Positions 1 through 35,574 of a DNA stretch of 35,574 nucleotides are shown here, in pieces. Each line of letters begins with the position of its first letter. The stretch's first letter is position 1. Both the position numbers and the translations under genes were made by a program. Origin of the DNA: a virus. A model generated the notes under the pieces. It had not been told where the DNA came from. It saw only the letters and a list, made by a program, of their open reading frames with translations, and made no database searches. The stretch is taken from the IMG/VR virus record IMGVR_UViG_3300042560_000226, positions 1 through 35,574 of that record; one strand, given 5' to 3'.

Positions 1-127
1 ACGACTCTGCCGGGTGGTGCGAGTACACGAACGCCAAGCGTGCGCCATTGACGCATGGCATCCAGTTCTTCTCCATCTCGCGGGTGTGCGGGCTATGGAG
101 AAACTCAAAGCGGTCAATGCGGGTCTT
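1..127. repeat. Exact direct terminal repeat, left copy (127 bp)
   Basis: Positions 1-127 are identical to 35448-35574. The match begins at base 1 and ends at base 127, exactly at the window edges. The reading frame of the GH130-like gene continues correctly when the two ends are merged. This shows the sequence closes into a 35,447 bp circle. A length of 127 equals a common maximum assembly k-mer, so the repeat is probably an assembly overlap rather than a biological terminal repeat; that last point is inference. Confidence 0.95.
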
Positions 128-664
128 ATTTAGCTTGGCCAGCGCCATCGTGGTGCGCACCCGGGGGCCGTGGTGCAAGGCCGAGCAGGTAAACTGCCAG
201 GCGCCGTCAAACCAAAATAGCCGCGCATCCTCAAGGCCATCGCGGGCAGGCAGCCGGTTCTGCCGTACCTGCAGATCGTCCACCCACTCGACCGACTTTT
301 GGCGCGCCTTAGAGTCGAGCGTCAGGAAATAGTTTCGTGTATTCGGCGCAGGGTCGCCACGGAACCAGATGCCGTCCTCTTCGCCGAGTTCATAGTTCAC
401 CGTGCGCAGCAGGCACGCCAAGTTCCCGTCAGCATCCTTGGCGATGGACGGGTTACAGGGCAGATACTTCTCCGACTCCGGCACCGAAAAGCGCACAAAG
501 GCGTCTGCCGGCAAGTGGTCGCCTAAGATTACGCCGCCTTCGGCGGGGAGGGCGGCTTCGGGTCTTTCGGCTCCGGCGCCTTCTTGGCTTCCGGCTTCGG
601 GGGCGCTTTCTTGTCGAGGCGCTTTTGGAATAGCGCCACGTCGCTTGGTTTTAACATTCATCAT
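1..664 (-). CDS. GH130-like beta-propeller glycosidase/phosphorylase-type protein, N-terminal part (gene continues across the window junction)
   Basis: This is the first 221 codons of a 337-residue protein whose remainder lies at 35098-35447. Joined at the terminal repeat, the frame stays open over 1014 nt with no stop. The first ~45 residues are a linker rich in Ala, Glu, Pro and Gly. The globular part then shows the motifs NPSIAKD and GLEDARLFWF, typical of the five-bladed propeller superfamily that includes GH130 mannoside phosphorylases. Two in-frame ATGs (664 and 661) follow a GAGGAG ribosome site; the second has better spacing. The GT25 gene upstream stops at 669, so the two are coupled. 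Substrate is unknown. Related domains often sit beside or inside glycosyltransferases, which agrees with its neighbours here. Fold assignment is moderate; catalytic activity is unproven. Confidence 0.7.
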   Translation of the reverse strand, partial: MMNVKTKRRGAIPKAPRQESAPEAGSQEGAGAERPEAALPAEGGVILGDHLPADAFVRFSVPESEKYLPCNPSIAKDADGNLACLLRTVNYELGEEDGIWFRGDPAPNTRNYFLTLDSKARQKSVEWVDDLQVRQNRLPARDGLEDARLFWFDGAWQFTCSALHHGPRVRTTMALAKLNKTRIDRFEFLHSPHTREMEKNWMPCVNGARLAFVYSHHPAES

Positions 665-668
665 CTCC

Positions 669-1277
669 TCACATATGGATCGTGGAAGGCATCGGCACGG
701 CCAAGTCTTGCGTGGCTTGCGATACCAGTGGCGGGACGGCGGTCAAAACTCTCAAGTGCGGCAGAGCATACCACTCGAGCAAAATATCCACGGGCGTGTT
801 GGCGGGCTTGGTATACATCTGCAGCGTCGGGATCGCACGGCGGCGGTGCCAGATCGCGGCGGTGCAGAGCGGGTACTTAATCTCCCACAGGTTCGTGGAC
901 TCTTTCTTGCCGGGCTTGTCGGTCGTGCAGCAGGAGTTCAAGTACACGAGGTCGCACCAGTGCGGTATCTCCTCGCGAATCTGGGCGAAGCGTTCGTTGA
1001 AGTTATCGGGCAGGATGAAATCATCCTCAAAGATCACGAACTCCTCGTGACCGTCGCGCCACGCGATCTGCCACGCGATGTGCCATGACAAGACAAGGCA
1101 GGTCGCGCCACGGGTGACGTAATAATCGGTGTGCATCGGGATCTCAGACTTGACCTGCATGGTCTTGCCGAAAATTCCGTAAATAAAATCCAACTCAATG
1201 CCGGCCTTGGCGGCCTGCGCTCGAGCGTGCTCCGTGCGCTCGGGGGTTTCGGCGAGGGTGATGCAGTAATACTTCAC
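669..1277 (-). CDS. GT25-family-like glycosyltransferase
   Basis: The 202-residue product resembles family 25 glycosyltransferases (LPS biosynthesis type), which transfer a sugar from a nucleotide donor. It starts with a KYYCITLAETPER strand, where the family has an IxLxxxxxR signature. It has an acidic FEDD motif near residues 83-86, where the family has its DxD-like metal and donor site. It has no signal peptide or membrane span, so it should act in the cytoplasm. The start is GTG, overlapping the TGA of the preceding methyltransferase (GTGA) with a GGAGG ribosome site about 8 nt upstream. It sits in a cassette with a methyltransferase and a GH130-like protein between terL and the portal. 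Acceptor is unknown: host surface glycan or a virion component are both possible. Confidence 0.72.
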   Translation of the reverse strand: MKYYCITLAETPERTEHARAQAAKAGIELDFIYGIFGKTMQVKSEIPMHTDYYVTRGATCLVLSWHIAWQIAWRDGHEEFVIFEDDFILPDNFNERFAQIREEIPHWCDLVYLNSCCTTDKPGKKESTNLWEIKYPLCTAAIWHRRRAIPTLQMYTKPANTPVDILLEWYALPHLRVLTAVPPLVSQATQDLAVPMPSTIHM

Positions 1278-1945
1278 CGAATCCCCTCCACTCCTCGTCC
1301 CTTGCCAATGGCGAACTTACCGGATCGCTTGACGGCGACATCCTGCAGCCGGAACTCGTCGCAGAACTCCTCAACGGCGCGGGTGACTCCGGGCCATGCA
1401 AGGTAATCGTCTCCGAATAAAATCCCACCATCGCGCAGCAGCGGCCAGTAATTAAGCAGATCCGACTTGCAGTCTTCGTAATCGTGCGAGCCGTCGATGT
1501 AAATCACGTCCGCCAGAATTTTTTTCTCGGCCACGACACGCGCCGCGATGGAGGCGGGCAGGGGGAGGGGGATGACGCGATCCTCTAGCCCAAGGTGCTT
1601 CATGTTGGAGACGAACAATTGGTGCAGCTTTGGGTAGCCAGCATCTAAGCGCAGCGCCTCGTGCAGCCACTTGTTTTCGCCGTCGTGGCGCGCGTAGTTC
1701 TCGAGCGATCCGAGCCATGTGTCGATGCAAAGCAAGGTCGCGTCTAGTTCAAGGCGCTTGCAGATCGCCATGATGTTCGCGGCAGAGCGGCCCTTCCACG
1801 AACCGACCTCAATGATCGTCGTCGGGCGCACGGCCTCAATGACCTGCTCAAACATCGGATCATCTGAGCCCCAGCCTTGCAAGTCGTGCTCGACGAGCTT
1901 TGCGCCTTGGTACGGGTTGACCAAAAAGAAATCACGCCAGTTCAT
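1274..1945 (-). CDS. Class I SAM-dependent methyltransferase (Methyltransf_24-like)
   Basis: A 223-residue Rossmann-type methyltransferase. Motif I is IIEVGSWKGRSA near residues 44-55, the acidic end of beta-2 is CIDTW near 73-77, and IYIDGSHDYED near 148-158 and GGILFGDDY near 173-181 form the catalytic side. This pattern is typical of small-molecule or sugar O-methyltransferases rather than DNA methyltransferases; there is no DPPY/NPPY motif. The ATG at 1945 overlaps the terL stop (ATGA) and is preceded by a GAGGGG ribosome site. A longer frame reaching 1984 lacks that support. It is followed with a 4-base overlap by a GT25 gene, so a role in modifying the same glycan is likely but inferred. 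Confidence 0.8.
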   Translation of the reverse strand: MNWRDFFLVNPYQGAKLVEHDLQGWGSDDPMFEQVIEAVRPTTIIEVGSWKGRSAANIMAICKRLELDATLLCIDTWLGSLENYARHDGENKWLHEALRLDAGYPKLHQLFVSNMKHLGLEDRVIPLPLPASIAARVVAEKKILADVIYIDGSHDYEDCKSDLLNYWPLLRDGGILFGDDYLAWPGVTRAVEEFCDEFRLQDVAVKRSGKFAIGKGRGVEGIR

Positions 1946-3339
1946 ACCACCCCTCGAATCTGTCTCTTGACCGCCTTTGTCCACGTCGGTGCATAAGCTC
2001 CACCGCCGGTTGCCGCCTCACTCGCGAACGTCAGTACAAAAGCGTCGGCGACGTCGGGTGACGCAAGACCTCTGCGCTTCATGTCGTCCTTCGACTCTAG
2101 CTTCAGTTTGCCGTTGCTCATAAACGAGTAGCGCGGCGAGGATAATTCATTCACGAGGCGCTCGTCACGCGGTAGTTTGCAGTCCTTGGCCTCGAGCCAT
2201 GCTTTGGCCTTCGCCCAGAGTTCGGCGCGCAGGTTGGCGTACTGCCCCTTGAAGGCGGGCGACTCGCCGACGTTGATGCCACGGGCGGGAAGTTTAAGCT
2301 CGCGTAATCGATCGACTACACCTGCGCCCAAGCCGATGCTGTCCACGAGAATTTCGGCGGGTCGGTCTTTGGGGTCGGTCGATTCCCACTCGTGCATGAT
2401 CGCGCCGGTCAGCGACATGAGGTCGAGATTCTTCCACGTCTTGACCGGGCCGAGCACCACGTTCGACTGGCGCTTGCAGAGTGCCGAGGAGTCGGTGCCG
2501 TAGCGGGCGACGTCCAGGCCCCAGAGGATCGGTGAGGATGGGTTCTGCACCACGTCACGGTCGATGGCGCTTTGTGCCAACTCAAGACCGATCAGCGTGT
2601 CGTCGTCGGCAACTGGGAACTCACCGAGTACGCGCACTCGGTAGGCGTTCGACCCCTCGCCGTAGCGGCTTGCCATTTCCGAGACGTAATCGGTCGAGAC
2701 GCGGGGCGAGTCGAGGCAGCTGACGTGCAGGTTTTTCCACTCGGACGATAAGCGGTGGAAGGTGTCGTAGAAGTAGCCGCTGGTGCGGGTGGGGTTGCCG
2801 AGGAGGAGCGTGGTTGCGTTATGGCCGGACATACTGCCGCCGGCAGATTCGAACACGGCCTCGGATACGCCTGGGGCTTCGTCCACGACCAGCAGCACGA
2901 ACTCGGCGTGGATACCCTGCAGCGCGTCGGGTTGCTCGGCGCGGCTGGTACGGGCGGAGATGAACGCCTCCTCGGGGCTGGCTTTTAGTTCAATTCGGTC
3001 GGACTTGATCTCGAGCAGGTCGGCCACGGCGGGGGGTAGGAGCTTCGCCCAGCGGCGGCATTCGCCGAATAGGGCGTCGAAAAGCTGGCTGGCGGTGGGG
3101 GCCGTGACCACGACCTTGACCGGGACGCGGGTGAGCATGAACCAGAGCATGGCCCACGAGGCGACGGTGGACTTGCCGGTGCCGTGGCCCGAGCGGACGC
3201 TGATCTTGCGCTCATTCGCAGCCAGAAGCTCTAGGAGGCGCTTCTGCCATGGGTCTGGGGTGACGCCTAGCACTTCCTCCACGAAGGCCACAGGAGCCTT
3301 GTGGTAGCGTTTTACGAAGTCGAAGTATGGATTCTGCAT
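1942..3339 (-). CDS. terL: Terminase large subunit (ATPase-nuclease packaging motor)
   Basis: The 465-residue protein drives DNA into the procapsid and cuts the concatemer. Walker A is SGHGTGKST (residues 50-58). Walker B is VVDEAP with Asp153-Glu154, and a coupling-motif candidate is LLLGNPT near 178-184. The RNase H-like nuclease domain has Asp276 (GLDVARYGTD), Asp333 (LVDSIGLG) and Asp429/Asp432 (SPDVADAF). Length and motif order are normal for the family. It begins with an ATG after a long (about 250 bp) untranslated gap behind terS and overlaps the methyltransferase start by 4 bases. It acts with the terS product and the portal. Confidence 0.95.
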   Translation of the reverse strand: MQNPYFDFVKRYHKAPVAFVEEVLGVTPDPWQKRLLELLAANERKISVRSGHGTGKSTVASWAMLWFMLTRVPVKVVVTAPTASQLFDALFGECRRWAKLLPPAVADLLEIKSDRIELKASPEEAFISARTSRAEQPDALQGIHAEFVLLVVDEAPGVSEAVFESAGGSMSGHNATTLLLGNPTRTSGYFYDTFHRLSSEWKNLHVSCLDSPRVSTDYVSEMASRYGEGSNAYRVRVLGEFPVADDDTLIGLELAQSAIDRDVVQNPSSPILWGLDVARYGTDSSALCKRQSNVVLGPVKTWKNLDLMSLTGAIMHEWESTDPKDRPAEILVDSIGLGAGVVDRLRELKLPARGINVGESPAFKGQYANLRAELWAKAKAWLEAKDCKLPRDERLVNELSSPRYSFMSNGKLKLESKDDMKRRGLASPDVADAFVLTFASEAATGGGAYAPTWTKAVKRQIRGVV

Positions 3340-3590
3340 TTTTTCAAATTGGTAGGTGTGGGGTTACGCCAGCGCCCGCCCCCGCCGGGGGTAGCTGCCG
3401 GGGGGGGTCAGAATCGCGGTCGGAATCGGGAATGCTAGGGGAATCAACGAGTTACCTACGCGCTATCCGCACAGTGGACAACTTTACATAATGGGTATTA
3501 TACGCACTGACTCCGACAATCCCTTGCGAATCAATGACTTGCGCGTTGTGTAATTTTGCTCGATGCATAAAATCTGTCGCGATGCGCATT
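3340..3590. other. Structured 250 bp gap between terS and terL (candidate pac/cos and/or late promoter region)
   Basis: No convincing gene lies here on either strand, although neighbours elsewhere overlap or nearly touch. On the minus strand there is a perfect TATAAT at 3502-3497, though without a good -35 at normal spacing. A G/C-rich stretch at about 3377-3408 can fold as CCCCC-GGC-GGGGG roughly 40-60 nt before the terL start. An inverted repeat lies at the terS end. In many phages the packaging recognition site is in or next to terS. Here pac/cos function is inferred only from position. Confidence 0.45.
3497..3502 (-). promoter_or_regulatory. Candidate -10 element upstream of terL
   Basis: The minus strand reads TATAAT, a perfect sigma70 -10 hexamer, about 155 nt before the terL ATG. 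The hexamer 17 nt upstream (AAGGGA) is a poor -35, so an activator or alternative sigma contact would be needed. Its position in the only large gap of the packaging region makes a late promoter plausible. Confidence 0.3.
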
Positions 3591-3596
3591 TTATGC
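3565..3596 (-). other. Inverted repeat overlapping the terS stop codon
   Basis: GCATAAAAT (3565-3573) and ATTTTATGC (3588-3596) form perfect 9 bp arms around a 14 nt loop. The terS TAA lies inside the right arm as drawn. The internal ATGCGCAT is itself palindromic. There is no T-run beyond the stem on the minus strand, so it is not a typical intrinsic terminator. It could be an attenuator or a TerS/terminase recognition element. Confidence 0.5.
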
Positions 3597-4106
3597 GGGA
3601 TCTGTTGAGTCGCGCACGGGCAAATCGCTGTGCGTCGCTGTGTCGCGAGTCAGCTTTTCGGGCTCAATCACGCTCACCGTTTTCATCAAATTGCGCACCG
3701 CTTCAAGGTGCAATGCTGTCGTATCCGTCACTTCCAGTTTGGTCTGCATCTTGTCGCCATACGTCTGCATATCCAAACGTGACGCAACCCACTTGCGAAT
3801 ATCAGCCGCGGCTCTCGCAGCGTGAGGATCAATCTGCGACTCCTCTACGCTATTGGCCAGCTTCTCCATTCGCTCGACGTGCCACTGCGCTCGAGCATGA
3901 CGAGCCGCCAGAACTGCCGCCTTGCGCTCCTCATTGTCGAATAGGAATCGGTGCATTCTGCCGTACGGAATCTGGTTAGCGACCGCAAACTCGGCAAGGC
4001 TTCCGCCAGTCGAGACGTACTCGCAGATCTCCCGCATGAAGTTTGGGTTATTCAGGATCGCGATCGCACGGTCGCGCTTCTCTCGTTTTAGTGGTGATCC
4101 TGTCAT
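3591..4106 (-). CDS. Terminase small subunit-like protein
   Basis: A 171-residue, mainly helical, charged protein immediately before terL in transcription order. Residues about 15-55 (NNPNFMREICEYVSTGGSL, then AEFAVANQIPYGRMHRF) look like a helix-turn-helix of the terminase small-subunit type, where a short 'step' selects the packaging site. The rest is Arg/Lys/Glu-rich helix consistent with an oligomerisation region. The ATG at 4106 shares one base with the TGA of the upstream zinc-ribbon gene; an ATG 14 codons earlier is less likely. The role rests on the HTH and on position beside terL. The family could also be a general phage DNA-binding protein. Confidence 0.7.
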   Translation of the reverse strand: MTGSPLKREKRDRAIAILNNPNFMREICEYVSTGGSLAEFAVANQIPYGRMHRFLFDNEERKAAVLAARHARAQWHVERMEKLANSVEESQIDPHAARAAADIRKWVASRLDMQTYGDKMQTKLEVTDTTALHLEAVRNLMKTVSVIEPEKLTRDTATHSDLPVRDSTDPA

Positions 4107-4411
4107 CAGTCGTCGCTCACATGGACATACGTTGTCACGTCTTCCCAATCCTGGTCGTAGCCCTCAAGAGCCACGACGTCAAAGTTGCTCCACGTCTTTT
4201 TCGGTCGCTGCTGGTTGTCCTCGAGGTGCGACTTCTTCACGCCCTTGATTGGCCTGTTCTTGATCTCGTCGGCATAGACGCGCTTCCATACGCGCTCGCT
4301 CGTGGAGAATCTGTGCCCACACGTCATACACTCGCGCCGTCGTCTCGCCTCGGTCGGGAACTGATAGACCTTCACGACCTCGCTCGGTTTCCCGCACTTT
4401 GGGCATTTCAT
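4106..4411 (-). CDS. NrdR-type zinc-ribbon protein lacking the ATP-cone
   Basis: A 101-residue protein beginning MKCPKCG. Cys3 and Cys6 pair with Cys28 and Cys31 (RRRRECMTCGHRFSTSER) to form a zinc ribbon very like the N-terminus of NrdR, the repressor of ribonucleotide reductase genes. The ATP-cone that normally follows is absent. It is replaced by about 60 polar residues containing NRPIKGVKKSH and an acidic tail (DQDWEDVTTYVHVSDD). The ATG at 4411 overlaps the upstream stop (ATGA). It is likely DNA-binding. A regulator of phage or host nucleotide genes, or a packaging or late regulator, are the options; the context next to terS does not decide. Confidence 0.65.
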   Translation of the reverse strand: MKCPKCGKPSEVVKVYQFPTEARRRRECMTCGHRFSTSERVWKRVYADEIKNRPIKGVKKSHLEDNQQRPKKTWSNFDVVALEGYDQDWEDVTTYVHVSDD

Positions 4412-4731
4412 CTCTCGGGCAGCTCTTTCTTTGCGATCTTCAGCCAATCCTCAAGCGGCTGGATCACAAGGAACTCGCGCTTATCGCCGCGGCAGATGAC
4501 AACCGGCACGTCATAGCCAGCACAAGCCGCCTTCACCTGGTCGATCCATTCGTAGACGGCGATAGACTTTCGCCGCTTCACCTCGATCATGAATTGACCG
4601 AGCCTTATATCGCAGCCGCCGTCTCTGGCCTGGCCTAGCTCACGCTTGACCACCCAGCCCGTTTGCTCCGCTATCTTGTCGCAGACCTCGCGTTCGGTTT
4701 CTGCGCCTCTTTGTCGTTGTCGCTTTCCCAC
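4408..4731 (-). CDS. Small PD-(D/E)XK nuclease (VRR/Holliday-junction-resolvase-like)
   Basis: A 107-residue protein with the layout of minimal PD-(D/E)XK nucleases. It has a first helix with RGAETEREV (Glu11/Glu15), then GGCDIRLG (Asp41) and MIEVKRRKS (Glu50, Lys52), followed by a hydrophobic strand PVVICRG. Such proteins resolve branched DNA or act as small endonucleases. The location before terS and terL suggests it clears replication junctions before packaging. The start is GTG, inside the end of the C2H2-finger gene (92 bp overlap), with a weak ribosome site. Confidence 0.75.
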   Translation of the reverse strand: MGKRQRQRGAETEREVCDKIAEQTGWVVKRELGQARDGGCDIRLGQFMIEVKRRKSIAVYEWIDQVKAACAGYDVPVVICRGDKREFLVIQPLEDWLKIAKKELPER

Positions 4732-4933
4732 GTCTCACCCAATAGTCTGGTTGTCTTGCGATATCTACCGCATAACATACCATTTGCACAAGTGCATTGA
4801 TCTCTCTCGCCTTCTCTGACATCTCGGCGATCTGCTCGACCGTGTATTTCTTTTTGCGATGAGCGGTCTTGTGCCAGGTATGAATCTGGCCGCCGGTATT
4901 CTCCACGCCGCATATCGGACAGTTCTTTCTCAC
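4640..4933 (-). CDS. Small protein with a C2H2-spaced zinc finger
   Basis: A 97-residue product starting at a GTG that overlaps the upstream TGA (GTGA). A GGAGG ribosome site sits about 8 nt before it, which supports this start over an ATG at 4960. Cys5 and Cys8 (CPICG) and His21 and His25 (HKTAH) have the canonical C-x2-C-x12-H-x3-H spacing. A helix follows (VEQIAEMSEKAREINAL), then a strongly basic tail (KATTTKRRRNRTRG). The last third is encoded over the nuclease gene in another frame, so its tail may be less constrained. It is probably a nucleic-acid-binding protein; function unknown. Confidence 0.6.
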   Translation of the reverse strand: MRKNCPICGVENTGGQIHTWHKTAHRKKKYTVEQIAEMSEKAREINALVQMVCYAVDIARQPDYWVRRGKATTTKRRRNRTRGLRQDSGANGLGGQA

Positions 4934-5223
4934 CGCCAATCCTCCGCGTCGGACTTCCAATCGTAAATCTTGTTTCGTTTTGGAGGATCGCCGTACTTGG
5001 CCTCCTCTGCCGCCTCGGCTGCCGTCTCAAACGTGGCGAACACGCCGAGCTGCTTCGGGATCACCCTACCGTCAGCACCGCGGCGCCACAGTACGAACTC
5101 CTGCTTACCGCCAATCGTCTGCCCTCGGATACTGAACCTCCTGCACGCAGAGGTCTTACCCCAGAAGTCGGAGTCCTCCCAGGTCAACGGCCCGGTCAAG
5201 TTCAGACTAGTCTGTCTAGTCAT
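4930..5223 (-). CDS. Hypothetical protein (97 aa)
   Basis: No family recognised. The protein is soluble and of mixed composition. It has an aromatic N-terminal part (LTWEDSDFWGK), a central FVLWRRGADGRVIP that looks like beta strands, and an Ala/Glu-rich helix (ETAAEAAEEAKYG) near residues 67-79. It overlaps the next gene by GTGA and the previous one by 8 bases, so it is clearly part of the leftward operon. Confidence 0.7.
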   Translation of the reverse strand: MTRQTSLNLTGPLTWEDSDFWGKTSACRRFSIRGQTIGGKQEFVLWRRGADGRVIPKQLGVFATFETAAEAAEEAKYGDPPKRNKIYDWKSDAEDWR

Positions 5224-5434
5224 GCGTCCAGTCCTGCCGCTTGCCTACCTCGCCGGCTTGGTCTTGGTAGTGGACTAACTTTGCACCAAACTGCTCTTGG
5301 AACGTCTTGAGCACCGAGAAGTCGTCCGACCCCAATGCGTCGAGCATTCGCTGTGCTAGTGGCGTGGACGCAACAGGTTGAGCCAACTCCATCCGCTTGG
5401 GCGTACTAGTCTTGTATCTCACATTCCCTCCCAT
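5216..5434 (-). CDS. Hypothetical protein (about 72 aa)
   Basis: A short soluble protein, first gene downstream of the GGTCAAA repeat region. The C-terminal two thirds (QRMLDALGSDDFSVLKTFQ onward) looks helical. The start is uncertain. The ATG at 5434 has no clear ribosome site. A TTG at 5443 extends it by three residues and lies in a repeat copy. A GTG at 5422 sits 3-4 nt behind GGGAGGG and may be the real start. No function can be assigned. Confidence 0.55.
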   Translation of the reverse strand: MGGNVRYKTSTPKRMELAQPVASTPLAQRMLDALGSDDFSVLKTFQEQFGAKLVHYQDQAGEVGKRQDWTHD

Positions 5435-5437
5435 CGT

Positions 5438-5546
5438 GGTCAAAATCTATGGTCAAAAGTCAAAACCCTAAAGGGTTTTTTGACTTTTTTGACCGCATAG
5501 ACGGTAAACTTCGGTCAAAATTTGACCGTTTTTGACTTTTTGACCG
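5438..5546. repeat. Cluster of GGTCAAAA/TTTTGACC repeats (candidate origin iterons or operator array)
   Basis: In about 110 bp there are nine copies or partial copies of (G)GTCAAA(A) in both orientations. Direct copies start at 5438, 5451, 5459 and 5512. Inverted copies lie at 5476-5484, 5485-5495, 5521-5528, 5529-5536 and 5537-5546. One pair (5512-5528) makes a perfect palindrome, CGGTCAAA-A-TTTGACCG. The stretch is A/T-rich within a GC-rich genome and lies directly behind the primase-helicase gene. Such arrays are typical of replication origins or of a cooperatively bound regulator; which of the two is inference. Confidence 0.7.
5459..5484. terminator. Weak terminator-like hairpin inside the repeat cluster
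   Basis: GTCAAAACCCT and AGGGTTTTTTGAC form an imperfect hairpin with a CCCT/AGGG core and A/T flanks. The plus strand continues into a T-run, and the minus strand also has U-rich sequence after the core. It could reduce read-through from the primase gene, or be only a by-product of the inverted repeats. Confidence 0.3.
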
Positions 5547-5547
5547 C

Positions 5548-7602
5548 TCACTTTAAGCCCTCCTCGGAGAGCCTAAACCCTCCGATGGTGCTCGTCAGAA
5601 ACGGGCTCATCGCCATCGCTTCGACCGCCTTGTGGACAGATTGCTTGCTCTGGCCGCACTCCTTCCCGACTTGGCGCAGGTCTGCCATCGTCCAAATGAT
5701 GGGCGACTCTGACCCCTTCTGCCTCGCCCTAAGCGCCTCGAGGATCACCTTCTGCACCTTGCCCGCCGGCTCGACGCGCCGGGTCGCGACAATCGTATCG
5801 GCGTTGCGCATGACGAGCGACTTGACCTGCTCGCCGTACCGATCCACACGTCCGAGGCTAACCTCGACCGCCTCGTACCCGAGCGGCGCAAGGCTCGCCG
5901 TATCCTTGAACCGCTCACGGGTCACGGTCACGCCCATGGCCTGAGCGTCTGGCCGCTGGACGATGTACTCCGCGTCAGGGTTAGCCATAAGCGCCGACGC
6001 CCCTCGCGGACGCTTCGCGTCACCGTGGCCGGAGTGCGCCACGAGCAGCACGGTTGCCGTGTACCGTTCCCGTAATCCGATGGTCAGCTTAGAGAGATAC
6101 TCCGCGACCTCTTGGTTGCTGTTCTCATCCAGCCCCGCGCTGAACTTACTGAACGTGTCCACGATCACGAGCGCAGGACGTATGCCCGCCTGGTCGATCG
6201 CCTGCTGCAGCATCAGCATCTCTTCCTCGGCGTTGAGGTTGGCGACGGACTCGAGCGCCATGAGCTTCAGCTCCTCAAGGTCTCGCCCCTCGCCGTGCTC
6301 CTGCATCCACGCCTCGACGCGACGGCCCAGACCAGCGCCTTCGCCGGATAGGATCACGACCGGGTTATCCGCGACCGCGATGCGCATAGCCCAGTCCAAG
6401 GCGATGAACGACTTAAAGCTGGCGCGTGGCCCTGCGAGTACGGCCAGCACGTTCGCTTCAATGACGTTATGGATCAGCCACGTCGCCTCGCGACGTTCGC
6501 TCACGATCTCGTTGATGGCGCGCAGCACCAGCCGTCGCCCGGTTGTGGTGCTAGGCGCTACACTGGTCTGCGGCGCAGGTTCCGTCATGCGGATCATCCC
6601 TTGAGCCTCCGGTACGTCCGCATATTCGTTGGCCTCAAACTTCGGTAAGTCTACGGGCGGCCCAATCCTCACCGCCTCTGGCATCGACACCCAGCCGCCT
6701 GCCTTGGCCGCGTTGAAGAGACTGCCGAGCGTGACCCCGCCGCCACGATCTAAGTGGAACGACTGCCAGCGGTACTCGATGTCAGCACGGCCTGCGTAGG
6801 ATGCCGGCAGTTCGCCGGTGACGCCGCCGCTTGACCAGGAGTCCCACAGCTCAAGGCCGTCGTCGGCGCCGCCGGAGGCGTGGTGCAGCGCCATGCCTAC
6901 CATGAGCCATGCGTCGTATCCAGCCGGGTCAATGTACGCGAGCGCCTCGGTAATCCGCGGCAGGTCGCGCTGGAAGTCCTGGCTGGTACCGGGCTTTGGC
7001 GGCAGCTTCTTCGCTAACTCCGCCGGCAGCTCCAAGTCCATGCGCCGCTCGTCGATGAGCCCCGCGGGTAACGGCTGGATGTCGTTGTTGAGCCCGTGCT
7101 GCCCGTAGTGCAGCGGCCACCAGATGATGTACCCGCCCTCGGCGCGGATGTCGATGCCGTCGCGCTTGACCTTGCCAAGTGTGACGCTGACGCCGCCACG
7201 GATCTTTACGCCGTGCGGCAGGCTGAACAGATAGTGCCGCCCGCCGCTACCGCCGCCCGTCTGATGGACTCGGGTGCTGGTCAGTGCTTGTTGATTTTCG
7301 ACCAGCCACTCTTGAGCCGCGTGAGAAGCCGCTCGATGATCGTAGTCGAGGACGGCGAGTCCTGTCCGTGATCCGGTGGGTACGCCCACGAGTGCGTCTG
7401 GGCGATCTGCCCACCATCGCTTGATTTGGGCCTCGTCTTGCGTGGCGTCTTTAAAGCCGTTTTTGGTGAGCGGGCTTTTGGCGCGGAGCGTCCGCCCTTC
7501 TGAATTTTTTTCATCGTTCCTCCTGCAAGGAAATACTGGGTACTTTTTCGCCAGATCGAGCACGCGCTCGACCGGCACGATTGCCGTCAGTTCTGGTTTC
7601 AT
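5548..7602 (-). CDS. Primase-polymerase / RepA-type helicase fusion
   Basis: A 684-residue replication protein in three parts. Residues about 10-180 are an AEP-type bifunctional primase-polymerase: Asp86/Asp88 in VLDYDH, GGRHYLF near 120-126 and GIDIRAEGG near 149-157. Residues about 213-300 look like PriCT-2 (IDPAGYDAWLMVGMALHH, then ELWDSWS). Residues about 360-560 are a RecA-like ATPase of the RepA/AAA_25 type, with Walker A GPRASFKS (391-398) and Walker B LVIVDTF (478-484). The C-terminal ~70 residues suggest a winged helix. It should prime and unwind at the origin. The start overlaps the Cro-like gene (ATGA). No phage replicative DNA polymerase gene accompanies it. Confidence 0.88.
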   Translation of the reverse strand: MKPELTAIVPVERVLDLAKKYPVFPCRRNDEKNSEGRTLRAKSPLTKNGFKDATQDEAQIKRWWADRPDALVGVPTGSRTGLAVLDYDHRAASHAAQEWLVENQQALTSTRVHQTGGGSGGRHYLFSLPHGVKIRGGVSVTLGKVKRDGIDIRAEGGYIIWWPLHYGQHGLNNDIQPLPAGLIDERRMDLELPAELAKKLPPKPGTSQDFQRDLPRITEALAYIDPAGYDAWLMVGMALHHASGGADDGLELWDSWSSGGVTGELPASYAGRADIEYRWQSFHLDRGGGVTLGSLFNAAKAGGWVSMPEAVRIGPPVDLPKFEANEYADVPEAQGMIRMTEPAPQTSVAPSTTTGRRLVLRAINEIVSERREATWLIHNVIEANVLAVLAGPRASFKSFIALDWAMRIAVADNPVVILSGEGAGLGRRVEAWMQEHGEGRDLEELKLMALESVANLNAEEEMLMLQQAIDQAGIRPALVIVDTFSKFSAGLDENSNQEVAEYLSKLTIGLRERYTATVLLVAHSGHGDAKRPRGASALMANPDAEYIVQRPDAQAMGVTVTRERFKDTASLAPLGYEAVEVSLGRVDRYGEQVKSLVMRNADTIVATRRVEPAGKVQKVILEALRARQKGSESPIIWTMADLRQVGKECGQSKQSVHKAVEAMAMSPFLTSTIGGFRLSEEGLK

Positions 7603-7808
7603 GGGTACAGATCCGGTCGCAGTTTATGCCTAGAAACCCCGCTCGCAACCTCTAGCGGGATAGCCTTGAGGGCAGGCACCCTGCCCCTCTTGATCCAATA
7701 TTGAACGGCTTGCTGGGTTACGCCTAGCTTTTTCGCCGTCGCCGTTTGCCCGCCCAGAACGTCCACTGCGTGGACAAGGGCGATAGTCTCAGATGGTGGT
7801 TTTTTCAT
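7599..7808 (-). CDS. Cro/YdaS-like helix-turn-helix repressor
   Basis: A 69-residue protein that is almost entirely a Cro-type HTH: VDVLGGQTATAKKLGV, then TQQAVQYWIKRGRVP. This GGQ-x-ALAKxLG...Q-AVxxWxxRGxVP pattern is characteristic of YdaS/Cro-like proteins. It is the first gene of the leftward unit and overlaps the primase start by 4 bases. The ATG at 7808 has no ribosome site and lies only 8 nt from a -10 element, suggesting a leaderless or nearly leaderless mRNA. It probably binds the adjacent divergent control region. No integrase was found, so lysogeny is not implied. Confidence 0.82.
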   Translation of the reverse strand: MKKPPSETIALVHAVDVLGGQTATAKKLGVTQQAVQYWIKRGRVPALKAIPLEVASGVSRHKLRPDLYP

Positions 7809-7816
7809 GGTCAACA

Positions 7817-7845
7817 AGGATATTTTGTCTGTCGTTTTGTGTCAA
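7817..7845 (-). promoter_or_regulatory. Leftward promoter of the Cro-like/replication unit
   Basis: On the minus strand TTGACA (7845-7840) is a perfect -35. It is followed by a 17 nt spacer and TATCCT (7822-7817), a 4/6 -10. Only 8 nt separate the -10 from the ATG at 7808, so the transcript start falls at or within a few bases of the start codon. Confidence 0.7.
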
Positions 7846-7863
7846 CAATTCGATCTGACAAAA
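7823..7863. promoter_or_regulatory. Candidate operator half-sites in the divergent control region
   Basis: TTTTGTC (7823-7829) and GACAAAA (7857-7863) are inverted copies, and a related TTTTGTGTC lies at 7835-7843. They overlap the leftward -35/-10 spacer and flank its -35, where a Cro-type repressor would act. Binding is inferred from position and symmetry only. Confidence 0.4.
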
Positions 7864-7869
7864 AGTGCT

Positions 7870-7898
7870 TGTGTTTTGTTTTTAGGTTTGATCTAATC
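7870..7898 (+). promoter_or_regulatory. Candidate rightward early promoter
   Basis: TTGTGT (7870-7875), a 17 nt spacer and TCTAAT (7893-7898, 5/6 match to TATAAT) face the early operon. The expected start lies about 45 nt before the ATG at 7952. The -35 is weak (3/6). Confidence 0.45.
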
Positions 7899-7927
7899 TC
7901 TTCCACGGGCAGCGCAGTGCTGTACCG

Positions 7928-7943
7928 GAAGCGATAAAAGGAG
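7928..7943 (+). promoter_or_regulatory. Leader element with ribosome site, copy 1
   Basis: GAAGCGATAAAAG followed by GAG precedes the 85-residue gene. The same 13 bases recur at 8226-8238 before the next gene, with AGG completing the ribosome site. Conservation beyond the Shine-Dalgarno core suggests a duplicated or selected leader. Confidence 0.6.
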
Positions 7944-7951
7944 CACAAAAA

Positions 7952-8209
7952 ATGTCTTACTCACCTACCGCCGTCGAACAAGCCGCCTACGAACAAAAGC
8001 AAATTTCCATGTTCGGTTGTGTGAAGGCTGAAATTGATCGCGCCGATGCAGAAGCACTTGGGCATCCAATGATGAGAATCATGGGATTGATTTCAGATGC
8101 CCAACAAGAAATGGCAATGGGAATGACGGAAAAATCACGTCAGACACTTAACATTGCTAAATACTTAATCAGCAAACATGGGTTTCATAACTTAGAGGTG
8201 GCGGCGTAA
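7952..8209 (+). CDS. Hypothetical early protein (85 aa)
   Basis: First gene of the rightward operon, with a strong AAAGGAG ribosome site 8 nt before the ATG. The product is small, soluble and mostly helical, Met- and Gln-rich (MMRIMGLISDAQQEMAMGM). It ends in EVAA, as does the next gene's product. The stop codon sits in the loop of a GC hairpin. No family recognised. First-position early phage proteins often act on host functions, but nothing here proves it. Confidence 0.75.
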   Translation: MSYSPTAVEQAAYEQKQISMFGCVKAEIDRADAEALGHPMMRIMGLISDAQQEMAMGMTEKSRQTLNIAKYLISKHGFHNLEVAA

Positions 8210-8218
8210 GCCGCCCTC
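8195..8218 (+). other. Stop-codon hairpin, copy 1
   Basis: GGCGGC and GCCGCC (8200-8205, 8210-8215) form a perfect 6 bp stem, and GAG/CTC pairs can extend it. The loop GTAA contains the TAA stop and fits the GNRA tetraloop pattern. An almost identical element ends the next gene. There is no T-run, so an mRNA stabiliser or translation-coupling structure is likelier than a terminator. Confidence 0.65.
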
Positions 8219-8225
8219 CAACACA

Positions 8226-8241
8226 GAAGCGATAAAAGAGG
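8226..8241 (+). promoter_or_regulatory. Leader element with ribosome site, copy 2
   Basis: GAAGCGATAAAAG at 8226-8238 is identical to the copy before the first early gene and is followed by AGG. The ATG of the 86-residue gene lies at 8250. Confidence 0.6.
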
Positions 8242-8249
8242 TAATCAAC

Positions 8250-8510
8250 ATGGCGATTCAAAAAATGCGAGTCCAGGTGTACGAGCGAGTCTGCACAATT
8301 ACTGGCCGTCCTAGAAAAATTCAGTATGCCGTCAATGATGTCGGCACACTTTTTAGACGCTTCTGGAAAGACCCAGTAGTGCGATTCGCAGAACCCAGAC
8401 AAGGTTGCTGGGATAAGTGGGAAAGATCGGAAGGCGTTTTACCGGAATCCGCTTATAAAACCAATCAACACGCAATCGTGTTGCGTGGCGCGCAGGAGGT
8501 GGCGGCCTAA
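8250..8510 (+). CDS. Hypothetical early protein (86 aa)
   Basis: A small basic protein. Its N-terminal half looks like beta strands (KMRVQVYERVCTITGRPRKI) and is followed by an aromatic segment (GTLFRRFWKDPVVRF). It ends QEVAA with the stop inside a second GC hairpin. Same leader element and ribosome site type as its neighbour. No recognised family; its basic, aromatic character would suit nucleic-acid or protein binding. Confidence 0.72.
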   Translation: MAIQKMRVQVYERVCTITGRPRKIQYAVNDVGTLFRRFWKDPVVRFAEPRQGCWDKWERSEGVLPESAYKTNQHAIVLRGAQEVAA

Positions 8511-8520
8511 GCCGCCCCTC
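8496..8520 (+). other. Stop-codon hairpin, copy 2
   Basis: GAGG-T-GGCGGC (8496-8506) pairs with GCCGCC-CCTC (8511-8520), giving a 10 bp stem with one bulged T around a CTAA loop that holds the TAA stop. It closely matches the structure ending the previous gene. Confidence 0.65.
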
Positions 8521-8533
8521 ACGGGAGAATCGC

Positions 8534-8737
8534 ATGAACAAAGTGATCGCAAACTTCATTAACCACGAGACCGCGATGATGTCGTCGGTGCAGCGCAAAC
8601 AGGACGACACGTTCATCGTGCACCTGGCCGACCTCGACAGCGACTCTCGAGTACCGCCGTCGCGCATCTTCAAAGATGTTGACGTTGCCACCAAATATGC
8701 CGAATTCGTTGTCGGCAAGGGTGGTGTCAAATGCTAG
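8534..8737 (+). CDS. Hypothetical early protein (67 aa)
   Basis: A soluble 67-residue protein with alternating strand-like and helical stretches (DDTFIVHLADLDSD, then VDVATKYAEFVVGKGG). A GGGAG ribosome site lies before the ATG. The last two codons and the stop overlap the start of a tiny membrane protein. No recognised domain. Confidence 0.68.
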   Translation: MNKVIANFINHETAMMSSVQRKQDDTFIVHLADLDSDSRVPPSRIFKDVDVATKYAEFVVGKGGVKC

Positions 8738-8847
8738 AGCTTATCTCTGGTTTCGCCACCCCCGCCGACTGGATGATGGCCGCACAAGGTCTCGCCATCT
8801 TCGCCGCCGTCTGCTTTGTCACGGCATGGATCACGGGTGAGTGGTAA
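8731..8847 (+). CDS. Tiny single-span membrane protein (38 aa)
   Basis: A 38-residue frame with ATG at 8731, overlapping the previous stop by 7 bases, and a TAA at 8845-8847 whose last base begins the next ATG. A short N-terminal part is followed by one hydrophobic helix (MAAQGLAIFAAVCFVTAWI, residues about 16-34) and a charged end. An AAGGGTGG ribosome-like stretch precedes it. Overlaps at both ends support it as a real gene. Function unknown. Confidence 0.65.
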   Translation: MLELISGFATPADWMMAAQGLAIFAAVCFVTAWITGEW

Positions 8848-9407
8848 TGAGTCTCTACACCCACAGCGGCCCCCTGCCGCAACACAAGTATGTCTGGCTC
8901 AAGCCCAACTCCTGTGGCCGCCACGACTGGCTCAAGTGCGTTTGGTTTGGCATCACGTCATTCCCCGGCAGAGCACTCGGCTGCCACGTCATGCTCGAGA
9001 GCGGCGCCGTGTACCGCAACGTCGGCCTGCACCAACTCGCCTCTAATCAAGATGTCGAGGGCAGCTGGATGCCAAGCGACGCCCAGACGTGGGACTGCTA
9101 CGGCTACCAGTTCAGCGTGCTCGAGTACCCGTTCCTCGCCAGCATGAACGCACGGGTACGACTGCAGAACCGCGACGAACATCGTGGTATGTACCTCTTC
9201 ACGATCGTGCCCGTCGCTGACGCCTTCAGCGCCGAGCCCGAGCAGAGCAAAGAGTTCTATGTACTGCAGCTTGAGAACGGGCGCTTTACCGCACAGCCGA
9301 CCAACCATGTGCTGATTGAGGATCGCTCCTTCTGCAACAAGAACCCCGAGTGGCCGACGTTCCTGCGCCGGCAGTCTGACTGGTTTTCAGCCGAGGATAA
9401 CGTATGA
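8847..9407 (+). CDS. Hypothetical early protein (186 aa)
   Basis: A soluble protein rich in Trp, Cys, Tyr and Phe, probably beta-rich (GCHVMLESGAVYRNVGLHQL; GMYLFTIVPVADAF). The ATG at 8847 shares one base with the preceding TAA (TAATG); an upstream in-frame GTG at 8841 adds two residues. The C-terminal part (EWPTFLRRQSDWFSAEDN) is polar. The next gene overlaps by 4 bases. No confident family. It resembles uncharacterised proteins of proteobacterial phages in general character only. Confidence 0.7.
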   Translation: MSLYTHSGPLPQHKYVWLKPNSCGRHDWLKCVWFGITSFPGRALGCHVMLESGAVYRNVGLHQLASNQDVEGSWMPSDAQTWDCYGYQFSVLEYPFLASMNARVRLQNRDEHRGMYLFTIVPVADAFSAEPEQSKEFYVLQLENGRFTAQPTNHVLIEDRSFCNKNPEWPTFLRRQSDWFSAEDNV

Positions 9408-9604
9408 CGCACAGCCAACTATTTGACCTCGCCATCGACGCCGGCTTCCCGCTCTTTGGCGAAAACTACGACCGCCTGCCGCGACTGATCGAGATGGCCC
9501 TGCAAGCCGAGCGCGAGTCCATCGCGCAAGACTGCGAGCGTATGCTCGACAACCGACTCGGGCATCTGATACCGGATCGTATCCGGCTGCGAGGTGAGCC
9601 GTGA
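9404..9604 (+). CDS. Hypothetical early protein (66 aa)
   Basis: A small, acidic, helical protein (LFDLAIDAGFPLFGENYD; LIEMALQAERESIAQDCER). It starts with ATGA overlapping the previous gene and ends where a GTG-started membrane protein begins. Short helical proteins of this type are common in phage early operons; function unknown. Confidence 0.68.
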   Translation: MTHSQLFDLAIDAGFPLFGENYDRLPRLIEMALQAERESIAQDCERMLDNRLGHLIPDRIRLRGEP

Positions 9605-9780
9605 CCGCATTCCTAATCTTTATCGGTTGTTTCTTTACCGGCTGGTTCGTGCACGGCTTCATCGAATGGCGGCGCGACCGCAAGTTTAGAAACTTGACGC
9701 GAAATCATCTTCACGAAAATTGGCGGCAGGTTCCCCCGCCAAACTGGCGCAGCAGTCGCGGCGGCAGAGAATACTGGTGA
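9601..9780 (+). CDS. Tiny single-span membrane protein (59 aa)
   Basis: Starts with GTG at 9601, overlapping the preceding TGA by 4 bases, and runs to TGA at 9778-9780. An N-terminal hydrophobic helix (TAFLIFIGCFFTGWFVHGFI, residues 2-21) is followed by a very basic, Trp-containing tail (EWRRDRKFRN). The positive-inside rule places the tail in the cytoplasm. This is the second of four tiny membrane proteins in the operon. Function unknown. Confidence 0.62.
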   Translation: MTAFLIFIGCFFTGWFVHGFIEWRRDRKFRNLTRNHLHENWRQVPPPNWRSSRGGREYW

Positions 9781-9806
9781 ACCGTAGCAAATAGGAGTTA
9801 ACAAAT

Positions 9807-10445
9807 ATGAGTCTGTTTATTAGTGCATCTGGCGGCGGTAACTTCCCTGAGCGCAAGCCTCTCGAAGCCGGCGCCTACGCGGCAGTCTGCGACATGGTGG
9901 TGGATCTTGGCGTGCAGCCCTCACCAAATGGCCAGTTCGCGCCCAAGCGCACGGTCGTGCTGCGGTTCCAGATCCCCGAGATCCGTGTCGAGATCACGAA
10001 GGATGGCGAGACCAAGAGCCTGCCTGCGGTCATCAGCCGCACGGTAGGCCTGAGCCTCAACGAGAAGTCCACGCTCTACGGGCTGCTCACGTCCTGGCGC
10101 GGCAAAGCCTTCACGGCTGATGAGCTCAAGAAGTTTGATCTTGGCAAGGTCGCCGGTAAGCCTGCGTTCATCAATGTCACGCACAGCGTGAAGGGCGACC
10201 GCACCTATGCAAACTTGACCAGCATCATGCCGCTGCCGAAGTCGATGCCAGCGCCGGCCTTAGAAGGCAAGGCGCTTGTTTACTCGACTGATACGCCAGA
10301 CGCTGACGTATTCGATCAATTGCCGACATGGATGCAGGATAAAATCTCAACCCGCATCATCGACGCGCCGAAGGCTGCACCGAAGGCCGCTGCCAAGCCG
10401 GCGGCGACTGAGGAAGCCTTCGCTGACGATTCACTGGCGTTCTGA
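9807..10445 (+). CDS. Probable single-stranded DNA-binding protein (OB-fold-like)
   Basis: A 212-residue protein with a beta-rich N-terminal domain (residues about 1-150) and a low-complexity Ala/Pro/Lys linker (APKAAPKAAAKPAATEE). It ends in an acidic hydrophobic tip, FADDSLAF. The tip and linker mimic the C-terminus of bacterial SSB proteins (DDDIPF type), which recruits partner enzymes. A GGAG ribosome site precedes the ATG. A RecB/Cas4-like nuclease gene follows 2 nt later, a common pairing in phage recombination modules. The role is inferred from architecture and context. Confidence 0.6.
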   Translation: MSLFISASGGGNFPERKPLEAGAYAAVCDMVVDLGVQPSPNGQFAPKRTVVLRFQIPEIRVEITKDGETKSLPAVISRTVGLSLNEKSTLYGLLTSWRGKAFTADELKKFDLGKVAGKPAFINVTHSVKGDRTYANLTSIMPLPKSMPAPALEGKALVYSTDTPDADVFDQLPTWMQDKISTRIIDAPKAAPKAAAKPAATEEAFADDSLAF

Positions 10446-10447
10446 TC

Positions 10448-11155
10448 ATGCCTACACCACGACTGGGATATAAGGCGGCGGACGGGAAGAAGATTCCTAG
10501 CGTCACCACGATCCTCAAGATCAAAGACCCGGGAGCCCTGATTAACTGGGCCTACCGGACAGGTCGTGAGCATGGCGTGCTGGAGGGGCAGGGTAATCCT
10601 GCCCCCTCTGGTCTTTACGAAGGCAGCGACATCCTCGCCATCGGCACCTGCGTGCATAGTATGTGCGAGGCATGGGTCAAGGGCGATGAGCCGATGGTGG
10701 TGCTCGAGAAGGCGCTAGAGGAGGAGACGGTCAACGATAAGGCGACGTTTCGCGCGCAGGCCGCGTCGGCTTACTCTGCCTTTGAGTTCTGGTGCAAGGG
10801 TACGCAGCTTGAGATCGTAGACTGCGAGGTTCAGGTGATTAGCGAGACGCACAGATACGGCGGCACGCTCGACTTCATCGGCAAGCTCAACGGCAAGTTG
10901 GTGCTGGGCGACTTCAAGACCAGTAACGGCGTCTGGCCCGAGTATCTGTGCCAACTCGCCGCCTACGCGAAAGCCTACGAAGAGACGACCGGCAACAAGA
11001 TCGACGGCGGGTATCACCTGCTGCGCTTCAGCAAGGAGAACGGTGACTTCGGGCACCACTTCTACCCGTCGCTCGACGACGACGCGTGGCCGGCGTTCCT
11101 GCACCTTCGCGCACTCTATGACCTAAACGAAAAACTCAAGAAGAGGGCAGCATGA
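10448..11155 (+). CDS. RecB/Cas4-like PD-(D/E)XK exonuclease
   Basis: A 235-residue nuclease with the family order: His70 (GTCVHSMCEAW), Asp142 (GGTLDFIGKL), Asp155 and Lys157 (LVLGDFKTSNG) and Gln169/Tyr173 (YLCQLAAYAKAY). This matches metal-dependent exonucleases of phage recombination. No cysteine cluster of the full Cas4 iron-sulphur type is evident. It follows the SSB-like gene and overlaps a tiny membrane protein by 4 bases. Likely tasks are DNA end processing in replication and recombination, or host DNA degradation. Confidence 0.82.
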   Translation: MPTPRLGYKAADGKKIPSVTTILKIKDPGALINWAYRTGREHGVLEGQGNPAPSGLYEGSDILAIGTCVHSMCEAWVKGDEPMVVLEKALEEETVNDKATFRAQAASAYSAFEFWCKGTQLEIVDCEVQVISETHRYGGTLDFIGKLNGKLVLGDFKTSNGVWPEYLCQLAAYAKAYEETTGNKIDGGYHLLRFSKENGDFGHHFYPSLDDDAWPAFLHLRALYDLNEKLKKRAA

Positions 11156-11280
11156 GTAACGGAAAGGATTCGCTGACTGTTTACGTCCTCGGCTGGATCG
11201 CCGTCGCGCTTTCGACTGCGATCTGTGTCGGGCTCTTTGTTGGCATAGCGATGCGCGTCGCGCGGGCGGTGGCAGGATGA
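11152..11280 (+). CDS. Tiny single-span membrane protein (42 aa)
   Basis: ATG at 11152 overlaps the nuclease stop (ATGA), and its TGA at 11278-11280 overlaps the next ATG in the same way. One hydrophobic helix (VYVLGWIAVALSTAICVGLF, residues 10-29, running on to about 34) lies between a polar start and a short basic end. Double coupling supports expression. Function unknown. Confidence 0.65.
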   Translation: MSNGKDSLTVYVLGWIAVALSTAICVGLFVGIAMRVARAVAG

Positions 11281-11594
11281 AAACCAGACTCCAAGAAGCC
11301 GTGCAGATCACGCAAGAAGAAATCGACGACCTCCTGCGCGGCGATGACGACGACCCGGTAAATAGCCCGCAGCACTACCATCTGACGCTTCCAGACGGGA
11401 GCGAGATTGAGGCGATCGACTACATTCACGCCGTACTCGGCGACGGTGGGTTTATCGCCTACTGTCGCGGGTCTGCTTTGAAGTACCTGTCACGCGCTGG
11501 CCGCAAGGATGACTACGCGCAAGACCTGCGGAAAGCCGCATGGTTCTGTACGAAGGCCGCGCACGTTATTGAGGATTGTGAGAAAGACGCTTAG
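11277..11594 (+). CDS. DUF3310-family protein
   Basis: A 105-residue protein. The family hallmark is clear: DPVNSPQHY near residues 26-34, then EAIDYIHAVLG and FIAYCRGSALKYLSRAGRK near 60-78, followed by a DLRKAAWFCTKA helix. DUF3310 proteins are widespread in phages; their function is poorly defined, sometimes annotated as nucleotide-kinase-like. The gene is coupled to the tiny membrane protein before it. A 65 bp gap follows with no clear feature. Confidence 0.8.
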   Translation: MKTRLQEAVQITQEEIDDLLRGDDDDPVNSPQHYHLTLPDGSEIEAIDYIHAVLGDGGFIAYCRGSALKYLSRAGRKDDYAQDLRKAAWFCTKAAHVIEDCEKDA

Positions 11595-11659
11595 TTCCTC
11601 CACAGGAGTCGCGCCCTACCACTTCGGAGCACCGGCCCCGTCGCGACAGCCGGAACTTT

Positions 11660-11971
11660 ATGCCAACAATAGACACAGAAAGCCCGCCGCGATCTTGGCT
11701 CACAGAGTGGGTCGAGAATGCACACAATAAACAGCAGCTCAAGCAAGTGATCTACGAGCAGCAGGATCGGCTTGATACTTACGTCAAGGCGATTGAGAAG
11801 CTCGAGTCAGAACGAAACGAGATACTGCGCTGGCAGGTAGAATCGACTTATATCGACATGATGCAGAAGGCAATCATCCATCGATACAAGACGGCGCTTG
11901 AGACCATATCAAAGATGGAACATTCTGCCGAGGCTGCGGTCGTCGCCGAGACGGCACTGAGGCCGACATGA
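11660..11971 (+). CDS. Hypothetical coiled-coil protein (103 aa)
   Basis: A helical protein with heptad-like segments (KQVIYEQQDRLDTYVKAIE and following) over residues about 25-85. The Ala/Glu-rich end runs into the next gene with ATGA overlap. The ribosome site is weak (CCGGA). No catalytic motif. Possibly a scaffold or partner-binding early protein. Confidence 0.65.
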   Translation: MPTIDTESPPRSWLTEWVENAHNKQQLKQVIYEQQDRLDTYVKAIEKLESERNEILRWQVESTYIDMMQKAIIHRYKTALETISKMEHSAEAAVVAETALRPT

Positions 11972-12069
11972 CCGACGCCTCACTCGCCTTCGGCCTTGGT
12001 ATCACGCTGGGCGTGACGTTCTCGCTCTTCGTGCTCTGGCCCGCGCTGCGCTGGAAGGATAAAGACTAG
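11968..12069 (+). CDS. Tiny single-span membrane protein (33 aa)
   Basis: ATG at 11968 overlaps the preceding stop and TAG at 12067-12069 ends the rightward operon. Residues about 5-27 form one hydrophobic helix (FGLGITLGVTFSLFVLWPAL), followed by a basic end, RWKDKD. The stop overlaps the stop of the convergent metallophosphoesterase gene. Function unknown. Confidence 0.58.
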   Translation: MTDASLAFGLGITLGVTFSLFVLWPALRWKDKD

Positions 12070-12809
12070 CCGTACTTGCGCTTGAGGTAGTCCATGCGCA
12101 GCGGCATGAGGTCGTAGTCGCCCTTGCGCACGCCGTTCAGCACGACGATGCCCGACCACTCGGTGGCTTGCACGTCGTTGGGTCGGTAGCCTTCGTAGTC
12201 CAGGTAGAAGCGCCCCGCGACAAGACCGTGCTTCACATGGTCTGGGTATTGTTTGCTCGCGTACAGGAAGCCCTGCTGGTGCCCCTGCACGAACGACGCT
12301 CCGATGTTGTTGAGGCGGCTCACGATGGTGCCGCCTATCGGCTTCCCGCTAAACGGGTTCGGGAAATAGTGACAGTATTTGATCCCGTCAATCTCCACGA
12401 TCTTGAGGAACTTGTGCCGCTCCCAGTCGAGCGTCTGACAGTTCTGGGAGCCGATGATGCCCTTCCACTTTGGATCGTTGCTCGAGATACGGTTCGCACG
12501 GTTCTCGTGGTTGCCCTCCAAGAATACCCTGCGCGGCTGCCACGTCTTGCTGCGCGACTTTCTGAAACACGCATCCATTATGCGAAATGCCGCATTACCC
12601 GCGTCGATGTCTTCCTGGTAGCGAGCGCCTTCTAACTCGGCGCTGCCCTTCTCGGCGTGGCTGTTGAGCGAGGGCAAGTCCCAGAAGTCGCCTAAACACA
12701 CCACCACGTCGGGGCGGTAGTCTAGGATCGCCTCGGCGGCCCACTTGAGATGCTCTGTCTTTGACCCCGGCTTGATCTGCACGTCGGGGATGATGAGGTG
12801 GCGCTTCAT
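12066..12809 (-). CDS. Calcineurin-like metallophosphoesterase
   Basis: A 247-residue protein with the family metal-binding series: PDVQ (Asp9, in place of the usual DxH), CLGDFWD (Asp41), GNHE (Asn100-His101), His147 (YCHYF) and GHQQG (His177). Such enzymes hydrolyse phosphomono- or diesters on nucleotides, nucleic acids or phosphoproteins. In DxQ versions one metal ligand is changed, which occurs in several phage members. It is the last gene of the leftward unit and starts overlapping the HExxH gene (ATGA). Its place behind the lysis genes is not typical of a structural role. Substrate unknown. Confidence 0.82.
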   Translation of the reverse strand: MKRHLIIPDVQIKPGSKTEHLKWAAEAILDYRPDVVVCLGDFWDLPSLNSHAEKGSAELEGARYQEDIDAGNAAFRIMDACFRKSRSKTWQPRRVFLEGNHENRANRISSNDPKWKGIIGSQNCQTLDWERHKFLKIVEIDGIKYCHYFPNPFSGKPIGGTIVSRLNNIGASFVQGHQQGFLYASKQYPDHVKHGLVAGRFYLDYEGYRPNDVQATEWSGIVVLNGVRKGDYDLMPLRMDYLKRKYG

Positions 12810-13171
12810 TCCATCGTCGTGAGCATCTGCTGCAACAAATGCCCAAGCCTGTCCACGAATTGCTCGTCACGGGAGAGGTCGTCGGTCTTTGGGATAGGCC
12901 CATACCCTGCCACGTCCAGAATGGCGTGGATCGCCTCATGCGCCCACACCTGCTGCCGTGCGCTGCCCTTGACCGTGCTGATGATTTCGATGCGGTTCTT
13001 TTCGGGCAGCCAAATGCCAATGCAGTCCTTGCCATGCCGCCACTTACCACGCGGCACGGTGCGCACCTCAATGGTGTGACCGGCTAGTTGGAACTTTTTG
13101 GGGATTCCGTCGTCGCGGACGGGGAGGCCCACTTCTGCAACGCCCTCAGTCTCGCGCTTACTTCGTCGCAT
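12806..13171 (-). CDS. Small HExxH zinc-metallopeptidase-like protein
   Basis: A 121-residue protein with HEAIHAILD (His78, Glu79, His82), the zincin signature, and a downstream Glu at about 103 in SRDEQFVDRL that could be the third ligand. This resembles ImmA/IrrE- or SprT-like metallopeptidase cores found in phages. There is no signal peptide, so it should be cytoplasmic. The N-terminal ~30 codons overlap the spanin gene; a downstream GTG or TTG could be the true start. It is coupled to the metallophosphoesterase. Peptidase activity is unproven and the target unknown. Confidence 0.62.
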   Translation of the reverse strand: MRRSKRETEGVAEVGLPVRDDGIPKKFQLAGHTIEVRTVPRGKWRHGKDCIGIWLPEKNRIEIISTVKGSARQQVWAHEAIHAILDVAGYGPIPKTDDLSRDEQFVDRLGHLLQQMLTTME

Positions 13172-13578
13172 TGGTACGCGAGCTCTCGGAGGGCTTCAAG
13201 ATCGCCTCGAGCCGTTCCTGAAAGGCCCCGGGAGAGGGCGGCGATTCCATCAGGATCGCTGGCGGCTGCGCCGGGGGCGGGCACTGGAGCGGTTTCGTCG
13301 AAGCACACGCGGACAGGCTCACCGCGAGGGCGGCGCCGCAAACTTGCAATCTCTTTGGAATATGCACCTACTGCCTCCTCGGCACGTCGCCGCTCGGCCC
13401 GCTCATTTTCCAACGTGGCCGCGAGGTTATCACGTTCACTTAATGCCTTGTCAAGCATGGGTCGCACCTCATTGCGCCCACGTTCAATGAGCGAATTGCC
13501 GACCCATAAGCCGGCACCGATGACCGTCAAGGAGATGACGATCAGCGGCGCCTGCTTCAACAGCCACGCTTGGATCAT
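13084..13578 (-). CDS. Rz-like inner-membrane spanin
   Basis: A 164-residue protein with one N-terminal membrane helix (LIVISLTVIGAGLWVGNSLI, residues about 12-31). A long charged coiled-coil follows (residues 32-85) and then a periplasmic C-terminal region. This is the type II inner-membrane spanin layout. A lipoprotein gene is nested in the +1-type frame within it, as in the classical Rz/Rz1 pair. It overlaps the holin stop (ATGA). Together with Rz1 it should fuse inner and outer membranes in the last lysis step, implying a Gram-negative host. Confidence 0.82.
   Translation of the reverse strand: MIQAWLLKQAPLIVISLTVIGAGLWVGNSLIERGRNEVRPMLDKALSERDNLAATLENERAERRRAEEAVGAYSKEIASLRRRPRGEPVRVCFDETAPVPAPGAAASDPDGIAALSRGLSGTARGDLEALRELAYQCDEVSARLRALQKWASPSATTESPKSSN
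13158..13367 (-). CDS. Rz1-like outer-membrane lipoprotein spanin (embedded in Rz)
   Basis: A 69-residue product, entirely inside the Rz gene in another frame. It has a basic start, a hydrophobic signal segment and a lipobox LSAC with Cys21 as the predicted lipidated residue. A proline-rich mature part follows (CPPPAQPPAILMESPPSP), as in known Rz1 proteins. The nested arrangement, size and lipobox make this a confident call despite the lack of a visible strong ribosome site. Confidence 0.8.
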   Translation of the reverse strand: MHIPKRLQVCGAALAVSLSACASTKPLQCPPPAQPPAILMESPPSPGAFQERLEAILKPSESSRTNATK

Positions 13579-13769
13579 TTAGCCGAGAGCGGCTGCGTCG
13601 TGATCGCGCGCAAAGCAATGTTCGCCATCGCGCCAGCGGCGAGCACCGCCGCCGCCACCTGCGCGCCAAAGAGCGTGGTCAGATGCGCGCCGATAAGTTC
13701 CAGCCCACCGAGCACGGCGAGCAGGACGTTCCACCAGACGGTCTTGGATTTCAATGCACCTTTAAGCAT
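13575..13769 (-). CDS. Holin-like protein, two membrane spans
   Basis: A 64-residue protein with two hydrophobic helices (VWWNVLLAVLGGLELIGAHL and AQVAAAVLAAGAMANIALRA) joined by a short turn and with a basic N-terminus. It lies directly between endolysin and spanins. It resembles the small DUF7940-type phage membrane proteins. A GAGG ribosome site lies inside the end of the endolysin gene. It is the best holin candidate: it should form the inner-membrane lesion that starts lysis. Confidence 0.75.
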   Translation of the reverse strand: MLKGALKSKTVWWNVLLAVLGGLELIGAHLTTLFGAQVAAAVLAAGAMANIALRAITTQPLSAK

Positions 13770-13772
13770 GGT

Positions 13773-14261
13773 CTATGCCTCGTTGTTGCTCGACTTGATA
13801 TGCGCCGCCGCGATAACGGGCAGCGTGTGATGCGGAGGAGGAGCCCCCGGCGGCCAACGGAACCCGATGACCCTATCCTTGTCAAAGGGCACCACGCTGA
13901 CGCGGTTGCCTTGGTTGCCGCCTAGCGTGAAGATACGGCCATTGACGTCGACCGCCGTGACGAACCCAACGTGTCCGCCGCCCTTGCGGTCATAGACCAC
14001 AATAGCGCCAACCTCCGGCCCTACGAGCTGGCTGCCGTACGCGCCCCACGCCTTGGCCCTATACCAGTGCTTGGGCCGCTCATAACCCGCCTCCTGCATC
14101 ACAGCGGCCACGAACACGCCGCACCATGGCGTCTCGTCGTCCGACCACCACGCCTTGAGGCTACGCAGCCAGCGCGAGATCACCGGCGCAGTCGCCTTGC
14201 CGGGTATCTCGGCGACGCCACGGTAGCGGCGCGCGAGGGTGAGCCAGGAGGGTTCGCTCAT
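13773..14261 (-). CDS. Endolysin, NlpC/P60-CHAP-type (TIGR02594-like)
   Basis: A 162-residue cell-wall hydrolase. Cys47 in ETPWCGVFV, His97 in GGGHVGFV and Asn116 in LGGNQGNRV give the Cys-His-polar triad of papain-like peptidoglycan amidases/peptidases; the pattern matches the TIGR02594 group. No signal peptide, so export depends on the holin. The ATG overlaps the stop of the long ejection-type gene, and the holin gene starts 3 nt after its stop. Confidence 0.82.
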   Translation of the reverse strand: MSEPSWLTLARRYRGVAEIPGKATAPVISRWLRSLKAWWSDDETPWCGVFVAAVMQEAGYERPKHWYRAKAWGAYGSQLVGPEVGAIVVYDRKGGGHVGFVTAVDVNGRIFTLGGNQGNRVSVVPFDKDRVIGFRWPPGAPPPHHTLPVIAAAHIKSSNNEA

Positions 14262-15925
14262 TGGCCTGCCAGAAGCCCAGCCGGCGCGCCATAGGTCAGC
14301 GCAGACCGAGTGGCACTAGACAGCATGGCTCGGCGTAGCGGGTCGTTCTGCACTCCGCGCAAGATGTAGTCACGCAGCGCCGGGTTCTGGTAGGCGCGCG
14401 CTGCAGCAGCCGGAGCGCCCAAGCCAAGCAGACCGCCGGCAATAGCCATCGTCGCAGCATCGCTCGGAGTCTCACCCTGCGTCACACCATACGCTGCGCC
14501 AGCAAGCCCCGGTGCGAGTGCCTGTCCATAGGTCTGCAGTGCAGCTCGAGGAGCCGTGCCAGACTGAGGGAACGCATCGCGAACGGTCATGGCGCTACGC
14601 GCCAATCGCGCCATATCAGCGTCACCGCGATTCATCAGCGCAGCACCACGCTCACGCTTCGTGGAGGTGGCCGAGGCAAGCCTAGGGATGTTGATGTCGC
14701 CTGTCTCGGTAAGCCCAACGGCATCTTTAATCTTCATCAAGTTTCTGTATTGCTTGCGAGCAAGTTTCAGCGCATCGGCGTCTGCTTTTCCAGCGGTACG
14801 CTCAAGCGCGGAATCTACCGTCTCTCGCAACTGCTTTGATACGCCAGCCAGCGCAGGGTTTTTCCCCATATCAGCAGCGAGCGTGCGAATTCTCTGGTAC
14901 GCCTCACCGCTAATGCGGTCCTGGTCATCCAACTTGCTCAAAATGTTGTTAATTTGATTTCTTAACGGAGCAAGTTGCGCCGGCTCTAGTGACATTGACG
15001 CGCTTTCTTCAAGGGCGGCCAATTCAGATACCATCTGATTGTCAACCTTGACCTTGTTGCGCTTGGCGATGTCGTCCATAACGCTGCCGATGCGATCATC
15101 GGCGCGAGACAGCACCTCTGGTACTGCTGCATCGCCTTGTTCGCCGATCAACTTCAGCGCAGCGCGATTAAATGCCGTCTGAGTCGCCTCTTGCCCCTTC
15201 TTCATGGCGCCAGCCGAAATTGGGTTGTCGGTCAAGAAGCGTCGCACCATGCGCAGATTCTCTGACCCGGCCTGCTCGGCGATGTCAACCGGAACACCGG
15301 CTTTCTCAAGGCGCGAAACGGCTTTGGCGACTTGCGGTGTGGCCTGACTCGTGGTCGGCTGTGCAAGGCGAGAAAGTCCGCGAGCAGCGGCCTGTCCAGC
15401 CATGCCGCCGATTGCGCCGATCCCGACGTTGAGCGAACGTTCATCTTGAGTTCCAACCGGCTGCACGGCGCCCATCGTGCCGCCGACTGCAGCAGCGCCG
15501 GCAAGCGTGCGCGGCGCGCTAACGGCTTGCCCGATTCGCCCTGCTGCGCCACCTACGCGGCCAAGGGCTGCGCCTGGTAGAAGCATCGTGCCAAGTGATC
15601 CGGCCATGTAGCCGAGTTGTCCTGCGCCACTTTCCATAAATGGCGCAGCCTCAGCGGCGCGAACGTCCTGCTCTGCGCGAAGTCGTGCGACCGTCTGCGG
15701 AGATACCGCGCCAAGCGCAGCACCGGCCTCAGCGCCGAGTTGGCGCAAGCCGTATCCAATGTCAGTAACAGACTGCAGCGCGCCGCGGCCAAATCGCTCT
15801 GCTGCGCCCATTTGCGGGGCGGCTCTTGGGGCTTCCATCTTTTTGATTTCGGCCTCAATCTCGGCAGGGCTCATGGAGTCCGGGAACGTGACTCGGCCAA
15901 CCCCTTCAATAAATACCGTAGGCAT
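14258..15925 (-). CDS. Probable internal virion / DNA-ejection protein (555 aa)
   Basis: A long Ala/Gly-rich helical protein. It has several amphipathic or hydrophobic Gly/Ala stretches (LGYMAGSLGTMLLPGAALG and GLAGAAYGVTQG) and a long coiled-coil-like middle (residues about 200-430). The N-terminus (PTVFIEGVGRVTFPDSMSP) is like short domains found at the start of phage ejection or internal proteins. No enzymatic motif is seen. Position between the S74/390-residue pair and lysis, plus composition, suggests a protein ejected with DNA to cross the host envelope. The assignment is by architecture, not by a named family. Confidence 0.5.
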   Translation of the reverse strand: MPTVFIEGVGRVTFPDSMSPAEIEAEIKKMEAPRAAPQMGAAERFGRGALQSVTDIGYGLRQLGAEAGAALGAVSPQTVARLRAEQDVRAAEAAPFMESGAGQLGYMAGSLGTMLLPGAALGRVGGAAGRIGQAVSAPRTLAGAAAVGGTMGAVQPVGTQDERSLNVGIGAIGGMAGQAAARGLSRLAQPTTSQATPQVAKAVSRLEKAGVPVDIAEQAGSENLRMVRRFLTDNPISAGAMKKGQEATQTAFNRAALKLIGEQGDAAVPEVLSRADDRIGSVMDDIAKRNKVKVDNQMVSELAALEESASMSLEPAQLAPLRNQINNILSKLDDQDRISGEAYQRIRTLAADMGKNPALAGVSKQLRETVDSALERTAGKADADALKLARKQYRNLMKIKDAVGLTETGDINIPRLASATSTKRERGAALMNRGDADMARLARSAMTVRDAFPQSGTAPRAALQTYGQALAPGLAGAAYGVTQGETPSDAATMAIAGGLLGLGAPAAAARAYQNPALRDYILRGVQNDPLRRAMLSSATRSALTYGAPAGLLAGQ

Positions 15926-17097
15926 TATTGGTTCCTCGCCGGAATAAGTTTTCCGTTTCTGTAAATGTAATCAGTTCCGCCAGCAGGCACTTGTGGCGCT
16001 TCGCCAATTTCTGCCATACCAGCGGCAAGACGAACCTGATCTCTAAGGCTTTTAAGAATCTCACGATTATTTTCAGCACTCTGTCCAAGCTCTGGAAGCT
16101 GAAGACCGTACTGTCTCTGCTCAAAATCAGATAGCGCGCCCTCGCCAGGAATGCGCAGCGCAGTCCTCAAGGCAGAAGAAAGTTGCTGTCGATAAGACTC
16201 AAACAACTTAGCATCTTGAGAGTCAAACACACGGCTCAGAGTGCCGACCACACCAAGAGGGCCGCCGGTACGCACCTTGTTTAATTGGCTGTCAATCTTT
16301 GTCGCTATTGCGTCCACTCTGCTTACCGCCGTGCTTTTACCCGCTTGTCCAGCTCGTTGCGCGGCAGGAACGGCAGATAAAACCTTGATCTGGCCGGTCT
16401 GCGTATCAAGTTGCGCTGACGTGCCTTCTGGCAAGTTAGCCTGCTTAATTTCTTCCGGTGATAGCACTCTAAATCGCGATGAGGGCGGTGCGACTGGCGC
16501 AGTACCCGGAGCCCTGCCTGCAGTAGACGCTCTCGCAGTAGCGGGAGGAACAGCACTTGGCGGGCGCGAAAATTCACCCGTCAACGGATTGTAAACAGAC
16601 CCGCCGACCGTTCTACCAGATACGCCTTCTTGCGCCAACTTCACCAAGTCTGGGGCAAGCGCGGCCACGTCACGCCCGACTTGCGTGCCGTACATCATTC
16701 CAAGCGCCTCCCGAGCGGACTCGGCAGACGGCGTGCGACGCGCCATGAGTGGCGTAGCAGGGCCGCCCTCAACATCTTCGATCATGGTGCCAGTGCGCCC
16801 GCCAAGGATGCGACTAGAGATGTCGGGAAGCGCGGCATCTGCAGCGGCTTGCCTTTCCCTTGCTCTGCGCGTCTCTAGTCTAGAGCCAACGTCTTGCGCT
16901 ACTTGCCGGATTCCAGCGAGCGGACTTGTCTCACGAGCCATCGCATCAAATACAGCCATTGCCGCCTGGTTCCTGATTGCAGCTCGCTCTTCATCTGACA
17001 GCTTGCTCAAATCCTCGCCAAGAAGCCCACCGATATTTCTTTCGATGTTTTTTCCAGCTTTATCGCGAAGCCCGCGAAGCATATCTAACAGTGCCAT
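15925..17097 (-). CDS. Virion-associated protein of unknown role (390 aa)
   Basis: A mostly helical, Arg/Ala-rich protein with a Pro/Ala low-complexity stretch around residues 175-205. A helical C-terminal domain ends in GGTDYIYRNGKLIPARNQ, a tail seen on many phage internal proteins. It sits in a row with the S74 repeat protein and the long ejection-type protein, with a one-base overlap (TAATG) to the latter. Likely an internal or ejected component; function unproven. Confidence 0.5.
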   Translation of the reverse strand: MALLDMLRGLRDKAGKNIERNIGGLLGEDLSKLSDEERAAIRNQAAMAVFDAMARETSPLAGIRQVAQDVGSRLETRRARERQAAADAALPDISSRILGGRTGTMIEDVEGGPATPLMARRTPSAESAREALGMMYGTQVGRDVAALAPDLVKLAQEGVSGRTVGGSVYNPLTGEFSRPPSAVPPATARASTAGRAPGTAPVAPPSSRFRVLSPEEIKQANLPEGTSAQLDTQTGQIKVLSAVPAAQRAGQAGKSTAVSRVDAIATKIDSQLNKVRTGGPLGVVGTLSRVFDSQDAKLFESYRQQLSSALRTALRIPGEGALSDFEQRQYGLQLPELGQSAENNREILKSLRDQVRLAAGMAEIGEAPQVPAGGTDYIYRNGKLIPARNQ

Positions 17098-17119
17098 TTT
17101 TTATCTCCGAAGGTCTGCT

Positions 17120-19216
17120 TTACTTGGCTCGCGGCTTGCGCGAATTGCCCTTACTTACTTTGGCATCAAGCTCCTTGACAGCCTCAGTAAGCAACCCAAT
17201 CATCTGCGGAACCCCAACACGACGCATACCGTCTTCGCCGCTTGATACGGCTTTTGGCATGACTTTTTCTACGCTTTGAGCGGAAACACTCATATCTTCT
17301 TTTTCATCATCTTCGTATTCGTCGTCTTTCCAGTCAAACTCAATACCCTCAACACGCTTAATTTTGTCTAATGGGTTTTTAATCGGGCTCGCATTTTCTT
17401 TAAGCCGCATATCTGACTTAAATGGCTGCCATCCAAGTCCTGCGGCAGTTCCAAGAGCAGTCCCAAAAGCTGAGAACGGGCTCGTTGTTCCGGTGGTTGT
17501 TCCCGTCTGAGTAACGTTGTACGGGCTCACCTGAATCGCACCCTGCCGAATCGCAAGCTGCTGGAGCGGGAACTGCTGCCGACGCAAGTCCTCCTCACGC
17601 TGCGCGTTGAGGAACTGCTGGTAGAGCTGCTGCTGCGCGCCACCGATGCCCATCAGCGCCGACGCGGCACCGTAGCGATTCTGCTGCGCCAACTGACCAA
17701 AGTCGGCCAACTGACGACCGGCACCGAGCTGGAACTCAGCGCCTTGCAGACCGGCGGCCTGATTACGCGCGGCAGCGTCTAGCATCGCCTGCACGTTGAA
17801 CTGTTGCGCCGTGGAGCCCATGCGCTGCGCCTCGAGCATCGCTTGCTGGTTACGCGAGGCAGCGTCCAGCATCGCCTGCTGGTTCGCCTGCTCTGCCGTG
17901 AGCCCAGCGCGCATATAAGACTCAATCGCCGCCTGATTAGCGCGATCCGCCTCAAGCCCCGCCTGTACGTTCGTGGTCTCAGCGGTAAGCCCAAGACGCT
18001 GCGCCTCTTGCACGGCGGCCTGATTGCGAGACGCCGCGTCCATCTGCGCACGCTGGTTCGCCTCTTCGGCAGAGAGTCCTGCGCGCATATAAGCCTCGAC
18101 GGCGGCTTGGTTAGCACGCGCCGCCTCAAGACCAGCCTGCACATTGGCCTGCTCTGCCGTGAGTCCGAGCCGCTGCGCCTCCTGCATCGCCTGCTGGTTC
18201 GCAAGCGAGGCACGCATCTGCGCGTCCACGTTCGCCTGCTCGGCGGTGAGCCCAAGGCGTCTAAGCTCAAGGTCGCGCTGCTGGTTCGTGATCTGCCCGC
18301 GCTGCGCAAGCTCCATCACATTCTGCGTCGCCGCTTGGTTGGCAAGCGCCGCCTCCTGCTCGCGGCCCACGTCAGCCTGTCGCAAGGCAGCCGCCTCGCG
18401 GAAGGCTTGAGCGCGCTGCTCGGCGACAAACCGATTACGCTCACGCGCCGACTCTCCTGCAGCAATCCCGGCCTCAATGGCCTGTCGAGAACCACCGAAG
18501 GCACGCGCTGCGGTAGCGCGACGACCGACCTCTGCCTGTCGTGCGCGATCTGCGCGGTCAATATCTCCAAGTCCGGCCTCAATAACGGCCTGCTCGTAGG
18601 GGTTCATGTACCGGCCAAGGTCTTGCCCTAGGAACGAAGCGCCACGCACTGTCGGCGCAGCGCCCGGTGCAGCAATCTCTCTGGCGGCGAACGTGGTGCC
18701 TACTCGACCTGCCGAGACTCGCTCAGGCGCGAAGGTCGTTCCGACGCGACCGGCAGAGATACGCTCTGGGCCACGGGCGAGCGACGCGCCAATGTCTCGC
18801 GCCGCAATACGCTCCGGCGCAAACTGCGTGCCGACGCGTCCCGCCTGGATCATTTGCGGCCCACGAGCAAGCGCACCACCAATTCGCTCGGCGCTAATCG
18901 GCGCGGCACCGAATTCTGTGCCGACTTGACCAGCCGACACTCGCTCTGGCTGGTATCCCATAAGGCCCATCGCGCTACGCGCAGCAGCCTCTACCTCTGG
19001 GACGAACCCACCCTCTTGTGCAATACGCCGTGTCGCTTCCTCTCCGGCCATGTAATCACGCGTGAACGGCGCGACCATCATGCCACGGTACGGCTCATAC
19101 GGGATTGCCGCGACCTGCTCCGCAAACTGGAGGTTTCCCAGTACGCGGTTATAGATCTGCGGATCAATCTCCGTCTTGGAGGTCTCGGTTTTCTTGGATC
19201 TAAACAGTTTGCTCAT
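17120..19216 (-). CDS. Repeat-rich structural protein with C-terminal S74 chaperone domain (698 aa)
   Basis: Three regions are visible. Residues about 60-165 hold degenerate 14-16-residue repeats of the type RVGTTFAPERISAG. Residues 320-493 are six exact-length 29-residue repeats (R-x-GLTAEQAN core, RNQAA near the end). The C-terminus from about residue 600 has SDMRLKEN, then VEGIEFDWK and QSVEKVMPKAV, typical of the Peptidase S74 intramolecular chaperone. That domain usually trimerises fibres and cleaves itself off at the Ser of the SDxRLK motif. A fibre or spike, or a long helical ejection-related protein, is likely. The start overlaps the preceding gene by 4 bases. Confidence 0.72.
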   Translation of the reverse strand: MSKLFRSKKTETSKTEIDPQIYNRVLGNLQFAEQVAAIPYEPYRGMMVAPFTRDYMAGEEATRRIAQEGGFVPEVEAAARSAMGLMGYQPERVSAGQVGTEFGAAPISAERIGGALARGPQMIQAGRVGTQFAPERIAARDIGASLARGPERISAGRVGTTFAPERVSAGRVGTTFAAREIAAPGAAPTVRGASFLGQDLGRYMNPYEQAVIEAGLGDIDRADRARQAEVGRRATAARAFGGSRQAIEAGIAAGESARERNRFVAEQRAQAFREAAALRQADVGREQEAALANQAATQNVMELAQRGQITNQQRDLELRRLGLTAEQANVDAQMRASLANQQAMQEAQRLGLTAEQANVQAGLEAARANQAAVEAYMRAGLSAEEANQRAQMDAASRNQAAVQEAQRLGLTAETTNVQAGLEADRANQAAIESYMRAGLTAEQANQQAMLDAASRNQQAMLEAQRMGSTAQQFNVQAMLDAAARNQAAGLQGAEFQLGAGRQLADFGQLAQQNRYGAASALMGIGGAQQQLYQQFLNAQREEDLRRQQFPLQQLAIRQGAIQVSPYNVTQTGTTTGTTSPFSAFGTALGTAAGLGWQPFKSDMRLKENASPIKNPLDKIKRVEGIEFDWKDDEYEDDEKEDMSVSAQSVEKVMPKAVSSGEDGMRRVGVPQMIGLLTEAVKELDAKVSKGNSRKPRAK
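17738..18259 (-). repeat. Six tandem 87 bp (29-residue) coding repeats
   Basis: The six units encode 29 residues each with no length change. Shared positions are R-x-G-(L/S)-(T/S)-A-(E/Q) at the start, N at position 10 and (R/A)NQ near positions 20-22. Units 2 and 4 resemble each other (LEA-RANQAA), and units 3 and 5 resemble each other (DAASRNQ), giving a 58-residue higher-order pattern. Confidence 0.8.
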
Positions 19217-19593
19217 AGTCTTTTTTCCAGCACGACCGCCGTGCGTCTGTATCCTTCAAGCGCCCGCTGCCAGCCGGGGCGTCCCATAATTAGCATCGTG
19301 TCGCAGTTGATGTGCCGCGCCCACTCCTCAATGACCGGACGGATGATCTTGTCAATCTCCTCTAAATCTCCGGCACCGATGATGACCGTCAGTTGCTTAA
19401 GTCGCGGGAACACGTCCACGGTCGTGATGACGCATGAGTTTTCCGACGACCAGAACTGGTACTCGCCGGCCTTGATGCCCTCAATCACGTCAGCGTAATT
19501 GAGTTGGCCGTAGTTGTGCCCCAGCGCACGCTCGATTAGCTCTCGGAATGGGGCGATATACTCCAACCCCTCAACGTCCTCTGTGCTAATCAT
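19213..19593 (-). CDS. Small GNAT-like phage protein (126 aa)
   Basis: A compact alpha/beta protein: helix (APFRELIERALGH), strand (CVITTVDVFPRLKQLTVIIG), helix (IDKIIRPVIEEWARHI), strand (CDTMLIMGR) and a final GWQRALEGYRRTAVVLEKRL. This resembles small acyltransferase-fold proteins beside tail genes of short-tailed phages. An acetyl-CoA loop is not convincing, so it may be a fold-only structural or assembly factor. It overlaps both neighbours by 4 bases. Confidence 0.5.
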   Translation of the reverse strand: MISTEDVEGLEYIAPFRELIERALGHNYGQLNYADVIEGIKAGEYQFWSSENSCVITTVDVFPRLKQLTVIIGAGDLEEIDKIIRPVIEEWARHINCDTMLIMGRPGWQRALEGYRRTAVVLEKRL

Positions 19594-21065
19594 CGCTGCC
19601 CACCAGGCACCGCATCGAGGCGCATCACGCCCACGCGCCAGTCGGTCAAAGAGTCGCCTGTGACCTTCATCTCCACCTGCCTGCCGGTAAAGCGTACCGG
19701 CGTATAAATAGAGTCTATGGTATACGTTTTGGTCGTCTCCGACCCGTTCGGCGCAAATTTCGTAATGAACTGCACGCCGACAGAGCCTTGTGTGTTCTCG
19801 TCCGCGATGAGTTGCTTTGCGACCATCAGTCGATCACCGTCTCCAAACTCTATCGGCCCCGTGCGCGCATAAGGTATGGAGCCATCATAGCCCACACCGA
19901 CCTCGTGCTCGTACACATACCCGTCTGTGGAGACCATGATGGGGTATGCAAACACGCCACGATCCGTGCCGCACGAGCGTCCCAACGAGCCAATCGTCCA
20001 GTGGTTTTCACGGTAATTGTAAGCAACGTAAGAGTCCACCTCTGTATTCGCTGCGCTTGGGTAAAACCACCATATCTCGCCAAATTGATTGTTTGCAACA
20101 GCGTATATTTTAGATCGCTGAGTCTGAGAGAGATTCCCAACAACGTAGTCTAAAACATCGCATTTAATTGGCCGCACGAAGCCGTCGTACATGAAGAAGC
20201 CCGATGGCGACCACCAGTACGCGACAGACTCCACCGCCGCCACCGCTTGCGCGCTAATGATGCCGCAACCGGTTGCAATACGCTCAAAGCCGTACACGAA
20301 CGGCGGGCCTTGGTACTGGGCGGTGTGTACGTCCACGTCGGTGAAAATAAGATTCACACCGCGAAGCCGCTTTGCGGTGACGATAGAGCCGACCGTCTCA
20401 AGCTCAATGTCTCCCGCCTGGTTGGTAATCGCAGGCGTCCACATCGTGTTGTCTTCTTGATCCGACCACGCCACTTTTCGTGCGTTGCCTCCTGCGCCAA
20501 GCGCAAACACGAAACGCTCTGCGGTAACGAGCACGGCCTTATTGCTGACTGGAGCATTGGTCAGCGCCACGGCATCGTTGGACGTGTCCAGATCCCACTC
20601 GTAAATCTTGCCGTCCGCGTTGGAGCAGGCGAGTAGATACTCACCCCAGTTATCCATCGTCCAAGTCGTCGCCGGAGTAATGGTGCCGGTATCCGCTCGA
20701 GGCGTACCGTAAGCGAAGATACCGTATGATCCGCCGCCATAACCAAGATTTAGTACCGCGTCGGCATTTCCAACGGTGAGGCCAGATGGCGTGATGTCGG
20801 TAAGCGTGCCAGACTCGCTCATCGCATACAGCTTGCTATGCGTGCCAATACCAATCCATCGCACATTTGCATTGCTGCGCCATGCGAGCAATCCTCGGGC
20901 CTTACCTGTGAGCTGGCTCGAAGAACGTTTACGCCACCCGCCCACCGGGCGCATGGTGTTTTCGTACCAGCGCACGAGGCTGGCGTCACGCCAGCGGCCC
21001 TTGCTCTGGTAGTCGGTGCCGTTGCGATAAACGCCCGGCTGCAGATTGATGGGAACTAACGCCAA
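19590..21065 (-). CDS. gp10-like packaged-DNA stabilisation / tail hub protein
   Basis: A 491-residue, almost all-beta protein. Repeated Trp- and Gly-rich strands suggest a beta-propeller (MRPVGGWRKRSS; WIGIGTHSKLYAMSESG; GEYLLACSNADGKIYEWD; YWWSPSGFFMYDG). The N-terminal NLQPGVYRNGTDYQSKGRW and overall length match the gp10-like family of P22-type tails (P22 gp10 is of similar size), which plugs the portal after packaging. The gene lies between the tail-fibre and ejection-type genes. Confidence 0.65.
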   Translation of the reverse strand: MALVPINLQPGVYRNGTDYQSKGRWRDASLVRWYENTMRPVGGWRKRSSSQLTGKARGLLAWRSNANVRWIGIGTHSKLYAMSESGTLTDITPSGLTVGNADAVLNLGYGGGSYGIFAYGTPRADTGTITPATTWTMDNWGEYLLACSNADGKIYEWDLDTSNDAVALTNAPVSNKAVLVTAERFVFALGAGGNARKVAWSDQEDNTMWTPAITNQAGDIELETVGSIVTAKRLRGVNLIFTDVDVHTAQYQGPPFVYGFERIATGCGIISAQAVAAVESVAYWWSPSGFFMYDGFVRPIKCDVLDYVVGNLSQTQRSKIYAVANNQFGEIWWFYPSAANTEVDSYVAYNYRENHWTIGSLGRSCGTDRGVFAYPIMVSTDGYVYEHEVGVGYDGSIPYARTGPIEFGDGDRLMVAKQLIADENTQGSVGVQFITKFAPNGSETTKTYTIDSIYTPVRFTGRQVEMKVTGDSLTDWRVGVMRLDAVPGGQR

Positions 21066-21069
21066 GGCG

Positions 21070-21291
21070 TTACTCCTTTGGTGAGGTAAAGAACCAGCCC
21101 TTTACAAGACCGATAAGCAAAGCAAGAGCAGCGCCGAGACCGGCGAGCCATTTGATAAAAGCCACCAGATTTTCAGCCGTCTTCCACGCCGTCGCGAGTT
21201 GCTTTACGTCTGCCTTGAGTTCAGCCATGTCGGACTGCATCAACTCAATATCTTTTCGCAGCATCGCGAGTTCCACTTCTTGCTCCGACAT
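21070..21291 (-). CDS. Coiled-coil plus membrane-span protein (hemolysin XhlA/holin-like)
   Basis: A 73-residue protein. Residues 1-40 form an acidic coiled coil (EVELAMLRKDIELMQSDMAE), and residues about 45-65 one membrane helix (FIKWLAGLGAALALLIGLV), followed by KGWFF and a short tail. This layout matches XhlA-type accessory holins. It lies away from the lysis cassette, among tail genes, so it may instead assist DNA entry or be a second holin. Confidence 0.6.
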   Translation of the reverse strand: MSEQEVELAMLRKDIELMQSDMAELKADVKQLATAWKTAENLVAFIKWLAGLGAALALLIGLVKGWFFTSPKE

Positions 21292-21294
21292 GGC

Positions 21295-21456
21295 TTACTC
21301 CGCAGGCTTCTCTTCCGGCTTCGGCATTTGCGCCTCCACCTGCGCCTTCAGTTTCTGCCAGAGCGGGAACCCGCCCTGCGAGGTCGGCAAAGACCCCAGC
21401 AGATTCACGATAGCAACGGCTTCTTCTAGCGTCATCTCTAACTTTGCTTCTAGCAT
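21295..21456 (-). CDS. Small hypothetical protein (53 aa)
   Basis: ATG at 21456 to TAA at 21295-21297. The product is an amphipathic helix-rich peptide (MTLEEAVAIVNLLGSLPTSQ) with a Pro/Glu/Lys tail. It fills the space between the coiled-coil membrane protein and the 80-residue protein. There are 3 nt between its stop and the next ATG. No recognised family. Confidence 0.55.
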   Translation of the reverse strand: MLEAKLEMTLEEAVAIVNLLGSLPTSQGGFPLWQKLKAQVEAQMPKPEEKPAE

Positions 21457-21490
21457 CTGTTATGCCTTGTAAGTGTTGGTATATGCGTTA

Positions 21491-21733
21491 TTACGCTTCA
21501 ACCGGCGGTACAGGAATGTCTTTCCACGCATCCAGCGCAAGGTTGTAGTAGTACGGCTCGTCACCGAGTACCGCCTGCGTCTGCGGATCGTGCGGAGCCA
21601 GCACACAGCGCCAGTACGACTGGCTGATGCTTTGGCCGTCCTTCAGCACTTCGGTCGTCTTGCGAACGCCGATGCTCTTGGAAGGCAGCACGTTAAACTC
21701 ACTCACATAAACTCGTTCTTCAAACGTAGCCAT
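21491..21733 (-). CDS. Small hypothetical protein (80 aa)
   Basis: A soluble, beta-rich protein (EERVYVSEFNVLPSKSIGVR; SYWRCVLAPHDPQTQAV) with an AAGGAG ribosome site about 7 nt before its ATG. It follows the tail-fibre gene. Small proteins after fibres can be fibre-assembly factors, but nothing more specific is visible. Confidence 0.62.
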   Translation of the reverse strand: MATFEERVYVSEFNVLPSKSIGVRKTTEVLKDGQSISQSYWRCVLAPHDPQTQAVLGDEPYYYNLALDAWKDIPVPPVEA

Positions 21734-21784
21734 TTTTATCTCCTTTGGCTTGGACTGTCCGTCTGCACCGTCCGATGCAGATAA

Positions 21785-24313
21785 TTAAGCAGTTGCCTCG
21801 TAACAACCAGTTATTGTCAATACGTTGTAATTTAAGTTAATTGACATGTCTGAACCTTGAAGCGCGGTTAAACTAACGGCATCGGTGGCTTGTTTGTAAA
21901 GCGTGATAGATGTTGAATTGTTATCAACCATTGCCGTTAAATTTGGCATATCAGTTCCCCACCGAAATTTTTCTCCGATGGCTAATGCTGCGTGTTGATT
22001 TGTGCTGTCATTTGCAGATGTAAATGGCAATCCGGTAATAGTAACGTCGCCAGTTGGGCTGCTTGGGGTTCCTGTCCCTAGGCGAACACGGATGTAAACC
22101 ATTTTTCCGATTTTGATGTACGTTGCACTAGTCAATGTAGCAGTAGCAGAACCGCTAGTGCTAAACGCCCAAGCAGGCGTCCAAGTCCCTTCCTCGTAAT
22201 CGTCCAACGAATTCGCATTCGCCGACGCCACTTGCGTTGCGGGAAAGATAATGCCCACGCCTGCTGCTGCGGTGGTCGTGCCGCCTTTCAGCACATAAGA
22301 GCCAGCCTGCGTGATGCGACCTGCTTCGGCTACGGTTGCGGTGCCGTCTGGAGTTGTTGCAAATGCAATGTCCGTTGGGTTATCACCCGGATCGTGAGTG
22401 CCAGAGGCAATTGCTTGCACCCAAGCATGACCAGTTGGCGTGTTTGACGTAGTGTCGTTTCCGTACCACCACAAACCGCCAAAGTCATTTCCAGTTCCAA
22501 TGCTTGTATCGTTTCGGAAGCAGTTAAAATAACCGCCGCCAGATGTTTGGGCGGTAATGACACCAGCGGATGCTTGAACAGAAGTCGTCCCGCCGACAAG
22601 CAGTTCACCGACAGAGGTGAGGCGCATACGCTCGGCAAAAGTGCCTGAATTTCGCGTGCTAAATGCAATAGCACCGCTTTCGCTGCCGTTCGTGACGTTT
22701 GTAGAAATACCAGAAACGCGACTGTAAATAGTGGCTTGCGCTGCGCTATCTCTACCAGAAAAGTTAATTAAACTTGTAACGTCATCGTTTGCAGGACTTG
22801 CGGAATCGTGAAACACATTAACCTGTGCGCCGCTTGCTCCAGCATCTGTGGCAGTGAACTGCGCCACATCTGTTGCCGCTGATACTTCAAGTTTATAAGT
22901 GGGCAAACTCGTCCCGATGCCGAGGTTGCCGGAGGGGTCAATCGTCATTCGCGTGGCAAACGTAGACGCGCCGTCTTGCGCCCAGAAGTTTAAGTTCGGT
23001 GAATACCCCGAGCCTGCAACGGAGACGGCAGACATACCAGCGGCTTGATAAACGCTGGTGCCATTTCTAACGTACAGCAAATTGCTTGCAAACGAACCAG
23101 TTGTTGCGGACGAATTGTTTGCGTATGTCCCGCAAAATGCCGTATCTCCCGCGCCGGGGTACGCGCCTGCCGTTGAATACAAAGTAGGCGAGACGTATGC
23201 AAGACTAAACAGACCGCTGCCGGTTGCGGGGATTGTGTTTAGGCCGAGACGACCGGAGGAGTCAATTCTGGCCCGCTCACTTCCTGCCGTACTAAAACCA
23301 ATGGCGTTAGTTGTTGGTCTAAAAAATCCAGTATCCGAGTCTACACCCGGCTGGATGCTAGGTGCGGCAGCACTACCATCTGGGCTGCGGATAAATCCGC
23401 TGCTGGTAATTATATTTCCCGCGCCTTGGTAATCCCCATTGACAGTTAACTTTGCTGTAGGCGAACTCGTCCCGATGCCGACGTTAGCAGACGAGTCAAT
23501 TCGCATGGCTTCTACGCCACCTTCCGCAAACGCAATCGTGTCCGCAGCAGGGAAGAAGATGCCGGTGTTGGTGTCGCCGGTTGTGGTGATAGATGGTGTG
23601 CCTACGGCTCCGGCAGGAACAGTCAATACGCCTGTGGAGAGCGTATGTGCACCGCTTGTGAATGTGGTGCCGTCATATGTCAGCGCACTCCCACTCGTCG
23701 CCACCTTGCTGCCGTTCAGATACAGCACGCCGTTGGCGGTGCCGCCGTTAAGCGTGAGGTTGCCCGAGAGAGTCTGCGCGGCGGCGTCAATGGTGCCGGT
23801 CAGCGTCGGGGAGGCCGACATGACGACGTTTCCAGAGCCGGTGATCGCGTTGCTGACCAGCGCCTTTCCAGAGGTCGTGAACACGGCTTGAGAGGCAGTC
23901 AGCGCCGACATAACCGGCGCAGCAGAAACGGTGACAACACCCGTGCTGTCAGCAATCGTCGCCGCAGCCGTGCCATCCTTCGCCTTGACGTTCGTGACTT
24001 CCACGTTCGTCGCGTCTACCGTCGTCGCGTTGACCGCCGTCGAGGTGAGCGTGTTGATGGTGATGGCGTTGATCGTGCCGCCTTCGACCTTATCGCCGCT
24101 GATCTGGTTGTCAGCGAGCGTCAGCGTACCAGCCGACACGTTGAGCGTCTTGCCAGCGCCTACAGTAAGACCGACCGACGTGCCGTTACCGCCAGGGGCG
24201 AAGATGCCGTCGATGGTGTCGAGGTTGGTATTGAGCTTGCCGCCCCAAGTGTCCGCCGAGGCGCCTACCTCTGGCTTAACAAGGGAAAGGTTAGTCGTAT
24301 TCGTATCAGCCAT
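21785..24313 (-). CDS. Tail fibre / receptor-binding protein (842 aa)
   Basis: A long Thr/Ser/Gly/Ala-rich beta-structural protein. The N-terminus ([20 protein letters not shown], then [10 protein letters not shown]) is a common phage fibre start. Fibre motifs recur: [14 protein letters not shown] and [14 protein letters not shown] units and repeated short Thr/Ala strands. The C-terminal domain begins near [12 protein letters not shown] and is a probable receptor-binding head. No S74 signature is seen at its end, unlike the 698-residue protein. It should determine adsorption to host surface glycan. Confidence 0.82.
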
Positions 24314-24324
24314 TTCTCGTTACC

Positions 24325-24990
24325 TCAAGCGGCCTGTAAATAGGCCGGATGTGTTTTCTCTGTCCAAGTCTCTGCCGTGTCTGCGACCGGCGTCCATGTC
24401 TCTGCTGTGTCTGCCACTGGGCTCCACGACTCTGAGGTGTCGGAGATGACCGACCACGCCTTGGCGGTATCGGTCTGCCCCGTCCAGCTCTCTGCCGTGT
24501 CGGGGTCGATCTCCCACTTCTTGCGACCCACGCACGTCAGCGCCGAAGACACCGCCATCGCGCAGGAGGCAAACTGTACCTGTCCGCCTATCACGGTCAT
24601 CGTGGCGGCAGCCTGCAAGGCCGCAGCACCACGCTGAATCCGCTCCGCGCTTGCTGTCAGCGTTGACGCTGCAGAAAGCGTTGCCTCACCCCTCTGAATA
24701 CGCTCCGCCGCAGCGGTTAGCGTAGACGCCGCAGACAAAGCCGCTGCTGCGTTTTGCACCCGATTGGCGGTCGCTGTAAGCGTTGCCGCCGCACTCAACG
24801 ATGCAGCACCCTGCTGCACCCTCACCGCACTCGCCGCGACCGTGGCCGCAGCGTTGAGCGTAGCCGCTCCTTGCTGTATCCGCACGCCAGCGACGGTGAG
24901 CGTCGCGGCGGCGTTTAGCGTGGCTGCCCCCTCTTTAGGGTCTATGCCATAGTTGCCACGCCCATATAAGCCGCTGCCGTATCCGGCCAC
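24325..24990 (-). CDS. Virion-block repeat protein with 7x20 and 5x10 residue repeats (221 aa)
   Basis: The protein divides exactly: 20 N-terminal residues rich in Gly/Tyr (GYGSGLYGRGNYG); seven 20-residue units at 21-160 (consensus about GAATLSAAATLTAxAxRIQR); IDP; five 10-residue units at 164-213 (DTAETWTPVA type); and an 8-residue end. The last 20-residue unit is degenerate and contains two of the protein's few Cys. No enzymatic motif. Regular alternation of small hydrophobic residues fits a beta-solenoid or amyloid-like stack. Position beside the tail fibre suggests a fibre-connector or minor tail protein; the role is inferred. Confidence 0.68.
   Translation of the reverse strand: MAGYGSGLYGRGNYGIDPKEGAATLNAAATLTVAGVRIQQGAATLNAAATVAASAVRVQQGAASLSAAATLTATANRVQNAAAALSAASTLTAAAERIQRGEATLSAASTLTASAERIQRGAAALQAAATMTVIGGQVQFASCAMAVSSALTCVGRKKWEIDPDTAESWTGQTDTAKAWSVISDTSESWSPVADTAETWTPVADTAETWTEKTHPAYLQAA
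24352..24501 (-). repeat. Five tandem 30 bp coding repeats (10-residue units)
   Basis: Each unit encodes DT-(A/S)-(E/K)-(S/A/T)-W-(S/T) followed by three variable residues. Units 4 and 5 are nearly identical, suggesting recent duplication. All are in frame. Confidence 0.8.
24511..24930 (-). repeat. Seven tandem 60 bp coding repeats (20-residue units)
   Basis: Units share A-(T/S/A)-L-(N/S)-AA-(A/S)-T-(L/V) in the first half and (R)-(I/V)-Q in the last three positions. All seven have exactly 20 codons. Conservation is best in the middle units and decays at the C-terminal end. Confidence 0.8.
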
Positions 24991-24993
24991 GTC

Positions 24994-25377
24994 TTAGGCC
25001 AACGTAATGTCGAGATCGCCAGCCGGAACGCGGAACACGTCGCCTAAGGCGATAGTCTTGCTGGCCGTCAAGTTTCCGTAGGCCAGAAGATTACCGCTCG
25101 TCAGGTTGTCAAAGATGCCAACCGCAACAATAGTTCCCCACGATCCAGTCGCGGTCGGGAACTCAATCGCGCTCGTGTTGGAGGCTGTGTCGTTCGTCAC
25201 GGTAAATGCCGCGACCTGTCGAGCATAAGCATTGCCGCTCACCTCGGTGCCACCGCCGGTATCGGTCGGGGCCACGGTGTACAGGCCAAGATACAGCGTT
25301 GATGGCGCGCTATAAGGCACGCCACCAAAGACGTGATCCATTACCTTATTCTCAAGATAATCTGAAAATGCACTCAC
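24994..25377 (-). CDS. Small tail/structural protein of a widespread phage family (127 aa)
   Basis: A beta-rich protein with the recognisable STLYLGLYTVAPTDTGGGTE and VSGNAYARQ segments and a following IEFPTATGSWGTIVAVGIFD, common to minor tail or fibre-associated phage proteins. It probably forms a small beta-sandwich. It overlaps the adaptor gene by 4 bases and precedes the 221-residue repeat protein. The exact virion position is unknown. Confidence 0.65.
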   Translation of the reverse strand: MSAFSDYLENKVMDHVFGGVPYSAPSTLYLGLYTVAPTDTGGGTEVSGNAYARQVAAFTVTNDTASNTSAIEFPTATGSWGTIVAVGIFDNLTSGNLLAYGNLTASKTIALGDVFRVPAGDLDITLA

Positions 25378-26006
25378 GGAATAACCCTCGTCGGTTTGAC
25401 TGTCATAGCGGCGCGGCCTTGGTTAAACGCTGCGCGCTCATTTTGAAGGATCATATCGTTGACCGCAGTCTCATAGAGTGTTGACCACGTTGCAATGCGC
25501 TCGTCATCGCGCAAGTACGGGGCCGCCTGCAATAATGATCCATATAGGTATACGTCAGGGTGGCGCTCGAGTATCCAGTTGGATACGTTGCTGTCTGATA
25601 GCTTCGCAAGCGTTGCGACGTAGGTGATCTCTGCGGTGTACCCGGTATCCGGCGCTGGTAGCACTTCGATCTGGTTTCCGACCAGAGCGAAATACAGCGG
25701 CTTGCCGGTGGTGCGATAGGTGTATTTCTTGGCGTCAAGTTCATCCTCCGTGAGAAACACGAGAGGCTGCACCGGGGCCGTAGAGGTCAGCACCAATGAC
25801 TTGCAAGACAAGAAGTCGGACGGCAGAGCAGAGAAGGGCGTGTCAATTGTAGCGTTGGCGCGCTTCACCATCTTCTGGGTCGGCAGCCGTCGCTCCAACT
25901 GCGCCTCTGCGAGCGTAATGAAGTCTGGGATCACCGAGGTCAGATCGTCTCGGTTGAGCCAGTCTGCGATGCTGCTTCTAAGTGTGCTGTATGATGTTAG
26001 AGCCAC
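25374..26006 (-). CDS. Head-tail adaptor protein (SU10-type adaptor)
   Basis: A 210-residue, helix-rich protein. The start (SYSTLRSSIADWLNRDDLTS) and FITLAEAQLERRLPTQKM match phage adaptor proteins that dock below the portal. So does the central GKPLYFALVGNQIEVLPAPD segment and the late PDVYLYGSLLQAAPYLRDDE. The start overlaps the glycosyltransferase gene by 29 bases. With the portal and gp10-like protein it should form the short tail's neck. Confidence 0.72.
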   Translation of the reverse strand: MALTSYSTLRSSIADWLNRDDLTSVIPDFITLAEAQLERRLPTQKMVKRANATIDTPFSALPSDFLSCKSLVLTSTAPVQPLVFLTEDELDAKKYTYRTTGKPLYFALVGNQIEVLPAPDTGYTAEITYVATLAKLSDSNVSNWILERHPDVYLYGSLLQAAPYLRDDERIATWSTLYETAVNDMILQNERAAFNQGRAAMTVKPTRVIP

Positions 26007-26646
26007 CGTCCACCTGTTCCTTCATCGCCCACGCACCTTCATGCGAATACTCAAAGGTGCCAATGTGTTTGACCTGATGCGAGAGGTCGTGATCGACCAG
26101 CACCTCGTACCCGACCTCACGCGCCTTACGGCAGAAGAACACGTCTTCCCCGATGTAGTGATTCCCAATCGTTGAATAGGGAATCGCAAACCACGGCGCG
26201 TCGAGTTTTTCAAACACCTCACGCTTGACCATCATCACGCCCATGCCGATGTAATCGACCGGCTGCAGACCTTCTGAGTCTGGGGCGGTATACACGCGGC
26301 CTATCTTCCCGTCGTCGTCCATCATCGCCACCGGCTTGACGGGCATACGACGTGTCGCATAGTTCGCGGCCACGATGGGCTTGTCACGCAGAATCAAGTG
26401 CCCGATAGTTTCCTTCGGGAACCTCATATCTGAGTCAAGCCAGAGGAGATAATCTGCCTTCTCCTCGAGTGCTTGACGGGCAAGCTCCATGCGCTGAGAG
26501 GCGATCAGAGTTCCGTGTGACGTGTAAAGCATCACCCGGTCGTCTGTTGTCGCGGTGTGAAATGACATCGCTCGCGCTAGGTCATAGGCAAACGAGGTCA
26601 TCACCGTGTCCCTTGCGGGAACCAAAATCGCAACCGAGCGGCTCAT
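25978..26646 (-). CDS. GT2-like (GT-A fold) glycosyltransferase
   Basis: A 222-residue protein. Its N-terminus is VAILVPARDTVMTSFAYDLA and a DxD-type site YLLWLDSDMRFP (Asp71, Asp73) follows a helix. GMGVMMVKREVFEKL near 134-148 and GEDVFFCRKAREVGYEV near 166-182 (Glu167/Asp168 as base candidates) match family 2 acceptor-side motifs. No membrane span, so it should act in the cytoplasm. It is embedded between the capsid and adaptor genes, coupled by overlaps to both sides, so it is made with virion proteins. It could glycosylate a virion protein or alter host glycan; neither is shown. Confidence 0.75.
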   Translation of the reverse strand: MSRSVAILVPARDTVMTSFAYDLARAMSFHTATTDDRVMLYTSHGTLIASQRMELARQALEEKADYLLWLDSDMRFPKETIGHLILRDKPIVAANYATRRMPVKPVAMMDDDGKIGRVYTAPDSEGLQPVDYIGMGVMMVKREVFEKLDAPWFAIPYSTIGNHYIGEDVFFCRKAREVGYEVLVDHDLSHQVKHIGTFEYSHEGAWAMKEQVDGGSNIIQHT

Positions 26647-26963
26647 ACGCGACCCGCCCGTGTTCTAAATAACTGGTTGTCTCTATCGTTCAACCAAGCC
26701 TTCATCTTCTTGGGATCATCAATGATCCCCTGCTGCTTGAGCTTGTAGAAGAGTGCCATCGGTATCGACGCCACCTTGTTCCACTCGCCCCACCGCGCCC
26801 GTTCGTCGGTCGCGGCATATTGCTTCTTGTTCTGCTCAATCAGGTCGCCGACTTCAAAGACCGTCTCAATCGTGGCCTCATCTTTATCGGCATCGTAGTG
26901 CCACCACTTCGTGGTGCCAGTAGTCGGGTCGTAATCAAATAGACGTTTGCCCGATGAATTCAT
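26643..26963 (-). CDS. Conserved phage protein downstream of the capsid gene (106 aa)
   Basis: A soluble, Trp/Lys/Asp-rich protein (FDYDPTTGTTKWWHYDADKD; ARWGEWNKVASIPMALFYKL) with a possible helical C-terminal part ending in FRTRAGRV. A GAGG ribosome site lies 5-6 nt before the ATG. It overlaps the GT2-like gene by 4 bases. No function is known to me; the position would fit a head-assembly or connector accessory. Confidence 0.65.
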   Translation of the reverse strand: MNSSGKRLFDYDPTTGTTKWWHYDADKDEATIETVFEVGDLIEQNKKQYAATDERARWGEWNKVASIPMALFYKLKQQGIIDDPKKMKAWLNDRDNQLFRTRAGRV

Positions 26964-26978
26964 GCGATCCTCAACTAA

Positions 26979-27006
26979 GGGGCGACGGCCCTATTGCCGC
27001 CGCCCC
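26979..27006 (-). terminator. Strong hairpin after the major capsid gene
   Basis: In the minus-strand RNA GGGGCGGCGGC pairs with GCCGUCGCCCC over 11 bp, including one G-U pair, with a 6 nt loop. On the plus strand the same position would be an A-C mismatch, so the structure favours the minus transcript. No T-run follows. A partial terminator or 3' stabiliser of capsid mRNA is plausible. Confidence 0.5.
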
Positions 27007-27025
27007 CGAGTTTACATCACTACGA

Positions 27026-28006
27026 TCAAGTCGTGGTGAGGTCAGCGGCGAGACCGTGCGCGGCCTCGGTGTTAACCTTCAAGCCCCACTCGACGAGGAT
27101 CATGCGCTTCTCGGCGTCGCCGGTCTTCGCAAGTTCCACAGTCTGGAAGGGACGCAGGAAGGCGACGCTGGCGTACTCAGGGTCGAGCACGAAAGCATCA
27201 CGCTCACGCTGGAAGCGGTTGGGAACAACCGACACCGCGCCGAAGTCGCTAACGTACACGTCCGCAGCGCCGATGATGACACCCGGCTTGTTGCCAGCCA
27301 CATCGCGACGGAGTTCCGCGATACCCGCGAAGCCCGACACGCGCTGCTTGTTGACAGGGCCGACCATCAGAATCTTCGGCGTACCACCAGCGGCCCACAC
27401 CTTCTGAATCACGCTTTTGAGGATCGTCTCAGTGAACGTGCGCAGGTTGGCATCAGTCGCGTCCGTGCGGGTCGCGTTCGGCTGCGTGGTGTACGACGGA
27501 TCAGCGCCGGTCGTGCCCTTGTCCGTGTTGGACTTGATGAAGGCAAGGAGCGAGCCCGTCTTACGAAGCGCCGTGCTAACACCAGCCGAGCCACCCGAGG
27601 CAGCCTGGTTGGTGAGCATGATGCTCTCCATGTCGCGCTTCAGTTCGGCAGAGCGCTTGGCAAGCTGATAAGCCAGCTCCGAGCGACGACCAGCCTTGTC
27701 CACCGACTCAAGCGTGCCCGAGAGGATGAGCGTCTTGCGGCTGACCTGCGTGTAGTTGCCGACACGAACCGTCGCAGTGGTCGAATCGTAGGACGACACG
27801 TCGTCGCCTTCGATCTGCGCGTTGGTCGTCGAAGCGGCGGCGAGCGAGTCCGTCTGCCACTCAAAGAACGTGTTTTTTACGTTCTCGCGACCGATGTTCG
27901 ACATGAACGGTGTCTCTTCGGGCGAAATGTTGTAGATGACATTCGAGAGTGACTCGCGAATGCCCTTCGCGCCGAAGGTATCAAAAGTATTAGCTGTCTG
28001 TGACAT
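27026..28006 (-). CDS. Major capsid protein (DUF5309/SU10-type, HK97 fold)
   Basis: A 326-residue protein. The N-terminal part (KGIRESLSNVIYNISPEETP, then FMSNIGR and FFEWQTDSLA) and the middle (YTQVSRKTLILSGTLESVDK) are characteristic of DUF5309 capsid proteins. Later segments (KILMVGPVNKQRVSGFAG; VYVSDFGAVSVVPNRFQRER) continue the match. Length is normal. A GAGGA ribosome site sits about 10 nt before the ATG. It directly follows the scaffold gene and is followed by a strong hairpin, as expected for the most abundant virion protein. Confidence 0.9.
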   Translation of the reverse strand: MSQTANTFDTFGAKGIRESLSNVIYNISPEETPFMSNIGRENVKNTFFEWQTDSLAAASTTNAQIEGDDVSSYDSTTATVRVGNYTQVSRKTLILSGTLESVDKAGRRSELAYQLAKRSAELKRDMESIMLTNQAASGGSAGVSTALRKTGSLLAFIKSNTDKGTTGADPSYTTQPNATRTDATDANLRTFTETILKSVIQKVWAAGGTPKILMVGPVNKQRVSGFAGIAELRRDVAGNKPGVIIGAADVYVSDFGAVSVVPNRFQRERDAFVLDPEYASVAFLRPFQTVELAKTGDAEKRMILVEWGLKVNTEAAHGLAADLTTT

Positions 28007-28019
28007 TAGTGAAAATTCC

Positions 28020-28988
28020 TCAATCTAAAAACTGTTCAAACACAGCAGCCGCATCTTTGTGGCTGCCACTATTTGCGAGTCTAGAAAGAGCCGCCTTGGA
28101 TGCTACGACCTTGGACGATTGTGGCGTGGATGCGGCGCCAGCCTTCATCGGCTTCGCCTTCTGCATGATCTTCGGACGCATCTGATCGCGTTTGCTCATC
28201 AGCTCGTCGAACATCATTGCCTTACGCAGCGCCAGCACGGCTCGGGCGTCGTATATGTCCGAAATCTCCTCGACACTAAAGCCAAGTCTTTCGGTGGCAT
28301 ACGAGACGATCTTCGCCTTCTCGGTGCGAGCCTTATCGGCGTCGCGCCATTCTGGCAGAACCTCTAAGAGTTTATTCCGTTCAGCCTCAAGGGTCTTTTC
28401 GGCTTCAATTCTCTCTTCGGTTTGCTGCTTCTCCACGAGAGCCTGCTTCTGGGCTTGCACCCACGCAGCCTGCTCCTGCCTTGATCGCACTAGCTCGCGC
28501 TGTCTCACCCATTCGACCGGGTTCTCTTGGTAGAGTCTATCCCAGTCGATCTCGGGAGGTTGCAGCGACTTGAGCGTGCCATCAAGGGCCGCCAAAGTCT
28601 GCGCATACCGTTGCCGCTCTTCCCGCGCCAGCGCAGCCTCTGCTTCGGCCTGTTTACGGGCCTCCGCAATGGCTTGCGTCTTGCGCGTGTAATCCGCGGT
28701 GCGTGAGTAGCCTTTTAGAAGCTCATCCAGCGGCACCTCGACTTCTTCCCCGTCAACCTTGACGCGGAATGTCTGGGCCTGCTGGGGCGCCTCTTCGGCC
28801 TCCTCATCGCCTTCGGTTTGCTCTACGCTCTCGTCAGCCGACTCGCTGTCTGCTAACTCAAGCCCCTCATCCACGCCTTCAGTTTCTTGCTGCTCGGTTT
28901 CGCCTTCATCGGCGGCGAGCATCTGCTCGAAAACATCCTGCGTAGTTTGTACGTTTCCCGGGGGTACACCCGTGCCGGTTTCGCTCAT
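28020..28988 (-). CDS. Capsid scaffolding protein
   Basis: A 322-residue, very acidic then helical protein. Residues about 10-75 are Glu/Gln/Asp-rich and disordered. FRVKVDGEEVEVPLDELLKG near 80-100 is a short domain common in scaffolds. A long coiled coil (residues about 110-220) and a helical C-terminus follow (HKDAAAVFEQFLD). It lies directly before the capsid gene. The ATG at 28988 is preferred to an upstream TTG. It should guide shell assembly and leave before or during packaging. Confidence 0.85.
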   Translation of the reverse strand: MSETGTGVPPGNVQTTQDVFEQMLAADEGETEQQETEGVDEGLELADSESADESVEQTEGDEEAEEAPQQAQTFRVKVDGEEVEVPLDELLKGYSRTADYTRKTQAIAEARKQAEAEAALAREERQRYAQTLAALDGTLKSLQPPEIDWDRLYQENPVEWVRQRELVRSRQEQAAWVQAQKQALVEKQQTEERIEAEKTLEAERNKLLEVLPEWRDADKARTEKAKIVSYATERLGFSVEEISDIYDARAVLALRKAMMFDELMSKRDQMRPKIMQKAKPMKAGAASTPQSSKVVASKAALSRLANSGSHKDAAAVFEQFLD

Positions 28989-29014
28989 ATCTCTATTGTG
29001 CAAGATTCAAGCGA

Positions 29015-29284
29015 TTATTTGCGCCCTGAAATCTTGTCGATGTCTCTTTTTGCCATCGCGCCATTCTCAACTACGATCCGCAGGTGGCGCTGTATTTCTT
29101 CAAGAATCCCTACGGCGAGCCATAACCGCTCGCGCTCCTCTTGGTCGGCGGGCTTGCTCTGCCGCCACGCCTTGAGGTATTCAGATTCCAGAACGGCAAA
29201 AGCCTCCACGAGCATCGGGTGCTCTAGGAGGTCTTTGGCTTCCTGCCCCTTGCGGGCGTCGATGTAGGGATTGCGTTCGCTCAA
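29015..29284 (-). CDS. Conserved small phage protein (89 aa)
   Basis: A helical, Glu/Arg/Lys-rich protein (YIDARKGQEAKDLLEHPMLV; ERLWLAVGILEEIQRHLRIV) ending in a basic tail KRDIDKISGRK. It begins at a TTG overlapping the preceding TGA (TTGA), without a clear ribosome site, so expression probably depends on translational coupling. An internal Met at residue 24 is an alternative start. Located just before the scaffold; function unknown. Confidence 0.62.
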   Translation of the reverse strand: MSERNPYIDARKGQEAKDLLEHPMLVEAFAVLESEYLKAWRQSKPADQEERERLWLAVGILEEIQRHLRIVVENGAMAKRDIDKISGRK

Positions 29285-29457
29285 GCGAGGAGGCCGCCTT
29301 TAGGTTTCTTCATGGCTTTCTTCAAGAGTTTACCACCCTTGTCAGCCTTGTTGAATTCCTTGGCGACTTTCATCGGGATGCCGACCTTCTTTGCGAACTC
29401 CTTGGAGTGCGCGGCGGCGGCCATGAGGCGGGCTTGTTTAGCGGATTTGCTGGGCAT
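29281..29457 (-). CDS. Small lysine-rich protein (58 aa)
   Basis: ATG at 29457 shares one base with the preceding TAA; TGA is at 29281-29283. The product is very basic (SAKQARLMAAAAHSKEFAKK; KGGKLLKKAMKKPKGG). Proteins of this type often sit in phage head gene blocks and may be packaged with, or bind, DNA. The call rests on composition, overlaps at both ends and position. Confidence 0.65.
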   Translation of the reverse strand: MPSKSAKQARLMAAAAHSKEFAKKVGIPMKVAKEFNKADKGGKLLKKAMKKPKGGLLA

Positions 29458-29780
29458 TATGATTTCCTCGACTTGTATTGTTTTAACAATCTGCGGCCTT
29501 TTTCAACCGCACTCGCTTTATCACCCTGATGCCCCCACGCCTCCAGACTCAATTTGAGGCGAGTTTTGTCTCCGTCAGGCTCATACAGTAATCCAGGCAT
29601 TGATCCCATGCGCGTCAAGAATGAACCTTTACGCCGCATCTCCTGCGGCGAATCTGGCGCACCCTTCACGGGCGGCTTCAAAGTGCCGCCAGTCTGCGCC
29701 TTGTACGACGCACGACCTTTGGCATTGAGGCCGCCCTTCTTGGACTTGCCTTCAGCGCGCTGCCATGCCGGCGTCTTCAC
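29457..29780 (-). CDS. DUF6321-family protein (107 aa)
   Basis: A basic protein with the family hallmark TPAWQRAEGKSKKGGLNAKG, then RASYKAQTGGTLKPPVKG, near residues 3-40. A second half follows with MRRKGSFLTRMGSMPGLLY and a helical Lys-rich end. DUF6321 proteins occur in many uncultured aquatic phages; their function is unknown. The start is GTG overlapping the preceding TGA (GTGA). Confidence 0.75.
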   Translation of the reverse strand: MKTPAWQRAEGKSKKGGLNAKGRASYKAQTGGTLKPPVKGAPDSPQEMRRKGSFLTRMGSMPGLLYEPDGDKTRLKLSLEAWGHQGDKASAVEKGRRLLKQYKSRKS

Positions 29781-29926
29781 TTGCGCTTCTTCGCCGTCTT
29801 CGCCGCGGCCTTGAAAGCCTTTGCGGTCGGTGCACCCTTCGCGCCAGGCTTGCGCATCTTCTCGCCGCTACCGGCTGCGATGCGCGCTCGTTTTGCCCAG
29901 ATGTTTGAATAGAGTCCTTGTTTCAT
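29777..29926 (-). CDS. Small basic protein (49 aa)
   Basis: ATG at 29926 overlaps the stop of the Pro/Tyr-rich gene. The product is strongly basic (MKQGLYSNIWAKRARIAAGS; PTAKAFKAAAKTAKKRK). Similar short peptides (KQGLY-N--AKRARIAAGSGEKMRKPG type) recur beside DUF6321 genes in aquatic phages, to my knowledge without assigned function. It is the first of three consecutive small basic proteins and may be a DNA-binding or head-assembly peptide. Confidence 0.65.
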   Translation of the reverse strand: MKQGLYSNIWAKRARIAAGSGEKMRKPGAKGAPTAKAFKAAAKTAKKRK

Positions 29927-31449
29927 ACTAAATACTCGTCAAAATAATTGTTAAACCTAACCGGCTCTTCAAAAAAAACAGGGCTGGGGTAATAAACCGG
30001 CGCCGGAGGTGGTGCGTAAAACATCGGCTCTGGCGTTGGTTGACGAGCGTATACCGGCTCTTGATAAACAGGAGGCGGTATATAAACCGGCTCTTCATAA
30101 ACCGGAACAGGCGGCGCATACACAGGAGCAGGCGGCGGTGGCGGTGGCGGTGGCGGAATGTAAATAGGCTCCGGTTGCGGCGGAGGGATATAAACCGGCT
30201 CAGGAGCAGGTGGCGGTATGTAAACCGGGGCCGGAGGCGGAGGCGCGATATAAATAGGCTCAGGCGCTTGATACGCAGAAGGCGGAATATAAGACGGTTC
30301 CGGTGCGTAATCAAAGACCGGGTTGCTATAAACAGGCTCAGGCTGTTGATACGTCGGTATCGGCTCCTGATAAACCGGCGGCTCATAAATAGGAGCCTGC
30401 TCTTGATACGCAGGTGGCGTATAAGCAGGCTCTTGAAAAGCCGGAAACGACTCTTGGTATATAGGAGGCTGATATACCGGCTCTTGAGGCTGATAAAACG
30501 GAGCCGGCGGCGGAGAGTATTGCGGTTGCTGCGGCTCAATGTACACAGGCTCCTCAACCATTGGTCGAGACGGCACATATTCTCTTCCACGCGAGTCAAT
30601 GTCAGCCACGCGCTGCTCCAGTTCTAGCGCTGCTGGAGATCTAATTTCAGAAACGCCCTGCTGCGGCGGCTGAACGACCGGAGCCTGAACCTCAGGCTGC
30701 ACCGGAACGTTCTGCTCAACCGGCAGGGCTTGGTCAAAAGGGAGATTGAATCCCCCATATCCAAATGATGGCGCACTAGCTGGCGCTGGCGCGGCGGCAG
30801 GAGGCGCTGCAGCAGCGGGAGGCGTAGAAGCAGCAGGTGCCGTCTGCTGTTGCCCAGTAGGCATAAAGTTTTCTTCAAAAAGTTGAGAAAACCTTGGCTG
30901 GTCAAGCGAAGAAAGCAACTGTCTTAATCTGCCCCTTCTACCCATTCCACCGCCTACTCCACCGCCCATTCCACCGCCCATTCCACCGCCTATTCTACCG
31001 CCCATTCCAAAGCCGCCGCCAAAGAACGACGTGGCAGCAAACGGGTTGAAGGCAGGGCCACCGTAGTATTGCTGTGAAAAATACTGAGAAAAGGCATCGT
31101 TAATGGTCGGCTGGTACTGCGGCACGAGCGGCTGTTGGCCGTAGCCAAATCCGCCGCCGTAGCCGCCCATTCCCATGCCGCCGAAGGTCGTACCGTAGCC
31201 ACCTAGGCTGCTCGAGAACGGGCTGCCGTATCCTCCGCCATATCCGCCCATGCCGCCGCCAAGCTGGGCATAAATATTGCCGCCCAAGCCGCCGACGCCA
31301 TAGCCACCCGAAAACGGGCTGCCATAGACTTGGCTGTATCCACCGCCATAGCCTTGGTTGGTAATGTACGGGTCGCCGCCAAAGCCGACGCCTCCGTATC
31401 CCATGGGAGACTGCATATACTGCGTCTGCCCTCTAAATGCGTTGCTCAT
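29923..31449 (-). CDS. Low-complexity Gly/Tyr-rich then Pro/Tyr-rich protein (508 aa)
   Basis: The first ~175 residues are dominated by GYGGG, GGMGG and GSPF motifs. A short helical island follows (GRRGRLRQLLSSLDQPRFSQ, then LFEENF), then Ala/Pro, and from about residue 290 a run of Pro/Tyr repeats (EPVYIPPP, QEPVYQPP, APVYIPPPAP) to the end. No enzyme motif, signal peptide or membrane helix is seen. The composition resembles structural, phase-separating or extensin-like proteins and is rare in phages. It overlaps the basic protein after it by 4 bases. Translation is supported by the unbroken 508-codon frame, neighbours and coupling. Function unknown; a flexible virion or assembly protein is a guess. 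Confidence 0.72.
   Translation of the reverse strand: MSNAFRGQTQYMQSPMGYGGVGFGGDPYITNQGYGGGYSQVYGSPFSGGYGVGGLGGNIYAQLGGGMGGYGGGYGSPFSSSLGGYGTTFGGMGMGGYGGGFGYGQQPLVPQYQPTINDAFSQYFSQQYYGGPAFNPFAATSFFGGGFGMGGRIGGGMGGGMGGGVGGGMGRRGRLRQLLSSLDQPRFSQLFEENFMPTGQQQTAPAASTPPAAAAPPAAAPAPASAPSFGYGGFNLPFDQALPVEQNVPVQPEVQAPVVQPPQQGVSEIRSPAALELEQRVADIDSRGREYVPSRPMVEEPVYIEPQQPQYSPPPAPFYQPQEPVYQPPIYQESFPAFQEPAYTPPAYQEQAPIYEPPVYQEPIPTYQQPEPVYSNPVFDYAPEPSYIPPSAYQAPEPIYIAPPPPAPVYIPPPAPEPVYIPPPQPEPIYIPPPPPPPPPAPVYAPPVPVYEEPVYIPPPVYQEPVYARQPTPEPMFYAPPPAPVYYPSPVFFEEPVRFNNYFDEYLV
29950..30580 (-). repeat. Degenerate Pro-Tyr coding repeats
   Basis: The minus strand encodes many short units of the type (Q/E/A)-P-V-Y-(I/Q/E)-P-P-P with periods of about 8-13 residues. 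On the plus strand the same region shows recurrent TAAACCGG/TAAATAGGCTC blocks. Unit lengths vary, unlike the strict periods of the 221-residue repeat protein. Confidence 0.7.
30941..31008 (-). repeat. 12 bp tandem repeat encoding Gly-Gly-Met-Gly units
   Basis: Five full units and a partial sixth of CCCATTCCACCG and close variants run from 30941 to 31008. The 12 bp period keeps the frame, so slippage would lengthen or shorten the Gly-Met stretch by four residues without disrupting the protein. Confidence 0.85.
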
Positions 31450-31457
31450 ACTTCACC

Positions 31458-32819
31458 CTATGCCGTCAAATCGTAGAAAGCCAAAGACCCAATCGCAGAG
31501 CCGGTGCCGCTGAGAGTTCTAACGGCCACGGTGTACACGTCACTCGTCCCGGCGATTGTCGATCCGAGTTGCATATCGAAGTTATAAACCAAGTCATTCT
31601 GTGACTGCACGCCAGATTGGTTGCTGGCCGTTGCGTACTCGTTTAGCACGACATCACCGCCAGTCATGGCGGTCGCAGAAACATCAAAGTCTACGTTTGC
31701 AAATGTCGTCGTGTCGTAAGATGCGGAGGTCAGCGTTGCATTTTTAATCAGCGCAATCTCATACTCTCCGTTAGCAATTGGAAGCACTCTTACTTGCTTT
31801 GGGATGATTACAGAACCAAGAGCATCGGAAGCAAGACGAATGGAGACAAGAGGCACGAAAGAAGTTCCAATGCCTGTTAATGTCGTCGTTCGTCTTGCCA
31901 CCTGCTCAACTGACATCTGCTCATACCCGCCCTCTGACATCACAGAGGAGCAAATCTGCTTCATGCTTGAAGCAGAGGCCGTCAACGCCGTGTTTTCAAT
32001 TTCTAACCGAATCGGCAGGGTCGCGGTCTGCATATAGACCGCCGTGACCTCGTTTGCATTGTCGAATGTGTGGGCCGTGATGTATTCACCATCAATCACA
32101 AATCCGACTCTGACGGAACCCACGCCAAGCCACTCAAAATCCATGAACATGATCTGGGCCTTGGTCGTGTCGAGCGTTATCCCGCTCGCCCCACTTCCAT
32201 CCAGCTTGTCACCATTCCATGAAGACTGTGCGACCTTTCTTGCATCGCTTGGCGATCCGCTCGTATACGTTCTAATGATGAACGACAGCTCTGCGTTTTC
32301 GCGCTGCAAGAAGACGCCGTTGTTGGCGTCGAAGTATCCAACCCTTTGACGTAGACCTGTCTTTGCTGCGGCCATGACAAACGTTGAGATGACGAGCAAA
32401 CTCTTTCCAGGCTGGTACGGAAAGTATCGCTTTGTCTGACGGATTACCTTATCACCGGATGCCGTCGTGACATCCATCCTTACGGCAGACTCATTAGACA
32501 AAAACGTAGTCGTGCCAGAGCCGGTTAGCGACGTATCAAACGCCGGATCTGACGCATAACGGTTCTGACTGTCAAATAGCGTAAACGGCGTTGACGTTCG
32601 CAACCGTCCAAAGGCATCGAAGTTAGTTTTTTCTAACAAGTTTAAGTCCGTCAGACTGTTAATGAACTTGACGATCTCAAACTGATTGCTCGCCAATAAG
32701 CTGAGATATAGTTTGAGCTGGTTGTTGATTTGATTTTGGTACTGCGCAGAGTAAGCCTGTGGTGCCACGCTTGGGTTAGGCGGCTGCGGTACGAAAACCC
32801 CCTCTAATGGTGTTGACAT
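31458..32819 (-). CDS. Virion structural protein of unknown type (453 aa)
   Basis: A protein with a helical N-terminal 70 residues (YQNQINNQLKLYLSLLASNQ) and a beta-rich remainder (FDAFGRLRTSTPFTLFDSQN; LLVISTFVMAAAKTGLRQRV; GYFDANNGVFLQ). The beta part resembles jelly-roll or lectin-like domains of phage minor structural proteins (inference). It sits right after the portal gene, 4 nt from its stop. A head-decoration, neck or tail-associated role is likely. No enzymatic motif. Confidence 0.58.
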   Translation of the reverse strand: MSTPLEGVFVPQPPNPSVAPQAYSAQYQNQINNQLKLYLSLLASNQFEIVKFINSLTDLNLLEKTNFDAFGRLRTSTPFTLFDSQNRYASDPAFDTSLTGSGTTTFLSNESAVRMDVTTASGDKVIRQTKRYFPYQPGKSLLVISTFVMAAAKTGLRQRVGYFDANNGVFLQRENAELSFIIRTYTSGSPSDARKVAQSSWNGDKLDGSGASGITLDTTKAQIMFMDFEWLGVGSVRVGFVIDGEYITAHTFDNANEVTAVYMQTATLPIRLEIENTALTASASSMKQICSSVMSEGGYEQMSVEQVARRTTTLTGIGTSFVPLVSIRLASDALGSVIIPKQVRVLPIANGEYEIALIKNATLTSASYDTTTFANVDFDVSATAMTGGDVVLNEYATASNQSGVQSQNDLVYNFDMQLGSTIAGTSDVYTVAVRTLSGTGSAIGSLAFYDLTA

Positions 32820-32823
32820 AGCA

Positions 32824-35058
32824 TCACATTACCTGCGGAGGAACCGGAGGCTGTGGCGCCATCTCTTGCGGCATCTGCGGTGCAATCGGCGGCATCGGCT
32901 CAAATGGCACGATCTCTGGGATCACAGGGCGCTGCACAGAGGGCGACGCAATACGCGGACGCTCCACCATCGCCTTGATCTCTGCCATGTCCAACTGCGC
33001 ACCGTACTTGAGCTGCACCTCGTAGGCGCGAAGCATGAGGTCGGCCTCCTGCTTGTCGCGCTCACGGTCGTCAGCGAGAAGCGTCTGCTGACGCTTGAGC
33101 TCCAGCTCTGCCTGCGTGTTCTGGATGTTTGCTTGAATCTTCTGCTGCTCAACCTGCGCCAAGATCATCGCCGGATCTGGCGGCGGCGGAGGTTGCGGAG
33201 GCGGAGGTGGCATCATTGCCGGATTTAGGAAGAACTCGTCGGCGTTCTTGTAGCCCGACGCCTCAACCAATCGCACGAGCGTGTTGCGGTACTGCTGCGG
33301 GGTGACGAGCGGATTCTGTGGCCCCATGAGCTGCATGATCTGCTCTTGCTTCTGAGCAATAGAGGTAAGCACCGCGATTTTCTGCTCTTCGGTGCCGCCA
33401 CCCAGCGCGACATCAATCTCCACGTCCATGTTCGCGTCCCACGACCGTGGGTCAATCGGCACCCACTGGTTACGGAGGCGCACCACCCGCGCTCGGTCTT
33501 GGTTTTCTACGACCAGCTTGAGAATACCCTTGAACAGGGCGCGCATCCCGGTTTCAGCGAAAATCCGGGCGATCAGCTCAAGATGTTGCTGTGCAGCGCT
33601 AACGGTCGCAGCGACCGCTGCGCGGGTGGTGCTCTGTAGCGCACCGGCGTCAAGGCCCATCGCGGCCTTGCTCATGCCAGTGCGGGTCTCGCGTACCTCA
33701 TCAAGATACCCGAGCATCGGGAACGCGGCCTGTCCCACGAAGGGGACGGAGAACGGCTGCACGGCGCCAGTTTGGCGCATACGGATGACGCCACCGACCT
33801 CGGTGTTGAGCACGTCGTCCATGTTGACCTGGCCCTCGACGACGCCGACGCGAGGATGAATCGCGAGCGAGAGCGAGTCGAGCATATTGCGCATGATCGC
33901 CGACTTGATCTTTTGCAGGTCTGCGGTCATGTCAAACATGGACAGCCCGATCAGTGCGTGCGGCTCTGGGTCTGGACAGAAAAGCGCGAACGGTGCTTGC
34001 GAGCACGGCTCGTTCGATACCATCTTGTACGACGGGCCGATGGTGCAAATTTTGCGCAGCTCTGAGATGCCATCCTTGTCGTAATCGACGCGGATGTACG
34101 CCTCGCAATACAGCACGCGCTTGTCATCTTGCGTGCCGCCCGGGCCATAGGACTGTGCGTACGGGTTACGCGCCAGATACTCGTCATTTGTATCTAGCTC
34201 GTATACACCCATCTGCTCCTGCACTTCCTCTTCGTTGTAGCCCAAGGCCACAAGGTCAGAGACGCGCATCATGCGGCGGTGGGCGACGAGCGTCGCGTCC
34301 TCAACCGAGCGAGCGCGACGGTCAATCAAAAACTCTTCCGGTGGGATTGCCTCAACACGCACTCGACCGTCGCGGATTTCGCGCTTCAGTTCCACCGAAT
34401 AAATCTGCGGCACTGGAAGCGGCATACCCGTCATCGGGTCAACTACCGGCTGTCCTGTCGCAGGGTCAATAGGCGGCTGGTACGACGGATCGTCCATTGA
34501 GGTGATGGCGCTACCGACAACACCCGGCTCAGACAGCAGTACCGTCAGCGCCGACTCGTCAAGGCCGGTGAAATACTCGGTCTTGATCTCGACCTTTTCT
34601 TCCCAAACATACTTGGCGATGCCTAATGCACCGCGCAAAGCGTCTTTGAATACTGAGTGGCAAACAAGAAAGCCGTTATTGTCATTCGTAAAAATGTAAT
34701 TGACGTAATCGGTCGCCTGCTCGGATACCGCGATGTCCTCTGGATTACGCGGCGCAAACTGGACGATCTTCTTTGAACCAAAAAAGACCTTCATCAGCGA
34801 CGGCATGATGCCGGCGATGGTGTCGCGGACATCGGTCGAGACAACTTGCGAGCGACCCTCTTCCTCGTTACCAAACGGCTCGCCGCGATAGTACTGAATG
34901 GCGCGGGCACGAACCGGCGACAACTCCGCGTCGATAAACGACGTGGCGTCGGTCAGTTCCATCCCGACCAAAGCCTCTAGGTCAGAGTCCGCCATCGGCT
35001 CCTCAATACCTAAAGCGCCCTGAGTCTGCTCAATTAACGAACCGTCTTGGTTATACAT
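32824..35058 (-). CDS. Portal protein (P22-like)
   Basis: A 744-residue portal forming the dodecameric DNA gate. The N-terminal segment contains RAIQYYRGEPFGNEEEGRSQ, then VVSTDVRDTIAGIMPSLMKV and FFGSKKIVQFAPRN, the typical start of large P22-type portals. The middle has YCEAYIRVDYDKDGISELRK and PDPEPHALIGLSMFDMTADL. Then comes TGMSKAAMGLDAGALQSTTR near the wing/stem region, followed by a long C-terminal coiled coil with Pro-rich ends (PPPPPQPPPPPDP; PPVPPQVM). The large size and coiled coil fit portals with a barrel. The gene follows the GH130-like gene by about 40 nt. Confidence 0.9.
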   Translation of the reverse strand: MYNQDGSLIEQTQGALGIEEPMADSDLEALVGMELTDATSFIDAELSPVRARAIQYYRGEPFGNEEEGRSQVVSTDVRDTIAGIMPSLMKVFFGSKKIVQFAPRNPEDIAVSEQATDYVNYIFTNDNNGFLVCHSVFKDALRGALGIAKYVWEEKVEIKTEYFTGLDESALTVLLSEPGVVGSAITSMDDPSYQPPIDPATGQPVVDPMTGMPLPVPQIYSVELKREIRDGRVRVEAIPPEEFLIDRRARSVEDATLVAHRRMMRVSDLVALGYNEEEVQEQMGVYELDTNDEYLARNPYAQSYGPGGTQDDKRVLYCEAYIRVDYDKDGISELRKICTIGPSYKMVSNEPCSQAPFALFCPDPEPHALIGLSMFDMTADLQKIKSAIMRNMLDSLSLAIHPRVGVVEGQVNMDDVLNTEVGGVIRMRQTGAVQPFSVPFVGQAAFPMLGYLDEVRETRTGMSKAAMGLDAGALQSTTRAAVAATVSAAQQHLELIARIFAETGMRALFKGILKLVVENQDRARVVRLRNQWVPIDPRSWDANMDVEIDVALGGGTEEQKIAVLTSIAQKQEQIMQLMGPQNPLVTPQQYRNTLVRLVEASGYKNADEFFLNPAMMPPPPPQPPPPPDPAMILAQVEQQKIQANIQNTQAELELKRQQTLLADDRERDKQEADLMLRAYEVQLKYGAQLDMAEIKAMVERPRIASPSVQRPVIPEIVPFEPMPPIAPQMPQEMAPQPPVPPQVM

Positions 35059-35097
35059 AAAACCGGCACCCGTGCCGAAAGTGTGTCTCTCCTATTG

Positions 35098-35574
35098 TCA
35101 AACGAAAAGCGAGGCAATCTGGGTCGGCGTTAGCTTAACCAGCCACGCCTCGCGATCCTTGACACCGAAGGAGAGGATGAAGTACCCGCCGTGCTCGACG
35201 ATACCGGCACAGAACTCAATCTGCTCGCCCTTAAAGTAAAACTCGCGCCCCGCCCGTACCGGCTCAAGGTTGGCATTGTAGGCGACTAGCCGGTGGGCAT
35301 AGTGAACGCGGTTCTTGTGCTTGCGGCGCTGGTGGACGACGCCCATCCATTCGCCGTTATAGGGGATAATCTGCGAGCCGCCCGACCAGCCTTGCAGAAT
35401 AGGGAAGGCACCGAGCCAGATGCGCGTCCTGGCCGGCACAATCTCAAACGACTCTGCCGGGTGGTGCGAGTACACGAACGCCAAGCGTGCGCCATTGACG
35501 CATGGCATCCAGTTCTTCTCCATCTCGCGGGTGTGCGGGCTATGGAGAAACTCAAAGCGGTCAATGCGGGTCTT
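35098..35574 (-). CDS. GH130-like beta-propeller protein, C-terminal part (continues from position 664 across the junction)
   Basis: This segment encodes the C-terminal 158 residues of the 337-residue protein; the first 127 bases in reading order (35574-35448) duplicate 127-1. Clear propeller-family motifs are EKNWMPCVNG, GGSQIIPYNGEWMGVVHQ, HYAHRLVAYNANLEP and EFCAGIVEHGGYFILSFGVK, then DREAWLVKL. The last is typical of GH130-like propellers attached to or near glycosyltransferases. An apparent Met start at 35523 is internal (EMEKNW), not the gene start. It ends about 40 nt before the portal ATG in transcription order. Confidence 0.72.
   Translation of the reverse strand, partial: KTRIDRFEFLHSPHTREMEKNWMPCVNGARLAFVYSHHPAESFEIVPARTRIWLGAFPILQGWSGGSQIIPYNGEWMGVVHQRRKHKNRVHYAHRLVAYNANLEPVRAGREFYFKGEQIEFCAGIVEHGGYFILSFGVKDREAWLVKLTPTQIASLFV
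35448..35574. repeat. Exact direct terminal repeat, right copy (127 bp)
   Basis: Identical base for base to positions 1-127. Removing one copy leaves a 35,447 bp circle with an uninterrupted gene over the junction. Confidence 0.95.

Follow-up and report, generated by a model that had tools for sequence, protein, structure and literature searches.

A gene in the head operon of a short-tailed phage encodes a 508-residue protein that is rich in glycine and tyrosine at one end and in proline and tyrosine at the other. This raises the question of whether such a protein is real and, if so, what it does for the virus. The stretch of DNA that we analysed, here called the window, is a single IMG/VR virus record of 35,574 bases.

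The reading frame lies exactly where a preliminary description of this DNA had placed it. It is intact and runs on the minus strand, which that description had left unstated (Table 1). The start codon follows 8 nt past the stop of the 453-aa gene (p453), and the stop overlaps the ATG of the gene for a 49-aa basic protein (ATGA), which in turn overlaps the DUF6321 gene. The preliminary description held that frameshifts in relatives would mark the frame as non-coding. None occurred in any relative seen, and the frame is intact in all 55 distinct full-length relatives from the clade. Substitutions in the minus frame show a strong synonymous bias. Compared with the nearest relative (L067), the first 145 codons carry 37 synonymous and 6 non-synonymous changes, a dN/dS of 0.04, and the value for the whole protein is 0.23. 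Comparison with L002, L054 and L055 gave 0.10-0.14 for the N-terminal region, bringing the range for this region to 0.04-0.14 over four relatives. That the ORF makes no real protein, its frame being held open by GC-rich repeats or the opposite strand being the coding one, might be suspected from the DNA tandem repeats within the gene and from an antisense ORF of 195 aa at 30040-30627. This has next to no chance of being correct, as the dN/dS comparison contradicts it, and the synonymous bias, the intact frames in the relatives and the start/stop coupling with the adjoining genes all stand against it. The ORF is a genuine gene in a tightly coupled gene row.

Table 1 Genes of the head operon in the window and segments of the low-complexity protein. 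Positions are those of the window.
Feature	Positions	Strand	Basis or remark
Major capsid protein (SU10_MCP)	27026-28006	minus	Pfam PF17236, E 8e-97
Scaffolding protein (phrog_3927)	28020-29003	minus	PHROG match, E 7e-63
Small head-operon protein p89 (phrog_8161)	29015-29284	minus	PHROG match
58-aa basic protein, start MPSKSAKQAR (phrog_16759)	29281-29457	minus	
DUF6321 protein, 107 aa	29457-29780	minus	Pfam PF19846, E 6e-25; overlaps 49-aa gene
49-aa basic protein (phrog_16028)	29777-29926	minus	ATGA overlap with stop of low-complexity gene
Low-complexity protein, 508 aa	29923-31449	minus	Intact ORF, ATG start; in frame in relatives
Pro/Tyr repeat tail (PVYIPPP type), residues 301-508	29926-30549	minus	Variable, dispensable
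Pro/Ala/Gln linker, residues 177-300	30550-30921	minus	Motif FNLPFDQALPVE common to several relatives; helix 272-287
GGG(M/V) repeats and Arg cluster, residues 144-176	30922-31020	minus	RMRRRRQMFEDLF in most relatives
Conserved core QPTINDAFSQYFSQQYYGGPAFNPFAATSFF with helix 116-129, residues 113-143	31021-31113	minus	Alignment, model
Conserved start MSNAFRGQTQ and Gly/Tyr-rich region, residues 1-112	31114-31449	minus	Alignment of relatives, composition
p453, upstream virion protein, 453 aa (phrog_1645)	31458-32819	minus	Lectin-like fold at residues 66-299; N-terminal helices
Portal protein (SU10_portal)	32824-35058	minus	Pfam PF23899, E 4e-210

Residue counts bear out the Gly/Tyr-rich N-terminus and the Pro/Tyr-rich C-terminus that had been described. 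Residues 1-112 contain 37% Gly and 12% Tyr, while residues 301-508 contain 35% Pro and 13% Tyr, with 18 [PA][VISTP]Y units and 21 acidic against 2 basic residues. The whole protein has 9.3% Tyr, 5.5% Phe and 13.6% Gly in addition to its Arg cluster. Lys, Cys, His and Trp are all absent from its 508 residues, with a chance of about 3e-13 given the composition of the neighbouring proteins. An AlphaFold model made with 36 relatives has a mean pLDDT of 55.6, and the protein is predicted to be largely disordered. Because the model contains helices only at 116-129 and 272-287, the helical island that had been placed between the two halves is present but consists of two short islands rather than one. 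The former helix falls in the conserved core, in a block with a pLDDT of ~80. Residues 401-450 reach a pLDDT of 81-90 with neither helix nor strand, as expected for a polyproline stretch. Judged by composition and pLDDT, the protein has the aromatic and Arg 'stickers' in a predicted-disordered chain that are expected of phase-separating low-complexity proteins.

Relatives gathered via the portal protein and via the low-complexity protein's own alignment reveal a conserved N-terminal module of ~120 aa, present in all but a few divergent ones. It comprises the start MSNAF.GQ.Q, the Gly/Tyr/Phe region, the core, GGG runs and the Arg cluster. The core follows the pattern QPT[IV]ND.F.QYF.QQYYGG.AF.PFAATS, a short helix, in which N117, Y123, Y128, Y129, G130, F134 and P136 are invariant or nearly so. 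Protein length ranges from 120 to 533 aa across relatives, and the 120-aa form (L032) has little beyond the module, namely the start, the core, a Gly run and an Arg-rich end. DNA tandem repeats occur at 30941-31009 (period 12/36) and, within the tail, at 30096-30264; the unit SYxEPxQY is found in 2-9 copies among close relatives. Phages with 99.6% identical portal DNA nevertheless encode low-complexity proteins of 418 and 374 aa, and others with 98.6% identical portal DNA encode versions of 250 and 347 aa. The L002 protein is only 225 aa long and has no PVYIPPP tail, despite a portal protein 98% identical to that of the window, and the protein on a second contig, L099, likewise has 225 aa. To judge from the aligned sequences, the Pro/Tyr tail changes through repeat gain and loss and the N-terminal start is under strong selection. 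Since tail repeats vary and the tail is missing in L002, the two-part composition represents one state of a variable protein. That composition is not what the family conserves, as the Gly/Tyr region is retained in homologues and the Pro/Tyr half is missing in L002 and L032.

The genes for portal, p453, low-complexity protein, basic proteins, p89, scaffold and capsid share one strand and form a head operon. Portal, major capsid protein and adaptor (PF24175, E 9e-36) all belong to SU10 families in Pfam, which identifies an SU10-type podovirus. Between the portal and scaffold genes is set a cassette of a lectin-fold virion protein, the low-complexity protein and three small basic proteins. The position between structural genes and ahead of three basic proteins is thus real, as had been described, and one of the three is the DUF6321 protein. 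The family of p453 is annotated as 'virion structural protein', and residues 66-299 are modelled as a legume-lectin/concanavalin-A-like fold (Z ~15) in a model of low confidence (mean pLDDT 55.6). p453 is swapped in part of the clade, where a 61-aa piece like its N-terminus stays. In these loci (L010, L011-L017, L028, L036, L049-L053, L058-L062) p453 is replaced by the 61-aa piece and a protein of 113-119 aa, sometimes with an additional 'tail protein' of 419-607 aa (phrog_5939) and two small genes, in the slot beside the low-complexity gene. One GNAT-like gene directly adjoins the low-complexity gene in the L058-L062 group; proteins resembling phage GNAT acetyltransferases by eye are encoded at L058:2931-3371 and at 19213-19593 of the window.

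Each of the three small basic proteins behaves as a module: PHROG profiles show them joined to one another or to larger proteins, among them head virion proteins, of which one of the three forms the N-terminus. DUF6321 genes are found near terminase genes in S-CREM1, Sf-CH8 and MEP401, and shortly before a terminase-like gene in Pelagibacter phage Hodr. We rejected the possibility that a fusion was split into the low-complexity protein and DUF6321, as the N-terminal part of Sf-CH8_72, a long DUF6321 protein, has no such Gly/Pro/Tyr richness. The interval between DUF6321 and p89 (29281-29460 in the window) is a cargo slot that measures 166-200 bases in some phages and up to 2.2 kb elsewhere. 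It often holds a gene for 248-541 aa with the shared start '...LLDPES' (examples at L031:13064-14521 and L035:10186-11811), and two such genes weakly match DUF7178. Elsewhere in the window, glycosyltransferase-25-like and methyltransferase-24-like genes at 669-1984, which lie between terminase and portal if the record is read as circular, possibly serve to modify glycans of the virion or the cell surface. A region of ~2.2 kb between the terminase gene and a 684-aa gene (3340-5547) has no convincing long gene.

In all 84 fetched clade loci with a portal and a DUF6321 gene, the low-complexity protein is encoded between the two. A composition or BLAST filter found 83 of them, the last being the 120-aa form of L032; since some loci share contigs, 84 is not the number of independent phages. 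None of 36 members matches any PHROGs family, and at E 0.01 the PHROG search gave no match between the low-complexity protein and the ejection-protein families. Pfam returned no consistent family among the 36 members, only three weak single-member DUF matches and none for the window protein itself, and no PDB chain matched in sequence. Searches of 50,697 phage records by tblastn with the whole protein and the core found nothing, although low-complexity masking may hide weak matches, and none of 42 pattern matches in bacterial and archaeal genomes was confirmed as a relative. By whole-record profile searches, neither the low-complexity protein nor p453 occurs in phiM5, Venkman, HTVC106P, the two Manatee Spring phages examined or a sister contig of 38 kb with 54% portal identity; Venkman has DUF6321 alone of the cassette. 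Our literature searches found no paper that contains DUF6321 and nothing relevant on Gly/Tyr-rich or disordered phage virion proteins. The carriers are best explained as a genus-level clade of SU10/LUZ24-type short-tailed phages. By sequence comparison, the family has no counterpart in the libraries that we searched (PHROGs, Pfam, PDB, phage records); its general type, an accessory protein of low complexity encoded among phage head genes, is not a wholly new category. The earlier statement that such composition is rare in tailed phages agrees with the missing PHROG, Pfam and phage-record matches, which cover sequence and not composition.

What, then, might the protein do? We give a probability of roughly 0.5 to the reading that it is an accessory component of the virion, intrinsically disordered, which docks by its N-terminus and carries a tail as spacer. 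The ~120-aa module, with its start peptide, Gly/Tyr/Phe-rich segment, short amphipathic helix and Arg cluster, would dock the protein, as the particle assembles, at the head or portal region. The C-terminal part, rich in Pro and Tyr, would be an extended polyproline-type tail that serves as spacer or tether, a function for which length could drift by repeat gain and loss. Operon position and gene coupling point to presence in the virion. Of the roles suggested in the preliminary description, a flexible virion component fits best. That the protein builds an assembly compartment essential to the phage is unlikely, since the gene is missing from sister phages whose portal, scaffold and capsid genes follow the same order; the protein is accordingly part of one clade's inserted cassette and dispensable for the head plan generally. 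Against a virion role it can be said that position in the head operon is no proof, as scaffold and chaperone genes sit there too, and that the sister phages manage without the protein.

Among full-length proteins, divergence of the N-terminal region tracks that of scaffold (rho 0.74) and portal (0.72), compared with 0.21 for the lectin anchor and 0.07 for the capsid protein; a first pass had given 0.75 for scaffold and 0.57 for portal. In the largest subgroup alone the scaffold and portal values are 0.46-0.48, no better than for other neighbours. Because scaffold and portal tie and the values drop within one subgroup, co-divergence with the scaffold is weak evidence only and was rejected as proof of binding. 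The pattern leans towards putative docking at the portal-scaffold side, and common inheritance would explain much of it. Two relatives start with MSSLFKSKKK and MGSLFKSKKKK, similar to the 698-aa tail/ejection-type protein of the window (MSKLFRSKK). The three (L036:5323-6354, L053:6596-7819 and window 17120-19216, the last with an S74 chaperone end) are the only matches among 2870 candidate starts to a pattern drawn post hoc, and this start is possibly a common targeting peptide.

An alternative that we entertain tentatively is that the protein is the surface adhesion partner of the lectin-like p453, a flexible external bristle or spacer gripping polysaccharide or cell surfaces. The adjoining, coupled gene has the lectin-like fold, the extended, repeat-variable Pro/Tyr-rich tail fits a surface stalk, and alternative modules (a 607-aa phrog_5939 'tail protein', 61- and 119-aa genes) fill the same slot. 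However, the N-terminal region does not track the lectin anchor, and the first 180 codons are 99% identical between L028 and L029, which stand next to different lectin modules. These two results give no sign of a specific lectin partnership. A tie to one lectin module was rejected, since p453 and the p61/p119 module can both have near-identical N-terminal regions next to them; the low confidence of the p453 model also weakens the case for adhesion. It is unlikely that the protein is instead packed inside the head, possibly alongside the small basic proteins and DNA, and exits with the genome. The Arg cluster within the N-terminal module would suit this role, as would the three small basic proteins that come next, one of which is linked to head virion proteins, the divergence best matched with scaffold and portal, and the MSxLFKSKK start in common with a protein that weakly resembles DNA-ejection proteins. 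In SU10, moreover, ejection proteins are present but unresolved in the cryo-EM map (PMC9509320). On the other hand, genes recognisable as ejection-type are found at another place in the window (14258-15925, phrog_26400 'DNA ejection protein', E 4e-26), the protein matches no enzymatic family and its acidic tail would be a poor DNA binder.

Composition brings up a further possibility, that of a sticker-and-spacer protein which phase-separates via Tyr/Phe and Arg and concentrates head proteins in an assembly condensate. The contents of Tyr, Phe and Gly, the Arg cluster, the absence of Lys and the predicted disorder are consistent with it, but composition by itself is no demonstration of condensation. 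Sister phages whose head genes stand in the same order assemble without the protein, and the Tyr-rich tail is dispensable, one natural member having just 120 aa; we regard the condensate as improbable. A more elaborate version is just as improbable. There the protein, convergent with eukaryotic low-complexity proteins, would collect the lectin and the basic proteins in a condensate or gel, located at the portal vertex or on the surface of the head, whose strength the number of tail repeats would tune.

The family thus lies outside the searched libraries yet is present in every checkable clade locus, and it combines a fixed module of ~120 aa with an almost freely variable tail. Its members provide a natural length series from 120 to 533 aa for probing the effect of a disordered tail on or in the virus particle. 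If the protein is a virion spacer or adhesive, this would explain why such proteins lack annotation; should it condense, phages would have in it a rare counterpart to eukaryotic low-complexity proteins.

The head module of the window resembles that of SU10 (Kuravirus) and LUZ24/phiM5-type phages in its SU10-family portal, adaptor and major capsid proteins, and the order portal - small gene - scaffold - capsid is common to the window, phiM5 and Venkman. In the sister phages the small gene, scaffold and capsid come directly after the portal, whereas in the window the cassette is inserted there. Relatives of p453 are shared with T4-like cyanophages and HMO-2011. In S-CREM1 the DUF6321 gene directly follows the p453 relative with no low-complexity gene between them, and Sf-CH8 likewise differs from the window in having none between the two. 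Eukaryotic FUS-like proteins, FG-nucleoporins, cell-wall extensins and silk proteins are similar to the window protein in composition only, and neither a PDB chain nor a consistent Pfam family indicates a sequence relationship. SU10 has an accessory protein from the head region, gp10, of uncertain position and function and with a predicted Ig-like fold (PMC9509320). The window protein is predicted to be disordered instead and bears no recognisable relation to gp10; like gp10 and the phi29 head-fibre type, it would be an accessory protein encoded in the head region.
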